From the NCBI GenBank assembly GCA_030531555.1, contig JAUNNI010000014.1, forward strand, positions 1 to 52,629: DNA of 52,629 bases. Reading direction: 5' to 3'. The translations under genes and the position numbers were made by a program. Of the stretch, positions 1 through 52,629 are shown piece by piece. Source of the stretch: Eubacteriales bacterium. Its GTDB lineage: Bacteria; Bacillota; Clostridia; Lachnospirales; Lachnospiraceae. Position 1 is the first letter of the stretch, and each line of letters starts with the position of its first letter. Under the pieces are notes generated by a model. The model saw nothing but the letters and a program-made list of their open reading frames with translations, was not told the DNA's origin and searched no databases.

Positions 1-38
1 AGATAAACACTGGGGTTGTGGCGGTTTTTAACCCACCA

Positions 39-899
39 TTACCCCTGAAGAGCCTCTTTTTTCCACATTATATGGATGTCTTCGTATTCTTCTTCTCCCT
101 CCATGGGAAGAAAAACCAGATTGTTTACATTATCAAGCTTGGCTATGGTGTATTCTGGCAGGATGGAGATTCCCTCTTCCGCGTCGATCATCATGAGGAT
201 GCTCTCCACATCATTTGATCGCAGTAAAATGTTAGGATGAAATCCTGCCTTTTCATATAATTTAAGATAATGGGTATCCCCGAAGGAGGTTCCAGCCTTT
301 GATGGAGACATAAAAAGGATGGTTTCGTGGCTAAGATCTTTTCGAGAAAGCTTTTGGCAGGAAGCCAGCGAATGGGAACGGTATAAAGCAGCCATAAGCT
401 GGGAACGTTCTGCCAGATAAGAAGAAATGTCTTCTCGGATGCGAAGGTTGGTGCTGTCCCAACCAAAGATGACATCCAGATCATCTGACAAAAGCTTGCT
501 GGCTAAAGTGTCAGTGTCCTCACGGACACAGGTGAAAAGAATGTTTGGGTAGGAATGATGAAATTTTCTCAATTGATTCCATAAATTGCTTCTTTCATAG
601 CCTTTTTCATAGCCGATTCGGATTGTTCCCACCATCCCCTTGGATGCATCTACCGTTTTGGTGATGGCTTCCTCCATTTTCGTGATGAGCTGCTTGGCTT
701 CTTTTAAAAAGACTTTGCCAGCTGGAGTTAATTCGATTGGTCTTTTTCGTCGGTCAATTAATTGAACATCCATACTTTCTTCTAACTTTTGAATCTGAAG
801 GGTGATGGCAGTTTGGGTCAGAAAATGGCGTTCCGCCGCCTGGGTAAAACTGCGGCATTCGGCGACACTGATAAAATATTTGAGCTGGTTGATGTTCAT
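39..899 (-). CDS. LysR-family transcriptional regulator
   Basis: This is a LysR-type regulator of 286 residues, the normal family length. The N-terminal winged helix-turn-helix (about residues 1-60) carries the family pattern QLKYF..VAE..SFTQAA, then LTQTAITLQIQKLEE and the wing LTPAGKVFL. The rest (about 90-286) is the periplasmic-binding-protein-like effector domain. I chose the ATG at 899 because AGGAAAACC lies just upstream on the minus strand and the protein then begins MNINQLKYF as LysR proteins do; the longer frame from 1010 adds 37 residues unlike the family. It is divergent from the CoA-transferase at 1235, with a T-N11-A box between them, so it probably controls that gene and itself. 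The effector is unknown. Confidence 0.92.
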   Translation of the reverse strand: MNINQLKYFISVAECRSFTQAAERHFLTQTAITLQIQKLEESMDVQLIDRRKRPIELTPAGKVFLKEAKQLITKMEEAITKTVDASKGMVGTIRIGYEKGYERSNLWNQLRKFHHSYPNILFTCVREDTDTLASKLLSDDLDVIFGWDSTNLRIREDISSYLAERSQLMAALYRSHSLASCQKLSRKDLSHETILFMSPSKAGTSFGDTHYLKLYEKAGFHPNILLRSNDVESILMMIDAEEGISILPEYTIAKLDNVNNLVFLPMEGEEEYEDIHIMWKKEALQG

Positions 900-1028
900 G
901 GTGGTTTTCCTGCTTTCTGTTTTTTCATCTTCATTGGAGAAGACTCCCACTTCTATAAGTGTGAGATAACGATTCATTTTCCTGAAGTCGTGAATCGAAG
1001 AGAGAATCATCTTCGATGAGAATATAAT

Positions 1029-1043
1029 ATAAGTTTTACTTAT
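1029..1043. promoter_or_regulatory. LysR-type operator, T-N11-A box
   Basis: ATAAGT-TTT-ACTTAT is a perfect inverted repeat with 6-bp arms and contains T-N11-A (T at 1030, A at 1042), the classic LysR recognition pattern. It lies 22 bp upstream of the -35 of the promoter driving the divergent CoA-transferase, where LysR activators normally bind. That it is bound by the product of 39-899 is inference. Confidence 0.6.
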
Positions 1044-1064
1044 TTTAATATAAGAAAAGTGGCA

Positions 1065-1093
1065 TTGTAAACCTATATTGGTGAAACTATAAT
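1065..1093 (+). promoter_or_regulatory. Sigma-70-type promoter for the CoA-transferase gene
   Basis: TTGTAA (1065-1070), a 17-bp spacer and a perfect TATAAT (1088-1093). Transcription would start near 1100 and leave a leader of about 135 nt before the ATG at 1235. Confidence 0.65.
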
Positions 1094-1094
1094 A

Positions 1095-1114
1095 AATATG
1101 TCTTATGACATATT
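1095..1114. repeat. 20-bp palindromic site at the transcription start
   Basis: AATATGTC-TTAT-GACATATT is a perfect inverted repeat with 8-bp arms. It begins 2 bp after the -10 box and covers the predicted +1, the usual place for a repressor. It may be a second LysR site or the operator of another regulator. Confidence 0.5.
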
Positions 1115-1234
1115 AGAAATCATAGAAAAAGCGTTCATTTATTGTGCGGTTTGCAAGGGATACGACATACAAATTTGATTGCGATTTGCATAGAACGCAG
1201 TTTATACATAGGATAGATGAATCGGAGAGATGAC

Positions 1235-2569
1235 ATGGATTATAGACAGGAATATAGAAGTAAATTAAGAACAGCAGAGGAGGCTGTGAAAGTTGTAAAG
1301 AGTGGTGACTGGGTTGATTATACGGCAAATATTTGCTTTCCCTATCTTTTGGACCAGGCTCTTGCCAAGAGAAAAGAAGAGTTATATGACGTAAAAGTGC
1401 GAGGTAGCCTTTTATTTGGACCTTTGGAAATCGTGGAGTGTGATCCGGAAAGAGAGCATTTTATTTATAATAGCTGGCATTGTTCCAACTATGAAAGAAA
1501 GCTTTGTGATAAAGGGCTTTGTAATTACATTCCCATGATTTTTCGAAATGTGATTCCGTATTATCGACATTTCCTCACTGTAAATGTTGCCATGATGTGT
1601 GTAACACCTATGGATAAGCATGGCTATTTCAATCTTTCTGGTGGAACAGGGGTTGCTCGTGGTATTTTAGAAAAAGCGGATATTGTAATCCTTGAGATCA
1701 ATGAACATTTACCATGGGTCAATGGCGGATTTGATGAGTGTATTCACATATCGGAAGTGGATTATATTGTGGAAGGCGAGCATCCGGCTCTGCCTAATAT
1801 GGGAGAACTTCCACCGACGCCAGAAGATAAAATGATTGCGGAGCATATTTTACCTTACATTCCTTCTGGAGCGACCTTGCAGTTTGGAATCGGCGGTATG
1901 CCAAATACTCTGGGAAATATGCTGGCAGAGTCAGACTTGACAGATCTTGGTATGCATACGGAATTATGTTCGGATGCCTATCTTAATTTATATCGTGCTG
2001 GAAAACTGACTAATAAAAAGAAGACCCTTCATAAAAACAAGGGTCTTACTGGGATTGTCATCGGTTCTCCGGAACTTTACCAATGGGTGGACCATAATCC
2101 TGGGGTGATTATCGCACCACTTGAATATGTCAATGCAGCGGAAACCATTGCCAAAAATGATAATATGATTTCCATCAACAACTGTATCGCCGTGGATCTT
2201 TATGGACAGGTATGTGCGGAAAGTGCCGGTCTTCGCCACATTAGTGGAACGGGTGGTCAGCTTGATTATGTGACTGGTGCTGCCATGGCAAAGGGCGGAA
2301 AATCTTTTATCTGTATGACTTCCACCTATCAGGATCATAATGGAGTGAAACAGTCTCGAATTGTGCCACATTTCCAAGGGGATATTGTGACGGATCCCCG
2401 CAGCCAATCCTATTATGTGTGTACGGAATATGGAATTGTCAATCTGGTGGGAAGAAGTACCTGGGAGAGAGCAGAGATGCTGATTTCCATCGCTCATCCG
2501 GATTTTAGAGAAGAATTGATCAAAGAGGCAGAAAAGCAGAAGATATGGATTCGTTCCATGAAGAGATAG
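1235..2569 (+). CDS. Butyryl-CoA:acetate CoA-transferase-like enzyme (acetyl-CoA hydrolase/transferase family)
   Basis: A 444-residue CoA-transferase of the acetyl-CoA hydrolase/transferase (4-hydroxybutyrate CoA-transferase) family. Such enzymes move CoA between an acyl-CoA and acetate through a glutamyl-CoA intermediate. The sequence closely follows the butyryl-CoA:acetate transferases of gut butyrate producers: SWHCSNYERKL, FGIGGMPNTLG, LGMHTELCSDAY, GQVCAESAGLRHISG and STWERAEMLISIAHPDF. The putative catalytic Glu is E243 in HTE. The ATG at 1235 has GGAGAG 5 bp upstream; the earlier ATG at 1217 has no such site. It is monocistronic, between its own promoter and the terminator at 2606. Butyryl-CoA is the best-guess donor, but paralogues in this family use propionyl- or 4-hydroxybutyryl-CoA, so I give no symbol. 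Confidence 0.88.
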   Translation: MDYRQEYRSKLRTAEEAVKVVKSGDWVDYTANICFPYLLDQALAKRKEELYDVKVRGSLLFGPLEIVECDPEREHFIYNSWHCSNYERKLCDKGLCNYIPMIFRNVIPYYRHFLTVNVAMMCVTPMDKHGYFNLSGGTGVARGILEKADIVILEINEHLPWVNGGFDECIHISEVDYIVEGEHPALPNMGELPPTPEDKMIAEHILPYIPSGATLQFGIGGMPNTLGNMLAESDLTDLGMHTELCSDAYLNLYRAGKLTNKKKTLHKNKGLTGIVIGSPELYQWVDHNPGVIIAPLEYVNAAETIAKNDNMISINNCIAVDLYGQVCAESAGLRHISGTGGQLDYVTGAAMAKGGKSFICMTSTYQDHNGVKQSRIVPHFQGDIVTDPRSQSYYVCTEYGIVNLVGRSTWERAEMLISIAHPDFREELIKEAEKQKIWIRSMKR

Positions 2570-2605
2570 GTAAATTACTCGTAATGACCTCTACAAGAAA
2601 GATTA

Positions 2606-2637
2606 GGGCTATCACCATGTGATAGCCCCATTTTTTT
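2606..2637 (+). terminator. Rho-independent terminator after the CoA-transferase
   Basis: GGGCTATCAC / GTGATAGCCC (2606-2615 and 2619-2628) is a perfect 10-bp stem with a CAT loop, followed by seven T (2631-2637). The T tract overlaps the minus-strand stop codon of tyrA, so the two convergent genes share this spacer. Confidence 0.9.
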
Positions 2638-3739
2638 ATCGAATATGAACCGTATAGTTTCTTCTTTCTAAAACTTCAGCGGCACGACTGCAGGATTCTT
2701 CATCATAGAAAAGAATCTCCAAAGCGCCTTCTTCGAATTCACGGTTATTTACAATGCCAAGATTTTTGATGTTGATACTGTTGAATGCCAGCTGGGAGGT
2801 AACATTTGCAATGGTACCTGGTTCGTCTGGGATGTCCACGAAAATCTTGTGGATTTTCTCGAAAAGACCAACACTGTGATCTGGCACGGAATTACGGTAG
2901 CTACCTGCTTCTTCAAAATAGTTATTGATGAACTGTCCGTCTCCCTGATCCATATGATGAATCATATCCTGGATGTCTTCTACGATATTTTTCAGGATAT
3001 TTTTGATATTTTCAGAATTGTTCATACAAATCTGTTCCCACATGATTGGGGAGGAAGATGCGATTCGTGTGATATCCTTGAAGCCGCCGGCTGCCAGTTG
3101 TTTTAACATACCATTTTTTGTGTCGGCGCGGCGAACAATCTGTACCAGCTCTGCAGCGATCAGGTGTGGAACATGGCTGATGGAAGCAGTGATGAAATCA
3201 TGTTCTTCCGGGCGAAGGGTTACGGCTAAGGTGCCGAGGCTCTGCACAAAGGAGGACATGGTTGCGATGTGCTGGAACATGGTGTTGGAGCTTGGTGTTA
3301 CGAAATAGTATGCATTTTCCAAGAGGCGATCATTGGAATTGATGTAACCGGTTTTTTCGCTTCCAACCATAGGGTGTCCGCCGATAAACTGGCTTTCCAT
3401 GTCGAGTTCTTTCACTGCTTTCTGCATAGGATTCTTTACACTTCCAACGTCTGTGATCAGACAGTTTGCAGGGATGATTGATTTTAAAATCTTCAGGTTC
3501 TCGATGTTGATGTCAACAGGAGCACACAGGAAGATAATATCGCAGTTGGCGAAATTCTCATCTAATTGATCAAATGTTTTATTTAAAGTACCATCTGCCA
3601 AAGCTGCCTGGATGGATGTCTGGTCTACGTCGTAAGCGTAAAGAGTGCAATCTGGGTGAACTCTTCGAATCGTGCGGGCAATGGAGCCACCGATCATGCC
3701 AAGACCGGCAAAGCCAATGGTAAAATGAAGACTGTACAT
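2636..3739 (-). CDS. tyrA: Prephenate dehydrogenase with C-terminal ACT domain
   Basis: Oxidatively decarboxylates prephenate to 4-hydroxyphenylpyruvate in tyrosine synthesis. The protein has 367 residues from the ATG at 3739. The dinucleotide-binding GFAGLGMIGGSIA is at the N terminus, followed by the TyrA signatures ITDVGSVKNPM and FIGGHPMVGSEKTGY, a histidine-containing ASISHVPHLIAAEL helix, and an ACT domain from about residue 290 (IFVDIPDEPGTIANV) that typically senses an amino acid, here probably tyrosine. A TTG three codons upstream sits too close to the AGAGG site, so I use the ATG, although its spacing (about 11 nt) is long. It stands alone, away from other aromatic genes, with its own promoter at 3837-3865. 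Confidence 0.93.
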   Translation of the reverse strand: MYSLHFTIGFAGLGMIGGSIARTIRRVHPDCTLYAYDVDQTSIQAALADGTLNKTFDQLDENFANCDIIFLCAPVDINIENLKILKSIIPANCLITDVGSVKNPMQKAVKELDMESQFIGGHPMVGSEKTGYINSNDRLLENAYYFVTPSSNTMFQHIATMSSFVQSLGTLAVTLRPEEHDFITASISHVPHLIAAELVQIVRRADTKNGMLKQLAAGGFKDITRIASSSPIMWEQICMNNSENIKNILKNIVEDIQDMIHHMDQGDGQFINNYFEEAGSYRNSVPDHSVGLFEKIHKIFVDIPDEPGTIANVTSQLAFNSINIKNLGIVNNREFEEGALEILFYDEESCSRAAEVLERRNYTVHIR

Positions 3740-3836
3740 ATCTTTCAAAACCTCTCATTCTATAGTGAAACTATGTTTTTTATGTTGAATTTTCAAGGAA
3801 AATATTTTCATTATCAACTTATGGTCGTATTAAATG

Positions 3837-3865
3837 ATTCTACAAGGAATTAATCATCGTGTCAA
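3837..3865 (-). promoter_or_regulatory. tyrA promoter
   Basis: Read on the minus strand: TTGACA (3860-3865), a 17-bp spacer, then TAGAAT (3837-3842). Transcription would begin near 3830, giving a leader of about 90 nt. No T-box or other known riboswitch signature is visible in it. Confidence 0.65.
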
Positions 3866-3886
3866 CACTTTTTGACTTTAAAGTGT
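3865..3886. repeat. Inverted repeat abutting the tyrA -35 box
   Basis: ACACTTT (3865-3871) and AAAGTGT (3880-3886) form a perfect 7-bp inverted repeat around an 8-nt centre, touching the tyrA -35 box. It could be an operator or activator site; no binder is identified. Confidence 0.35.
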
Positions 3887-3908
3887 GATTGATGAGATTA
3901 TAAGGGGA

Positions 3909-4315
3909 TTCGGGTAATGTGGATGGGATTCAATTTTGAGATTTGGTGTACCAGATTGCTCGCATATTGGGTATGGGAAAATGATTTGAGCTCAAATAAT
4001 CCAATCATAAAATTTACTTTCATGTTTGACTTGCATTTTGGGCAAAGGAAAAAGAAAAAAGCATATTTTACCAAGAAAAAAGCAGTTTATTATGTGTTTT
4101 GGGTAAAATGTGAAAAAGAAGGATTATTTTACCAAGAAAAAAGCAGTTTATTATTTGCTTTGGGTAAAATGGGAAGAAAAAGGATTATCATACCAAGGAT
4201 ATAGCAGTTTTTTCAGAAAATATGGGTATATATAGATGGATAAAGTCGGTTATATCCAAATTAGAAATAATTTATGGCTGATTTTGGTATGGGTAAGCGA
4301 ATAGAGCAGTATACG
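3909..4315 (+). repeat. Array A of the 60-62 bp GGGTA/TACC repeat family (7 units)
   Basis: Units start with GGGTA (or GGGCA) at 3912, 3969, 4040, 4101, 4162, 4224 and 4291; the central steps are 61, 61 and 62 bp. Each unit begins TTTGGGTA, runs through an A-rich stretch, and about 25-30 bp later carries TTTTACCAAG or TATCCAAA as the inverted partner, then a spacer such as GCAGTTTATTAT. Two units (4101, 4162) are nearly identical. The unit at 3969 contains the perfect palindrome ATTTGAGCTCAAAT (3984-3997). Open frames through it are unsupported because the period is not a multiple of three. It fills much of the 1.07 kb between tyrA and the panE-like gene. Confidence 0.8.
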
Positions 4316-4316
4316 C

Positions 4317-4440
4317 CCAAGTGCCAAAAGGTGTATAAAGTGTATAAATCAGTAATCACGCCAAGTGCCAAAAAGGTGTATAAAGTGTATAAATCAGTAA
4401 TCACGCCAAGTGAAAAAATATATCAACATGTAATCATACA
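4317..4440. repeat. 44/45-bp tandem duplication plus a degenerate third copy
   Basis: A 44-bp unit beginning CCAAGTGCCAAAA (4317-4360) is repeated as a 45-bp unit (4361-4405) that differs by one extra A in a homopolymer. A degraded copy follows (CCAAGTGAAAAAA ... TAATCATA, 4406-4440). Each unit contains a direct GTGTATAAA doublet. It lies directly after array A. Confidence 0.85.
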
Positions 4441-4466
4441 AGTGCTTTAAATTATCATTGATTTAT

Positions 4467-4628
4467 ATGACTAAGCCTGTAACAATCGATATTGGTCGCA
4501 TGTATATCAAGGGTACAGGAAAGAAAACTTTGGTTAAGAATCTTACCGTACGAGATGTATTGTCATTTACATCCAAATGCATTAAATACAAAAATACTAA
4601 GGGAAAAATTGTAACAAAGAAATATTAG
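4467..4628 (+). CDS. Possible 53-residue basic protein or gene remnant
   Basis: An ATG frame of 53 codons, strongly basic (many Lys), with NLTVRDVLSFTSK in its middle and ending ...VTKKY. The composition resembles the C-terminal tails of clostridial surface proteins with Ig-like repeats, but I do not recognise it. There is no convincing ribosome binding site (the upstream sequence is TTATCATTGATTTAT), and the next features downstream are a hairpin and a terminator. It may be the decayed end of a lost gene. Confidence 0.25.
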   Translation: MTKPVTIDIGRMYIKGTGKKTLVKNLTVRDVLSFTSKCIKYKNTKGKIVTKKY

Positions 4629-4683
4629 ATAAATGATAGAAATATTGAGGGCTATATACCAAAGTGGTAGCCTTTACTACATG

Positions 4684-4728
4684 AAGGCCGGGCGATTATT
4701 TAATTGATTGCCTGGCCTTTATTTTTCT
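4684..4728 (+). terminator. Rho-independent terminator upstream of the panE-like gene
   Basis: AAGGCCGGGC (4684-4693) pairs with GCCTGGCCTT (4710-4719) over 10 bp with one G.U pair, followed by TTTATTTTTC. No complete gene precedes it on the plus strand for more than 2 kb, which supports the idea that the short frame at 4467 is the tail of a lost gene. Confidence 0.75.
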
Positions 4729-4737
4729 TATCGTTTT

Positions 4738-4766
4738 TTGACCATATCATCATATCATGCTATAAT
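4738..4766 (+). promoter_or_regulatory. Promoter of the panE-like gene
   Basis: TTGACC (4738-4743), a 17-bp spacer and a perfect TATAAT (4761-4766). The start codon at 4811 follows about 38 nt after the predicted +1. Confidence 0.75.
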
Positions 4767-4810
4767 AAAATTTACGGTTTATTTGAGATTATAGATTAAG
4801 GGGTATTGTT

Positions 4811-5746
4811 ATGTTAAAAGATAAAAAAATTGCCGTGATAGGGATCGGAGGCGTTGGTGGATACATTGCAGGGATGTTGACAAGAACATTTTCCAATGTG
4901 ACGTTGTGTGCCAGAGGAAAAAGAGGGGAGTCCATCCGAGAAAATGGTTTGATTCTTCATAGTGAATTCAATGGTGAAAGTGTTACAAAGCCAGTAAGAG
5001 TTGTAGAATCTGCAGATCAGATTGGTCCACAGGATATGATATTTGTCTGTGTGAAGAATTATTCTTTGGAAGAGGTTGGAAAGCTTCTCTCTGGAGTGGT
5101 AACCAAAGATACGATTATTGTTCCTATTATGAATGGGGTGGATCCTGGAGATACTTTAAGAAAATGTCTTCCGGGTGCGACGGTCATTGATTCCTTGATT
5201 TACATTGTCGCCTATGCGAAAGGGGATTATTCTGTGGTTCAGGAAGGGAATTTTGCTGATGTAAAATTCGGAATCAACCATGCCACGGAGGAAGAATGGG
5301 CGAAAGTGGAAGAAGTATCCAAAGTCTTTACAGCAGCGGGCATCAGCCATGAAACATCCAGGGATGTGGAGGCGGAGATTTGGAAAAAGTATATTCTAAA
5401 CTGTGCCTATAATGTGCTGACTGCAGTTTATAATAATACCATTGGGGAACTTCGTGATGATCCAATAAAAGCTGGGGAGATTGTTTCTCTTATCAATGAA
5501 GCTTATGAAGTTGCCGTTGCCAAAGGAGTTCATGTGGATCGCGGTCATGCAGATGCTATCATTCATCGACTCTTGCATGTCTTAGATGGAAGCGGAACAA
5601 GTTCTCTTCAGAGAGATATTTGGGCAGGGAAGACGGCAGAAATTGACACATTTGGTGGATATCTTGTACATGAAGCGGAGAAATTGGGGATAAATGTTCC
5701 TGTTTCAAAACGAATGTATCAGAGATTGTTGGAACTATCAAATTAA
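4811..5746 (+). CDS. 2-dehydropantoate 2-reductase family protein (ApbA/PanE)
   Basis: A 311-residue NAD(P)H-dependent ketopantoate reductase family member, of usual length. The N-terminal Rossmann motif GIGGVGGYIAG (about residues 11-21), the conserved MIFVCVKNY lysine/asparagine segment and PIMNGVDP are visible. The C-terminal helical domain has the family pattern IWKKYILNCAYNVLTAV, including the expected catalytic Lys. No other pantothenate genes are nearby, and this family also includes reductases for other 2-keto acids, so the pantothenate role is only likely. It has its own promoter; AAGGGG lies about 8 nt before the ATG. It is followed by repeat array B. Confidence 0.85.
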   Translation: MLKDKKIAVIGIGGVGGYIAGMLTRTFSNVTLCARGKRGESIRENGLILHSEFNGESVTKPVRVVESADQIGPQDMIFVCVKNYSLEEVGKLLSGVVTKDTIIVPIMNGVDPGDTLRKCLPGATVIDSLIYIVAYAKGDYSVVQEGNFADVKFGINHATEEEWAKVEEVSKVFTAAGISHETSRDVEAEIWKKYILNCAYNVLTAVYNNTIGELRDDPIKAGEIVSLINEAYEVAVAKGVHVDRGHADAIIHRLLHVLDGSGTSSLQRDIWAGKTAEIDTFGGYLVHEAEKLGINVPVSKRMYQRLLELSN

Positions 5747-5814
5747 AATTAACAAATATAAATATGGGGCAGTTTCTCGCTGAAGATGGTCATATTATGA
5801 TTCATGATCAGTTT

Positions 5815-6165
5815 TATGGGAACAAAATAAGAGAATTGAGCTCAAATTATCTAAAGAAACATGTTAGTTGGTTATTTGGGTATGGAAGAGAAAAAGAAAT
5901 AGATTTTACCAAAGAATAAGACAATTTTAGAGGCATTTGGGTATAGGTAAGAAAAAAAGCAGAATTTACCAAGGAAAAGAGCGATTTCAGAGGTGTTTGG
6001 GTATAGGTAAGAAAAAGAAGCAGAATTTACCAAGGAAAAAGACGATTTTGATGATTTTGTGGGTATGTGGAGATAGGATACATTGATGTTACCCAAATTC
6101 GCAAATTGCGCCAGTACTTTTTGGTATAGAAAAGTAAATAAAACAGAATATACCCAAAGGAAGGA
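5815..6165 (+). repeat. Array B of the 60-62 bp GGGTA/TACC repeat family (5-6 units)
   Basis: GGG cores occur at 5818 (GGGAA), 5878, 5939, 5999 and 6061, that is steps of 60, 61, 60 and 62 bp, with a half-unit near 6122. The units at 5939 and 5999 are almost identical (TTTGGGTATAGGTAAGAAAA, then GCAGAATTTACCAAGGAAAA). The first unit carries TTGAGCTCAA (5836-5845), like array A. The last units end in TACCCAAA. It occupies most of the 469 bp between the panE-like gene and the first MATE gene. I see no obvious separate promoter, so MATE transcription may start inside or before the array. Confidence 0.8.
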
Positions 6166-6215
6166 AAGGAAGTAATTGCGTCCTACAATTAGACTATAGA
6201 AAGAAGAGGAAAAAT

Positions 6216-7586
6216 ATGAAACTACAAGGAAATGGGCAGAACCCATTGGGAACTCTGCCAGTTGAAAAATTATTATTGAAATTTGCGGTGCCGAGCATCA
6301 TTGCCATGCTGACCAGTGCCCTTTACAATATTGTCGATCAGTTCTTTATTGGGAATGCGATCGGGGAACTGGGAAATGCTGCGACCAATGTAGCCTTTCC
6401 ACTGAATATCTCCTGTACCGCCATTGCCCTTTTGTTCGGAATTGGTGGTGCCAGTGCATTTAACCTGGCCAAAGGAGAACGCGATGAAGAATCGGCGGTC
6501 AATTATATGGGAAATGCTTTGACTGGCTTGTTTATTGGCGGTATTATTCTGGCACTTTTCGCGGAAATCAGCCTTGGAAGAATGCTGACCATGTTTGGAA
6601 CGCCAGATAGTGTAATGGATTATGCGGCGGCTTATATTCGCATCACAGCGGTTGGTTTTCCAATGCTTATTTTAACCATCGGTGGAGGGCATTTGATCCG
6701 TGCTGACGGTAGCCCAAATATGTCTATGGTCTGCAACCTTACTGGTGCCATTATCAATACCGTGTTGGATGCCCTTTTTGTATTTGGCTTCCATTGGGGA
6801 ATTCAGGGAGCTGCCCTTGCGACAGTCATTGGTCAGTATATTTCTGCGGGAATTGCGGTGAATTATCTTAGAAATTGTAAGACGGTCTCTTTGAAAATGA
6901 AGAATTTACTTCCAAAGAAACGTTATATTGGCAGAGTTGTTTCCCTCGGTGGTGCACCTTGCAGCAACCAGCTTGCTATGATGGTGGTGCAGATTGTCAT
7001 GAACAAATCCCTCACTTATTATGGTGGAATGTCCCATTATGGAGATGCAACTCCTCTGGCGGTTGCGGGAATTATCAGTAAAGTTAATATGGTATTTTTC
7101 TCCTTTATCATTGGGATTTCTCAGGGCTTGCAGCCAATCATGGGATTCAATTATGGAGCAAAACAGTATCCTCGTGTAAAAAAAGCTTATATGACTGCTA
7201 TCAAAGCAGGTGCGGTTCTTTCCGTCATTGCCTTTGGTCTTTTCCAGATCTTCCCTCGCAATATCATTTCCATTTTTGGAAAAGGTTCCGCGGAGTATGT
7301 GGAATTTGCTGTGAGCTACTTTAGAGTATATCTGTTCTTTACCTTCCTGAACTTTATTCAGCCATTGACATCCAACTGTTTCACTGCCATTGGAAAGCCA
7401 AAAAGAGGTATGTTCCTGTCCCTTACCAGACAGATTATTTTCTTACTTCCATTGATCGTGGCATTGCCACTTTTCATGGGAATTGACGGTATTCTTTTTG
7501 CCGGACCAATCGCCGATGGATTGGCAGCATTGGTAGCATTTCTTATGATTTATAAAGAATTAAGTCAGGAAAATTACAAAGGGTAA
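6216..7586 (+). CDS. MATE-family multidrug/sodium antiporter (MepA-like) 1
   Basis: A 456-residue inner-membrane exporter of the MATE family, the usual length, with twelve predicted hydrophobic segments in two halves. Diagnostic sequences are VPSIIAMLTSALYNIVDQFF in the first helix, GNALTG, RADGSPNMSM, and the second-half GISQGLQPIMGFNYGAK. MATE proteins swap Na+ or H+ for cationic drugs or metabolites; the substrate here cannot be told. Purine-rich AGAAGAGG lies just before the ATG at 6216. It is followed by a short tandem repeat and then a second MATE gene. The last codons contain GGGTAA, which resembles the repeat core. Confidence 0.9.
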   Translation: MKLQGNGQNPLGTLPVEKLLLKFAVPSIIAMLTSALYNIVDQFFIGNAIGELGNAATNVAFPLNISCTAIALLFGIGGASAFNLAKGERDEESAVNYMGNALTGLFIGGIILALFAEISLGRMLTMFGTPDSVMDYAAAYIRITAVGFPMLILTIGGGHLIRADGSPNMSMVCNLTGAIINTVLDALFVFGFHWGIQGAALATVIGQYISAGIAVNYLRNCKTVSLKMKNLLPKKRYIGRVVSLGGAPCSNQLAMMVVQIVMNKSLTYYGGMSHYGDATPLAVAGIISKVNMVFFSFIIGISQGLQPIMGFNYGAKQYPRVKKAYMTAIKAGAVLSVIAFGLFQIFPRNIISIFGKGSAEYVEFAVSYFRVYLFFTFLNFIQPLTSNCFTAIGKPKRGMFLSLTRQIIFLLPLIVALPLFMGIDGILFAGPIADGLAALVAFLMIYKELSQENYKG

Positions 7587-7604
7587 TGTAAATGATTGGG
7601 GATA

Positions 7605-7730
7605 TATAAAAATGGAGTTGGCGAAATGTTAAATATATTGCTTTGACTGTATAAAAATGGAGTTGGCGAAATGTTAAATATTTTACTTTGGGCATATAAA
7701 AATGCATGAGATTTAAATTGCCAAAAAAAT
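7605..7730. repeat. 45-bp tandem repeat, three copies
   Basis: TATAAAAATG recurs at 7605, 7650 and 7695, exactly 45 bp apart. The first two copies are identical across about 32 bp (continuing GAGTTGGCGAAATG); the third diverges after ATGC. It has the same period as the tandem repeat at 4317 but an unrelated sequence. Confidence 0.85.
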
Positions 7731-7747
7731 AGAGGATTTTTGCTCCG

Positions 7748-7880
7748 ATTGGGTAAGGAAGAGAAAATAAATTGAAAAATACCAACAATTTATTTGATTT
7801 TCAAGAATTTGTGGGTAAGGGAATTAAACAGAGAAGATATATACCCAACGCCATGTAATTAATTGGGTATAAGAAAGAAG
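7748..7880 (+). repeat. Array C of the GGGTA/TACC repeat family (3 units, last truncated by a gene start)
   Basis: GGGTA occurs at 7751, 7813 and 7865 (steps 62 and 52). Partners are AATACCAAC (about 7778) and TATACCCAAC (about 7841). The last unit, TTGGGTATAAGAAAGAAG, runs directly into the ATG at 7881, so its purine-rich part would serve as the ribosome binding site of the second MATE gene. Confidence 0.7.
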
Positions 7881-9239
7881 ATGAGTGAAATGGGAAATGA
7901 TTTTTCAAAAGGAAAGGTCTGGCGTATTATTATTGCCCAGTCCATTCCTTTGATTTTGGCACAATTGGTACAACTTCTTTATAATGTAGTGGACCGTGTT
8001 TATATTGGTCATTTGCCGGAGGTTGGTACGGTGGCCCTGACCGGGGTCGGTCTGGCTTTTCCTCTGACCACTTTAATTGCGGCTTTCACAAACTTATTTG
8101 GGACAGGTGGAACCCCACTGTTTTCCATTGCAAGGGGTGCCGGGGATGAAGAACGTGCTAAAAAGCTGATGGGCAATACATTTGTTTTACTGGTGGGTAC
8201 TTCCATCGTTCTGTTTGCTTTATGCTACGGATTCCGCAGACCGGTACTGTATCTTTTTGGTGCCAGTGATGCAACCTATGCATACGCAGATCTTTATTTG
8301 AAAATTTACTTGTTTGGAACCACATTTTCCATGGTTTCCACGGGGATGAATGGTTTTATCAATGCGCAGGGCTTTCCTAAAATTGGAATGATGACAACCC
8401 TCATTGGTGCGGTTTTAAACCTGATTTTGGATCCAATCTTTATCTTTGGTCTCCATATGGGTGTGGGTGGAGCGGCTCTTGCCACCATCATCAGCCAGGC
8501 GGTTTCTGCCATCTGGGTTCTTGCGTTCCTGCGAAATGATAAGGCTGTTCTTTCTTTGAAGCGAAAATATATGAAGGTTTCCTGGTCTATGACTAAGGAG
8601 ATTCTTTCCCTTGGTACTGCTGGGTTTATGGTGCAGGGAACCAACTGCGCGGTACAGATTGCCTGCAATATGATGTTAAAAGCCCATGGTGGCAGTCTCG
8701 GCGATATTTATGTTGGGGTTATGACCATCATCAATTCGGTGCGAGATATTACCACACTTCCAATCCATGGCCTGACCAATGGAGCCCAGCCGGTTCTTGG
8801 TTTCAATTATGGGGCAAAACAACCTGGTCGTGTAAAGCAGGGGATACGTTTCATGGCAATTGTGGGAATTGTGTATACATTTATTGTTTGGGGATTGGTT
8901 ATCTGTCTGCCAAACTATTTCCTTGGAATTTTTACGTCAGATCAGGCACTTTTGGATATTGGAAGACATGCCCTTAAAATATATTTCTTTGGATTCTGCT
9001 TTATGTCCTTCCAGTTTTCGGGGCAGGCAACCTTTACGGGGCTTGGCTTCTCCAAGAGAGCGGTTTTCTTCTCCCTTTTTAGAAAGGCCATCATTGTTGT
9101 GCCACTGACCATTTTCCTTCCACTTACATTTCTTGGAGTGGATGGTGTGTTTTGGGCAGAGCCGATTTCGAATCTTGTCGGAGGAACGGCATGTTTTACT
9201 ACCATGTACTTTACGGTTTATCGAAGATTAAAGGAATAG
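7881..9239 (+). CDS. MATE-family multidrug/sodium antiporter 2
   Basis: A 452-residue MATE exporter, clearly a paralogue of the gene at 6216. The first helix is SIPLILAQLVQLLYNVVDRV; then GTGGTPLFSIARG, GFINAQGFPKIGM, and in the second half HGLTNGAQPVLGFNYGAK. I start at the ATG at 7881 (MSEMGNDFSKGKVW), preceded by AAGAAAGAAG; another ATG at 7890 is equally possible. A TTG start at 7863 would begin inside the repeat and is less likely. The substrate is unknown. Having two tandem MATE genes suggests different substrates or a heteromeric function. Confidence 0.88.
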   Translation: MSEMGNDFSKGKVWRIIIAQSIPLILAQLVQLLYNVVDRVYIGHLPEVGTVALTGVGLAFPLTTLIAAFTNLFGTGGTPLFSIARGAGDEERAKKLMGNTFVLLVGTSIVLFALCYGFRRPVLYLFGASDATYAYADLYLKIYLFGTTFSMVSTGMNGFINAQGFPKIGMMTTLIGAVLNLILDPIFIFGLHMGVGGAALATIISQAVSAIWVLAFLRNDKAVLSLKRKYMKVSWSMTKEILSLGTAGFMVQGTNCAVQIACNMMLKAHGGSLGDIYVGVMTIINSVRDITTLPIHGLTNGAQPVLGFNYGAKQPGRVKQGIRFMAIVGIVYTFIVWGLVICLPNYFLGIFTSDQALLDIGRHALKIYFFGFCFMSFQFSGQATFTGLGFSKRAVFFSLFRKAIIVVPLTIFLPLTFLGVDGVFWAEPISNLVGGTACFTTMYFTVYRRLKE

Positions 9240-9338
9240 AGATTCCATAGATTATGAAAAATTCCATAAAGGAAAGTAGGAAATCAGGAAAGATAGAACT
9301 GTATTACAAAAATTGACGGATAGAAAGGAGGTTACCTT

Positions 9339-10706
9339 ATGTCAAACATATCAGAAGATTTAAGAATGGCGCAAATGATTGCAAAGAAGGTAGATGCCTT
9401 AGGCGGCAGAAGTTATTTTGTCGGTGGCTATGTGCGAGATGAACAGATGGGAATCGAAAATAAAGATATTGATATTGAGATTCATGGTATCGAACGGTCG
9501 ACTTTGACAGCGATTCTTCAGGAACTTGGTGAACTTGTGGAGACGGGTGCCTCTTTTGGGGTATATGGAATCAAAGGATATGATCTGGACATTGCTTTGC
9601 CAAGAAAGGAAAAGGCAGTGGGAAAGGGACATAAAGATTTTGAAGTACTTGTGGATCCTTTTCTTGGAAGCAAAGAAGCGGCGATTCGCCGTGATTTTAC
9701 AATCAATGCTCTCATGAAGGATGTGGTCACGGGGGAAATCGTGGATCATTTTTCCGGGATGGAGCATCTGAAAGATGGGATTTTGCATTATGTCAATGCA
9801 GAAACCTTTGCAGAAGATCCTCTTAGATTGCTTCGCGGAGCTCAATTTGCGGCTCGTTTCGATTTCCGTTTGTCGAATGAAACTGTGGAACTTTGTAAGC
9901 AAATGGATACAAAAACGCTGACCAAAGAGCGAGTTCTCGGGGAGATGAAAAAAGCTCTCTTAAAGGCGGATAAGCCATCGATCTTCTTTGAAGAAATGAA
10001 AAGAATGAATCAGCTCTCGTATTGGTTTGAAGAAGTGGAAAAACTGGATGAAATCCCGCAGGGGCCAGAACATCACATGGAAGGAAATGTCTGGGTGCAT
10101 ACCATGATGGTTCTTGACCGGGCAGCGAAGTGTCGAGATTTGGTGGAGGATCCATTGGCTTTTATGCTGGCAGCACTCTGTCATGATTTTGGAAAAATTG
10201 TGGCAACAGAAGAGAAAAATGGAAAGATTCATGCATACGGCCATGAGGTGAAAGGGCTTCCTTTGGTGAAACATTTCCTTGGAAAATTAACCTCAGAAAA
10301 ACAAATGACCGATTATATATTGAATATGGTTCGTTATCACATGAAACCTCATATGTTGAGCGGAGCCAGATCGGCCATCAAGAAGACCAATCTGATGTTT
10401 GATGAATCGGTGGATCCATGGGCTTTAATTTTGCTGTCGGAATGCGATGCCAGATCATCCATTTCCGGAGATGGAAAGCCCTATAATGAAGAGGATAAAA
10501 CGTTTTTAGTAGAACGCTACGAATTATACAAAGAATATATGGCAAGACCATATGTGACGGGCAAGGATTTAATTGAAGCCGGATTGAAACCGGATAAAAA
10601 TTTCTCTGATATCCTGGCCTATGCCCATAAACTGAGACTTGCCGGTGTGGAAAAAGAAGTGGCGCTTCGACAGGCGATGGCTTACGCCAGAAAAGGGAAG
10701 AAATAG
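9339..10706 (+). CDS. cca: CCA tRNA nucleotidyltransferase / poly(A) polymerase family with HD domain
   Basis: Class II nucleotidyltransferase of 455 residues that adds or repairs the 3' CCA of tRNAs. The head has GGYVRD (29-34) and the metal-binding DIDIEIHG (D43, D45), then IRRDFTINAL and the neck DPLRLLRGAQFAARF. The C-terminal part contains an HD phosphohydrolase domain (HVHT-like VWVHTM, then LCHDFGK), as in E. coli-type CCA enzymes and some clostridial poly(A) polymerase-like proteins. A strong AAGGAGGTTACCTT precedes the ATG. It is followed by idi after 104 bp. An alternative reading is a poly(A) polymerase paralogue; the two cannot be separated by eye. Confidence 0.85.
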   Translation: MSNISEDLRMAQMIAKKVDALGGRSYFVGGYVRDEQMGIENKDIDIEIHGIERSTLTAILQELGELVETGASFGVYGIKGYDLDIALPRKEKAVGKGHKDFEVLVDPFLGSKEAAIRRDFTINALMKDVVTGEIVDHFSGMEHLKDGILHYVNAETFAEDPLRLLRGAQFAARFDFRLSNETVELCKQMDTKTLTKERVLGEMKKALLKADKPSIFFEEMKRMNQLSYWFEEVEKLDEIPQGPEHHMEGNVWVHTMMVLDRAAKCRDLVEDPLAFMLAALCHDFGKIVATEEKNGKIHAYGHEVKGLPLVKHFLGKLTSEKQMTDYILNMVRYHMKPHMLSGARSAIKKTNLMFDESVDPWALILLSECDARSSISGDGKPYNEEDKTFLVERYELYKEYMARPYVTGKDLIEAGLKPDKNFSDILAYAHKLRLAGVEKEVALRQAMAYARKGKK

Positions 10707-10810
10707 TCTGTAAGAAAAGGAAAGATTACAGATGGAAGAAAGAATCAAAAATGGCTTAAAATAAGGCTGTTTTGTACATCTTCCATAAAAATATACAGAG
10801 AGGATTATTC

Positions 10811-11335
10811 ATGGAAAGAAATGAAGTTGTATTAGTGGATATGAAGGATCGGGAGCTTGGCCTTGCTAAAAAGATGGAAGTCCATGAAAAAGGTTGGCTT
10901 CACCGTGCTTTCTCCGTCTTTTTGTTCCGTGGAGATGAGCTGCTCCTTCAAAAAAGAGCCTCTTCCAAGTACCATTGTGGTGGCCTTTGGACCAACACCT
11001 GCTGTTCCCATCCGGGATCAGGGGAAAATGTGAAGGAATCGGCCATCAGACGTTTGATGGAAGAAATGGGAATTAAAACAGAGGCAATCGAAGAGGTACA
11101 TTCTTTTGTTTATCGTGCCACTTTTGATAATGGTCTCACCGAGTTTGAATATGATCATGTTCTTGTTGGGGAGTATGATGGACCATTTTCTTTAGATCCG
11201 GAAGAGGTGGATGAGATTCGCTGGGTGAAATTAGAGGAACTGGAGAAGGATATTTTGAAACAGCCAAAGGCCTATACTCCTTGGTTTCTTATTGCATTAA
11301 AGAGTGCGGTGGAAGGTCGCAAGAATTACGCTTAA
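10811..11335 (+). CDS. idi: Isopentenyl-diphosphate delta-isomerase type I (Nudix)
   Basis: Interconverts IPP and DMAPP in isoprenoid synthesis. The protein has 174 residues. The IDI pattern is complete: LHRAFSVFLF, LLLQKRA, WTNTCCSHP with the catalytic Cys C65, a Nudix box containing AIRRLMEEMGI, and EFEYDHVLVG with the metal/catalytic acidic residues. The ATG at 10811 follows AGAGGATTATTC; the longer frame begins with a poorly supported TTG. Type I IDI is not universal among clostridia, so presence alongside the MEP pathway would be typical but is not shown here. Confidence 0.9.
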   Translation: MERNEVVLVDMKDRELGLAKKMEVHEKGWLHRAFSVFLFRGDELLLQKRASSKYHCGGLWTNTCCSHPGSGENVKESAIRRLMEEMGIKTEAIEEVHSFVYRATFDNGLTEFEYDHVLVGEYDGPFSLDPEEVDEIRWVKLEELEKDILKQPKAYTPWFLIALKSAVEGRKNYA

Positions 11336-11357
11336 TAATATAAAGTTTTAATTCTTC

Positions 11358-11408
11358 ATGGGTAGAAAGTGGTTGACCTTACTATCAAAAACTGTTATCT
11401 TACCCAAG
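11358..11408 (+). repeat. Solo GGGTA/TACCC repeat unit enclosing the mscL promoter
   Basis: GGGTAGAAAG (from 11360) and CTTACCCAAGG (11399-11409) are the same arm sequences as in arrays A-D. Between them lies a good promoter, so the unit and the promoter share the same DNA. Confidence 0.5.
11373..11401 (+). promoter_or_regulatory. mscL promoter
   Basis: TTGACC (11373-11378), a 17-bp spacer and TATCTT (11396-11401). The predicted +1 is near 11408, giving a leader of about 100 nt that contains two hairpins. Confidence 0.6.
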
Positions 11409-11418
11409 GACGTATTCT

Positions 11419-11438
11419 CGTCATAATTCGTTATGACG
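11419..11438 (+). repeat. Hairpin 1 in the mscL leader
   Basis: CGTCATAA-TTCG-TTATGACG is a perfect 8-bp stem with a TTCG loop. No T tract follows, so it is not a plain terminator; it may be an operator or an RNA stabiliser. Confidence 0.6.
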
Positions 11439-11449
11439 TGTATATCATA

Positions 11450-11473
11450 ACAAGAATGGGAAAACATTCTTGT
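11450..11473 (+). repeat. Hairpin 2 in the mscL leader (CAAGAA/TTCTTG family)
   Basis: ACAAGAATG-GGAAAA-CATTCTTGT is a perfect 9-bp stem with a 6-nt loop, ending 21 nt before the AAGGA ribosome binding site. The same arm core is present at 22538-22559 and 45234-45263. Confidence 0.65.
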
Positions 11474-11506
11474 ATAAATCATCAATAAAGAAAGAAGGAA
11501 ATGAAA

Positions 11507-11902
11507 ATGAAAAACTTTATCAATGAATTCAAAAAGTTTGCCATGAAGGGCAATGTCCTTGATATGGCTGTTGGTGTTATCATCGGTGGTGCATTTGGTA
11601 AAATCGTTACTTCCCTTGTAGATGATATTATCATGCCAATCATTGGTGCCATCACAGGTGGTGTTAAATTTGCCGGGTTAGCAATCAAAATCGGAAGCGC
11701 AGAAATCGCTTACGGAAACTTTATTCAGAACATCGTTGATTTCTTGATTGTTGCACTTTGCATCTTTGTTATGATCAAAGCCATCAACAAAACAGCAGAA
11801 AAAATGAAAAAAGAAGAAGAAGCAAAACCAGAAGAACCAAAAGGACCAACACAGGAAGAATTACTTGCTGAAATCCGTGATTTATTAAAAGAAAATAAAT
11901 AA
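11507..11902 (+). CDS. mscL: Large-conductance mechanosensitive channel
   Basis: A 131-residue pentameric membrane channel that opens under membrane tension to release solutes during hypo-osmotic shock. The N terminus [21 protein letters not shown] is the conserved amphipathic helix and pore-lining TM1, followed by [10 protein letters not shown] and a second helix ([16 protein letters not shown]). The Lys/Glu-rich C-terminal helix ends with a typical [13 protein letters not shown] bundle. Two ATGs (11501, 11507) follow AAGAAGGAA; the second has proper spacing (7 nt) and gives the family-like MKNFINEF start. Confidence 0.96.
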
Positions 11903-11967
11903 GCCAGAAGCCGTCAGATTTTTTAAAATTGAAAAAATAATGACAAGGTCATTTTTAGGTTTTGATG

Positions 11968-12042
11968 AAAAATACCGATTGTAGATGTGTATGGGAAAGA
12001 TATTATGATACTTCCAACCACGTCTGCAATCGGTATTTTTTT
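11968..12042. terminator. Long bidirectional terminator after mscL
   Basis: A 22-bp stem (11968-11989 with 12019-12040, two G.U pairs) encloses a 29-nt loop. The core is ATACCGATTG / CAATCGGTAT; the right arm runs into seven T (12036-12042). The left arm starts with five A, so it can also act on the minus strand. The stem is much longer than most terminators in the window. The rest of the 422-bp spacer up to 12325 is A-rich and holds the promoter and candidate operators of the next operon. Confidence 0.8.
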
Positions 12043-12113
12043 GCATTTTTTTAACAAAAATAGCATAAATTGTTTTTTTGTCAATCACTGTGAATTCATA
12101 AGAAATATAAAAT

Positions 12114-12134
12114 GAAAACGAAACAAAACGAAAG
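12114..12134. promoter_or_regulatory. Candidate DeoR-family operator (CGAAA repeats)
   Basis: GAAAACGAAACAAAACGAAA carries iterated GAAA/CGAAA; the reverse strand reads TTTCGTTTTGTTTTC. Iterated TTTC/TTTCG sites are known for AgaR-type DeoR repressors. A second GAAA-repeat stretch (12266-12305) overlaps the transcription start. Assignment to the DeoR gene at 16478 is inference. Confidence 0.35.
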
Positions 12135-12235
12135 CGCAAAACAAAAATAAAGGAAAGTAAATGAAAAATAAATGTAAATATTGTACAAAAAAGTAGGTAA
12201 AATTTGAGTAAAAGCCACGAAAAAACAAAAGTATA

Positions 12236-12265
12236 TTGACAAAAGAAATATAGAGAAAGTATAAT
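12236..12265 (+). promoter_or_regulatory. Promoter of the C4 sugar-acid operon
   Basis: A perfect TTGACA (12236-12241), an 18-bp spacer and a perfect TATAAT (12260-12265), 60 bp before the start codon at 12326. Confidence 0.8.
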
Positions 12266-12325
12266 CGAAACATAAAGAAAATGAAAAGAAATCAAAAGAA
12301 AAAACAATGAAGGGAAGAGAAAGAG

Positions 12326-13345
12326 ATGAGTAACATGAAACCAATCATGGCAATGACCATGGGAGACCCTGCCGGAATCGGACCAGAAACACTTGTTAAA
12401 ACTATGTTGAGTGAGGAAATTCATAATTGCTGTAAACCATTTGTAATTGGTAGCCAGGCAATCATGGAAAAAGCTGCAAAAGTATGTGGATTAGAAGACA
12501 AAATCAAATTCCATCCAATCACAGATCCATCCGAAGCAAAATATGAAATTGGAACATTTGACATTATGGAAACTGGAGATTATGACACAGATTCCATCGA
12601 GTGGGGTGAAGTTCAGCAGCTTTGTGGACAGATGTCTTATGACTTTATTGTAAGATCCATTGAATTAGGTATTGCTGGTAAGATTGATGCAGTTTCCACA
12701 ACACCAATTAACAAACAGGCTATTAAAATGTGTGGAGTTAGTGAGCCAGGCCACACAGAAATCTATCAGCATCTTACAAATTCCAAATATGCGCTGACCA
12801 TGTTCTCCTGCCATAAATTAAGAGTATTCTTCGTTAGCCGTCATATGTCTCTCATCGATGCAGTAAAATATGCAACCAAAGATGTGGTACTTCAGAATTT
12901 AAGAGATATTGATTACGAGCTTCGCAGTGTTGGTATTGAAAATCCATTGATCGCAGTAGCAGGTATCAATCCTCACAATGGAGATAATGGTATGTTCGGA
13001 CGTGAAGAACTCGACGAACTCTTCCCAGCAGTGGAAGCTGCTCAGGCAGAAGGAATCAATGCAGTTGGTCCAATTCCTGGAGACTCTGTTTTCAATATTG
13101 GTAAATCTGGTAAATTCGATGCCATCCTTTCCATGTACCACGATCAGGGACACATTGCCTGCAAGACCTATGATTTTGAAAAATCCGTAACCGTAACATG
13201 GGGTCTTCCATTTATCCGAGGATCTGTTGACCATGGTACTGCATTTGATATTGCTGGTAAGAACATTGCAAATGAAATCAGCTTAATTGAATCTACAAAA
13301 GTTTGTGCAGAATATGCAGGTTTGAAAATGGCAAAAAATCAGTAG
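12326..13345 (+). CDS. pdxA2: PdxA2-like 4-phospho-D-threonate/D-erythronate dehydrogenase
   Basis: A 339-residue metal-dependent oxidative decarboxylase of the PdxA family. Family features are MTMGDPAGIGPE at the N terminus and metal-ligand histidines at H143 (EPGHTEIY), H217 (NPHNGDNG) and H272 (MYHDQGH). PdxA itself works in vitamin B6 synthesis, but PdxA2 members adjacent to DUF1537 kinases oxidise 4-phospho-D-threonate or -erythronate to dihydroxyacetone phosphate and CO2, a known pathway. The kinase gene follows after 23 bp, so the PdxA2 reading is strong. The ATG follows GAAGGGAAGAG. First gene of the operon; the exact stereoisomer is not determinable. Confidence 0.88.
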   Translation: MSNMKPIMAMTMGDPAGIGPETLVKTMLSEEIHNCCKPFVIGSQAIMEKAAKVCGLEDKIKFHPITDPSEAKYEIGTFDIMETGDYDTDSIEWGEVQQLCGQMSYDFIVRSIELGIAGKIDAVSTTPINKQAIKMCGVSEPGHTEIYQHLTNSKYALTMFSCHKLRVFFVSRHMSLIDAVKYATKDVVLQNLRDIDYELRSVGIENPLIAVAGINPHNGDNGMFGREELDELFPAVEAAQAEGINAVGPIPGDSVFNIGKSGKFDAILSMYHDQGHIACKTYDFEKSVTVTWGLPFIRGSVDHGTAFDIAGKNIANEISLIESTKVCAEYAGLKMAKNQ

Positions 13346-13368
13346 GATTTTCTTGGGAGGATAGAAAG

Positions 13369-14715
13369 ATGGCTTGTATTGGAATCGTTGCAGATGATTT
13401 GACCGGCGCAACCACCACGGGAGTGTTGCTGGCCAGATCGAAAGCAAGAACAGGGGTATTTTTTAATGAAGAAGCAGCAAGGCGCTCTAAAGATGTTGAC
13501 GATCTTGACGCATTGATTATCAGTAGTAACAGTCGTCCTCTTCCAAAAGAAGAGGCATACGCTATTGTAAAAACAAGTACAGAAGCCCTTCTTAATCTGG
13601 GAGCAAAATATTTCTCAAAAAGAATCGATACCACTCTTCGTGGTGGAATCGGTACAGAAATCGATGCCATGCTTGACACAATTGGTCAGGATACGGTGGC
13701 AGTTGTGGTTTCTGCCATGCCACAGTCTAGAAGAATTATGGTTGGTGGATTTTCTGTCATCGATGGTGTTGCTTTAATTAACACTCCTGTAGCACAGGAT
13801 GTTCGTACCCCGGTGAGAGAAAATTATATTCCAAGATTACTTGCTTCTCAGACCAGAAGAAAAGTTGGTCTAATCACATTGGATCATGTTCTTGCCGGAC
13901 AGGAAGCAATTACCAGAGAATTGGTAAAAGCCCGTGAGGATGGATGTGAGGTCATTATCGTCGATGCAATTACATTGGATGATGTGGTTACAATTGCAAA
14001 ATCCTGTGTCAGTCTTGCATGGAATGTTCTGGCCGTTGACCCGGGTCCATTTACCTCCAAGCTGGCTTTTGAAAGAGGAATCATTCAGGCAGAAAAAGCA
14101 AATCATCCTGAACCAGCTCCAAAACCAGAAAAAACGGTTCTTATTGCAGCAGGTAGTGCAACACCTGTTACAAAGAAACAGATGGAAGTTCTTACCTTGC
14201 GCCCAGAACATAAACGAATCTCTGTAGAACCAATTCCACTCATCAACGGGGGAGAAGAGGCAGATGCAGAAATCAAAAAAGCAGTGGATGCTGCTCTTGC
14301 ATTATTAAATGCAGAGGAAAGACCAGATTCCATCTTGTTTGAAACGGCTCTTCATGGAGAATTATTAAATCTTGAAGAAGAGGATGCAAAAAGGGATTAT
14401 CGTGGTGGCCTAAGTGCAGATATGATCAATGTAGGACTTGGAAAAATCATCAAAGGAACTTTAGATGAAGTTGGCAAAGAGAAAATCGCAGGTCTTTATA
14501 CTACAGGTGGCGACACAATGGTAAATGTGTGTACAGTTCTTGGTGTTGAGTGCCTTGAAGTTATTGATTACGTTATCCCACAGACGGATATTGGACGTCT
14601 GGTAGGCAGCGAATATAGTGGTCTCCCAGTTGTTGGAAAAGGTGGGCTTACCGGTGATACCATGACAGCAATCGACATCGTTGATCGATTATTCAAAGAA
14701 GCAACCCGTAAATAA
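13369..14715 (+). CDS. Four-carbon acid sugar kinase (DUF1537 family, D-threonate/erythronate kinase-like)
   Basis: A 448-residue kinase of the DtnK/OtnK (DUF1537) family, which phosphorylates the 4-OH of C4 sugar acids such as D-threonate or D-erythronate for the dehydrogenase encoded just upstream. The N-terminal domain shows GIVADDLTGATTTG, DALIISSNSR and KRIDTTLRGGIG; the C-terminal nucleotide-binding domain shows AGLYTTGGDT and VVGKGGLTGDT. The ATG at 13369 has GGGAGG 8 nt before it; the frame upstream of that overlaps pdxA2 and is not needed. Length is usual for the family. Which C4 acid it uses is not determinable from sequence. Confidence 0.88.
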   Translation: MACIGIVADDLTGATTTGVLLARSKARTGVFFNEEAARRSKDVDDLDALIISSNSRPLPKEEAYAIVKTSTEALLNLGAKYFSKRIDTTLRGGIGTEIDAMLDTIGQDTVAVVVSAMPQSRRIMVGGFSVIDGVALINTPVAQDVRTPVRENYIPRLLASQTRRKVGLITLDHVLAGQEAITRELVKAREDGCEVIIVDAITLDDVVTIAKSCVSLAWNVLAVDPGPFTSKLAFERGIIQAEKANHPEPAPKPEKTVLIAAGSATPVTKKQMEVLTLRPEHKRISVEPIPLINGGEEADAEIKKAVDAALALLNAEERPDSILFETALHGELLNLEEEDAKRDYRGGLSADMINVGLGKIIKGTLDEVGKEKIAGLYTTGGDTMVNVCTVLGVECLEVIDYVIPQTDIGRLVGSEYSGLPVVGKGGLTGDTMTAIDIVDRLFKEATRK

Positions 14716-14745
14716 AATAAAAATCAAAAAAGAAGGAGAAAAACA

Positions 14746-15782
14746 ATGTCTGAAAACAAAAAAATGAACAGTTAAAAGACCTCGATCTTTTAAACAAAAT
14801 TGCGAAGCTTCCTGGTGGTCTTGTAATCGTTCCACTCGTAATCGCAGTTCTCATCGCAACATTTTGTCCTAACGTATTCCAGATTGGTGGATATGTTACT
14901 GCTTTATTCTATGATGGAAATGCATGTATGATGGGATTTTTCTTAATCATCTGTGGTTCCATGATCAACATTAAACAGGTTGGTATGCCTCTTTATAAAG
15001 GTGTAATTATGACTGGTACCAAGTTTGTTCTTGGATGTATTCTTGGTGTAGTTGTTGGTAAAGTTTGTGGCCCTGCAGGTTTCCTTGGTATCGCACCATT
15101 CGTTTTAATCGCTGCTATTACAAACTCCAACGGTTCCCTTTATATTTCCCTTTCCTCTCAGTTTGGTAATGCAACTGATACAGGTGCGATCTCCATTCTT
15201 TCTATGAATGATGGTCCATTCTTCACATTAGTAGCTCTTGGTGCAACAGGTCTTGCAAGTATTCCAATCATGTCCTTAGTTGCAGTACTTGTTCCACTTT
15301 TAATCGGTTTCATCTGGGGTAACATTGATGCAGGTTTCCGTAAAGCTTGTAAAGCTGCTCAGCCTATCGTAACTTTCTTCATGACAATTTCCATCGGTGC
15401 AAAATCCAGTGTCTGGACAATCGTACAGGCTGGTGTATCCGGTATCGTACTTGGTTTAATTTCCGCAGCTACAGCATTTATCTTCTTCTTCGTTATCAAT
15501 CTTCTTCTTCCAAAGAAGGAAAGAAATGCCATGGGTGCTGCAATTGGTACAACAGCATTAAACTCTGCTATGACTCCTGCAGCTGTTGCTGAAGCAGATC
15601 CATCTTATGCAAATGTGGTAGACATGGCAACAGTACAGTGTTCCACGGCTTCCATCATCACACTTTTCCTTTGCCCATTCATTACAGCAGCACTGGATAA
15701 CTATATGATGAAACATCAGAAAGGTATCTACAGTCCAGAAGGCTGGGCACATGAAAAAGCTCTTGCACATGCAAGTAAATAA
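14746..15782 (+). pseudogene. KdgT-family sugar-acid permease, frameshifted near the N terminus
   Basis: A KdgT (2-keto-3-deoxygluconate permease) family transporter, probably meant to import the C4 sugar acid. Hallmarks are PGGLVIVPLV, TNSNGSLYISL, DTGAISILSMNDGPFFT and AVAEADPSYA. A good site (GAAGGAG) and ATG at 14746 begin MSENKK, but the frame stops at TAA (14773-14775). The body continues in another frame (NEQLKDLDLLNK...) with no start codon until ATG 14928, which would lose about 60 residues and the first membrane segments. The shift falls in a run of seven A (14758-14764); one extra A restores a 345-residue protein. It could be a sequencing error, a phase-variable tract, transcriptional slippage or a real pseudogene. 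Confidence 0.8.
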
Positions 15783-15873
15783 TAGTAGAATTGTCTTTGT
15801 TAACGGAATACGAAACCAAAACAAAGAAAATCTCTATCAAAAGAAACTGTATCTCATATGATAATTAAGCCTT

Positions 15874-15895
15874 GGGAGTATAGAAATATACTCCC
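15874..15895 (+). repeat. GAAA-capped hairpin between the permease and the YcxB-like gene
   Basis: GGGAGTATA-GAAA-TATACTCCC is a perfect 9-bp stem with a GNRA-type loop. It is followed by CGGGATTTGA, not a T run, so it looks more like an mRNA stability or processing element than a terminator. Confidence 0.6.
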
Positions 15896-15931
15896 CGGGA
15901 TTTGAGCACAACGAAAAGGATAAAGATTTTT

Positions 15932-16435
15932 ATGGAAAAATTTATTGTAAACATGGATGAACAGCATTTGTTTGATTTCTTGCTGTATCATGCATACTCA
16001 AAATTTAGTGGTTTTTTAGTTAATATTCTTGGATTTGCTGTGGCAATTATGGGATTGCTTATGTATTTCACAGGCAAAATCACACAGCATCAGATTGCTT
16101 TTTTTGCAGTTGCGGCCGTTGTATTTCTTGCAATGATGCCTCTGCAACTGAAACTTAGGGCAAAAAATCAAATAAAAGCAAATATGGAATTTAATCAGCC
16201 AGTCGAATACATTTTTGATGAAATATTGGGAATTGATAGAGTAATTGGTGATGAAACAAAACATTATTCCTGGACGGAAATTCAGCGCGGTGTGGTTACC
16301 CCCAAATGCATCGGCTTGTATTTCGGTTCAGAGGATGCTCTGATTCTCCCTAAAAAAGACTTTGGATCGGCCTTTCTGCCAGTCTTTGAAATGACAGCAA
16401 AAAATCTCGGTAAAAATCACATCCGTCTGAACTAA
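15932..16435 (+). CDS. YcxB-like membrane protein
   Basis: A 167-residue protein with two hydrophobic helices (about residues 25-72: FSGFLVNILGFAVAIMGLLM and IAFFAVAAVVFLAMMPL), followed by a soluble beta-rich segment (EYIFDEILGID, YSWTEIQRGVVTPKCIGLYF, ALILPKKDFG). That topology and the SWTEI...LILPK pattern match YcxB-like proteins, whose function is unknown. The ATG at 15932 follows AAAGGA about 11 nt upstream; earlier codons are TTG-initiated and unlikely. It sits inside the sugar-acid cluster but need not belong to that pathway. Confidence 0.65.
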   Translation: MEKFIVNMDEQHLFDFLLYHAYSKFSGFLVNILGFAVAIMGLLMYFTGKITQHQIAFFAVAAVVFLAMMPLQLKLRAKNQIKANMEFNQPVEYIFDEILGIDRVIGDETKHYSWTEIQRGVVTPKCIGLYFGSEDALILPKKDFGSAFLPVFEMTAKNLGKNHIRLN

Positions 16436-16477
16436 TTAATATTCCATATGCCAGATACAAGGACGGAATGGGAGATT

Positions 16478-17254
16478 ATGGAAGAAAGAAGAGAAGCAAT
16501 TTTACAACAGGTACATCAAAAGGGAAAGGTGAATGTTGCAGATCTTAGCAAAGAGTTTGGGTGCTCTTTGGTCACAATACGTAAAGATATTCAAGCTTTG
16601 CATGATGCAGGTCTGGTGAAGCGTATCCATGGCGGGGCTGTAAGAAATCACCGGGAAGATTTAGTGAAATATGATTCGGAAAGTATTTTCCGCGATGTAG
16701 AAAAGAAGGAGAAAATCGCGAATCTTGCTTATGAGTATTTGGAGGATGAGGATATTATCATCATCGATGATGCTTCAAGTTCTTTTTATCTTGCCTTAGT
16801 AATTCTGGATCATCCGGAAAAAAGGTTAACTGTCATTACAAACTCAATTCCTGTGGCAAATGAACTGACAAGAGCAGATCACGTGGAATTATTCATGATT
16901 GGAGGACTTGTTCAAAAGAATAAAGGGACACAAATTTCAGCGACGATGGGGGAGACTGCGTTAAATAACATTAGTCAGTTTCATGTAAATAAAGCCTTTA
17001 TAGGTGTCCATAGTATCAATTTTAAAGTCGGCCTTATATCCGTAGGTTCTCCACAAATGCTCGTGAAAAAAGAAATCATGAAAGTTTCTGAAAAAGTATT
17101 TGTTCTTGCAAATAGCACAAAATTCGGCGGAAGCTACCTTTCTGTCATTTGTCCGACACAAGATGTTTATAAAATTATTACAGACGATGAGATTTCACCA
17201 GAGAATTTAGCTCTTGCAAAAGAAACAAATTGTCCTTTGGTTGTAGCTCATTAA
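16478..17254 (+). CDS. DeoR-family transcriptional regulator
   Basis: A 258-residue DeoR-type regulator. The N-terminal HTH reads REAILQQVHQKGKVNVADLS...VTIRKDIQAL...IHGGA, the DeoR signature. The C-terminal ISOCOT-fold sensor (DIIIIDDASSSFYLA, TVITNSIPVANEL, MIGGLVQ, KAFIGVHSIN) usually binds a phosphorylated sugar. I start at the ATG at 16478 (MEERREAI), preceded by GGGAG at short spacing; the ATG at 16448 has no site. Placement in the C4 sugar-acid cluster suggests that it represses that operon and responds to a phosphorylated intermediate; CGAAA-repeat sites lie upstream of pdxA2. Confidence 0.88.
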   Translation: MEERREAILQQVHQKGKVNVADLSKEFGCSLVTIRKDIQALHDAGLVKRIHGGAVRNHREDLVKYDSESIFRDVEKKEKIANLAYEYLEDEDIIIIDDASSSFYLALVILDHPEKRLTVITNSIPVANELTRADHVELFMIGGLVQKNKGTQISATMGETALNNISQFHVNKAFIGVHSINFKVGLISVGSPQMLVKKEIMKVSEKVFVLANSTKFGGSYLSVICPTQDVYKIITDDEISPENLALAKETNCPLVVAH

Positions 17255-17269
17255 TTAAGAATTGAAAAT

Positions 17270-18205
17270 ATGAATCTTAGTATACTTTTAGCCCAGCAGA
17301 TCATGGTCATGGCGATTATGATCTGTCTGGGATTCCTTTTTACAAAATTAAAATTAATATCTTTTGAAAGTAGCAAATATTTATCACAGTTGTGTTTATA
17401 TATCATTGTTCCCTGTATGTTGATAAACTCATTTCAGATTGAGTTTTCTGTAGAGAAAGCAAAAGGATTTTTACTTGCCTTTATTGCGGCGATTCTCTCC
17501 CATATCGCTTTGCTGATTTTTGGAAAAATAATAGGGAAAGCCTTCCATTTTTCTGGAGTGGAGAGGGCATCCTTTATCTATACAAATGCTGGGAATCTGA
17601 TTGTTCCGGTTGTTACCTATGTGCTGGGAAAAGAATATACCTTTTATTGTTCTGCATTTATGATGGTTCAGATTTTCCTTATGTGGACACATTGTATTAG
17701 CCTGGTCACAGAGGTGCCATGCTATGACCTGAGAAAAATTATGATAAATCCATGCATTATAAGTACACTGTTGGGAATGTTTCTGTTTTTTATGGGGATA
17801 AAACTTCCCGATATGGTCGGTCAGGCGGTGGGACGTATCGCCGATTGCATCGGCCCAATCAGTATGATCATTGTTGGAATACTGATTGCTTCCGCAGATC
17901 TTAAAAGAGTATTTCTTCGTGGCAAATCCTGGATTTTATCCCTTTTCCGATTGTTGGTCTTTCCAGTACTCATAGTGTTTATTCTTTCTCTGTCTCATGT
18001 GACTACCATCATGCATGATGCAGATAAAATATTATTTGTAACATTTCTTGCATTGGCAGCACCATCTGCTTCGACCGTAACACAGATGGCAAGCCTTCAT
18101 AATAAAAATGAGGTCCTGGCTGGAAGCGTAAATATCATGACAGTTATTTTATGCATCATTACAATGCCTTTGGTGACGATGGTTTATCAATATTTTTGTA
18201 TGTAA
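17270..18205 (+). CDS. AEC-family (auxin efflux carrier-type) transporter
   Basis: A 311-residue integral membrane protein with about ten hydrophobic segments in two inverted halves, as in the AEC family (MleP/YfdV types that move malate or other carboxylates). Typical features are GFLFTKLKLIS, LCLYIIVPCMLINSF, the discontinuous-helix YTNAGNLIVPVV and LAAPSASTVTQMAS near the end. It starts 15 bp after the DeoR stop with only a weak ribosome site, so it may depend on coupling to deoR translation. With the KdgT-like permease disrupted, this could be the working carboxylate transporter of the cluster; that is inference. Confidence 0.82.
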   Translation: MNLSILLAQQIMVMAIMICLGFLFTKLKLISFESSKYLSQLCLYIIVPCMLINSFQIEFSVEKAKGFLLAFIAAILSHIALLIFGKIIGKAFHFSGVERASFIYTNAGNLIVPVVTYVLGKEYTFYCSAFMMVQIFLMWTHCISLVTEVPCYDLRKIMINPCIISTLLGMFLFFMGIKLPDMVGQAVGRIADCIGPISMIIVGILIASADLKRVFLRGKSWILSLFRLLVFPVLIVFILSLSHVTTIMHDADKILFVTFLALAAPSASTVTQMASLHNKNEVLAGSVNIMTVILCIITMPLVTMVYQYFCM

Positions 18206-18247
18206 AGTAAAATAGAAGATTATTGTGAAGGCAACACTCTAACCGAT

Positions 18248-18305
18248 AAAACCCCTTAAGTAGATTTGGGCATTAAGATTCCAAATTTACCTAAGGGGTT
18301 TTTGT
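18248..18305 (+). terminator. Terminator of the C4 sugar-acid cluster
   Basis: AAAACCCCTTAAG... (18248-18269) pairs with ...CTAAGGGGTTTT (18281-18302) across about 22 bp with two G.U pairs. It closes on an 11-nt loop and continues into T5. Confidence 0.88.
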
Positions 18306-18345
18306 TCGTTCGATATGGGTGAGAGAGGAATATTTTAAAATTATC

Positions 18346-18399
18346 TTGACATCCTTCTTGGTTATGTGTACTATTAGTGTACTAGCACAAATAATACAC
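18346..18399 (+). promoter_or_regulatory. Promoter and YtrA-type operator of the GntR/ABC operon
   Basis: TTGACA (18346-18351), a 17-bp spacer and TACTAT (18369-18374). GTGTACTA occurs twice 11 bp apart (18366-18373 and 18377-18384), overlapping the -10 and start site, and an inverted TACAC follows at 18395-18399. This is the usual arrangement for autorepression by a YtrA-type GntR protein. Confidence 0.65.
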
Positions 18400-18489
18400 A
18401 TGATACAGCTGCGATATAGATGATATACAATGGATCTTTATCAAGCACAAAAACCCATACCAATCAAAGAAAGGAGTGGATGCGAATCT

Positions 18490-18864
18490 ATGATTATCCT
18501 GGATTATAGTGATAAACGTCCGATTTACGAGCAAATCGTGGAAAAGATGCAGAATCTGATTCTTAACGGTGTGTTCGAGCCGGATAGCAAGCTTCCCTCG
18601 GTAAGAAGTCTGGCTGTGCATCTTTCGATTAATCCGAATACGATTCAGAAAGCTTATGGCGAGCTGGAGAGACAGGGATTTATCTACCCCGTCAAGGGCA
18701 GGGGGAATTTCGTTCAGAATGTTGGAAATCTGGCGCAAAAAGAGAGAGAGAAAGTCATGAAAGACATGGAAGAGCAATTGAAGCAGTGCCGAAAGCTTGG
18801 AATTGAGAAAGAAACAATTCTAAAGGCAGTTGAGCAGTGCTATAAGGAGGACTTTTATGATTGA
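18490..18864 (+). CDS. GntR-family regulator, YtrA subfamily
   Basis: A 124-residue short GntR regulator of the YtrA subfamily: one winged HTH (RPIYEQIVEKMQNLILNG, LPSVRSLAVHLSINPNTIQKAY, ERQGFIYPVKGRGNFV) plus a short C-terminal helical dimerisation tail and no ligand domain. Such regulators sit in front of ABC exporters and repress them until cell-envelope or antibiotic stress. The ATG at 18490 gives the canonical MIILDYSD start; AAAGGAG lies about 12 nt upstream, a long spacing. The stop overlaps the ABC ATPase start by 8 bp. Confidence 0.9.
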   Translation: MIILDYSDKRPIYEQIVEKMQNLILNGVFEPDSKLPSVRSLAVHLSINPNTIQKAYGELERQGFIYPVKGRGNFVQNVGNLAQKEREKVMKDMEEQLKQCRKLGIEKETILKAVEQCYKEDFYD

Positions 18865-19756
18865 AGTAAAGAATGTTGAGAAAAGTTTTGGTGATGTGAA
18901 AGCGGTTGACCACATTTCCCTTGATGTGCAGGATCATTTTGTTTTCGGTATGCTTGGGACCAATGGTGCCGGAAAAAGTACCCTTCTTCGTATGATGGCA
19001 GGCGTATTGAAAGCAGATCAAGGTAATGTTCTTTTGGATGGGGAAGCGGTTTATGATAATCCCAAGGCGAAAGGACAGATCTTCTATATTTCCGATGAGC
19101 AGTTCTTTTTCCCCAATGCAACCATCGAAGATATGGAACATTTTTATGAAATTTATTATCCAGATTTTGATAAAGAGAAATTCCAGCGTTTTATTGAAAG
19201 TTTTGATTTGCCGGTAGGACGAAAAATCAACGGTTTTTCCAAAGGAATGAAAAAACAGCTTTCTCTGCTTCTTGGAATCTGCAGCAATGCCAGATATCTT
19301 CTGTGTGACGAAACATTTGATGGGCTGGACCCGGTGGTTCGACAGAGTATCAAAAGTATCTTTGCAGCAGAGATGGATGAGAGAGAATTTACACCGATTA
19401 TTGCATCTCATAATTTGCGTGAGCTGGAAGATATTTGTGACCATGTGGGACTTCTTCATAAGGGAGGCATTCTTCTTTCCAAGGATCTTGAGGAAATGAA
19501 ATGTCAGCTTCACCGTATCCAGTTTGTTGCACAGGGATGTTCCAGTGAGGAAATCAATCGTATTTTTGATGTGGTTCAGTATAAGACATCTGGAAAACTG
19601 GTGACACTGACGGTACGAGGAGAAGAGGAAGAAATCATGGAGACTTTAGCTTCTTTAAAACCGATCTATTACGAGATGCTCCCACTTTCCCTAGAAGAAA
19701 TCTTTATCAGCGAAACGGAGGTAGTTGGTTATGACGTCAAAAATCTCATTTTCTAG
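18857..19756 (+). CDS. ABC transporter ATP-binding protein (YtrB-like)
   Basis: A 299-residue ABC ATPase. Walker A is GTNGAGKST (34-42), the signature FSKGMKKQ, Walker B ARYLLCDETFDGLDP (DET in place of the usual DEP), then a conserved switch His in IIASHNLRELED. A perfect AAGGAGG lies 6 nt before the ATG at 18857, which overlaps the regulator's end. It pairs with the large permease gene starting inside its own 3' end. Likely role: energising efflux of an antibiotic or lipid, or a bacitracin/lantibiotic response; the substrate is unknown. Confidence 0.92.
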   Translation: MIEVKNVEKSFGDVKAVDHISLDVQDHFVFGMLGTNGAGKSTLLRMMAGVLKADQGNVLLDGEAVYDNPKAKGQIFYISDEQFFFPNATIEDMEHFYEIYYPDFDKEKFQRFIESFDLPVGRKINGFSKGMKKQLSLLLGICSNARYLLCDETFDGLDPVVRQSIKSIFAAEMDEREFTPIIASHNLRELEDICDHVGLLHKGGILLSKDLEEMKCQLHRIQFVAQGCSSEEINRIFDVVQYKTSGKLVTLTVRGEEEEIMETLASLKPIYYEMLPLSLEEIFISETEVVGYDVKNLIF

Positions 19757-21686
19757 ATTAAGAATCGAAGATTTAAAACATCGATTAAGCATGATTATCA
19801 TCAGCTTTTTCCTGTTTTTTATGAGCGATATTTTATATTATCTGACTTTACAAAGTTACATTCACAGCGAAGATTACAGGATTGTTGAGGAATTTGTCCG
19901 TGTATTTGCAAGTGGCTCTTATTGGCAGGTTTACATTATCATTTCCTTGGCAGCTTTGCTGGGAATCAATGCATTTCATTTTCTGCATAACCGCTCCAGA
20001 GTGGATTTTCAGATGTCCTTGCCAATTAGCAGAAGAAAACATTTTTGGATGATTGCATCCAATGGATTTTTGATCTTTTTCCTGCCGTTTCTTTTATCCA
20101 TTCTGGTGCAGACACTGATTACTACAGCACTTGGAGTTATGCGTGCTGGCTACTTCACCTGGATAGTAAAAGGATTTGTAAGCGGACTTTTGACCTTCTT
20201 TTTAATCTATTTCCTTATGGCGGTATGCATGCTTTTAACTGGTCAGATTTATGTGGCGCTTATGGCATTTTTGGTGTTTCAGTCCTATACCTTTGTTGTA
20301 ATAAGATTGGTATTGGAAACGTTATCCACTTCCTTCTTCCAGACTTATCGTGTGATGGCAGATGGAATGGATACTATCTTTAAAATGCTGTCACCTTTCA
20401 TGGTCTGCGTTACAATGGTAGAAAATTATTCTATAACCTGTCTTGTTGCGGCAATTCTTTGGATTTTTGTTTTGATTCTGGCAAGTTACTGGCTTTTTCA
20501 GATTCGTCCGGCAGAAAGTGCAGGGGTTGCCATGGCATTTTCCCGCGGTAAGCTTCTGATAAAGACCATGATTACGGTTCCTATGGGTATTGTTGTCGGC
20601 CTTTTCTTAAGCAGTGTGGCTGGCCTGGAAAATGGAATTCTCCTTTATCTTGGAAGTATCCTTGGTGGTGTGATCTTCCACGGAATTATCGAATGCATCT
20701 ATCAAAATGATATAAGAGCTCTCTGGTCCCATAGAAAACATTTGCTTGCAAATCTTATTCTGATTGTGGCTGTAATTCTTGTATTTGATGTGGATTTGAT
20801 TGGTTACGACAGTTATTGTCCGAAGGCAGAACAATTAGAGGGCATAAAAATTGAGCAAAGCGGTGCATCCTTTACGGAATATTTCGAAGCGCAGGAAGAA
20901 AGAAATATCCAATTGAGCAATGAAAATTGTGAAAAAATCATTGACAAGCTGCAGGAAATTATCGAGAAAAACAAAAATAATAATGTTCTGCAAGCTGATG
21001 ACAATATATATTATGTGAATGTCGATTACTATAAGGAGAATGGCAAAAAGATAAAACGTACTTATAAGATCCATGAAGAAGATCATGATAGTCTGTTAGA
21101 TTTATTGTATGATACGGAAGAGTATCGCCATAATATATATCGAATCTACAGTACAGATGCAGAAAAGATCATTGATATTAAGGTTTGTCATCCTGAGATG
21201 GTGGGATTCCCTGCTTTGAGTGACGCGGAGCAAAAGGAATTGCTCTCTATCCTTAAGGAAGAATGGGATCAGATGACTTATGAAAAGATGAAAAAGGAAT
21301 ATCCGATTGCAACCATTGAAATATCATATTCTCTTAGTGGCAGTGGCATTCAAGATGCGGTTGAGAATTATAGTGTTTATCCAGAATTTACAAAGACAAT
21401 TGCTTTTATGAAGGCTCATGATTGTAAGATGGGTGCCAGTGCGGCGAATCTTAAACTGATTAATCTGCAGGTTGTCAAATACAATGATACTGGAGAAAAT
21501 AATGAAGTACTTATAACCGATCAAGACAAGATTAATGCGGTGAAGGATAAGCTTTATTATCAGGAACTTCGTGGGAATTCATATTCATTGAGAAAGGTTG
21601 TGGGCGATATTTATGCGAGAGATAATCGCAATCAAGAATATTTATTATATGCAGATCAAGAGACGATGGATTTTTTATTAAAATAA
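19731..21686 (+). CDS. ABC transporter permease, large with soluble C-terminal domain
   Basis: A 651-residue permease with about ten N-terminal hydrophobic segments (residues about 20-365, including RVDFQMSLPISRRKHF, a motif seen in YtrC/D-like permeases), then a long hydrophilic segment (about 370-640) that would lie outside the membrane. GGAGGT lies 8 nt before the ATG at 19731, inside the end of the ATPase gene (26-bp overlap), so translation is coupled. The C-terminal region resembles a stress-sensing ectodomain in position but I do not recognise a named domain. The operon ends in the terminator at 21731. Confidence 0.85.
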   Translation: MTSKISFSRLRIEDLKHRLSMIIISFFLFFMSDILYYLTLQSYIHSEDYRIVEEFVRVFASGSYWQVYIIISLAALLGINAFHFLHNRSRVDFQMSLPISRRKHFWMIASNGFLIFFLPFLLSILVQTLITTALGVMRAGYFTWIVKGFVSGLLTFFLIYFLMAVCMLLTGQIYVALMAFLVFQSYTFVVIRLVLETLSTSFFQTYRVMADGMDTIFKMLSPFMVCVTMVENYSITCLVAAILWIFVLILASYWLFQIRPAESAGVAMAFSRGKLLIKTMITVPMGIVVGLFLSSVAGLENGILLYLGSILGGVIFHGIIECIYQNDIRALWSHRKHLLANLILIVAVILVFDVDLIGYDSYCPKAEQLEGIKIEQSGASFTEYFEAQEERNIQLSNENCEKIIDKLQEIIEKNKNNNVLQADDNIYYVNVDYYKENGKKIKRTYKIHEEDHDSLLDLLYDTEEYRHNIYRIYSTDAEKIIDIKVCHPEMVGFPALSDAEQKELLSILKEEWDQMTYEKMKKEYPIATIEISYSLSGSGIQDAVENYSVYPEFTKTIAFMKAHDCKMGASAANLKLINLQVVKYNDTGENNEVLITDQDKINAVKDKLYYQELRGNSYSLRKVVGDIYARDNRNQEYLLYADQETMDFLLK

Positions 21687-21730
21687 GATGCTTTGTAATA
21701 TATGGAGTCAAAGCATAGATACGACTTTCG

Positions 21731-21772
21731 AAAGGGTAAAGGATTCTTTTCAAAAATCCTTTACCCTTTTGT
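21731..21772. terminator. Terminator between the ABC operon and nth
   Basis: AAAGGGTAAAGGATT (21731-21745) pairs perfectly with AATCCTTTACCCTTT (21755-21769) around a 9-nt loop, followed by TG and T-rich sequence. The convergent nth gene ends at 21773, so it can serve both strands. Confidence 0.9.
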
Positions 21773-22492
21773 TTAGTTTTTTGTGTTTTTTCCTTTATTT
21801 GCCGCCGTTGTTTTTGCGGCAACTTTTCTTTTCTCCTGGAGCGTTTTTTGCTTTGCTAATTTTGGATATTCTCTGCAAATATCCTGGAGAACACATTTAT
21901 CACAATATGGTGCCGTTCTTGCCGTGCAGATTGCTCGCCCGTGGTAGACAAGACGATGGCAGAAATCGCTGCCTTCTTCTGGTGGGATAATCTTCCAGAG
22001 AGCCATTTCTACCTTTTTTGGATCCTTTTCGTCATCTACCAAACCGATGCGGTTGCAAAGGCGGATACAGTGGGTATCGGTTACGATGGCTGGCTTATGG
22101 AAAACATCTCCCATGATAAGATTGGCGCTTTTTCGGCCAACACCTGGCAGTTTCAGAAGATCATCCATATTATCGGGAACCTTTCCATCGAATTCGTCAC
22201 GGAGCATGCGCATACATTTACTGATATCACGTGCTTTGCTGCGACCAAGACCACATGGTTTTACGATGGCCTCGATATCTTCCGGTTCTGCCGCTGCCAG
22301 TTCCAAAATACCTGGATATTTGGCAAATAATCCTTCCACAACCACATTAACACGTTCGTCGGTACACTGTGCAGCAAGACGAACGCTAACCAGTAATTTC
22401 CAGGCTTCATTATAATCTAAAGTACAGTCTGCATCAGGATATTCTGCTTTCAGTCGTTCGATACAGATGGCTGCACGTTCTTTTTTTCTCAT
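21773..22492 (-). CDS. nth: Endonuclease III
   Basis: Base-excision repair DNA glycosylase/AP lyase for oxidised pyrimidines, 239 residues. It has the helix-hairpin-helix LPGVGRKSANLI with the catalytic Lys, the catalytic Asp in VTDTHCIRLCNRIGL, and the 4Fe-4S cluster ligands C-x6-C-x2-C-x5-C in CTARTAPYCDKCVLQDIC. A Lys/Ala-rich tail of about 25 residues follows the cluster. GAGGTGA precedes the ATG by 6 nt. It is monocistronic on the minus strand. Confidence 0.97.
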   Translation of the reverse strand: MRKKERAAICIERLKAEYPDADCTLDYNEAWKLLVSVRLAAQCTDERVNVVVEGLFAKYPGILELAAAEPEDIEAIVKPCGLGRSKARDISKCMRMLRDEFDGKVPDNMDDLLKLPGVGRKSANLIMGDVFHKPAIVTDTHCIRLCNRIGLVDDEKDPKKVEMALWKIIPPEEGSDFCHRLVYHGRAICTARTAPYCDKCVLQDICREYPKLAKQKTLQEKRKVAAKTTAANKGKNTKN

Positions 22493-22537
22493 GAATTGTC
22501 ACCTCGTAGTTAAACTATATTTTTATATGATGGGAAT

Positions 22538-22559
22538 CAAGAACGCCTTAGCGTTCTTG
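22538..22559. repeat. CAAGAA/TTCTTG-family hairpin upstream of nth
   Basis: CAAGAACGC-CTTA-GCGTTCTTG is a perfect 9-bp stem with a 4-nt loop, about 46 bp before the nth start on the minus strand. It has the same arm core as hairpins in the mscL leader and upstream of 45295. No T tract follows. Confidence 0.65.
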
Positions 22560-22649
22560 GTTTCATTATACATGAATTGAAGTATATTTTCGAGAAAAAA
22601 TGCAAGTGGTAGGAGAGGATAAGTTACTTTCTGGTGTTGGGGCATAAGT

Positions 22650-22920
22650 TGCTCCATTCATTATTCTATACCCAAAATATAGTTGCTGCTTTGCCGTTTT
22701 GGGTATATTCCTTTTTATCTCTTGTCAAATACCCGCAGAATCACTAAAAACAACATTTTTCTTGGTATAGTACGTTAATTTCAATACGTTATACCCATCT
22801 ACTGCAAAAAAGGTCTTTTTTGTTGGTATAATTTCCTTTTTTCTTTGTCCTATACCCAATCGACACCGAGAAGCTTGTGATTTGGATAATTTGAGCTCAT
22901 TTTTCTTTCTTATGCCCAAA
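22650..22920 (-). repeat. Array D of the 60-62 bp GGGTA/TACC repeat family, inverted (5 units)
   Basis: On the plus strand the cores read TACCC at about 22669, 22730, 22792 and 22853, and TGCCC at 22913: steps of about 61, 62, 61 and 60 bp. On the minus strand each unit begins TTGGGTATA and has TATACCAA or TATACCCAAA about 30 bp on. The leading minus-strand unit contains TGAGCTCA (22892-22899) with flanks AAATTATCCAAATC matching the GAGCTC unit of array A. It fills much of the 656-bp spacer between nth and purC; the remainder holds only the nth-side hairpin and the purC promoter. Confidence 0.8.
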
Positions 22921-23046
22921 CAATCCTCCAAGAACGAGCGGATAAGAGAGCAGACAGCGATGGGGAGAAACCAAGAAAATGCATGAAAATATGCATATTA
23001 TCTGAAAAAAAGAAAAAAATGAAGGATTTATTGTTTGGAATTCGAA

Positions 23047-23075
23047 TTGTTTTCTAAAATTACATGTAGTACAAT
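23047..23075 (+). promoter_or_regulatory. purC promoter
   Basis: TTGTTT (23047-23052), a 17-bp spacer and TACAAT (23070-23075), 73 bp before the start codon. GGGAGTTATCCC in the leader could form a small hairpin. No purine riboswitch core was recognised. Confidence 0.55.
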
Positions 23076-23148
23076 TGAGACGATATATAAGTAAATTAGG
23101 GAGTTATCCCATAAAAACAATCGTATTCAAAGAAAAGGATGATAAAAG

Positions 23149-24024
23149 ATGAAAGAGTACAAACCATTTAAAGAAGGTAAAGTTCGTGAAATATATGATG
23201 TAGATGATAGCTTAATCTTAGTTGCTACAGACCGCATCTCTGCATTTGACGTAATCTTAAAAAATAAAGTAACAGACAAAGGTGCAATCCTTACTCAGAT
23301 GTCCAAATTCTGGTTTGATTACACAAAAGATATCTTAGGAAATCACATGATCTCCACAGATACAAAAGACATGCCTGAGTTCTTCCAGAATGATGATTTC
23401 AAAGGAAGATCCATGTTAGTTAAAAAATTACAGATGCTTCCAATCGAATGTATCGTTCGTGGATATATCACAGGTAGCGGCTGGGCCAGCTATAAAGAAA
23501 ATGGCACTGTATGTGGCATTAAACTTCCAGAAGGCTTACAGGAATCTGAAAAACTTCCTGAACCAATCTACACACCATCCACAAAAGCGGAAATCGGTGA
23601 TCATGATGAAAATATCTCCTTCGAACGTTCCATCGAAGTTCTTGAAAAAGAATTCCCTGGCAAAGGTGAATATTATGCTACACAGTTAAAAGAAAAGACA
23701 ATCGCTCTTTACAAAAAATGTGCAGACTACGCTTGGGAAAAAGGTATCATCATCGCTGATACAAAATTCGAATTCGGTCTTGATGAAAACGGCGAAGTAG
23801 TAATCGGTGACGAAATGCTCACACCAGACAGCTCCAGATTCTGGCCAAGAGAAGGCTATGTAGCTGGAAAAGGTCAGCCATCCTACGACAAACAGTTTGT
23901 AAGAGACTGGTTAAAAGCAAACCCAGACAGCGACTACAAACTTCCAGAAGATGTCATCGAAAAAACAGTAGACAAATACAAAGAAGCATACGAACTTCTT
24001 ACAGGTAAAAAATTCGAAATCTAA
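23149..24024 (+). CDS. purC: Phosphoribosylaminoimidazole-succinocarboxamide synthase
   Basis: SAICAR synthase, 291 residues: condenses CAIR with aspartate using ATP in purine synthesis. Signatures include EGKVREIY, LVATDRISAFDV, GAILTQMSKFWF, PIECIVRGYITGSGW, IADTKFEFG and DEMLTPDSSRFWP, the SAICAR synthetase patterns. This is the longer version with the YDKQFVRDWL tail. AAAGGATG precedes the ATG. Codon choice (TTA/CTT, AAA, GGT) suggests high expression. It stands alone with its own promoter and terminator, apart from other pur genes. Confidence 0.97.
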   Translation: MKEYKPFKEGKVREIYDVDDSLILVATDRISAFDVILKNKVTDKGAILTQMSKFWFDYTKDILGNHMISTDTKDMPEFFQNDDFKGRSMLVKKLQMLPIECIVRGYITGSGWASYKENGTVCGIKLPEGLQESEKLPEPIYTPSTKAEIGDHDENISFERSIEVLEKEFPGKGEYYATQLKEKTIALYKKCADYAWEKGIIIADTKFEFGLDENGEVVIGDEMLTPDSSRFWPREGYVAGKGQPSYDKQFVRDWLKANPDSDYKLPEDVIEKTVDKYKEAYELLTGKKFEI

Positions 24025-24064
24025 TTCGAAAGTTGCTTGTTTCGGAACATTTATAAAATAATCT

Positions 24065-24106
24065 AAAAATGGCAAAGAATTCGAAAGAATCCTTTGTCAT
24101 TTTTTT
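24065..24106 (+). terminator. purC terminator
   Basis: AAATGGCAAAG... pairs with ...CTTTGTCATTT with one mismatch and one G.U pair; a T7 run (24100-24106) follows. Confidence 0.8.
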
Positions 24107-24169
24107 GTATTGTATTTTTAAAATTATGAAACAGTACAATAATTCTTACCTAGGTGTCCAATAAATTTG

Positions 24170-24198
24170 TTGCAAAATAAGACTACAACCATTATAAT
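24170..24198 (+). promoter_or_regulatory. Promoter of the sugar ABC operon
   Basis: TTGCAA (24170-24175), a 17-bp spacer and a perfect TATAAT (24193-24198), 60 bp before the binding-protein ATG. No regulator gene is adjacent and no clear operator is seen. Confidence 0.6.
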
Positions 24199-24257
24199 TT
24201 TAAATAGTATCTTAATAAAATACAAAGCAAAAAACTATTTTAGGGAGGACACATTTT

Positions 24258-25514
24258 ATGAAAAAAAGATTACTTGCCGGCTTACTCGCTGCAGCAATGA
24301 CTTTTGGTCTCGTAGCATGTGGTGGCTCAGGTTCCAAACCTGAATCTACACAGGCAGATTCTTCTGAAGATCTTGTTGAAGTTCATGTAATTGCAGCTCA
24401 GTACGGACAGAACACTGCAGAATGGTGGTCAAACTTTGTTGGAGATTTTGAAAAAGATAACCCAGGTATCCACCTTGACGTTGAAGTAGTATCATGGAAT
24501 GATATCTACACAGTTGTTAACACAAGAATCGCCAACGGCGAAGCTCCAGATGTATTAAACATCGACGTATTTGCTGACTATCAGGCAGATAACTTATTAC
24601 TTCCTATCCAGGATGTAGTTTCTGAAGAAACATACGCAAAGATGTTCCCAGCATTCCTTGAACAGTCTGAAGTAGACGGTACAGTTTGGGCAGTTCCAGA
24701 CCTTGCATCCGCTCGTGCTCTTTACTACAACAAAGACATCTTTGAAAAAGCAGGCATCGAAGTTCCTACAACATGGGATGAATTAACAGCAGCTTGTGAA
24801 GCTCTTAAGAAATACGATGCTAACATTTACCCATGGGGTATCGATATGACAACTGACGAAGGTCAGGCTGCATTCGCTTACTATACATGGAACAACGGTG
24901 GCGGATTTGTTGATGCTGATGGCAATTGGACAATCAACAGCGATGCTAACGTAGAAGCTGTTAAATACGCAGTTGACCTTGTAAACAAAGGTTACACAAA
25001 CTCTGACCCAGCTAACGACACACGTTACGATCTTCAGGATATGTTCGGTGCAGGCCAGCTTGCTATGGTTATCGCTCCTAACAGCTTACCAACATACTGC
25101 AAAGATGGTGGTTATGAAGTAAATTACGGCGTAGCAGCAATCCCTAACAACACAGGCGCTTCCGTATCCGCTGGTGTTATGGACAGATTTATGTGCTTCG
25201 ATAATGAATATGATGATGCTAAGAAAGAAGCAATCACAAAATTCTTCGATTACTTCTATGATGATGCTCGTTACTCTGACTGGGTATTAATGGAAGGCTT
25301 CCTTCCAGCAACACAGGCTGGCGCAGAAGCAATGGTAGCAGCTGATCCTGAACAGGCAAGCTGGATTGAAATCCTTGATAGCTGTCAGTTCTATCCAACA
25401 GCAAAGGCTGAGTGGGCAGACGTAAAACAGGGCGTTATCGATGTTGAACAGCAGGCACTCCTTGGTGGCGATGTTAAAGAATTATTAGATAACCTTCAGA
25501 ACGAACTTCAGTAA
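24258..25514 (+). CDS. ABC transporter sugar-binding lipoprotein (family 1 extracellular solute-binding protein)
   Basis: A 418-residue CUT1-type solute-binding lipoprotein. The signal peptide ends in the lipobox LVAC with the lipidated Cys at C21, followed by a Gly/Ser linker. The mature part has the family-1 pattern (NGEAPDVLNIDVFADYQ, DLASARALYYNKDIFEKAGI, PTTWDELTAACEAL). A GGGAGG site precedes the ATG. It is followed by an internal terminator and two permease genes, an arrangement that raises binding-protein expression over the membrane components. The downstream NahK-like kinase suggests an amino-sugar or host-glycan disaccharide as substrate. Confidence 0.93.
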   Translation: MKKRLLAGLLAAAMTFGLVACGGSGSKPESTQADSSEDLVEVHVIAAQYGQNTAEWWSNFVGDFEKDNPGIHLDVEVVSWNDIYTVVNTRIANGEAPDVLNIDVFADYQADNLLLPIQDVVSEETYAKMFPAFLEQSEVDGTVWAVPDLASARALYYNKDIFEKAGIEVPTTWDELTAACEALKKYDANIYPWGIDMTTDEGQAAFAYYTWNNGGGFVDADGNWTINSDANVEAVKYAVDLVNKGYTNSDPANDTRYDLQDMFGAGQLAMVIAPNSLPTYCKDGGYEVNYGVAAIPNNTGASVSAGVMDRFMCFDNEYDDAKKEAITKFFDYFYDDARYSDWVLMEGFLPATQAGAEAMVAADPEQASWIEILDSCQFYPTAKAEWADVKQGVIDVEQQALLGGDVKELLDNLQNELQ

Positions 25515-25610
25515 GATTTAGCAATTATAGATTGTAATATACTGATTTCGGTATATGGAATTTTATCGACAGATTTCGATGATTCTTAAGAATTAAAAAT
25601 AATTTATGAT

Positions 25611-25640
25611 GGGCTAGGCTCCTTAGTCTAGCCCGTTTTC
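25611..25640 (+). terminator. Intra-operon terminator/attenuator between binding protein and permeases
   Basis: GGGCTAGGCT (25611-25620) pairs with AGTCTAGCCC (25625-25634) with one G.U pair and a CCTT loop, followed by GTTTTC. The T tract is short, which fits partial read-through into the permease genes. Confidence 0.75.
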
Positions 25641-25681
25641 AATTATTCATATCACTTGTAAACATGTAACGGAGGAACTCT

Positions 25682-26563
25682 ATGAACAAGAAATTTATGC
25701 GTAAAGTGAATCCATACCTTTGGATTGCGCCTAGCGTTATCCTGATGGCAATTTTTATTGTAATCCCTATTTTTATGGTATTTCGTATGTCCATCAGTGA
25801 TATCAGTAAGGCAGGTATTATCAAAGGTTTTGCGGGAATGGGTAATTTCCAGAAAGTTATGGGAACCCCAGCCTTTAAAATCGTTCTTCGAAACACCATC
25901 GTTTGGACCATTTTCGTTGTTGGATTGTCCACTTTATTAGGATTTATCCTTGCTTTGATGTTGAATTCAAAGTTCAAAGGACGTAAAATTGCACGTGCCA
26001 TCATCGTATTCCCATGGGCAACTACCCTTGTAGTACAGGCTTCTGCATGGAAGTTTATTATTGATACAGACTATGGTACATTGAATTCACTTTTGAGAAC
26101 CTTAGGTATTATCCAGGCCAATGTAAACTGGACTCCAACCGCAGGGGCTTACTTTGCATGGGAAATCGCCTGTGGTATCTTTGTAACCATTCCATTTGTA
26201 TGTTTTACAGTATTGGCTGGTTTACAGAGTATTGATCAAAGTTATTATGAAGCTGCAGAATTAGACGGAGCTGGATATTTTAAAACATTATTTAAAATCA
26301 CAGTTCCTTTGGTAACACCACAGCTTACCATTAGTACAGTTTTGAACATTATTTATGTATTTAACTCCTTCCCAATCATTTGGACCATCACCAAAGGTGA
26401 CCCGGCAAACCGTACGGACACCATCGTAACATACCTCTACAAGCTGGCCTTCTACAATGGTAAACAGGGGCAGGCTGCAGCGGTTTCTGTGATTGGTTTC
26501 CTGATTCTTTTGATTTGTGCAAGTCTTTACATGATTAGTGTTTTGAGAAAGGGGGATGAATAA
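25682..26563 (+). CDS. Sugar ABC transporter permease (MalF/UgpA type)
   Basis: A 293-residue CUT1 permease with six hydrophobic helices. The cytoplasmic coupling loop has the EAA motif YYEAAELDGAGYFKTLFKI. The N-terminal PYLWIAPSVILMAIFIVIPI is typical. A site (GGAGG) is located about 8 nt before the ATG. Partner of the permease at 26568. The operon has no ATPase gene, so it must use a shared MsmK/UgpC-type ATPase encoded elsewhere. Confidence 0.92.
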   Translation: MNKKFMRKVNPYLWIAPSVILMAIFIVIPIFMVFRMSISDISKAGIIKGFAGMGNFQKVMGTPAFKIVLRNTIVWTIFVVGLSTLLGFILALMLNSKFKGRKIARAIIVFPWATTLVVQASAWKFIIDTDYGTLNSLLRTLGIIQANVNWTPTAGAYFAWEIACGIFVTIPFVCFTVLAGLQSIDQSYYEAAELDGAGYFKTLFKITVPLVTPQLTISTVLNIIYVFNSFPIIWTITKGDPANRTDTIVTYLYKLAFYNGKQGQAAAVSVIGFLILLICASLYMISVLRKGDE

Positions 26564-26567
26564 TATT

Positions 26568-27410
26568 ATGGAAGGCAAAAAAAATCCATTTCGTATTTCT
26601 AGAGTATTTTTCTACCTCTGCATCTTTTTAATTTGCATTGTTACTTTATATCCATATTTTGCAATGTTCTGTACTGCTTTAAAGAGTCGTGCAGAGATTT
26701 TTACTCCAAATGGTACAATTTTCCCAATTCATGCTTTATGGAGTAACTTTGTGGATGTATGGCAGAAAGCACCTATGTCCAAATACATGTTAAACTCCCT
26801 GATCGTAGCGGGTGGTTCTACTCTCATCGCTATGCTCTGTGGTATTCCTGCAGCCTATGCCCTTGCCAGAATGAAGTTTAGAGGCAGCATGGTACTTCTC
26901 GGGTTTGTCATCGTTTCCCAGATGTTCTCCCCAGTTGTACTTTTGATTGGTATCTACAAGGTAATGATGTCTTTATCCTTGACCAATAGCCTTCTGGGTC
27001 TGATCTTCATCAACGCGGCGTTTAACCAGGCCTTCACTATTTGGCTGCTCCGAGGAACGTTTTTAAGTATTCCAATTGATTTGGAAGAAGCGGCAAAGAT
27101 TGATGGATGTAACCAAGTATCCTCCCTGATTAAAGTATTACTTCCCGTTTCTGCGCCAGGTATTGTAACTACCTTAATCTTCATCTTTATCAATGCATGG
27201 AATGAATATACTGTAGCACTTACCTTGATTTCTGCCGACGTATTAAAACCATTGACAGTAGGTATTAACATCTTCAACGGTTATAATATGATTGAATGGC
27301 AGTACTTATTCGCAGCCAGCCTCTATGCAGTTATCCCTGTTGTTATTCTCTTCATGTGCATCGAAAAGAATCTGGCAAGTGGTCTTACTGCTGGTGGAGT
27401 AAAAGGATAA
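26568..27410 (+). CDS. Sugar ABC transporter permease (MalG/UgpE type)
   Basis: A 280-residue CUT1 permease, second subunit, with six helices and the EAA loop LEEAAKIDGCNQVSSLIKVL. AAAGGGGG (26548-26555) sits 12 nt before the ATG at 26568; an ATG at 26556 overlaps that site directly and the upstream stop codon, so I prefer 26568 although spacing is long. It ends 1 bp before the kinase gene. Confidence 0.9.
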   Translation: MEGKKNPFRISRVFFYLCIFLICIVTLYPYFAMFCTALKSRAEIFTPNGTIFPIHALWSNFVDVWQKAPMSKYMLNSLIVAGGSTLIAMLCGIPAAYALARMKFRGSMVLLGFVIVSQMFSPVVLLIGIYKVMMSLSLTNSLLGLIFINAAFNQAFTIWLLRGTFLSIPIDLEEAAKIDGCNQVSSLIKVLLPVSAPGIVTTLIFIFINAWNEYTVALTLISADVLKPLTVGINIFNGYNMIEWQYLFAASLYAVIPVVILFMCIEKNLASGLTAGGVKG

Positions 27411-27411
27411 A

Positions 27412-28512
27412 ATGAACATGAAAACATTAGCAAATGGACAAGCATATCAGGAAATATGGAATGTTTCTTCTTTCTTTGATTTAGAAGGAGAGCTTATTTC
27501 GGTAGAGCCACATGGAAATGGGCATATTAACCGTACTTATATGCTTTGTTCTACAACTGGTAAACGATATATTTTACAGAAATTAAGCGATGCTTTTGAT
27601 ATTGAGAAGCTTATGGCAAATGTTTCCTCTGTAATCACTTATATCAAAGAACATTTTGATCCAAGCTCTACTATGAATTTGGTTTATACCAAAAATGGCA
27701 AGAGCTATCACCATGATGAAAACGGTGATTATCGTGTTTTTGATTTTGTGGAGCACAGTAAGGTTCTCCAGAATGCAGAGACAGCGGAGGATTTTTACCA
27801 AAGTGCTATTGCATTCGGTAGTTTTCAGAATATGCTGGCAGATTTCCCAGCGGAAACATTATCTGAGCCGATCGTTAACTTCCATAATACCATTGATCGT
27901 TATCGTATCTTCCATGAGACATTGGAACGAGATCCGATGGGCAGAGCAAAGGAAGTGGAGGAAGAGATTGCATTCGTTTTATCTGAAGAAGAAGAAGCTG
28001 GAACTTTGCAGAGAATGCGTGAATCCGGTCAGCTTCCCCTTCGCGTTACCCATAACGACACGAAGCTGAATAATGTTCTTCTGGATAAGGAGAGCGGAAA
28101 GCCAATCTGTGTCATTGACCTTGATACGGTAATGCCGGGACTTAGTGTCTATGATTACGGTGATTCCATTCGTTTTGGGGCTTCCACTGCTTTAGAAGAT
28201 GAGCAGGATCTTTCGAAAGTCTTGCTTGATTTAGATCTTTTCCGTATCTATACCAAAGGCTTTTTAGAGGCTTGTCCAAACCTTACGGAGGAAGAGATTG
28301 CCATGCTTCCGATGGGTGCCAAGATTATGACATTAGAATGTGGAGTAAGATTCCTTACAGATCACATCGATGGAGATCATTATTTTAATATCCATAAAGA
28401 AGGGCAGAATCTTGACCGTGCAAGAACACAGTTTAAGCTTGTGCAGGAGATGGAAGCACATTGGGATGAAATGCATTCAATTGTTAAAGAACTTGCTGCA
28501 AGAATTCGATAA
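27412..28512 (+). CDS. nahK: N-acetylhexosamine 1-kinase-like phosphotransferase (APH fold)
   Basis: A 366-residue aminoglycoside-phosphotransferase-fold kinase that follows the NahK family of bifidobacteria closely: GNGHINRTYML at the N terminus, RVTHNDTKLNNVLLD with catalytic D216, VIDLDTVMPG with metal-binding D236/D238, YGDSIRFGASTALEDEQDL, and TLECGVRFL.D. NahK phosphorylates the anomeric OH of GlcNAc/GalNAc released by lacto-N-biose/galacto-N-biose phosphorylase. It is the last gene of the ABC operon. No GH112 phosphorylase, epimerase or uridylyltransferase is present in the window, so the full pathway is not shown and another hexose(amine) substrate is possible. The start follows AAAGGATAAA, 1 bp after the permease stop. 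Confidence 0.82.
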   Translation: MNMKTLANGQAYQEIWNVSSFFDLEGELISVEPHGNGHINRTYMLCSTTGKRYILQKLSDAFDIEKLMANVSSVITYIKEHFDPSSTMNLVYTKNGKSYHHDENGDYRVFDFVEHSKVLQNAETAEDFYQSAIAFGSFQNMLADFPAETLSEPIVNFHNTIDRYRIFHETLERDPMGRAKEVEEEIAFVLSEEEEAGTLQRMRESGQLPLRVTHNDTKLNNVLLDKESGKPICVIDLDTVMPGLSVYDYGDSIRFGASTALEDEQDLSKVLLDLDLFRIYTKGFLEACPNLTEEEIAMLPMGAKIMTLECGVRFLTDHIDGDHYFNIHKEGQNLDRARTQFKLVQEMEAHWDEMHSIVKELAARIR

Positions 28513-28540
28513 TTATTAATAGTAATCTTTTTATAAATTA

Positions 28541-28601
28541 ACTCCTTTTTTGACTGACAGGATATATATTTACTTGTCAGCAGAAAAGGAGTATTTTTTT
28601 T
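28541..28601 (+). terminator. Terminator of the sugar ABC operon
   Basis: ACTCCTTTT (28541-28549) pairs with AAAAGGAGT (28584-28592), with an inner CTGACA/TGTCAG stem, followed by A and eight T. Confidence 0.85.
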
Positions 28602-28688
28602 GAAATGTTACTTGACGGGGACGTGGAAAAAATATGATAATAATAATGGTATGCTATGACCTAAATTAGAACTTGGAGAGTATAGATT

Positions 28689-30035
28689 ATGAATGACTTT
28701 ACAACAGGAAGTATTCCGAAAAAGATGCTTCGATTTATGATTCCTGTTCTTGGTGCTTTGATCTTACAGGCCATGTACAGTGCGGTGGATCTTCTGATTG
28801 TCGGGTGGTTTGGCACCAAATCTGGAATTTCTGCGGTATCTACCGGAAGTAATATCGTAAATCTGATTGTATTTACCATTGCCGGATTGTCCATGGGTAT
28901 CACTGTACTTTTGGGAAGATATATCGGTGGAAAAGAAACAGAGCGTTGTGGAAAAGTGATTGGAGGAGCCATATGTTTCTTTGCGGCGGCATCCGTCTTG
29001 ATCGCCGTTTTTTTGATTCTTGGTGCACCTATTTTAACGACACTGATGCAGGCACCAGAAGAGGCTCGTGATCTTACCATTTTATATGTAAGAATTTGTG
29101 GAGGCGGCATCTTTTTTATTATCGCCTATAATGTGATCAGCAGTATTTTCCGTGGATTGGGGGATTCCCAGCTTCCGCTGCTTTTTGTGTTGATTGCCTG
29201 TATTGTCAATATCTTTGGAGACCTTTTATTTGTGGCAGGCTTCCATATGAATGTGGCAGGCGCAGCGATTGCGACAGTTATGGCACAGGCGGTCAGTGTA
29301 ATTTTATCCTTGGTTATCATCCGAAAAAAAGGACTTCCATTTTCTTTTTCCAGAAAAGATATCACTTTTAATACAGAAATTCAAAGGTTTGTTAAAATCG
29401 GAGCACCGATTGCTTTTCAGGAGATTCTTACCAATGTTTCTTTCCTGATTCTTTGTTCCTTCATCAATCGTCTTGGATTAGATGCATCTGCGGGTTACGG
29501 GATTGCCAATAAGATTGTTAGCTTTATTTTGCTGGTTCCTGGTTCTCTCATGCAGTCCATGGCATCTTTTGTGGCACAAAATGTGGGTGCCGGAAAGGAA
29601 AAAAGATCCCGCAAAGCAATGTTTACGGGAATGGCCATTGGTTGTTCTATTGGGGTTGTGATCATGTATGTCAGCTTTTTCCATGGAAGTGTTTTGGCAA
29701 GCATCTTTACGAATAATGACAGAGTTATTCTTCGTGCTGCGGAATATCTGCGAGGATTCTGTCTGGAACCGATTGTAACTTCCATGCTCTTTAGCTTTAT
29801 GGGCTTTTACAATGGACACAGCAAAACCTTCTTTGTTATGCTTCAAGGGCTGGCACAGTCGTTTGTGGTACGTGTACCAATGTCCATCTTTATGAGTTTG
29901 CAGCCAAATGCATCACTTACCATGATTGGACTGGCGGCACCAACAGCAACGGTATTTGGAATTTTAATCAATGCCGCTTATTATTATTACTATACCAAAG
30001 ACTATGAGAAGAAATTCGGGAAACCGACCGTTTAG
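28689..30035 (+). CDS. MATE-family multidrug/sodium antiporter 3
   Basis: A 448-residue MATE transporter. First half: IPKKMLRFMIPVLGALILQA and YSAVDLLIVGWFG; second half: IGAPIAFQEILTNVSFLIL, GYGIANKIVSF and MASFVAQNVGAGK, as in the DinF/NorM-like branch and different from the MepA-like pair at 6216 and 7881. TTGGAGAG precedes the ATG. Its stop codon TAG (30033-30035) directly abuts the minus-strand stop of trmO with no spacer and no terminator between them. Confidence 0.9.
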   Translation: MNDFTTGSIPKKMLRFMIPVLGALILQAMYSAVDLLIVGWFGTKSGISAVSTGSNIVNLIVFTIAGLSMGITVLLGRYIGGKETERCGKVIGGAICFFAAASVLIAVFLILGAPILTTLMQAPEEARDLTILYVRICGGGIFFIIAYNVISSIFRGLGDSQLPLLFVLIACIVNIFGDLLFVAGFHMNVAGAAIATVMAQAVSVILSLVIIRKKGLPFSFSRKDITFNTEIQRFVKIGAPIAFQEILTNVSFLILCSFINRLGLDASAGYGIANKIVSFILLVPGSLMQSMASFVAQNVGAGKEKRSRKAMFTGMAIGCSIGVVIMYVSFFHGSVLASIFTNNDRVILRAAEYLRGFCLEPIVTSMLFSFMGFYNGHSKTFFVMLQGLAQSFVVRVPMSIFMSLQPNASLTMIGLAAPTATVFGILINAAYYYYYTKDYEKKFGKPTV

Positions 30036-30710
30036 TTATCTCTTTTTACAGAGATCTAAGACGATTACGGTTTCTTTATCAATCCGAAAATGGATGTCGT
30101 AACCGCCATATTCCATACCATAGATGCGTTCAGCATCGTCCTGATAGGATGGTCTTGGATCTTGTGCCAGGAGTCTTGAAATCGTTTCCACGAACTCCTT
30201 GGGTTCTTTTGCTTCAAAAGCCCACACGACTTTCAAGGTTTTGGCAAAGGCATCTCCAGCCCAGCCACATAGTGCATCCGGGTGACTGTCAGAAAAACTG
30301 AGATAAGGCTTGATATCATAGATTGGAGTACCGTCGAGCAGATCAGCCCCTTCAATGTGGAGAATTGGGCCTTGTGGACTGTCCCATTCCACTCGCTCCA
30401 GCTTTACACAGGATAAACCGAGGGGATTTGGACGATAGGGTGATCGGGTAGAGAATACGCCTTTTCTAATATTCCCTCCTAAGCGAGGAGGACGAACGGT
30501 TGGGGAAGGTGGAACCACTTTATTTTTGGAAAACTCCCAGATTAGCCAAAGATGGGAGTATTCTTCCACACCTCGGAGATAGTCGGGGTTGCGGTATTCT
30601 TCTGTAAAAATAATCTGTGCGTGGATGCCATCCACCAGACTGCTTTGCCTTGGAATACCGAATTTACTGGAAAAATCATTTTTTATATATGCGATGGGAT
30701 GGATAATCAT
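30036..30710 (-). CDS. trmO: tRNA (N6-threonylcarbamoyladenosine(37)-N6)-methyltransferase TrmO
   Basis: A 224-residue TsaA/YaeB-type protein: SAM-dependent methylation of t6A37 to m6t6A37 in some tRNAs. The N-terminal beta barrel has GIPRQSSLVDG, RPPRLGGNIRKGVFSTRSPYRPNPLGLS and DLLDGTPIYDIKPYL, the family signature. The C-terminal segment (DDAERIYGMEYGGYDIHF) is also typical. AAAGGA lies 7 nt before the ATG. It runs toward the MATE gene and is divergent from the dihydrouridine synthase gene, another tRNA modification enzyme. Confidence 0.9.
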   Translation of the reverse strand: MIIHPIAYIKNDFSSKFGIPRQSSLVDGIHAQIIFTEEYRNPDYLRGVEEYSHLWLIWEFSKNKVVPPSPTVRPPRLGGNIRKGVFSTRSPYRPNPLGLSCVKLERVEWDSPQGPILHIEGADLLDGTPIYDIKPYLSFSDSHPDALCGWAGDAFAKTLKVVWAFEAKEPKEFVETISRLLAQDPRPSYQDDAERIYGMEYGGYDIHFRIDKETVIVLDLCKKR

Positions 30711-30792
30711 AAAGAAATCCTTTCGTAATGTTTTTTAGAGACGAATGTCTCATAGATATCATAACATAATTATTACAGGAGAAACACATTTG

Positions 30793-31734
30793 ATGAAATA
30801 TTATGCTGCACCGATGGAGGGAATTACGGGATATGTGTACCGTAATGCACACCATCATTTTTATCCGGGAATGGATCGATATTATACGCCTTTTCTTACA
30901 CCAAAGGCAAAGAAAGGGATGACTTCCAAAGAGAAAAATGACATCCTGCCAGAACATAATCGGGGAATCACTGTGGTTCCTCAGGTATTGACCAACCAAT
31001 CGGACCATTTTTTAAATATTTCGGAAGCTCTCTATGGTTTTGGCTATGATGAAGTGAATCTAAATCTGGGTTGCCCTTCTGGAACGGTGGTTTCCAAAGG
31101 GAAAGGATGCGGATTTTTGGCAGATCAGGAAGCTTTGGATCGATTTTTTGATCAGGTGATGGAAGGTCTTCATATACGCGGGATTCCTAAGATGAAGGTG
31201 TCAGTGAAAACACGTCTTGGAGTGGATGATCCGGGGGAAATGCCTTCTCTCATGGAGATATACAACCGTTACCCTTTGTCAGAAATTATCATTCATGCCA
31301 GAATTCATAAAGATTTTTATAAGAAACCAGTTAATCTGGAAGCTTTTTCACAGGCTCTTTCCATGAGTGCCCATCCGGTTTGCTATAATGGAGATCTTTT
31401 TTCCAGGGAGAGTCTTGATTCTTTTCACAGGAATTTTCCGGAGGTAGATCGTGTCATGCTTGGCAGGGGAATGATTGCGAACCCACAGCTGCAGAAAGAG
31501 TGTGAGGGGAAGATTGAACATTTTGAATATGATCGATTCTTCCGCTTCCATGAGGAACTTCTACAGGGTTATATTGAAGTGATGTCAGGAGATCGCAATG
31601 TTCTTTTTAAGATGAAAGAATTATGGAGTTATATGGGAGCGCATTTCCCACAGCAAGAAAAAATTATGAAAAAAATAAAGAAATCCAATACCTTAGTGGA
31701 ATATAAATCAGCAGTTCAATCATTATCTTTTTAG
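30793..31734 (+). CDS. tRNA-dihydrouridine synthase family protein
   Basis: A 313-residue FMN-dependent Dus enzyme that reduces uridine to dihydrouridine in tRNA D-loops. TIM-barrel motifs: YYAAPMEGITG at the N terminus, NLNLGCPSGTVVSKGKGCGFL (catalytic C94; a second C106 where many Dus have Ala), VSVKTRLG, IIHARIHKDFY and VMLGRGMIANP. The ATG at 30793 follows CAGGAGA about 10 nt upstream. It lies between trmO (divergent) and the subtilase (same strand). Which D position it modifies is not known. Confidence 0.88.
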   Translation: MKYYAAPMEGITGYVYRNAHHHFYPGMDRYYTPFLTPKAKKGMTSKEKNDILPEHNRGITVVPQVLTNQSDHFLNISEALYGFGYDEVNLNLGCPSGTVVSKGKGCGFLADQEALDRFFDQVMEGLHIRGIPKMKVSVKTRLGVDDPGEMPSLMEIYNRYPLSEIIIHARIHKDFYKKPVNLEAFSQALSMSAHPVCYNGDLFSRESLDSFHRNFPEVDRVMLGRGMIANPQLQKECEGKIEHFEYDRFFRFHEELLQGYIEVMSGDRNVLFKMKELWSYMGAHFPQQEKIMKKIKKSNTLVEYKSAVQSLSF

Positions 31735-31777
31735 CGAAAATGATGGAAAAATGAATTGGAAAGAAAGAAGGTATCTT

Positions 31778-33826
31778 ATGGGATTTTATGATAGAAAGTA
31801 TAGAAAAAGAGGAAATATATTCTTTATTTTTGGTGTATTTTTGTGGATGTTCTTTGGCTCCACTGGGGTTTATGCTGCCTGTGTAAACCATGATGTTAAC
31901 AATGTTAATGAGGCCATTGCAATCATCTCGAAACACTGGGAAGAGGATTATTTTGAGGAGATGATTGTCCAGAAGGGATCAAATTCCATCAGTGTGGATC
32001 ATCATGTCTGCACATTTGCGGATACATTTTCTGCAGATGAGGCGATTGCAAACAAAGCAGTATCTTCTGAGAAAGCTTTGGAGTCTTTCCTGGATCAGGA
32101 AAAAGAGAAAAAAGGAAAGATTTATGAAGTTGAGGAATTGGAGCAGGGAAATTATTCGGTAAAAGCTCCTTTTCAGTCCAAACGTATTGTCATCTTGTCT
32201 GCTGAAGTAGAAGAAGATTTTGGCGCAGCAGAAAAATATATATATCGGCAGGCGGATAAAACGATTCTTCAGTTTGAAACAGAGGAAGAAACACAGATTG
32301 CCTACCAGAAAGCATGCACAAAATATGGAAAAAAACAGTGCTATGTGGATGAAATTATAAAGGTAGATAATTTGGCTCAGGCAGTAAACTGCTATACCTG
32401 GGGCGGAGAAGTCATGGGAATGGATACGCTTCGCACAGAAAGGAATGCCATTGGGAAAGCTCCAGTGACGGTGGCGGTTTTAGATACAGGAATTGATAGC
32501 AGCAATATCATTTTCCAGGGGAAAAAGATTCTGCCAGGCAGCTATAATTTTATGAATGGTGGCTATGACGTAAAGGATACTTACGGTCATGGCACACATG
32601 TTGCAGGAATTATTGCAAACCTGACACCGGACAATGTTCATTTTCTGATACTGAAAGTGACGAACGAAACAGGAGAGAGTACGGCTTTATCTGTGAATCT
32701 GGCATTGGATTATGCCATCGCATGCAACGTGGATGTGATCAATCTTAGTATGGGCTTTCTGGGACAGGATGCGAAATATTATACATTTTTGGATGAAGCG
32801 ATTAACAATGCCTATAAAAAAGGAATACCGGTCTGCGCAGCGGCAGGCAATGATGACACAGGAATCTATGGAAAACGAGTGGAAAATTGTTATCCAGCTT
32901 GTAATTCACAGGCAATCACCGTTTCTTCTATTGACAGTAATAAGAATTTAGCCTGGTACTCATGTAAAGGATCAACCATTGACTTTACAGCCCCGGGGAC
33001 GGATGTAATCAGTGCAGGATTAAATGGAACCTTTGTAAAAGGATCGGGAACCTCCATGGCAGCCCCCCATCTTTCTGCAGCCATGGCTTATATGAAACTT
33101 TTTAATAAGCATCTTTCTGTAGATGGATGTTGCATGGAATTGAAAAAGCGTTGCCAGGATTTGGGAGCGCGTGGCTGGGATATGTCTTATGGTTATGGAT
33201 ATCCAAAATTAGACGGTCTTTTCCAATCAGCAAACACATATGGCGATTGGACGGTATCCCGCAATGTTGCCTCTCCGGTACTCCTCTCCTGTAGCAACAC
33301 AAAAGACGGAGTTAAATTGAGCTGGAGAGCAGTGAAAAATGCCGATGGATATTATATTAACTGTAAAAGAAATGGGGAACTGGCAAGTCGAATCGCCTGT
33401 GTTGGAAAGAATCAGACACAGTTTGTGGACACAGGTGCATCAGATGGGCAGGTGAATATCTACTATATTGAAGCTTTTAGTAATCGTTCTGGAGGGCAAA
33501 CCTCCAGCGGAAGAAGTAACTATATGAGCTTTCTGGCATTAAAACCGTTAAATCTGGCAAAAGTAAAGATTTGGAAGAAAAAGAATCTTGTTGTGACAAT
33601 AAAAGGGGTCCCTATTGGAAGAAACAGAGTTGTTCAGATTCAGTATAGCAAGCAGAAGAACTTCAAGAAAGTAAAAACAAAATCATTTTATTTTACAGGA
33701 AATGTGTATAAGTTCGCTCCAAAAATGAAAGGGACTCTTTATGTTCGAGTTCGCACAAGAGAAAGTCTGAATCGAAAGAAATATTATTCTTTCTGGAGTA
33801 AGGTCAAAAAAGTGAAAGTAAAATAA
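31778..33826 (+). CDS. Secreted subtilisin-family serine protease with C-terminal Fn3-like modules
   Basis: A 682-residue S8 peptidase. An N-terminal basic segment and hydrophobic stretch (IFFIFGVFLWMFFGSTGVYA) form a signal peptide. A propeptide-like region precedes the catalytic domain with the triad D236 (VAVLDTGID), H271 (GHGTHVAG) and S426 (GTSMAAPH), and the oxyanion Asn in AAAGND. From about residue 505 two Fn3-like modules follow (VKLSWRAVKNADGYYI; YVRVRTRESLNRKKYYSFWS), a pattern common in clostridial surface proteins. AAGG sits 6 nt before the ATG at 31778; an ATG at 31751 has no such site. Likely exported and partly wall-associated; the substrate is unknown. Confidence 0.9.
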   Translation: MGFYDRKYRKRGNIFFIFGVFLWMFFGSTGVYAACVNHDVNNVNEAIAIISKHWEEDYFEEMIVQKGSNSISVDHHVCTFADTFSADEAIANKAVSSEKALESFLDQEKEKKGKIYEVEELEQGNYSVKAPFQSKRIVILSAEVEEDFGAAEKYIYRQADKTILQFETEEETQIAYQKACTKYGKKQCYVDEIIKVDNLAQAVNCYTWGGEVMGMDTLRTERNAIGKAPVTVAVLDTGIDSSNIIFQGKKILPGSYNFMNGGYDVKDTYGHGTHVAGIIANLTPDNVHFLILKVTNETGESTALSVNLALDYAIACNVDVINLSMGFLGQDAKYYTFLDEAINNAYKKGIPVCAAAGNDDTGIYGKRVENCYPACNSQAITVSSIDSNKNLAWYSCKGSTIDFTAPGTDVISAGLNGTFVKGSGTSMAAPHLSAAMAYMKLFNKHLSVDGCCMELKKRCQDLGARGWDMSYGYGYPKLDGLFQSANTYGDWTVSRNVASPVLLSCSNTKDGVKLSWRAVKNADGYYINCKRNGELASRIACVGKNQTQFVDTGASDGQVNIYYIEAFSNRSGGQTSSGRSNYMSFLALKPLNLAKVKIWKKKNLVVTIKGVPIGRNRVVQIQYSKQKNFKKVKTKSFYFTGNVYKFAPKMKGTLYVRVRTRESLNRKKYYSFWSKVKKVKVK

Positions 33827-33844
33827 AAATATCCTTTTGCAAGG

Positions 33845-33873
33845 TTTCAAAAAGCTTTCAAATTTGGTATAAT
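33845..33873 (+). promoter_or_regulatory. Extended -10 promoter of the 34-45 kb operon
   Basis: TGGTATAAT is an extended -10 (TATAAT 33868-33873) with a poor -35 (TTTCAA 33845-33850) 17 bp upstream. The predicted start is near 33880, 47 nt before the TTG start codon at 33927. No other equally good promoter is visible before valS. Confidence 0.55.
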
Positions 33874-33926
33874 AAAATTTATTGTAATAATGAACGAATA
33901 AATAATGATAAAGTTGGTGGATAGAT

Positions 33927-36900
33927 TTGAAAGATAATATCGATTTTATGAACGAAAAAATAAATAACAGTAAGACACCGATCGTTCATCTTTCCACGTT
34001 GGGGCTTGATCTTAGCGTGGAAGAAGGAGAAATCCATAGGGGTAGTTTGACTTTAGAGAGTGAAAACGGGCTTCCATTCCGCGGAAAAGTGTACTCTACG
34101 AGTGATAAGATGCAGTTGGATGTGGAAAGTTTTGAAGGGCAGCATCATGAGTTTCACTATACCTTTGATGGCAGTATGGCCATTGAAGGAGAGAACTATT
34201 CTGGTGATTTTGTATTCATTACTAATGGTGGAGAATTCAATCTGCCATATATGGTGTCCATCGAAGCGAAAACGATCAGGACAGCCAACGGTTCTATCCG
34301 TTCTATGGTGGATTTCCAAAAACTCTATCAGCAGAGTAAAGCACAGGCCATGGAGATTTTCTTCCATCCGAACTTCTCTGAAGTTATGTTGAAAGATGAG
34401 CCGGAAAAACGCATGCTTTACCATGGACTGATGAAGAGCCGTAATAAAAATCTGATCATGGAGGAATTTCTTACAGCTGCTGGTTATAAAGAAGTCACAA
34501 TCTTGGATCTTGAAGAGAAAGGGATCGTGTTAGACTCTGGAAAAAATGAAGCAGAGATTGTGATTTCCATGAACACAGATGGTTATGTGGAGGGGAAAAT
34601 TACCTGTCAGAAGAATCAGGTGGGAATCTCTCATGAAAAATTTACCAGTAACGATTTTGTAGATGGCAAGCTGGTGGTCCGTATCTCCAAAAACCAGAAT
34701 TATACCATGGGCAGTGATGTGATTTGCATCGATAATGTGAGACAGCATTTTGAGATTCCTGTGGAATGGTGGGGAACTCTTCCAGAAGTTACTGATGCAA
34801 AAGAACAGGCACTTCAGATTAAACGATATCGTGCAGAGCTGATGCATAATTATCTTTATTTCCGTACCGGTGGCATCCGTTTTGAAGATTTTGCGGATAG
34901 CTCACGTCAGATTTTAGATCAGCTTGTCTATCGCAACAAAGAGGTGATTTGGAAGCTTTTCCTTATGCATATTTCTTTGATGGAACAGAAACAGGAAGAA
35001 GCAGAAGAGATTCTGACTTCTTTAGAAGAACGCAAAAAAAATGAAACGTTTTCTACCTTGGAAGAGCATTATTTCTTATATTTAAAATCTATGTTCTACG
35101 GAACTCCGGAAGCAATTTCTGAGGCAGTGATTGCCATTCGTTCCTTCTATGAGAACAGTGAATACAAAGACCTGGCTCTGTGGATGCTTATTTACATCGA
35201 CAGAGACTATGTTTCTAATAAAAAACTGCAATATGATACCATTAAGATGCTCTTTGAGCAGGGATGCAACAACAGCTTACTCTATTATGAGGCATGTTCT
35301 CTTCTCAATGAGAATCCTACCTTTATGGATGAAACAGGACCATTTGAGATTAGTATCTTCCGCTGGGGCGTTCGTTATGGTGTCATTTCCCTCTCGTTAG
35401 CTTACCAGTTTGCGCGTCTTGCACTAAAAGCGAAGTATTACCAGAAATCTGTTTTCCATATTGCACAGAAACTCTATCAGATTAAGCAGGATGAGAGATT
35501 TCTTCAGGTAATTTGCTCTCTCTTGATCAAAGGGAACCGTATTGGTAAGGAATACCATGAATACTTCCGTGCAGCAGTGGAAGCAAACCTTAAAATTATC
35601 GGATTAAATGAATTCTTTATCCGAAGTGCAGACTTTTCTCTTTATGAGAAACTGCCACAGAGAGTTCTCATTTATTTTACTTATAGCAACACTTTAGATT
35701 CGACAGAAAAAGCATACTTATATACCAATATTCTCAAAAATAAGGAATCCTACGAAGAAGTCTTTGGGGCATATTACTCTAAGATGATCCCGTTTGTGGA
35801 AGAGCAGCTTCTGAAGGGGCGTATGAATGAGCAGCTTGCTTATCTTTATTCTTATTTCCAGAAAGAGATTTTGGAGAAAAAAGAAAATGCGAAGGCTGTC
35901 TGCGATATTCTTTTCTATCAGAAGATTCGCTGTGGTAATCCTCGTATGATTGGAGTATATGTGGCATGTCCAGAATTGGGCACAGAAAGATATTATCCAT
36001 TGTCCGGTGGAAATGCTTATGTGGAATACTACAATGAGCGTTCTCAGATTTATTTTGTTGACAGTAGTGAGCAGCGTTATGTGAAAGATATCGAGTGCTA
36101 CTTCACTCCATTCCTTACATTGAAACAGTTCCCAGATGAATGGGTTCGTCGCAATCAGGGGAATAAAAAGGTACTTCTCATGCTTTCTGCCCGCATTGAT
36201 GAACGCATGGCCGAAGATGAAGTGAAAATTGCCCAGAAAGTGGTCAATGCGAATGAGTATAAGCCTTGGATTCGTGTATATGCTTTAGAACAGCTTCTGA
36301 CTTACTACAGTAATCATCAGAAGAAAGATGATCTGGATCAGTGGTTAGACCGCGTAAATTACGAAGAAATCGATAGGAAGTTCCGCAAACGTCTCATCGA
36401 TTATTATATGGAAGTAGGACGTTTGGAATCTGCTTTTTATGGCGTGGAGAAATACGGTGTCCACATCATGGGCGCTGCGAAGCGCTTAAAACTTGCGAAT
36501 TTTGGAATTGAATTCTTCGGATGGAGAAAACAGCCAACGGTTCTGGCTTTGGCGAGGTCTGCTTTCAATCAGAAAAAATACAACAAAGACAGTTTATCCT
36601 ATCTGATTTCCTATATGGAAGGGGAGATGGAAGAACTTTATACATTGTGGGAACGCAGTCGCAAATTTGAAGTGAAAACAACTGATTTGGAACGCAAGAT
36701 CTTAAGTCAGTGTATCTTCACAGACAATGACACTGAGAGAGTGTTCCCGGTATTCTCATCCTTATTAAATGAATACCTTCAGATGAAGGAGATGGATGAT
36801 GAATTCGAAGATAAAGAAACCGAGAAGGTCATTGGACAATATCTGGAATTTGCTTCTTTAAAGGAACTTCATGGCTCTATGAAGCTGACAGAAGAGATGC

Positions 36901-37466
36901 ACATGGCCATCGGTAATGAGATTTTAAAAGGTCGTATTGATGAACGTCATACAAAGATTCATTTCCTTTATTATTTTGCTGGGAAGCCTTTATGGCGTGA
37001 TTTGATTAAAGAGGCAGCGGCCTATATCATCGAGGGATTCCTCAAAGAGAGATTTTACCTGCCTGTTTACCATTCCTATGAAGATATTGTATTTTTACCA
37101 ATCGCTTATCGCGAATTTACCTTCTTAACTTACCATGGTGGTATCAATCAGGATGTCCGTATCTATTATGAGATTGAAGGGCAGAAAGATTATTGGAGAG
37201 AGAAGAAGCTTGATGAAGTTATGCCGGGAATGTATGTGTGCCATATGCATTTTTACCATAATGATCATGTGAACTATCGTTTGGAAGAGAGCGGAGAAAA
37301 AGTGCAGGATTCCAATCAGATTCAGTTTGAGACTTTCCGTTACGACAATGACGATAGTCGATTCTTCACCTTAAATCATATGACATGGGAAGAAAATGGA
37401 ATGGAGAAAATGAAGTCCTATCTCATGCAAAGTTACTTTACTGACCACTTTATGAAACTGCTTTAA
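33927..37466 (+). CDS. Giant uncharacterised protein, DUF5717-like, Ig-like and helical-repeat architecture
   Basis: A 1179-residue cytoplasmic-looking protein with no signal peptide. Residues about 15-110 form an Ig-like beta domain (LDLSVEEGEIHRGSLTLES, GGEFNLPYMVSIE), which I associate with DUF5717 proteins of clostridia. A second beta domain follows at about 190-285. Residues about 290-960 are dense amphipathic helices like TPR/HEAT arrays, interrupted by a beta insert near 670-730, and the C terminus (about 1040-1150) is again beta-rich. A TTG start has GGTGG 6 nt upstream; an in-frame ATG at 33948 is the alternative. It heads an operon with an Hsp70-like protein 15 bp downstream. Function unknown; a scaffold or client-binding role is only a guess. 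Confidence 0.75.
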   Translation: MKDNIDFMNEKINNSKTPIVHLSTLGLDLSVEEGEIHRGSLTLESENGLPFRGKVYSTSDKMQLDVESFEGQHHEFHYTFDGSMAIEGENYSGDFVFITNGGEFNLPYMVSIEAKTIRTANGSIRSMVDFQKLYQQSKAQAMEIFFHPNFSEVMLKDEPEKRMLYHGLMKSRNKNLIMEEFLTAAGYKEVTILDLEEKGIVLDSGKNEAEIVISMNTDGYVEGKITCQKNQVGISHEKFTSNDFVDGKLVVRISKNQNYTMGSDVICIDNVRQHFEIPVEWWGTLPEVTDAKEQALQIKRYRAELMHNYLYFRTGGIRFEDFADSSRQILDQLVYRNKEVIWKLFLMHISLMEQKQEEAEEILTSLEERKKNETFSTLEEHYFLYLKSMFYGTPEAISEAVIAIRSFYENSEYKDLALWMLIYIDRDYVSNKKLQYDTIKMLFEQGCNNSLLYYEACSLLNENPTFMDETGPFEISIFRWGVRYGVISLSLAYQFARLALKAKYYQKSVFHIAQKLYQIKQDERFLQVICSLLIKGNRIGKEYHEYFRAAVEANLKIIGLNEFFIRSADFSLYEKLPQRVLIYFTYSNTLDSTEKAYLYTNILKNKESYEEVFGAYYSKMIPFVEEQLLKGRMNEQLAYLYSYFQKEILEKKENAKAVCDILFYQKIRCGNPRMIGVYVACPELGTERYYPLSGGNAYVEYYNERSQIYFVDSSEQRYVKDIECYFTPFLTLKQFPDEWVRRNQGNKKVLLMLSARIDERMAEDEVKIAQKVVNANEYKPWIRVYALEQLLTYYSNHQKKDDLDQWLDRVNYEEIDRKFRKRLIDYYMEVGRLESAFYGVEKYGVHIMGAAKRLKLANFGIEFFGWRKQPTVLALARSAFNQKKYNKDSLSYLISYMEGEMEELYTLWERSRKFEVKTTDLERKILSQCIFTDNDTERVFPVFSSLLNEYLQMKEMDDEFEDKETEKVIGQYLEFASLKELHGSMKLTEEMHMAIGNEILKGRIDERHTKIHFLYYFAGKPLWRDLIKEAAAYIIEGFLKERFYLPVYHSYEDIVFLPIAYREFTFLTYHGGINQDVRIYYEIEGQKDYWREKKLDEVMPGMYVCHMHFYHNDHVNYRLEESGEKVQDSNQIQFETFRYDNDDSRFFTLNHMTWEENGMEKMKSYLMQSYFTDHFMKLL

Positions 37467-37481
37467 TATGGAGGAAACACA

Positions 37482-38585
37482 ATGCAAGAGTTAAATACCA
37501 GAAAATTTGTGGGAATCGATATCAGTGAAGAAGCGGTTCAGCTTAGTATTTACGATGAAGCAACAGAGGAGATGGTGGAAGAATTCTTTCCCCTTCAGGA
37601 AAAAGAGAGAGACGATTACATCAGCAGCGGGATAGAATATATTCATAAATATTTTGAGTGCAATGAGTTATCCTGGGAGGATTATTCCTCTGTTCATTTT
37701 TCCATGAAGGATATTTCAGCAGGGAGCAGGGAAACATTAAAAAACGTACTTCCAGAGGAATTTGTGGAACGTTTTGGTGTCAATATCATCGGTCGTTTTC
37801 GTGCCTTTGTTGAGTATGTATTCCATCAGGAGAGAGTGGTCTGGGACCGTAATACCATGCTTTTAGAGTATCAGGATAACATTCTTCGCTATATTTTGGT
37901 GGAATCCATTTATCGATCCAAACAAAAAGCTTACCGTGCGGTTACACAGGAAGTCAATCTTTCTGAACATGGCATTGTCGAAGGCAGTGATACTTTGGAT
38001 CAGGATTTCTGCAAGATGATCAAACAGTTCCTGTTAAAGAATCCAACCCACATCATTTTCCTCACAGGAAATGGATTCGAGGGAAACTGGATGAAAAGAA
38101 CTTTAAACTGCTTATGTTCCGGTCGTAGAGTTTTCCTTGGACAGAATATTTACGCCAACGGAGCAAGCCTTCTTGGAATCCGTCAGACCTCTCTCCTTGA
38201 GGATGGCATGATTCTTATGCAGGGACCAGAGATGGTGCAGCATGCTATCGGAATCGTGGCAGCGGAGAACGGAAGACAGCAGTATATTCCAATTACAGCC
38301 ATTGGAAAAGAATGGTTTAATACAAAAGGCAGTATCGATATTATTTTAGATAAAAGTCATAAGGTGGATTTCTTTTACCGAAACCACCGCGACAATGAGA
38401 TGGAGATTGCCTCCTGCGAGGTGAAGGACCTGCCAAAACGTCCGCCAAAAACTACTCGTATGCATGTGGAGGTCACATTTACATCCCGTTTGGAGGGAAT
38501 AATTTTCCTCACCGACATGGGATTTGGTACCATGTATCCAAAAACTGAGAAAGTAACGGTATTTCCATTTAAATTGATTTCATAA
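37482..38585 (+). CDS. Hsp70/actin-fold (ASKHA) protein of unknown function
   Basis: A 367-residue protein that reads as a divergent ASKHA ATPase plus a small beta domain. The phosphate-1-like strand-turn-strand is FVGIDISEEAVQLSIYD (about 9-25), and an adenosine-like motif is IIFLTGNGFEG followed by VFLGQNIYANGASLLG (about 190-230), as in Hsp70. The canonical phosphate-2 DLGGGT is not seen; MLLEYQDNILRYILVE stands where it might be, so hydrolysis is doubtful. The C-terminal part (about 285-365) resembles an Hsp70 substrate-binding beta-sandwich (RMHVEVTFTSRLEGIIFLTD). GGAGG precedes the ATG. It may act with the giant protein upstream; no function is known to me. Confidence 0.72.
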   Translation: MQELNTRKFVGIDISEEAVQLSIYDEATEEMVEEFFPLQEKERDDYISSGIEYIHKYFECNELSWEDYSSVHFSMKDISAGSRETLKNVLPEEFVERFGVNIIGRFRAFVEYVFHQERVVWDRNTMLLEYQDNILRYILVESIYRSKQKAYRAVTQEVNLSEHGIVEGSDTLDQDFCKMIKQFLLKNPTHIIFLTGNGFEGNWMKRTLNCLCSGRRVFLGQNIYANGASLLGIRQTSLLEDGMILMQGPEMVQHAIGIVAAENGRQQYIPITAIGKEWFNTKGSIDIILDKSHKVDFFYRNHRDNEMEIASCEVKDLPKRPPKTTRMHVEVTFTSRLEGIIFLTDMGFGTMYPKTEKVTVFPFKLIS

Positions 38586-38597
38586 CAGGAGGAAGCC

Positions 38598-39491
38598 ATG
38601 AGAGAAACGATTGTCTGTATTGGACAGATTGGAAAAACTGCATATCGTTTTCCACAAACAGAGGTTTCCATCACCTCTTATGAAGAATTATGCTGCTATT
38701 TAAGCCAGCATCTCATTTGCTATCTTTACACGCTTCCGGATGAGGATCTTCTCGTCTATATTAAGGAAGAACTGGGATTGGATAAATTATATCGACAGCT
38801 TGTCAAGCTGCAGTCCCCGGAAAGAGACCAAATGAAGTATTTTGCCACATTGTTCCGCGAGGGAAATTATTATTCGGAAGATGAGATTCGTAAGATCCTC
38901 GACCAGTATCGAACCTTAAAGAATGAACCTTATCCTCTTCAATGCAAACGAATCGGAGATATGCTGTTAGGTTATGGCAAAGCGACCATGGCGATTCAGT
39001 ATTATGATGAAGGGCTGAAGCGCCTGGAGGATCAGGAGGATGAGATGGCAGGCAGCTTATACCATAATAAAGGTATCGCTCACGCCAGACTTTTCCGTTT
39101 TGAAGATGCCAAGATTGATTTCATCAAGGCATATCAGAACAATGGGGATGAAAATTCACTTTTCCATTACTATGGACTTCTTGTGTTCCATGAGGGGGAC
39201 CTTGCCAAAGCAGCCAAAGAAATCCGTGAGAGTTTCCATGTGTCCGATATCGTCATGGATACTTTTGAGGAGAAGCTTGCCGGCATGATGGAAGAGCAGC
39301 AGTATACAGAAGACGCAGCCAAATATCGTAAGATCGTATATTTGAATGTAAGAAATCGTAACGAAGATGCACAGCATTATTTTGAGTCCATGGTGAAAGA
39401 TCAGCAAAACAGTTTCCGCAAAGAACTGGAAGCCCACGAAAAATGGGTAGTGACAAATGTGCCTCTTCGGTATAGTATAGATAAGAAATAA
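38598..39491 (+). CDS. TPR-like helical protein of the same cassette
   Basis: A 297-residue soluble, largely alpha-helical protein. The first 60 residues are mixed ([20 protein letters not shown]), then helices with TPR-like periodicity at about 115-230 ([60 protein letters not shown]). The C terminus is charged. CAGGAGG lies 8 nt before the ATG; the gene starts 12 bp after the Hsp70-like gene and ends 19 bp before valS. Probably a partner or adaptor in a complex with the two proteins upstream. I know no characterised relative. Confidence 0.72.
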
Positions 39492-39510
39492 TCAGGAAGG
39501 AATGAAAACA

Positions 39511-42150
39511 ATGCCTACAGAGATGAACAAAACCTACAATCCTGCAGAAATTGAGGAAAGACTTTACCAGAAATGGTTAGATCAGAAATATTTTCACGCA
39601 GAAGTAGATCGCAGCAAAAAACCATTTACTATCGTTATGCCACCACCAAACATTACAGGACAGCTCCACATGGGACATGCCCTTGATAATACATTACAGG
39701 ATATTTTAATCCGTTTTAAAAGAATGCAGGGATACAATGCTTTATGGCAGCCAGGAACAGACCATGCGTCCATCGCTACAGAAGTTAAAGTTATCGATGC
39801 CCTCAAAAAAGAAGGAAAATCCAAAGAAGAATTAGGCCGTGAAGGATTCTTAAAACGCACATGGGAATGGAGAGAAGAGTACGGCGGACGTATTGTAAGT
39901 CAGCTGAAAAAACTTGGCTCTTCCGCAGACTGGGATCGTGAAAGATTCACATTGGACGAAGGCTGCTCCAAAGCGGTAGAAGAGGTATTCATCAAATTAT
40001 ATGAAAAAGGATACATTTACCGTGGATCCCGTATCATCAACTGGTGTCCGGTTTGTCAGACATCCATCTCTGATGCTGAGGTAGAATACGAAGATCAGGC
40101 AGGACATTTCTGGCATATCAACTACCCAGTTGTTGGATCTGATGAGGTAGTAGAAATCGCTACAACACGTCCGGAAACAATGCTTGGTGATACTGCAGTA
40201 GCAGTTCATCCAGATGATGAAAGATACAAACATCTTGTTGGAAAAACACTGATGCTTCCAATCGTGAACCGTGAGATTCCGGTTGTAGCAGATACTTATG
40301 TAGATAAAGAATTCGGTACAGGCTGTGTTAAGATCACACCAGCTCATGACCCTAACGACTTTGAAGTTGGAAAACGTCACAACCTTCCAGAAATCAATGT
40401 AATGAACGATGATGGTACCATCAATGCAAACGGCGGAAAATACGAAGGAATGGACCGCTATGAAGCAAGAAAAGCCATCGTAGCTCAGTTAGAAGAAGAA
40501 GGCTGGCTTGTAGCAGTAAAACCACATAACCATAACGTTGGTACTCATGACCGCTGCCATACAACCGTAGAGCCTATGGTAAAGAAACAGTGGTTTGTTG
40601 CTATGGAAGAATTAGCAAAACCTGCCATCGAAGCAATCAAAACAGGCGAGCTTCGTTTCGTACCAGAACATTTTGACCGTACATACCTTCATTGGTTGGA
40701 GAACATCCGCGACTGGTGTATCAGCCGTCAGCTCTGGTGGGGACATCGTATTCCAGCTTACTACTGTGATGAATGTGGTGAGATTGTTGTTGGAAGAGAA
40801 ACACCTGCAGTTTGTCCAAAATGTGGCTGCACACATCTGACTCAGGATGAAGATACCCTTGATACATGGTTCAGCTCCGCTTTATGGCCATTCTCCACAC
40901 TCGGTTGGCCAGACAAGACAGAAGACCTCGATTACTTCTATCCAACTAATGTACTTGTAACCGGTTATGACATCATTTTCTTCTGGGTAATCCGTATGGT
41001 ATTCTCCGGTTATGAACACACTGGCAAGTCCCCATTCCAGGATGTATTGATCCATGGCCTTGTACGTGATGCTCAGGGACGTAAGATGAGTAAATCCCTT
41101 GGAAATGGTATTGATCCACTTGAAGTAATCAACCAGTACGGTGCAGACGCACTTCGTCTTACTCTCGTAACAGGAAATGCTCCTGGTAACGATATGCGTT
41201 TCTCCGATGAAAAGATTCTTACAAGCCGCAATTTTGCCAACAAAGTATGGAACGCTTCCCGTTTCATGCTCATGAATATTGAAAAAGCAGATTTAACTGG
41301 TGTTAGCATGGAAGACCTTACTCCAGCGGATAAATGGATCCTCTCCAAAGCCAACACACTGGTAAAAGAAGTAACAAAGAATATGGAAAACTACGACCTT
41401 GGTGTTGCAGTATCCAAATTATATGACTTTATCTGGGAAGAATTCTGTGACTGGTATATCGAAATGGTTAAGCCACGTCTCTGGAATGACGAAGATGAGA
41501 CAAAAGCAGCTGCACTTTTCACATTGAAAAATGTACTGATTATCGCTTTAAAACTTCTTCATCCATACATGCCATTCATCACAGAAGAAATCTTCATGAA
41601 CCTTCAGGACGAAGAAGAATCCATCATGATTTCCAAATGGCCTGAATATAAGGAAGAATTCAACTTTGCAGAAGAAGAAAATGAAGTAGAAGTAATTAAA
41701 AACGCAGTACGTAACATTCGTAACATGCGTGCAGATATGAACGTTCCACCAAGCAAAAAAGCTACCGTATTCGTTGTATCTGAAAAACAGGAAATCCTTG
41801 ATATCTTCAACCGTTCCAAAGTATTCTTTGCAACATTAGGTTATGCAAGCGAAGTAATCACACAGACAGATAAAACAGGTATCGCAGAGGATGCTGTTTC
41901 CACTGTAATTCCAGATGCTGTTCTTTATCTTCCATTTGCAGAGCTTGTTGATGTGGAAAAAGAAATCGCTCGTCTTGAAAAAGAAGCAGCTCGTCTTGCT
42001 GGCGAAATCAAACGTGCTAACGGTATGCTCCACAATGAAAAATTCACAAGCAAAGCACCAGCAGCTAAGGTTGAAGCAGAACGTGAAAAACTTGCAAAAT
42101 ACACAGCAATGGCAGAACAGGTAAATGCTCGCCTTGCTCAGCTTAAATAA
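39511..42150 (+). CDS. valS: Valyl-tRNA synthetase
   Basis: Class I aminoacyl-tRNA synthetase of 879 residues. HIGH variant HMGH at 53-56, KMSKS at 525-529, the editing (CP1) domain with [13 protein letters not shown], zinc-type Cys motifs (CDECGE, CPKCGC), and a C-terminal coiled coil (about 810-879) that grips tRNA, as in bacterial ValRS. The ATG at 39511 has GGAAGG about 10 nt before; an ATG at 39502 is too close to the site. It begins 19 bp after the cassette gene, so no T-box leader fits here; its expression must come from the upstream promoter or an unseen one. Confidence 0.98.
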
Positions 42151-42191
42151 GAAAAATCCATCGGATTTTCGGAAAAATGAGGTGCCACATC

Positions 42192-43487
42192 ATGACATAT
42201 GAGGAAATGTTAGAAGAATTGAATCACATACCGATGTTTGGAAAGAGTGGTGGCCTTGAACATCTTAAAAAATATCTGGCATTATTGAATCATCCGGAGA
42301 GAAATCTTCCGGTGATTCATGTTGCCGGTACTAATGGCAAAGGCTCCGTAAGTGCATTTATGGAGTCTGTTTTGCGCGAAGCAGGATATAAGACAGGACT
42401 CTTCACTTCCCCGCATCTCAACCGAATCAATGAGCGTTTTCGCATTAATTTTGAAGAATGTGAGGATGCACTTCTGGTAAAAGCATGGGAAGAAGTGAAA
42501 AAAGTGATAGGGCAGAGAGAGGAACATGGTCTTCTCATGCCGACTTATTTTGAAATTATGTTCCTCATGGGAATGCTTGTTTTCACATGGGAAAAACCAG
42601 ATTATTGTATAGTAGAAACCGGATTGGGAGGAAGGCTGGATGCGACGGTACTCACAGAGCCCATCCTTTGTGTGATTACATCCATTAGCCTTGACCACAC
42701 TGCTTTGCTGGGAGATACGATTCCAGCCATTGCAGAGGAGAAGGCAGGAATTATTAAAGAAGGAATTCCAGTGGTTTATCTCGATGAAAAAAACGGTGCT
42801 TCTGAGCCAATTGTAAGGATTGCGAAAGAGAAAAAAGCAGAAGTGTTAACGGTTTCTTACGGAGATGTTACGTTTTTAGAAAATGTACGGAATGCAATTG
42901 ATTTTTCACTACAGAATCGTTATTATAGACTTAAGTATGCACATATTCCGTCCAGTGCTCCATACCAGATGGTGAACGCTGCCATGGCCATGGTTGCAGT
43001 TCATAAACTTCTTCCGGAACTTGCGGATGAGACCATGAGAGCAGGGATTGCACAGATGCACTGGCCAGGCAGAATGGAGGAAATCGAACCCCATGTTTAT
43101 GTGGATGGGGCCCATAATCCTGGAGCCATTGAACAGATTTGTCGGATGATGAGAGAGAAAAAGAACTCCTGGAGTCTTTTATTTGCAGTATGTGCAGATA
43201 AAGATTACAGAAGCATGGTTACCATGCTCTCAGAGATTCCATGGACGAATATATACATTACAAAAATAAAGACAACAAGAGGTGCCGGCGTGGATACGGT
43301 TGCTGATACATTTCGTATGCATTCCAAGACACCAATTCATATATATCAGACATCCAAGGAGGCGTATGATGCTGCAGTTTCTGCTCTTAATGAAGGAGAA
43401 GAACTCCTATGTCTGGGATCCCTCTATCTTGTTGGGGAGTTAAAGGAACATATCGTAAGGAAGAAAGAAAGCGAGGATGAAAAATGA
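42192..43487 (+). CDS. folC: Folylpolyglutamate synthase / dihydrofolate synthase
   Basis: Mur-ligase-type enzyme, 431 residues, that adds glutamate to folates (and may make dihydrofolate from dihydropteroate). ATP loop HVAGTNGKGSVSAF, then GLFTSPHLNRINERF, VETGLGGRLDATV, ISLDHTALLGDTI and the C-terminal VDGAHNPGAIE. GAGGTG lies about 9 nt before the ATG at 42192; the frame from 42177 adds five residues with no better site. It follows valS by 41 bp, a common clostridial order. Its TGA overlaps the ATG of a 45-residue gene. Confidence 0.95.
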   Translation: MTYEEMLEELNHIPMFGKSGGLEHLKKYLALLNHPERNLPVIHVAGTNGKGSVSAFMESVLREAGYKTGLFTSPHLNRINERFRINFEECEDALLVKAWEEVKKVIGQREEHGLLMPTYFEIMFLMGMLVFTWEKPDYCIVETGLGGRLDATVLTEPILCVITSISLDHTALLGDTIPAIAEEKAGIIKEGIPVVYLDEKNGASEPIVRIAKEKKAEVLTVSYGDVTFLENVRNAIDFSLQNRYYRLKYAHIPSSAPYQMVNAAMAMVAVHKLLPELADETMRAGIAQMHWPGRMEEIEPHVYVDGAHNPGAIEQICRMMREKKNSWSLLFAVCADKDYRSMVTMLSEIPWTNIYITKIKTTRGAGVDTVADTFRMHSKTPIHIYQTSKEAYDAAVSALNEGEELLCLGSLYLVGELKEHIVRKKESEDEK

Positions 43488-43621
43488 TCGATTTCACATT
43501 AGAATTAAAGAAATTTAAACCAGCTGTAGGCGTAGAAGATTTATTTGATAACGATATCAAAGATATCACAGATCTCGTGGAAGAAATGGTCAACAATATG
43601 CAGGAAAAGCAGGACAAATAA
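43484..43621 (+). CDS. Small acidic protein of unknown function, translationally coupled to folC
   Basis: A 45-codon gene: MIDFTLELKKFKPAVGVEDL then a helix ending in VNNMQEKQDK. Its ATG overlaps the folC TGA (ATGA), and GCGAGGA lies 7 nt upstream, so it is probably coupled to folC translation. It is acidic and predicted helical. I do not recognise it; the tight placement between two conserved genes supports it being real. Confidence 0.6.
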   Translation: MIDFTLELKKFKPAVGVEDLFDNDIKDITDLVEEMVNNMQEKQDK

Positions 43622-43656
43622 GAAGAAAAAAACCATAGAATTTCAGGAGGTAGAAC

Positions 43657-45138
43657 ATGAAATGTGTGAAATGCGGACGCAACGCGGGAAATGATGGTTT
43701 CTGTACTGCATGCGGCTTTGATAATAAACATATCCATAAAGCATATAACACTGCCAACTATTACTACAATATTGGCTTAGAAAAGGCAAATATGCGTGAT
43801 TTAAGCGGAGCAGCCGCTTATCTTGAAAAAGCATTGAATTACAACAAGTCTCACAAAGATGCCAGAAATCTTCTTGGACTTGTATATTATGAAATGGGGG
43901 AAGCTGGAAAAGCATACATCCAGTGGAAAATCAGTTCCCAGCTCGTAACAATGGAAGAGAATTTAGCAAACCTTTACATCAAAGAAATGGAAGAACATCC
44001 TGCAGTCATTGAGACGATCAATGAAGCAGCGAAAAAGTTCAATCTTGCATTATCTTATGCAAAACAGGGCAGTGATGACCTTGCTATGATCCAGATTAAA
44101 AAGGTTTTAAGTCTCACACCAAACTTTGTAAGAGGGCATCTTCTTTTTGCATTGCTTCATATGCGTGCAGGCGATAATGCAGCAGCAAAAACAGATCTTT
44201 ACAATGTATTGGCAATTGATAATTATAATACAACAGCACGTAGCTTCCTCGCAGAAATGGGAGAAAAGCCACAGAACGCACCTGAATTAGTATCCGAAGA
44301 AACTTTAAAACCAGACAATGACAATCTGAAAAATGTTCGCCCTGTGGATCATTATGAAGATCCAAACAAGGAACAGTGGAAACAGTTCGTTTATATGTTG
44401 ATTGGTCTTGCCATGGGTGTGATTGCCATGTTCGTATTGGTAATTCCAAGTGTTAAGGCCGGAGTAAGTGTTGATTACAAAAATCTGCAGAAAGAATACA
44501 AGCAGACGGTAGGAGAAAAAGACGGTGAAATCTCCCAGTTACAGGAAGACAAATCTGCTCTTGAAAAAGATAACAAAGCATTGAACAAACGTCTCAAAGT
44601 ATACGAAGGCTCTGATGGTGAGGACAGCATGTATGACAGCCTCCTCAAAGCAAACCAGGCTTTTGGTAAAAATGATTATGTAGAATGCTCCAAATATCTT
44701 GCGAAGATTACAAAGAGTGATCTTCCATCTAAGACCTCAAAAGATCTTTATTATTCTATGAAAGAAACTGCATATTCCAGTGCGGCAACTCAGCTGTATG
44801 AAAGCGGTATGGAGCAGTTAAAGAAATACAAATACGAAGAAGCGCTGAAAGATTTCAAGAACGCCTATAAATATAGTGATAACGATTACGAGACACTTTA
44901 TGAGCTTGCATGGTGCTACAAGAAAACTGGAAAAGAAGAGAAAGCAACTCAGTATTTCTATGAGATTATCAACAATTCCGGTAATCATGAACTTGAAATC
45001 AAGGCTGCCAACTATGGTCTTGATATGCAGATTGCACCAGCCAAAGAAGCTGCTGCTGCTTACGCACAGAAAAATGGTAAGCCAGTTGCAACAGATACTA
45101 CAGAGGCAACTGCCACTACAGAACAGACACAACAATAG
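43657..45138 (+). CDS. Zinc-ribbon, TPR and single-pass membrane protein
   Basis: A 493-residue membrane protein. An N-terminal zinc ribbon has C3-x2-C6 and C16-x2-C19. TPR-like helices cover about 30-200 (SGAAAYLEKALNYNKSHKDA, LAMIQIKKVLSLTPNFVRGH). One transmembrane helix follows (about 244-268), then a coiled coil (about 275-315) and a second TPR set (about 325-445: EALKDFKNAYKYSDNDYETL), with a Thr-rich tail. This places one TPR set inside and one outside. AGGAGG precedes the ATG. Last gene of the run before the terminator at 45184. Function unknown; probable assembly platform. Confidence 0.78.
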   Translation: MKCVKCGRNAGNDGFCTACGFDNKHIHKAYNTANYYYNIGLEKANMRDLSGAAAYLEKALNYNKSHKDARNLLGLVYYEMGEAGKAYIQWKISSQLVTMEENLANLYIKEMEEHPAVIETINEAAKKFNLALSYAKQGSDDLAMIQIKKVLSLTPNFVRGHLLFALLHMRAGDNAAAKTDLYNVLAIDNYNTTARSFLAEMGEKPQNAPELVSEETLKPDNDNLKNVRPVDHYEDPNKEQWKQFVYMLIGLAMGVIAMFVLVIPSVKAGVSVDYKNLQKEYKQTVGEKDGEISQLQEDKSALEKDNKALNKRLKVYEGSDGEDSMYDSLLKANQAFGKNDYVECSKYLAKITKSDLPSKTSKDLYYSMKETAYSSAATQLYESGMEQLKKYKYEEALKDFKNAYKYSDNDYETLYELAWCYKKTGKEEKATQYFYEIINNSGNHELEIKAANYGLDMQIAPAKEAAAAYAQKNGKPVATDTTEATATTEQTQQ

Positions 45139-45183
45139 GAAATTCACAAAGGGCTATGTGACTTAAGATTGATGAATAATTTT

Positions 45184-45207
45184 AAGGGCTTGGCCCTTTT
45201 TCCTTTT
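45184..45207 (+). terminator. Terminator of the 34-45 kb operon
   Basis: AAGGGC (45184-45189) and GCCCTT (45193-45198) form a 6-bp stem with a 3-nt loop, followed by TTTTTCCTTTTT. A small CATGC-GCAA-GCATG hairpin (45209-45222) follows directly. Confidence 0.75.
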
Positions 45208-45233
45208 TCATGCGCAAGCATGAAGTGCATTTC

Positions 45234-45263
45234 TTAGCAAGAACGATGAGGTGTTCTTGCTAA
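45234..45263 (+). repeat. CAAGAA/TTCTTG-family hairpin upstream of the gene at 45295
   Basis: TTAGCAAGAAC (45234-45244) and GTTCTTGCTAA (45253-45263) pair perfectly over 11 bp around an 8-nt loop, ending 17 nt before the AAGGAG ribosome site. It shares the CAAGAA...TTCTTG core with hairpins at 11450 and 22538. Confidence 0.65.
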
Positions 45264-45294
45264 AGATAGAGAAAATGATAAAGGAGAAGACCAC

Positions 45295-45861
45295 GTGGGA
45301 AATATTGATCGATTAATTGATGCACATTTTCATAAAAAACCAGGAGAAAGAGTGGAGGTATTAAAAGAGCGTTATGAACGTATTTCTGTTTTTCATAAAG
45401 ATCCACTTACGGCAGCGCTTCTTGCTACTTCATATTATGGCATGGAAGAACTTACCATGCGCCTTCCAAGGTTAAATGATATTCTTCGCAATCCATTTGC
45501 AAAAGAAGAGCAGCTTCATGCCATTACAGGATTAATCCTGGTGGCTGACGGAGGACCTGCAGAAGGTGCAAAAGCCATTCAGCTATCCATGGCCTTAAGT
45601 CCATTGGGAGTGGATACAGAGAACACAAAAACAAGCCATCTGATGGCACTCATTGCAATTGCATGTAAGCAGATTCATCCATTTGTCCGTGAGATGGAAA
45701 AAGCAATGCAGAAAGGGCTTTCTTTTGAAAACTTTGCTATGAACTGGTTAAAAGAGGAGCAGAAGAGGCAGGAAATATCTGCAGAGGAGACAGATATCGC
45801 TTACTCTTTGCTGGTTGGTATGAAAGAGGAAGTGGAGACGGTGTTTGATGAAGAATTATAG
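45295..45861 (+). CDS. Conserved-looking alpha-helical protein of unknown function
   Basis: A 188-residue all-helical soluble protein with no signal peptide or membrane segment. It begins with GTG (45295), with AAGGAG 8 nt upstream; no ATG is better placed. Segments such as DPLTAALLATSYYGMEELTM and EEQLHAITGLILVADGGPAE read like a compact helical bundle, and the C terminus is acidic. It overlaps truA by 14 bp, so the two are co-translated. I do not recognise the family. Confidence 0.65.
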   Translation: MGNIDRLIDAHFHKKPGERVEVLKERYERISVFHKDPLTAALLATSYYGMEELTMRLPRLNDILRNPFAKEEQLHAITGLILVADGGPAEGAKAIQLSMALSPLGVDTENTKTSHLMALIAIACKQIHPFVREMEKAMQKGLSFENFAMNWLKEEQKRQEISAEETDIAYSLLVGMKEEVETVFDEEL

Positions 45862-46582
45862 ACTGACTATAAGCTATGATGGAACCCGTTATCATGGTTG
45901 GGAATATAAGAAAAATGTGGATACCATTCAGGGAAAGCTGGAGCAGGTGCTGGGACGTCTTTGTGATGGAGAAGTGAAACTGATCGGGGCAGGAAGAACA
46001 GATGCAGGGGTACATGCCCAGGCTATGGTGGCCAATGTTCATATGGATGTGGAAAAAACACCAGAGCAGATTCGTGATTATATGAATCGATATCTGCCAG
46101 ATGATATTGCAATCACAGAGGCGAAGGAGGTTTCTCCTCGTTTTCATGCCAGATACAATGCAATTAGTAAAATTTATTGCTATACATGTTATGATGGCCC
46201 GGCAAAACCGGTCTTTCAGAGGCGATATGTGGCAGTTTTAGAAAAAACGATTGATATAAAACGTATGCGTGCTGCAGCGGAGTATCTTATTGGGGAGCAC
46301 GACTTTAAAAGCTTTTGTGGAAACTCTAAAATGAAGAAATCGACAGTACGTACCATCTATTCCGTGGAAATTGAACGTAAGGGTGGTTATGTTACCATGC
46401 AGTTCCATGGGAATGGATTTTTACAAAATATGGTAAGAATACTTTGCGGAACGCTGATTGAAGTGGGGTATGGTCGGTTGAAAGCGGAACAGATGCCAGA
46501 GATTATGGCATCCTTGGATCGTCAGATGGCGGGACCGACTGCACCAGCTCAGGGGTTATGTCTTGTGGAAATATATTATTAA
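45848..46582 (+). CDS. truA: tRNA pseudouridine synthase A
   Basis: A 244-residue TruA: makes pseudouridine at positions 38-40 of the tRNA anticodon stem. The catalytic Asp is D52 in GAGRTDAGVHA; other motifs are LTISYDGTRYHGWEYKK, FHARYNAISKIYCYT, HDFKSFCGN and FHGNGFLQNMVRILCGTL. The ATG at 45848 gives MKNYRLTISYDG and lies inside the end of the upstream gene with GTGGAG about 10 nt before it. Confidence 0.96.
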   Translation: MKNYRLTISYDGTRYHGWEYKKNVDTIQGKLEQVLGRLCDGEVKLIGAGRTDAGVHAQAMVANVHMDVEKTPEQIRDYMNRYLPDDIAITEAKEVSPRFHARYNAISKIYCYTCYDGPAKPVFQRRYVAVLEKTIDIKRMRAAAEYLIGEHDFKSFCGNSKMKKSTVRTIYSVEIERKGGYVTMQFHGNGFLQNMVRILCGTLIEVGYGRLKAEQMPEIMASLDRQMAGPTAPAQGLCLVEIYY

Positions 46583-46591
46583 GAATAAGGT

Positions 46592-46637
46592 GTTTTCCTT
46601 TGCTTTTCATAATAAACGAAGGAAAACGTCTTTTTTT
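46592..46637 (+). terminator. truA terminator
   Basis: GTTTTCCTTTG (46592-46602) pairs with CGAAGGAAAAC (46617-46627) with one G.U pair, followed shortly by T7 (46631-46637). Confidence 0.85.
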
Positions 46638-46734
46638 GCCACTAAAACATAACAAACGATTGACATATTTAAGGAAAATGTAAAAACACAACAGATTCTA
46701 TGTTGAAATGTATAATAAATTATGATAAATTAAC

Positions 46735-46785
46735 CATAGAAAACGCTATGTTTTGTGATTAATTGATGAAAACATCATTTTTTTT
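46735..46785 (+). promoter_or_regulatory. Candidate operator and weak hairpin in the fructokinase leader
   Basis: CATAG-AAAACG-CTATG (46735-46739, 46746-46750) is a 5-bp inverted repeat of the kind bound by LacI/CcpA-type repressors (imperfect). Next, TGATG-AAAA-CATCA (46764-46777) with T8 (46778-46785) looks like a small terminator ahead of the gene. TATAAT occurs at 46711 with no good -35 at the right distance; TTGACA at 46660 is too far. Regulation by sucrose is plausible, not shown. Confidence 0.35.
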
Positions 46786-46818
46786 GGCATTTTTATGATG
46801 AAAAACAGGAGGTTTATG

Positions 46819-47781
46819 ATGGAAAAATTATTTGACGTTATTGGTTTGGGTGAACTGTTAATCGATTTCACATTGAATGGAAAGAGTAATCAGGGAAATA
46901 ATCTTTTTGAAGCTTGCCCGGGTGGAGCACCATGTAACGTATTATCTATTTTACAGAAACTTGGTAAAAAAACTGCATTTATCGGTAAAGTTGGTGATGA
47001 CCAGTTTGGAAAACTTCTGAAAGAAACAATCGAAGAAGTTGGAATTGACTCCACACATTTAATGATGGATAAAGACATTCCTACTACCCTTGCATTTGTT
47101 CATACATTTCCAGATGGAGACCGTGATTTCACATTCTATCGTAAACCAGGTGCAGACATGATGCTTCGCAAAGAAGAAATCAGTGAAGAAGCAATTGCAA
47201 GCTCCAAGATCTTCCACTTCGGTACATTATCTATGACTGATGATTGTGCAAGAGAAGCAACATGGAAAGCAATCAAAGCAGCAAAAGATAATGATGTTAT
47301 CATTTCCCTCGACCCTAACTTAAGACCTCCACTTTGGAGTTCCCTTGACTTCGCTAAAGAGCAGATGTTAGAAGCAATGGAAGTCTGTGATATTCTTAAA
47401 ATCTCTGACAACGAAATTCAGTTCGTAACAGGCGAAGAAGATTATGACAAGGGTATCGAAATCATCCGTAAAAAATTCAATACAAAACTTGTATGCCTTA
47501 CTCTTGGTAAAGATGGCAGCCGTGCTTACTACAAAGATCTTCGCGTGGAAGTTCCTGGATTCTATCAGCCAAATGTTGTGGATACCACAGGTGCTGGTGA
47601 TACCTTCTGCGGTTGTGTATTAAGCTATGTAATCGAACATGGTTTAGATAATCTTACCGAAGAGAACTTAAAAGAAATGCTTACATTTGCTAATGCAGGG
47701 GCTTCTTTAATTACAACAAAAAAAGGCGCAATTCGCTCCATGCCAGAAAAGGCAATGATTGAAGAATTGATTGAGAAATAA
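46819..47781 (+). CDS. PfkB-family fructokinase
   Basis: A 320-residue ribokinase-family sugar kinase. Signature 1-like region PGGAPCNVLSILQKLGKKTAFIG and C-terminal DTTGAGDTFCGCVLSY with the catalytic base D260. IISLDPNLRPPLW is typical of bacterial fructokinases. AGGAGG lies 6 nt before the ATG at 46819 (an adjacent ATG at 46816 is also possible). It is followed 68 bp later by an amylosucrase-like gene, which would release fructose from sucrose, so fructose is the natural substrate. Another PfkB sugar cannot be excluded. Confidence 0.88.
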   Translation: MEKLFDVIGLGELLIDFTLNGKSNQGNNLFEACPGGAPCNVLSILQKLGKKTAFIGKVGDDQFGKLLKETIEEVGIDSTHLMMDKDIPTTLAFVHTFPDGDRDFTFYRKPGADMMLRKEEISEEAIASSKIFHFGTLSMTDDCAREATWKAIKAAKDNDVIISLDPNLRPPLWSSLDFAKEQMLEAMEVCDILKISDNEIQFVTGEEDYDKGIEIIRKKFNTKLVCLTLGKDGSRAYYKDLRVEVPGFYQPNVVDTTGAGDTFCGCVLSYVIEHGLDNLTEENLKEMLTFANAGASLITTKKGAIRSMPEKAMIEELIEK

Positions 47782-47849
47782 TTCCATTTCCTTATATAAT
47801 GAAATGATTATGAGAAAACACGATAACTAGATAGGATAGAGATAAATTT

Positions 47850-49685
47850 ATGAAAAAACAAGAATTAGTATTTCAGAAGAGATTAGAACGTCATCATGAT
47901 GAGTTAAAGTGGCTGTATATGGAACTTTATCATAATGAAGATATGTTTGCAGAACTTTGTGAAAAACTCCATGATTATTACATGGAACGTGCTGAGTGGT
48001 TAAAGGAGCTTGACCTGGAAAGAGAGAGTGATCCTACTTGGTACAAAGGCAATGATCTTCTCGGAATGATGTTATATATTGATAACTTTGCAGGAAATTT
48101 AAAGGGTGTAAAAAATAAGTTAAGATACTTAGAGTCCTGCAATGTGAACTACATCCATTTGATGCCATTCCTTGATACTCCAAAAGGACGTTCTGATGGA
48201 GGTTATGCTGTTTCAGATTTCCGTAAAGTAAGGGAAGATCTGGGAACCATGGAAGACCTTGCGAAACTTTCTGAAGCATGTCATAAAAAAGGGATGAACC
48301 TTTGCATGGACTTCGTAATGAATCATACTTCCGAAGATCATGAATGGGCGAAAAAGGCAAAAGAAGGTGACGGAGAGTACATGAGCCGTTATTTCTTCTT
48401 TGATAATTATGATATTCCGGCAGAGTATGAGAAAACCGTGCCTCAGGTATTTCCAACGACTGCTCCTGGAAACTTTACATGGTATGAAGAGGTTGGCCAT
48501 CATGTTATGACAACCTTCTACCCATATCAGTGGGATTTAAATTATAAAAATCCTCGCGTATTCAACGAAATGATGTATAACTTCTTATTCCTTGCGAACC
48601 ATGGTATGGACATCATTCGTATTGACGCAGTACCATATATCTGGAAAGAACTTGGAACAGACTGTCGTAACCTTCCACAGGTTCACACCATCGTTCGTCT
48701 CATGCGTATGATTGGTGAGATTGTATGTCCTAGCGTAGTGCTTCTCGGTGAAGTAGTTATGGAGCCAATCAAGGTGGTACCTTACTTCGGTACTCTTGAA
48801 AAACCAGAATGTCATATGCTTTATAATGTAACAACAATGGCAACCACATGGCATTCTGTAGCGACCAGAGATGTACGTCTTTTAAAGAAACAGATGGATA
48901 TCGTCAATGCTCTTCCAAAAGATTACACCTTCTTAAACTATCTTCGTTGTCACGATGACATCGGCTGGGGACTTGATTATGCAACACTTCTTACCTGGGG
49001 AATGGAAGAGGTTTCCCATAAGAAATTCTTAAATGATTTCTTCACAGGTAAGGTGGAAGGAAGTATCAGCCGAGGCGAATTATACAATGATGACCCAATC
49101 ATAATGGATGCCCGTTTCTGTGGTACCACATCTTCCATGTGTGGTATGGAAGTTGCTTTGGCCGATATGGATGAAGAACAGATTAAAAACGCAGCAAGAA
49201 TGGATCTTATGCTCCATGCATATATGTTTACACAATCCGGTATTCCAATGCTTTATAGCGGTGATGAAGTAGGACAGGTAAATGATTATTCCTACAAAGA
49301 AGACCCGGACAAAGCGGTGGATTCTCGTTATGTTCACCGTGGCGCAATGGATTGGGAACTTGCAAAGAAACGTACCAGCAAAAAAACCAGCCAGGGTATG
49401 ATCTTCCAGGGATTAAAACAGTTAGAGCAGCTTCGTAAAGAGAGCCATGTGTTTGATGCAGACGCACAGGTTTGGACAGTGGATACTTATGATGATAGTA
49501 TTCTTTGTATCATCCGTCATAAAGACGGGGAGCAGATGTGCGGTATCTTTAATTTCAGCGAATGGGATAAGACCGCATGGATCGATGAAGAAGGCGATTA
49601 TGTTGATATGATCACTGGAGAAGAACGTGTGATGAAAGCAGTGAACATTCCAGGACATGACTTTATCTGGGCGAAGAGAAAATAA
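47850..49685 (+). CDS. Amylosucrase-like GH13 enzyme (sucrose-active)
   Basis: A 611-residue GH13 protein that follows amylosucrases (subfamily 4) throughout: an N-terminal helical domain, DFVMNHTSEDHEWA, YPYQWDLNYKNPRVF, nucleophile D259 in IIRIDAVPYIWK, acid/base E301 in LLGEVV, and the amylosucrase-type LRCHDDIGWG (H368, D370). Amylosucrases split sucrose and transfer glucose to make alpha-1,4-glucan, or hydrolyse it. No signal peptide, so it is intracellular. Together with the fructokinase just upstream it forms a compact sucrose unit. Whether transfer or hydrolysis dominates is not visible by eye. Confidence 0.85.
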   Translation: MKKQELVFQKRLERHHDELKWLYMELYHNEDMFAELCEKLHDYYMERAEWLKELDLERESDPTWYKGNDLLGMMLYIDNFAGNLKGVKNKLRYLESCNVNYIHLMPFLDTPKGRSDGGYAVSDFRKVREDLGTMEDLAKLSEACHKKGMNLCMDFVMNHTSEDHEWAKKAKEGDGEYMSRYFFFDNYDIPAEYEKTVPQVFPTTAPGNFTWYEEVGHHVMTTFYPYQWDLNYKNPRVFNEMMYNFLFLANHGMDIIRIDAVPYIWKELGTDCRNLPQVHTIVRLMRMIGEIVCPSVVLLGEVVMEPIKVVPYFGTLEKPECHMLYNVTTMATTWHSVATRDVRLLKKQMDIVNALPKDYTFLNYLRCHDDIGWGLDYATLLTWGMEEVSHKKFLNDFFTGKVEGSISRGELYNDDPIIMDARFCGTTSSMCGMEVALADMDEEQIKNAARMDLMLHAYMFTQSGIPMLYSGDEVGQVNDYSYKEDPDKAVDSRYVHRGAMDWELAKKRTSKKTSQGMIFQGLKQLEQLRKESHVFDADAQVWTVDTYDDSILCIIRHKDGEQMCGIFNFSEWDKTAWIDEEGDYVDMITGEERVMKAVNIPGHDFIWAKRK

Positions 49686-49700
49686 ATAAAAAACAATAAT

Positions 49701-49752
49701 AGGCTGTGACTTACAGAAATTCTGATGTTTTATGGGGTCACAGCCTTTTTTT
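49701..49752 (+). terminator. Terminator of the sucrose unit
   Basis: AGGCTGTGAC (49701-49710) pairs perfectly with GTCACAGCCT (49737-49746) and T7 follows. Confidence 0.92.
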
Positions 49753-49885
49753 GGAAGTAGAATATTGAATAAAAAGCTTTAGAAACTTGTGGAAAATATG
49801 TTCAAATATGAGAAAATGGGGATCTTATGAAGAAAACCTTGAAAAAATGCTTTGAACAATGTAGAGTATTAAAGTGAATTTTATT

Positions 49886-49918
49886 CGGGATCTTTTGGTG
49901 TGCTTACACATTTTCCCG
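49886..49918 (+). promoter_or_regulatory. Possible hairpin in the lysC leader
   Basis: CGGGA (49886-49890) and TCCCG (49914-49918) bracket GTGT-GCTT-ACAC (49898-49909). It could form a small structured element about 57 bp before lysC. It lacks the features of a lysine riboswitch. The rest of the 289-bp spacer holds only the terminator above. Confidence 0.3.
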
Positions 49919-49974
49919 GTCTATATATGAGAAAGAATGAAAGATATCGTAAAAAGAATCGGAGGTAGACAAAG

Positions 49975-51303
49975 ATGAAAAAAGTTGTTAAATTTGGCGG
50001 CAGCTCTCTTGCAAGTGCTGACCAGTTCAAAAAAGTTGGTGATATCATCCGTGCAGATGAAAGTCGTGTATATGTGGTTCCATCTGCTCCAGGTAAGAGA
50101 TTCAACGGAGATACAAAAGTAACAGACATGCTTTTAGAGGCCTATGAGATGGCAGTAGAAGGGAAAGATCTTGCTTCTCAGATTGCTAAAATTAAAGCTC
50201 GTTATGATGAAATTATCGAAGGATTAGAATTAACAGACTTCAGCTTAGATGAAGATTTTGAAATTATTGCAGATAAGCTTGCAAATGACCCACAGAAAGA
50301 TTATACAGCTTCCCGTGGTGAATACTTAAATGGTAAAATTATGGCCAGATATCTCGGTGTTACTTTTATTGATGCAGCAGAGGTGATCTTTTTCAACGAA
50401 GAAGGTGGACTTAATCCATACAAAACTCAGAAAGTTCTTTCCAAACGTCTTGCTGAATGTGAGAGAGCGGTTGTTCCTGGTTTCTATGGCCTTGGAAAAG
50501 ATGGCAATGTGCAGACCTTCTCCCGTGGTGGCTCTGATGTAACTGGATCTCTTGTAGCTCAGGCTTGTAAAGCAGACCTTTATGAAAACTGGACAGACGT
50601 TTCCGGTTTCCTTGTTGCAGACCCTCGTCTTGTAGAAGAACCAGAAACAATCAAATACATTACATACCGCGAATTACGTGAACTTTCTTACATGGGTGCT
50701 TCCGTTCTTCATGAGGATGCGATCTTCCCAGTACGTCACTGCGGTATTCCAATCAACATCCGTAACACAAACCGTCCTCAGGATGAAGGTACATGGATCG
50801 TGGAAGCAACTGGACAGAAGCCAGATTATGTTGTAACTGGTATTGCTGGTAAAAAAGGTTTCTGTACAATGCTTATCACAAAAGCCATGATGAACTCAGA
50901 GATTGGTTTTGGACGTAAAGTTCTTCAGGCATTGGAAGATAGCCAGATTTCTTTTGAACATATGCCATCCGGTATTGATACTATGACAGTAGTTATCCAC
51001 GAAGATGAATTCTTAGAAAAAGAACAGCAGGTTATTTCTGCAATTCATCGTTATGCTTCTCCTGACAGCATTGAAATTGAAACAGATCTTGCCTTAGTTG
51101 CTGTAGTAGGTCGTGGCATGCGTTCTGCAAGTGGTACAGCTGGCAAGCTTTTCTCCGCATTAGCTGATGCAAATGTAAATGTTAAGATGATCGACCAGGG
51201 ATCTTCTGAATTAAACATTATCATCGGTGTAAGAAATTGTGATTTTGAAAAAGCAATCCGCGCAATCTACCGTAAATTTGTTGGTAGCAAAAGCGGAAAA
51301 TAG
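49975..51303 (+). CDS. lysC: Aspartate kinase
   Basis: Phosphorylates aspartate, the first step to lysine, threonine and methionine. The protein has 442 residues, monofunctional, with the N-terminal KFGGSSLA kinase signature, FSRGGSDVTGSLVA, the substrate loop around SYMGASVLHEDAIFPV, and two C-terminal ACT domains (TMLITKAMM..., LALVAVVGRGMRSASG...SSELNIIIGV) that usually sense lysine or threonine. Strong GGAGG before the ATG. No riboswitch or other lysine genes nearby. Confidence 0.95.
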   Translation: MKKVVKFGGSSLASADQFKKVGDIIRADESRVYVVPSAPGKRFNGDTKVTDMLLEAYEMAVEGKDLASQIAKIKARYDEIIEGLELTDFSLDEDFEIIADKLANDPQKDYTASRGEYLNGKIMARYLGVTFIDAAEVIFFNEEGGLNPYKTQKVLSKRLAECERAVVPGFYGLGKDGNVQTFSRGGSDVTGSLVAQACKADLYENWTDVSGFLVADPRLVEEPETIKYITYRELRELSYMGASVLHEDAIFPVRHCGIPINIRNTNRPQDEGTWIVEATGQKPDYVVTGIAGKKGFCTMLITKAMMNSEIGFGRKVLQALEDSQISFEHMPSGIDTMTVVIHEDEFLEKEQQVISAIHRYASPDSIEIETDLALVAVVGRGMRSASGTAGKLFSALADANVNVKMIDQGSSELNIIIGVRNCDFEKAIRAIYRKFVGSKSGK

Positions 51304-51320
51304 GTAAGAGGGAGAAAAGA

Positions 51321-51944
51321 ATGAAACATACATTAAAGAGAGCAACATTATTCTTAGTATTGGTGGTAGCTCTTATGACATGCAGCGTCCAGGCATCTGC
51401 AAAAGTAATCTATACCGGAAATCTGGATGTTGATACAAGAATCGAGAAAATTATCAAGAAAAATACAAAACCAGGTATGAGTAAAAAGCAACAGTTAAAA
51501 GCATGTTTCGTTTATCTGGTTCAGCACATGACATACACACATCATAAAAATGGTAAGACAAAAGTAGTCATCACCAATAAAGACCGTGCTGCCATGAAAG
51601 CGAAAATCAAAGAACTGAAGGCAGAGAAAGGAATCAAATTCAGCAAAAAGTTCCGCAGAGATTTTATCAGTGCCAGAACTTTAAGGGGCACCTGTAAAGG
51701 TCAATCGGCAATGATGGGTATGATTGCCAATCATCTTGGTTATCGAGCTGGTTATGTTACCGGAGTGTTCTATGGAAGCCATAAGGTAGTTGGTCATTGG
51801 TGGAGTTATCTGATTTATAAAGGCAAACGCTACGAATGTGATGTGAACGCTGCCAGTGTAAGAAGATATCGTAAAAGTGGTGGCCTTAAATACTTCATGC
51901 AGCCAGCCAGAGGAAAATGGAGAAGAACACATAAACCATTTTAA
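51321..51944 (+). CDS. Secreted transglutaminase-like domain protein
   Basis: A 207-residue exported protein. Signal peptide: Lys/Arg N terminus, LFLVLVVALMTCSV, cleavage near QASA-K. The transglutaminase-like triad is C125 (RGTCKGQSA), H159 (GHWWSYL) and D174 (ECDVN). Such small secreted proteins may act as peptidases or crosslink/process wall peptides. The basic composition fits wall binding. GAGGGAG lies before the ATG, 17 bp after lysC, so it may be co-transcribed by read-through. Activity is inferred from the triad only. Confidence 0.82.
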   Translation: MKHTLKRATLFLVLVVALMTCSVQASAKVIYTGNLDVDTRIEKIIKKNTKPGMSKKQQLKACFVYLVQHMTYTHHKNGKTKVVITNKDRAAMKAKIKELKAEKGIKFSKKFRRDFISARTLRGTCKGQSAMMGMIANHLGYRAGYVTGVFYGSHKVVGHWWSYLIYKGKRYECDVNAASVRRYRKSGGLKYFMQPARGKWRRTHKPF

Positions 51945-51966
51945 TAATTGAATCGATGAATATATG

Positions 51967-51999
51967 AGCTGTCTCATCCTTGTGATGTGGCAGCTTTTC
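51967..51999 (+). terminator. Terminator after the transglutaminase-like gene
   Basis: AGCTGTC (51967-51973) pairs with GGCAGCT (51989-51995), with an inner CATC/GATG stem, then TTTTC. The remaining spacer to 52267 (about 270 bp) holds a palindrome and a ribosome site; nothing else is evident. Confidence 0.75.
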
Positions 52000-52043
52000 T
52001 ATTTGGTTTATGAATCATTTCTCTTAAAACCATAAAAATTTAA

Positions 52044-52064
52044 TATAATGTCACAATATTGTGA
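52044..52064 (+). promoter_or_regulatory. TATAAT and adjoining palindromic operator candidate
   Basis: TATAAT (52044-52049) is followed directly by the perfect 14-bp palindrome TCACAATATTGTGA (52051-52064), which would cover the transcription start. No convincing -35 is present 17 bp upstream. If used, it would transcribe the binding-protein gene at 52268 with a leader of about 210 nt. Confidence 0.4.
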
Positions 52065-52267
52065 TGAAGAAAATGAAAAACAGGCAATTAAATCCTTCAA
52101 ATGAGCAGATTATTCATCTTGGAATGCTTGATATTTCTAAAACGATATGGTAGAATATCACACATCAATATTCATTTTCTGTCTGTTTGAAGAATGGGAA
52201 GCTTTTGGACAGATGATAAAAAATGAAATTAGAACTTAACAATAATTCTTTTTAGGAGGATGTAACG

Positions 52268-52579
52268 ATGAGAAAAATGAAATCTATTGTGGCAGTTGTT
52301 ATGGCAGCTGCAATGGCATTCGGTATGGTGGGCTGTGGTGGCTCTGATACTGGTGCTGCAGAATCCACAGGTGCAGCTACAGCTGTAGCAAGTGATTCTG
52401 ATCTTAATGTTATGATCGAAACTCCAGTTGAGTCTCTCGATCCTCAGTTAGCAACAGATGGTACTTCTTTCGAAGTAATCGCTGACTACACAGATGGTTT
52501 AATGCAGATGGCAGAAGACGGTACACCTGTTAATGCGATTTGTGAATCTTATGAAGTATCTGAAGATGCATGTATGTGA
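52268..52579 (+). pseudogene. 5' fragment of a peptide-binding (OppA/DppA-type) lipoprotein gene
   Basis: A signal peptide and lipobox (GMVGC, lipidated C23) are followed by the start of an extracellular solute-binding protein family 5: NVMIETPVESLDPQLATDGT, then YTDGLMQMAEDGTPVNAICE and YEVSED. Normal family members have more than 500 residues; this frame ends after residue 103 with DACM and a TGA (52577-52579). A usual continuation after SED would be GLTYTF. AGGAGGATG lies 6 nt before the ATG, so the gene start is intact. The break suggests insertion, deletion or assembly junction. Confidence 0.72.
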
Positions 52580-52629
52580 ACTTCCTAAATTTTTGCACCT
52601 TAAGTATTTTTTCTGATTAAAAACCCATA
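52580..52629. other. Unidentified sequence at the break point of the binding-protein gene
   Basis: The 50 bp beyond the premature stop are AT-rich and do not continue the solute-binding protein in any frame I can read. They could be the end of an inserted element or a displaced sequence; the window stops before this can be judged. Confidence 0.35.

Follow-up and report, generated by a model that had tools for sequence, protein, structure and literature searches.

The three-gene cassette that precedes valS in the 52,629-nucleotide stretch of Lachnospiraceae DNA analysed here (the window) is probably the colinear remainder of a chaperone operon built around Hsp70 and GrpE, one that has lost its motors, kept a dead Hsp70, a scaffold and an adaptor, and would now act as a nucleotide-independent holdase or assembly scaffold. 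Sequence comparisons establish the Hsp70 descent of the second gene, the loss of its motifs, the missing partner genes, the synteny and the constraint. Its most likely present-day product is a scaffold or holdase that derives from a chaperone, works without ATP and perhaps serves DnaK. A preliminary description of this DNA had proposed a chaperone-like or scaffold complex, and this is still the best reading. The conserved cassette encodes a descendant of Hsp70, a second protein whose helical repeats are TPR-like and a third of TPR type, and these may form a complex. The description recognised the set of genes but missed both the larger Hsp70/GrpE operon behind it and its near-universality in Lachnospiraceae.

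The three open reading frames lie at the positions given beforehand (Table 1), and the close spacing described earlier agrees with their coordinates: 15 bp separate the DUF5717 and DUF5716 genes and 12 bp the DUF5716 and TPR genes, with another 10 bp between the TPR gene and valS. The candidate promoter matches at 10 of 12 positions and is the best among the 23 sites listed; we grade it as weak because those 23 sites compare with 24.3 in shuffled sequences. No known RNA element was found by Rfam at the gathering score between positions 28000 and 47000.

Table 1. Features of the cassette and its surroundings in the window.
Feature	Positions	Strand	Description and basis
Candidate sigma-70 promoter	33846..33873	+	TG precedes TATAAT; DUF5717 starts 53 bp downstream
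DUF5717 protein (gene 1)	33927..37466	+	1179 aa, TTG start; ORF, Pfam, hhalign
DUF5716 protein (gene 2), probable degenerate Hsp70 without ATPase motifs	37482..38585	+	367 aa; PF18980, Hsp70-B profile match, motif loss, AlphaFold
TPR protein (gene 3)	38598..39491	+	297 aa; TPR_2 below cut-off, family alignment, hhalign to long-operon TPR protein
valS	39502..42150	+	Pfam; conserved downstream neighbour, outside the cassette
folC-like Mur ligase	42177..43487	+	Pfam Mur ligase domains; conserved neighbour, context

Judged from its sequence, the DUF5716 protein is a degenerate Hsp70, nearest to the Hsp70-B of a longer operon described below. It carries DUF5716_C (PF18980; 4.9e-72, 242.8 bits against a cut-off of 34.7), a family that the preliminary description did not name. 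A profile of Lachnospiraceae DUF5716 proteins aligned with Hsp70-B over 407 columns (hhalign, E 4.9e-26) and also with Hsp70-A (7e-10), an HscC-like protein (1.4e-8) and DnaK (1.5e-7), while unrelated operon and flank proteins gave 0.04 or worse. One bridge protein (L116:2539-4110) matches DUF5716_C (2.2e-33) and HSP70 (1.8e-14) alike, as well as PDB chains of DnaK (best 5.7e-11). On its own, the window protein did not match HSP70 in Pfam, even at E values as high as 1. Among three long-operon DUF5716 proteins scanned, HSP70 was matched in one and not in two, and one of these two (L122) matches DUF5716_C only below the cut-off.

The motifs DxGTTNS and DxGGGT, which we take to be the phosphate-1 and phosphate-2 motifs of Hsp70, are found in none of 52 DUF5716 sequences (37 from Lachnospiraceae and 15 others; one of the 52 is a truncated duplicate). 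The same motifs occur in 19/19 and 19/19 members of the Hsp70-A set (18 Hsp70-A proteins and one Hsp70-C fragment from L122), in 11/13 and 13/13 Hsp70-B proteins and in 12/12 and 11/12 Hsp70-C proteins; these motif and locus counts draw on 20 loci from other families minus L117 (3.5 kb) and L123 (short form). ATP binding by DUF5716 now looks unlikely. The missing DLGGGT and the retained adenosine-type loop had both been noticed correctly, and so had the likeness to Hsp70, but the protein is not merely divergent, since its ATPase motifs are gone.

In the AlphaFold model, a reduced nucleotide-binding domain (residues 1 to ~240) is followed by a strand-rich region (~254-364). The protein lacks the stretch corresponding to lobe IIB of Hsp70. 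For gene 2, the fold check proposed earlier was run, and the predicted fold matches ASKHA proteins over residues 2-242. The best structure matches listed are sugar and ROK kinases, FtsA and PilM, and no Hsp70 chain is among the 50 rows listed, which does not exclude one. By sequence, matching the window DUF5716 protein, the DUF5716 alignment and the DUF5717 alignment to solved structures gave nothing significant (best E values 1.6, none and 0.31, respectively). In an alternative that seems to us improbable, DUF5716 is an actin-like or FtsA/PilM-like adaptor that joins a membrane coiled-coil partner to a TPR/solenoid scaffold, with an envelope or cytoskeletal rather than a chaperone role. The likeness of the C-terminal region to the Hsp70 substrate domain rests on the profile alignment to Hsp70-B, which runs on through the strand-rich region 254-364, because the model has low confidence there (pLDDT of 29-67 per block, starting at residue 231) and the fold comparison barely covered the region.

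The corresponding locus in other families of the order is occupied by a longer operon, which encodes, in sequence, DUF5717-N, DUF5717-C, Hsp70-A, a GrpE-domain protein, DUF5716, Hsp70-B, Hsp70-C with a vWA domain, and TPR, sometimes ending with a membrane coiled-coil protein. The long operon lies between an aminotransferase gene and valS in G513, G520 and G403, as the short cassette does in L101. Downstream, the order valS, folC, TPR/zinc-ribbon is common to the window and G403, and one or two genes intervene between valS and folC in the otherwise shared order of G520 and G513. Overall, valS follows the long operon in four genomes from other families and adjoins the TPR gene in 14 of 16 close relatives; at loci L063 and L064 a second TPR gene, labelled TPR, makes the automatic valS test fail, and valS does follow TPR there. 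In a census of 43 genomes, the operon Hsp70s and the operon GrpE were present in all 14 long-operon genomes, a score obtained partly by construction because these genomes were picked after the long operon had been seen in them. Hsp70-A, -B and -C were not recognised, and no second GrpE scored over the cut-off, in 21 Lachnospiraceae genomes, and likewise in eight members of the order without DUF5717. Two Lachnospiraceae genomes, G351 (1095 aa) and G383 (953 aa), do have long frames that match HSP70. Trees place the Lachnospiraceae DUF5716 beside that of a long-operon genome, L107 (100/99), which pairs with Lachnospiraceae in the DUF5717 tree too (100/100); the trees are midpoint-rooted, and the program warns of long branches. 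The short form is also found in a single genome from outside Lachnospiraceae but within the order (G555, locus L123), so the reduction is either not exclusive to Lachnospiraceae or older than that family.

The most likely origin of DUF5716 is the duplication of an active Hsp70, namely Hsp70-B, its neighbour in the long operon. Its ATPase motifs would have been lost while it still stood beside three active Hsp70s, and Lachnospiraceae would then have lost the active Hsp70s and the dedicated GrpE, retaining the dead Hsp70, the DUF5717 scaffold (two genes in most other families, one here) and the TPR adaptor. The three proteins may form one complex in which DUF5717 is the scaffold, the C-terminal beta domain of DUF5716 holds on to a client or partner independently of any ATP cycle, and the TPR protein docks clients or partners. 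Such a complex would act like a nucleotide-independent holdase or assembly scaffold rather than a folding motor. More tentatively, we propose that the pseudo-Hsp70 outlived its machine: the family would have shed three Hsp70s and an exchange factor, and the remainder would have become an ATP-independent complex, often membrane-anchored, that nearly all members kept.

It is possible, if rather doubtful, that the cassette serves the housekeeping DnaK/GrpE pair as a targeting platform, in which the scaffold and dead Hsp70 bring clients to DnaK and DnaK replaces the ATP cycle of Hsp70-A, -B and -C. All 21 Lachnospiraceae genomes examined encode a DnaK-type Hsp70 together with a single canonical GrpE. 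Hsp70s commonly have TPR proteins as partners, and Hop, CHIP and TOM70 appear, alongside many generic and designed TPRs, when the TPR family is matched to the PDB. However, Pfam detected no J domain in the cassette proteins or the long-operon examples scanned, DUF5716 has no counterpart of lobe IIB, the place where GrpE binds DnaK, and DUF5716 profiles fit DnaK worse than Hsp70-B.

The assignment of gene 1 to DUF5717 is upheld by both Pfam domains (PF18984/PF18983 families), DUF5717_N at 3.9e-210 (700.4 bits) and the C-terminal domain at 3.1e-40 (138.7 bits), each against a cut-off of 25. Its N-terminal part (~1-300) is beta-rich by inspection and aligns to what is a gene of its own elsewhere in the order (hhalign 1.5e-43, columns 8-298). 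The rest, a TPR-like helical middle (~300-860) and the C-terminal domain (872-1173), aligns to a second separate gene in those other families (3.4e-83, columns 305-1183). The helical repeats reported for this protein are borne out through its relatives, with TPR_19 matches in 4 of 15 homologues of the helical part (best 9e-7); the Ig-like part is not confirmed, the sole Ig match being C1-set at E 0.11 (residues 1102-1165), below the cut-off.

Gene 3 matches TPR_2 alone, at 7.5e-5 and 23.0 bits, below the cut-off of 27. Its description as TPR-like is nevertheless supported by two long-operon homologues that pass the TPR cut-off (89.1 and 56.1 bits) and by the alignment of the Lachnospiraceae TPR profile with the long-operon TPR gene (hhalign 1.2e-29, from a set that includes two unrelated longer TPR proteins of 481 aa). 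The family alignment has a conserved N-terminal region of ~90 residues. In G520, the gene in the TPR position (308 aa) gave no match to the TPR model or Pfam. Many lineages have a fourth gene, encoding a coiled coil with two membrane-type helices (CCTM; adjacency taken from 44 of 52 strong rows), and where it is present the complex may lie at the membrane.

Among 200 Lachnospiraceae genomes of as many genera, DUF5717 was found in 196, DUF5716 in 195 and TPR in 195 (~98%). Each DUF occurred in 2 of 199 genomes of a phylum sample, both Lachnospiraceae, and a class search with the long-operon DUF5717 profile matched 12 of 245 genomes, nine Lachnospiraceae and three weak partial matches from other orders (best 2.0e-12). 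As far as sampled, the cassette is near-universal in Lachnospiraceae and confined to one order, bar those three matches. The exceptions are G289 (98% complete, none of the three genes), G296 (99%, DUF5717 only), G227 (93%, neither DUF and a weak TPR match at 2.2e-5) and four genomes that are 60-70% complete and miss one or two genes (G218, G326, G344 and G397). DUF5716 has a single match in 193 of 195 genomes and DUF5717 in 177 of 196; the remaining genomes have two to five match rows each, which may be pieces of one gene.

That the three genes might rarely occur together had been named as the outcome that would speak against a cassette. A neighbourhood survey found all three adjacent and in this order in 71 of 72 genomes among the matches listed, and the cassette stands. 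DUF5717 is followed by DUF5716 in 76/77 and DUF5716 by TPR in 84/84, counted from 90 listed DUF5716 matches (77 with a listed DUF5717, 84 with a listed TPR, 72 with both), and the sole exception, G207, has DUF5717 on another contig. The triple was likewise found in 20/20 Lachnospiraceae loci and in 13/16 near loci, one of which (L078) starts after DUF5717; the ORF caller is crude, and in L072 and L073 it preferred an antisense frame to the TPR gene. The dead Hsp70, the scaffold and the TPR gene are under purifying selection, with dN/dS of 0.027-0.155 where computable (for eight gene pairs involving the window, saturation left no ratio to report). These values rule out decay and, with homologues in nearly all sampled genera, indicate that the cassette is more than chance.

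Defence genes usually have a patchy spread, and the near-universality in Lachnospiraceae, the conserved locus and the lack of any plasmid match weigh against a conflict system (anti-phage or similar) of the type that pairs GTPases with Hsp70, GrpE, beta-sandwich and TPR proteins. In PADLOC, the long-operon Hsp70, TPR and GrpE-domain proteins matched only partially and the window DUF5717 and DUF5716 not at all, and GAP1-N2 was found in 0/18 genomes (four Lachnospiraceae and 14 long-operon; a control genome was positive). Even with the similar Hsp70/GrpE/TPR/FNIII mix in the GAP1-N2 account (PMC7159879), we consider a conflict system highly improbable. A mobile element was rejected. Four phage records match the cassette, and the two inspected are read as host DNA because they hold DUF5717, DUF5716 and TPR in a row, one also has valS pieces, and their titles say 'UNVERIFIED'.

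Lachnospiraceae are common gut bacteria, and a cassette present in nearly every sampled genus could serve as a marker of the family. An unreported Hsp70/GrpE machine, one of whose Hsp70s is fused to vWA, is suggested by the long operon. Because the dead Hsp70 exists at two stages, beside active ones and alone, the role of a pseudo-Hsp70 becomes directly testable.

No entry listed in searches of the literature on degenerate Hsp70s, signature proteins of Lachnospiraceae and operons combining Hsp70, GrpE and vWA, with subscription journals mostly outside their scope, describes the system; in that literature 'DUF5717' was not mentioned, and 'DUF5716' only in one paper whose title points to an unrelated topic. 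Genes 2 and 1 belong to Pfam families by curated cut-off, and the descriptions of these say 'unknown function'; the present analysis is what ties them to an Hsp70/GrpE operon and shows that its motors are gone. Like canonical Hsp70/DnaK, the DUF5716 family has whole-length profile similarity, a GID start, an adenosine-type loop and a C-terminal beta-rich region. Unlike it, DUF5716 is without two ATPase motifs and parts of the nucleotide-binding domain, and no ATP cycle would be expected. CnuD of the CoCoNuT systems, as described in PMC11090510, comprises Hsp70-like proteins with HEAT repeats and degenerate nucleotide motifs, and it resembles the cassette in tying Hsp70-like units with such motifs to helical repeats. 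This likeness is by description, and, unlike in CoCoNuT, no McrB/McrC-type match exceeded the cut-off among the proteins scanned. The GAP1-N2 theme (PMC7159879) brings together HSP70, GrpE and FNIII proteins fused to DnaJ or TPRs, plus, in a subset, a second HSP70 that has no peptide-binding domain, and the long operon similarly mixes HSP70, GrpE, an extra HSP70-like protein and TPRs. Unlike those GTPase-centric systems, the cassette and the long-operon examples scanned gave no GTPase match over the cut-off, in keeping with the GAP1-N2 result above, and the system described here has an extra Hsp70-vWA protein and DUF5717 and is near-universal in one family.

All three genes of the cassette lie exactly where the preliminary description had placed them, encoding proteins of 1179, 367 and 297 aa separated by gaps of 15 and 12 bp, and valS starts 10 bp after the third gene. 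Pfam assigns the first protein to DUF5717, with two domains, and the second to DUF5716; the third matches TPR only under the cut-off, and no NCBIfam model matched any of the three at its cut-off. A possible promoter, of a kind no more frequent than in shuffled sequence, lies immediately upstream of gene 1. An S8 subtilase gene (31751-33826) directly precedes DUF5717 in the window, as in 10 of 11 close relatives with the upstream side covered; none is labelled among the 20 loci examined from the window's own family, Lachnospiraceae. Two other ORFs of the window are a TPR protein with a Cys-rich N-terminus (43657-45138), in the gene order valS-folC-TPR/zinc-ribbon common to another family of the order, and a 188-aa ORF before truA (45295-45861) that gave no Pfam hit at E 1 or better.

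DUF5717 usually comes as two adjacent genes in other families of the order, in some as one, and opens a longer operon in which we named three genes Hsp70-A, Hsp70-B and Hsp70-C (see table). DUF5717 is followed by Hsp70-A in all 18 other-family loci counted, and DUF5716 occurs with Hsp70-B in 14; the remaining four stretches stop short of that point. The GrpE-domain protein is a coiled coil with the GrpE domain at its end (loci L107-L139). Extra GrpE copies lie beside another Hsp70, away from the operon, in two genomes (G418:C37 and G413:C117). A literature search found no description of an operon with three Hsp70s, one of them vWA-fused, GrpE, a dead Hsp70, DUF5717 and TPR.

Gene order of the long operon, with Pfam matches (E values) from loci L116 and L127, both of one family
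Position	Product	Length (aa)	Pfam match
1	DUF5717-N (N part of split DUF5717)	~385-434	
2	DUF5717-C (helical and C part)	~885-961	
3	Hsp70-A	~558	HSP70, 6.2e-78
4	GrpE-domain protein	279-645	GrpE, 7.1e-11
5	DUF5716	412-565	DUF5716_C, 2.2e-33
6	Hsp70-B	~545	HSP70, 1.6e-63
7	Hsp70-C, C-terminal vWA domain	~692	HSP70, 4.5e-96; VWA, 1.9e-10
8	TPR	~385	TPR_2, 5e-26

Judged by its sequence, gene 2 of the cassette is a dead Hsp70. In profile-profile comparison, DUF5716 of the family is closest to long-operon DUF5716 (3.3e-52) and next to Hsp70-B (4.9e-26 over 407 columns), ahead of Hsp70-A (7e-10), HscC-like proteins (1.4e-8) and DnaK (1.5e-7); Hsp70-C gave 1.8e-6 over 122 columns, and unrelated proteins 0.04 or worse. 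Of the three DUF5716 proteins from long operons that were scanned, one retains an HSP70 match in Pfam together with matches to DnaK chains in the PDB. The motifs DxGTTNS and DxGGGT are missing from all 52 DUF5716 strings and found in 19 of 19 sequences of the Hsp70-A set. When aligned to Hsp70-B, more than 60% of family DUF5716 proteins lack the regions matching residues 234-267 and 273-307, which we take from DnaK numbering to be lobe IIB, and the window protein additionally lacks region 44-99, presumably about lobe IB. In the predicted model of DUF5716 (mean pLDDT 66.6, pTM 0.60), residues 2-242 match sugar and ROK kinases, FtsA and PilM; this fold could be a nucleotide domain minus the extra lobes, and alone it does not specify Hsp70.

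The short form is nearly universal in the family. Among 200 family genomes, one per genus, profile searches matched DUF5717 in 196, DUF5716 in 195 and, with a profile built here, the TPR gene in 195, one of them weakly. Each DUF was found in 2 of 199 genomes of a phylum sample, both from this family. Named relatives of DUF5716 (17) carry the labels Lachnospiraceae, Eubacterium, Anaerobutyricum, Eubacteriaceae, Eubacteriales or Clostridiales, from which the window's family is taken to be Lachnospiraceae. Across the order, 94 of 196 genomes carry DUF5717 (93 over the cut-off), 22 from the family and 72 from others. Among the matches listed, DUF5716 comes directly after DUF5717 in 76/77 genomes and TPR directly after DUF5716 in 84/84, with all three in a row in 71/72; by our scripts, whose ORF calling is crude, the genes are consecutive in 20/20 family loci examined. 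One genome of another family (G555, locus L123) has the short form in place of the long operon. G404, of the same family as G555, is without DUF5717. Two records filed as phage, MT835486.1 and MT835719.1 (L160, L161), carry DUF5717-DUF5716-TPR, in one case along with fragments of valS, and have the appearance of bacterial chromosomal DNA. The cassette is not in decay: between close relatives, in pairs without saturated dS, dN/dS of its three genes is 0.027-0.155, compared with 0.019-0.052 for valS and 0.049-0.212 for folC.

A fourth gene, here called CCTM, encodes by inspection a coiled coil that bears two membrane-type helices. Strong matches occur in 52 of 120 family genera and a weak one in a 53rd; the gene lies directly downstream of TPR in 43 of 44 compared (for example L087, L088, L096, L100, L105 and L106), and follows TPR in 5 of 13 downstream-extended other-family loci. 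No copy was found in the genome of the window, and four long-operon homologues scanned had no Pfam match over the cut-off. CCTM hints at a membrane site in the lineages that bear it.

Short and long forms lie at the same locus. A divergent aminotransferase gene lies at most two genes upstream in 10/20 family and 9/18 other-family loci; the window's 16 close relatives all lack it there. valS directly follows TPR in 14 of these 16, lies within three genes downstream in 4/20 family loci, and stands beyond CCTM in four of the 13 extended other-family genomes (G513, G520, G403 and G400). In the first three, the aminotransferase gene, long operon and valS are followed by folC and the TPR/zinc-ribbon gene, although valS and folC are separated by one or two genes in G520 and G513. 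The window has the same order after valS, and family locus L101 reads aminotransferase, short cassette, valS. The short cassette therefore takes the place of the long operon and keeps its gene order.

Trees of Hsp70s (68 rows) and DUF5717 (33 rows) were midpoint-rooted, with long branches flagged. Family DUF5716 forms one group whose neighbor is DUF5716 of the long-operon locus L107 (100/99), the remaining long-operon DUF5716 falling outside; L107 again pairs with the family in the DUF5717 tree (100/100). In the genome of this locus (G400, L107/L134), Hsp70-C is fragmented and the TPR frame short, from either sequencing error or early decay. Because the motifs are already lost in long-operon DUF5716, the simplest history would start with a duplicated Hsp70-B, one copy of which decayed before the active Hsp70s were lost. 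This history fits a census of 43 genomes. Hsp70-A, B and C (the last in pieces in G400) and a second, operon GrpE occur in all 14 genomes selected for carrying the long operon; eight order members without DUF5717 have neither. Among the HSP70 matches listed for 21 family genomes (down to about E 1e-13, operon Hsp70s scoring far above that), no Hsp70-A, B or C was recognized, with two long frames unassigned (G351, 1095 aa, 323.6 bits; G383, 953 aa, 82.9 bits); the matches include weak ones to frames of 329-372 aa and HscC-like proteins in G268, G347 and G244 that group with HscC-like proteins in the tree. No second GrpE exceeded the cut-off in the 21, G244 having one under it at 9.7e-4.

Hsp70 descent, motif loss, missing partner genes, linkage and constraint are seen in the sequences. 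Beyond these, we propose a single complex in which DUF5717 would be the scaffold, the TPR protein an adaptor and DUF5716 a clamp that would work with no ATP cycle. In long-operon species, clients would be loaded or released by the active Hsp70s, which the GrpE protein would reset. DnaK is among the HSP70 matches listed for the 21 family genomes and might, as an alternative, have taken over the motor's part after motor loss; we prefer a clamp that would act alone.

The closest published arrangement known to us is that of the GAP1-N2 systems, with their HSP70/GrpE theme (PMC7159879); GAP1-N2 itself was absent from all 18 genomes tested. In the library searched, a single paper contains the term "DUF5716" (PMC8115291). 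The CnuD proteins of CoCoNuT systems, like the cassette, combine degenerate Hsp70 units with helical repeats (PMC11090510).
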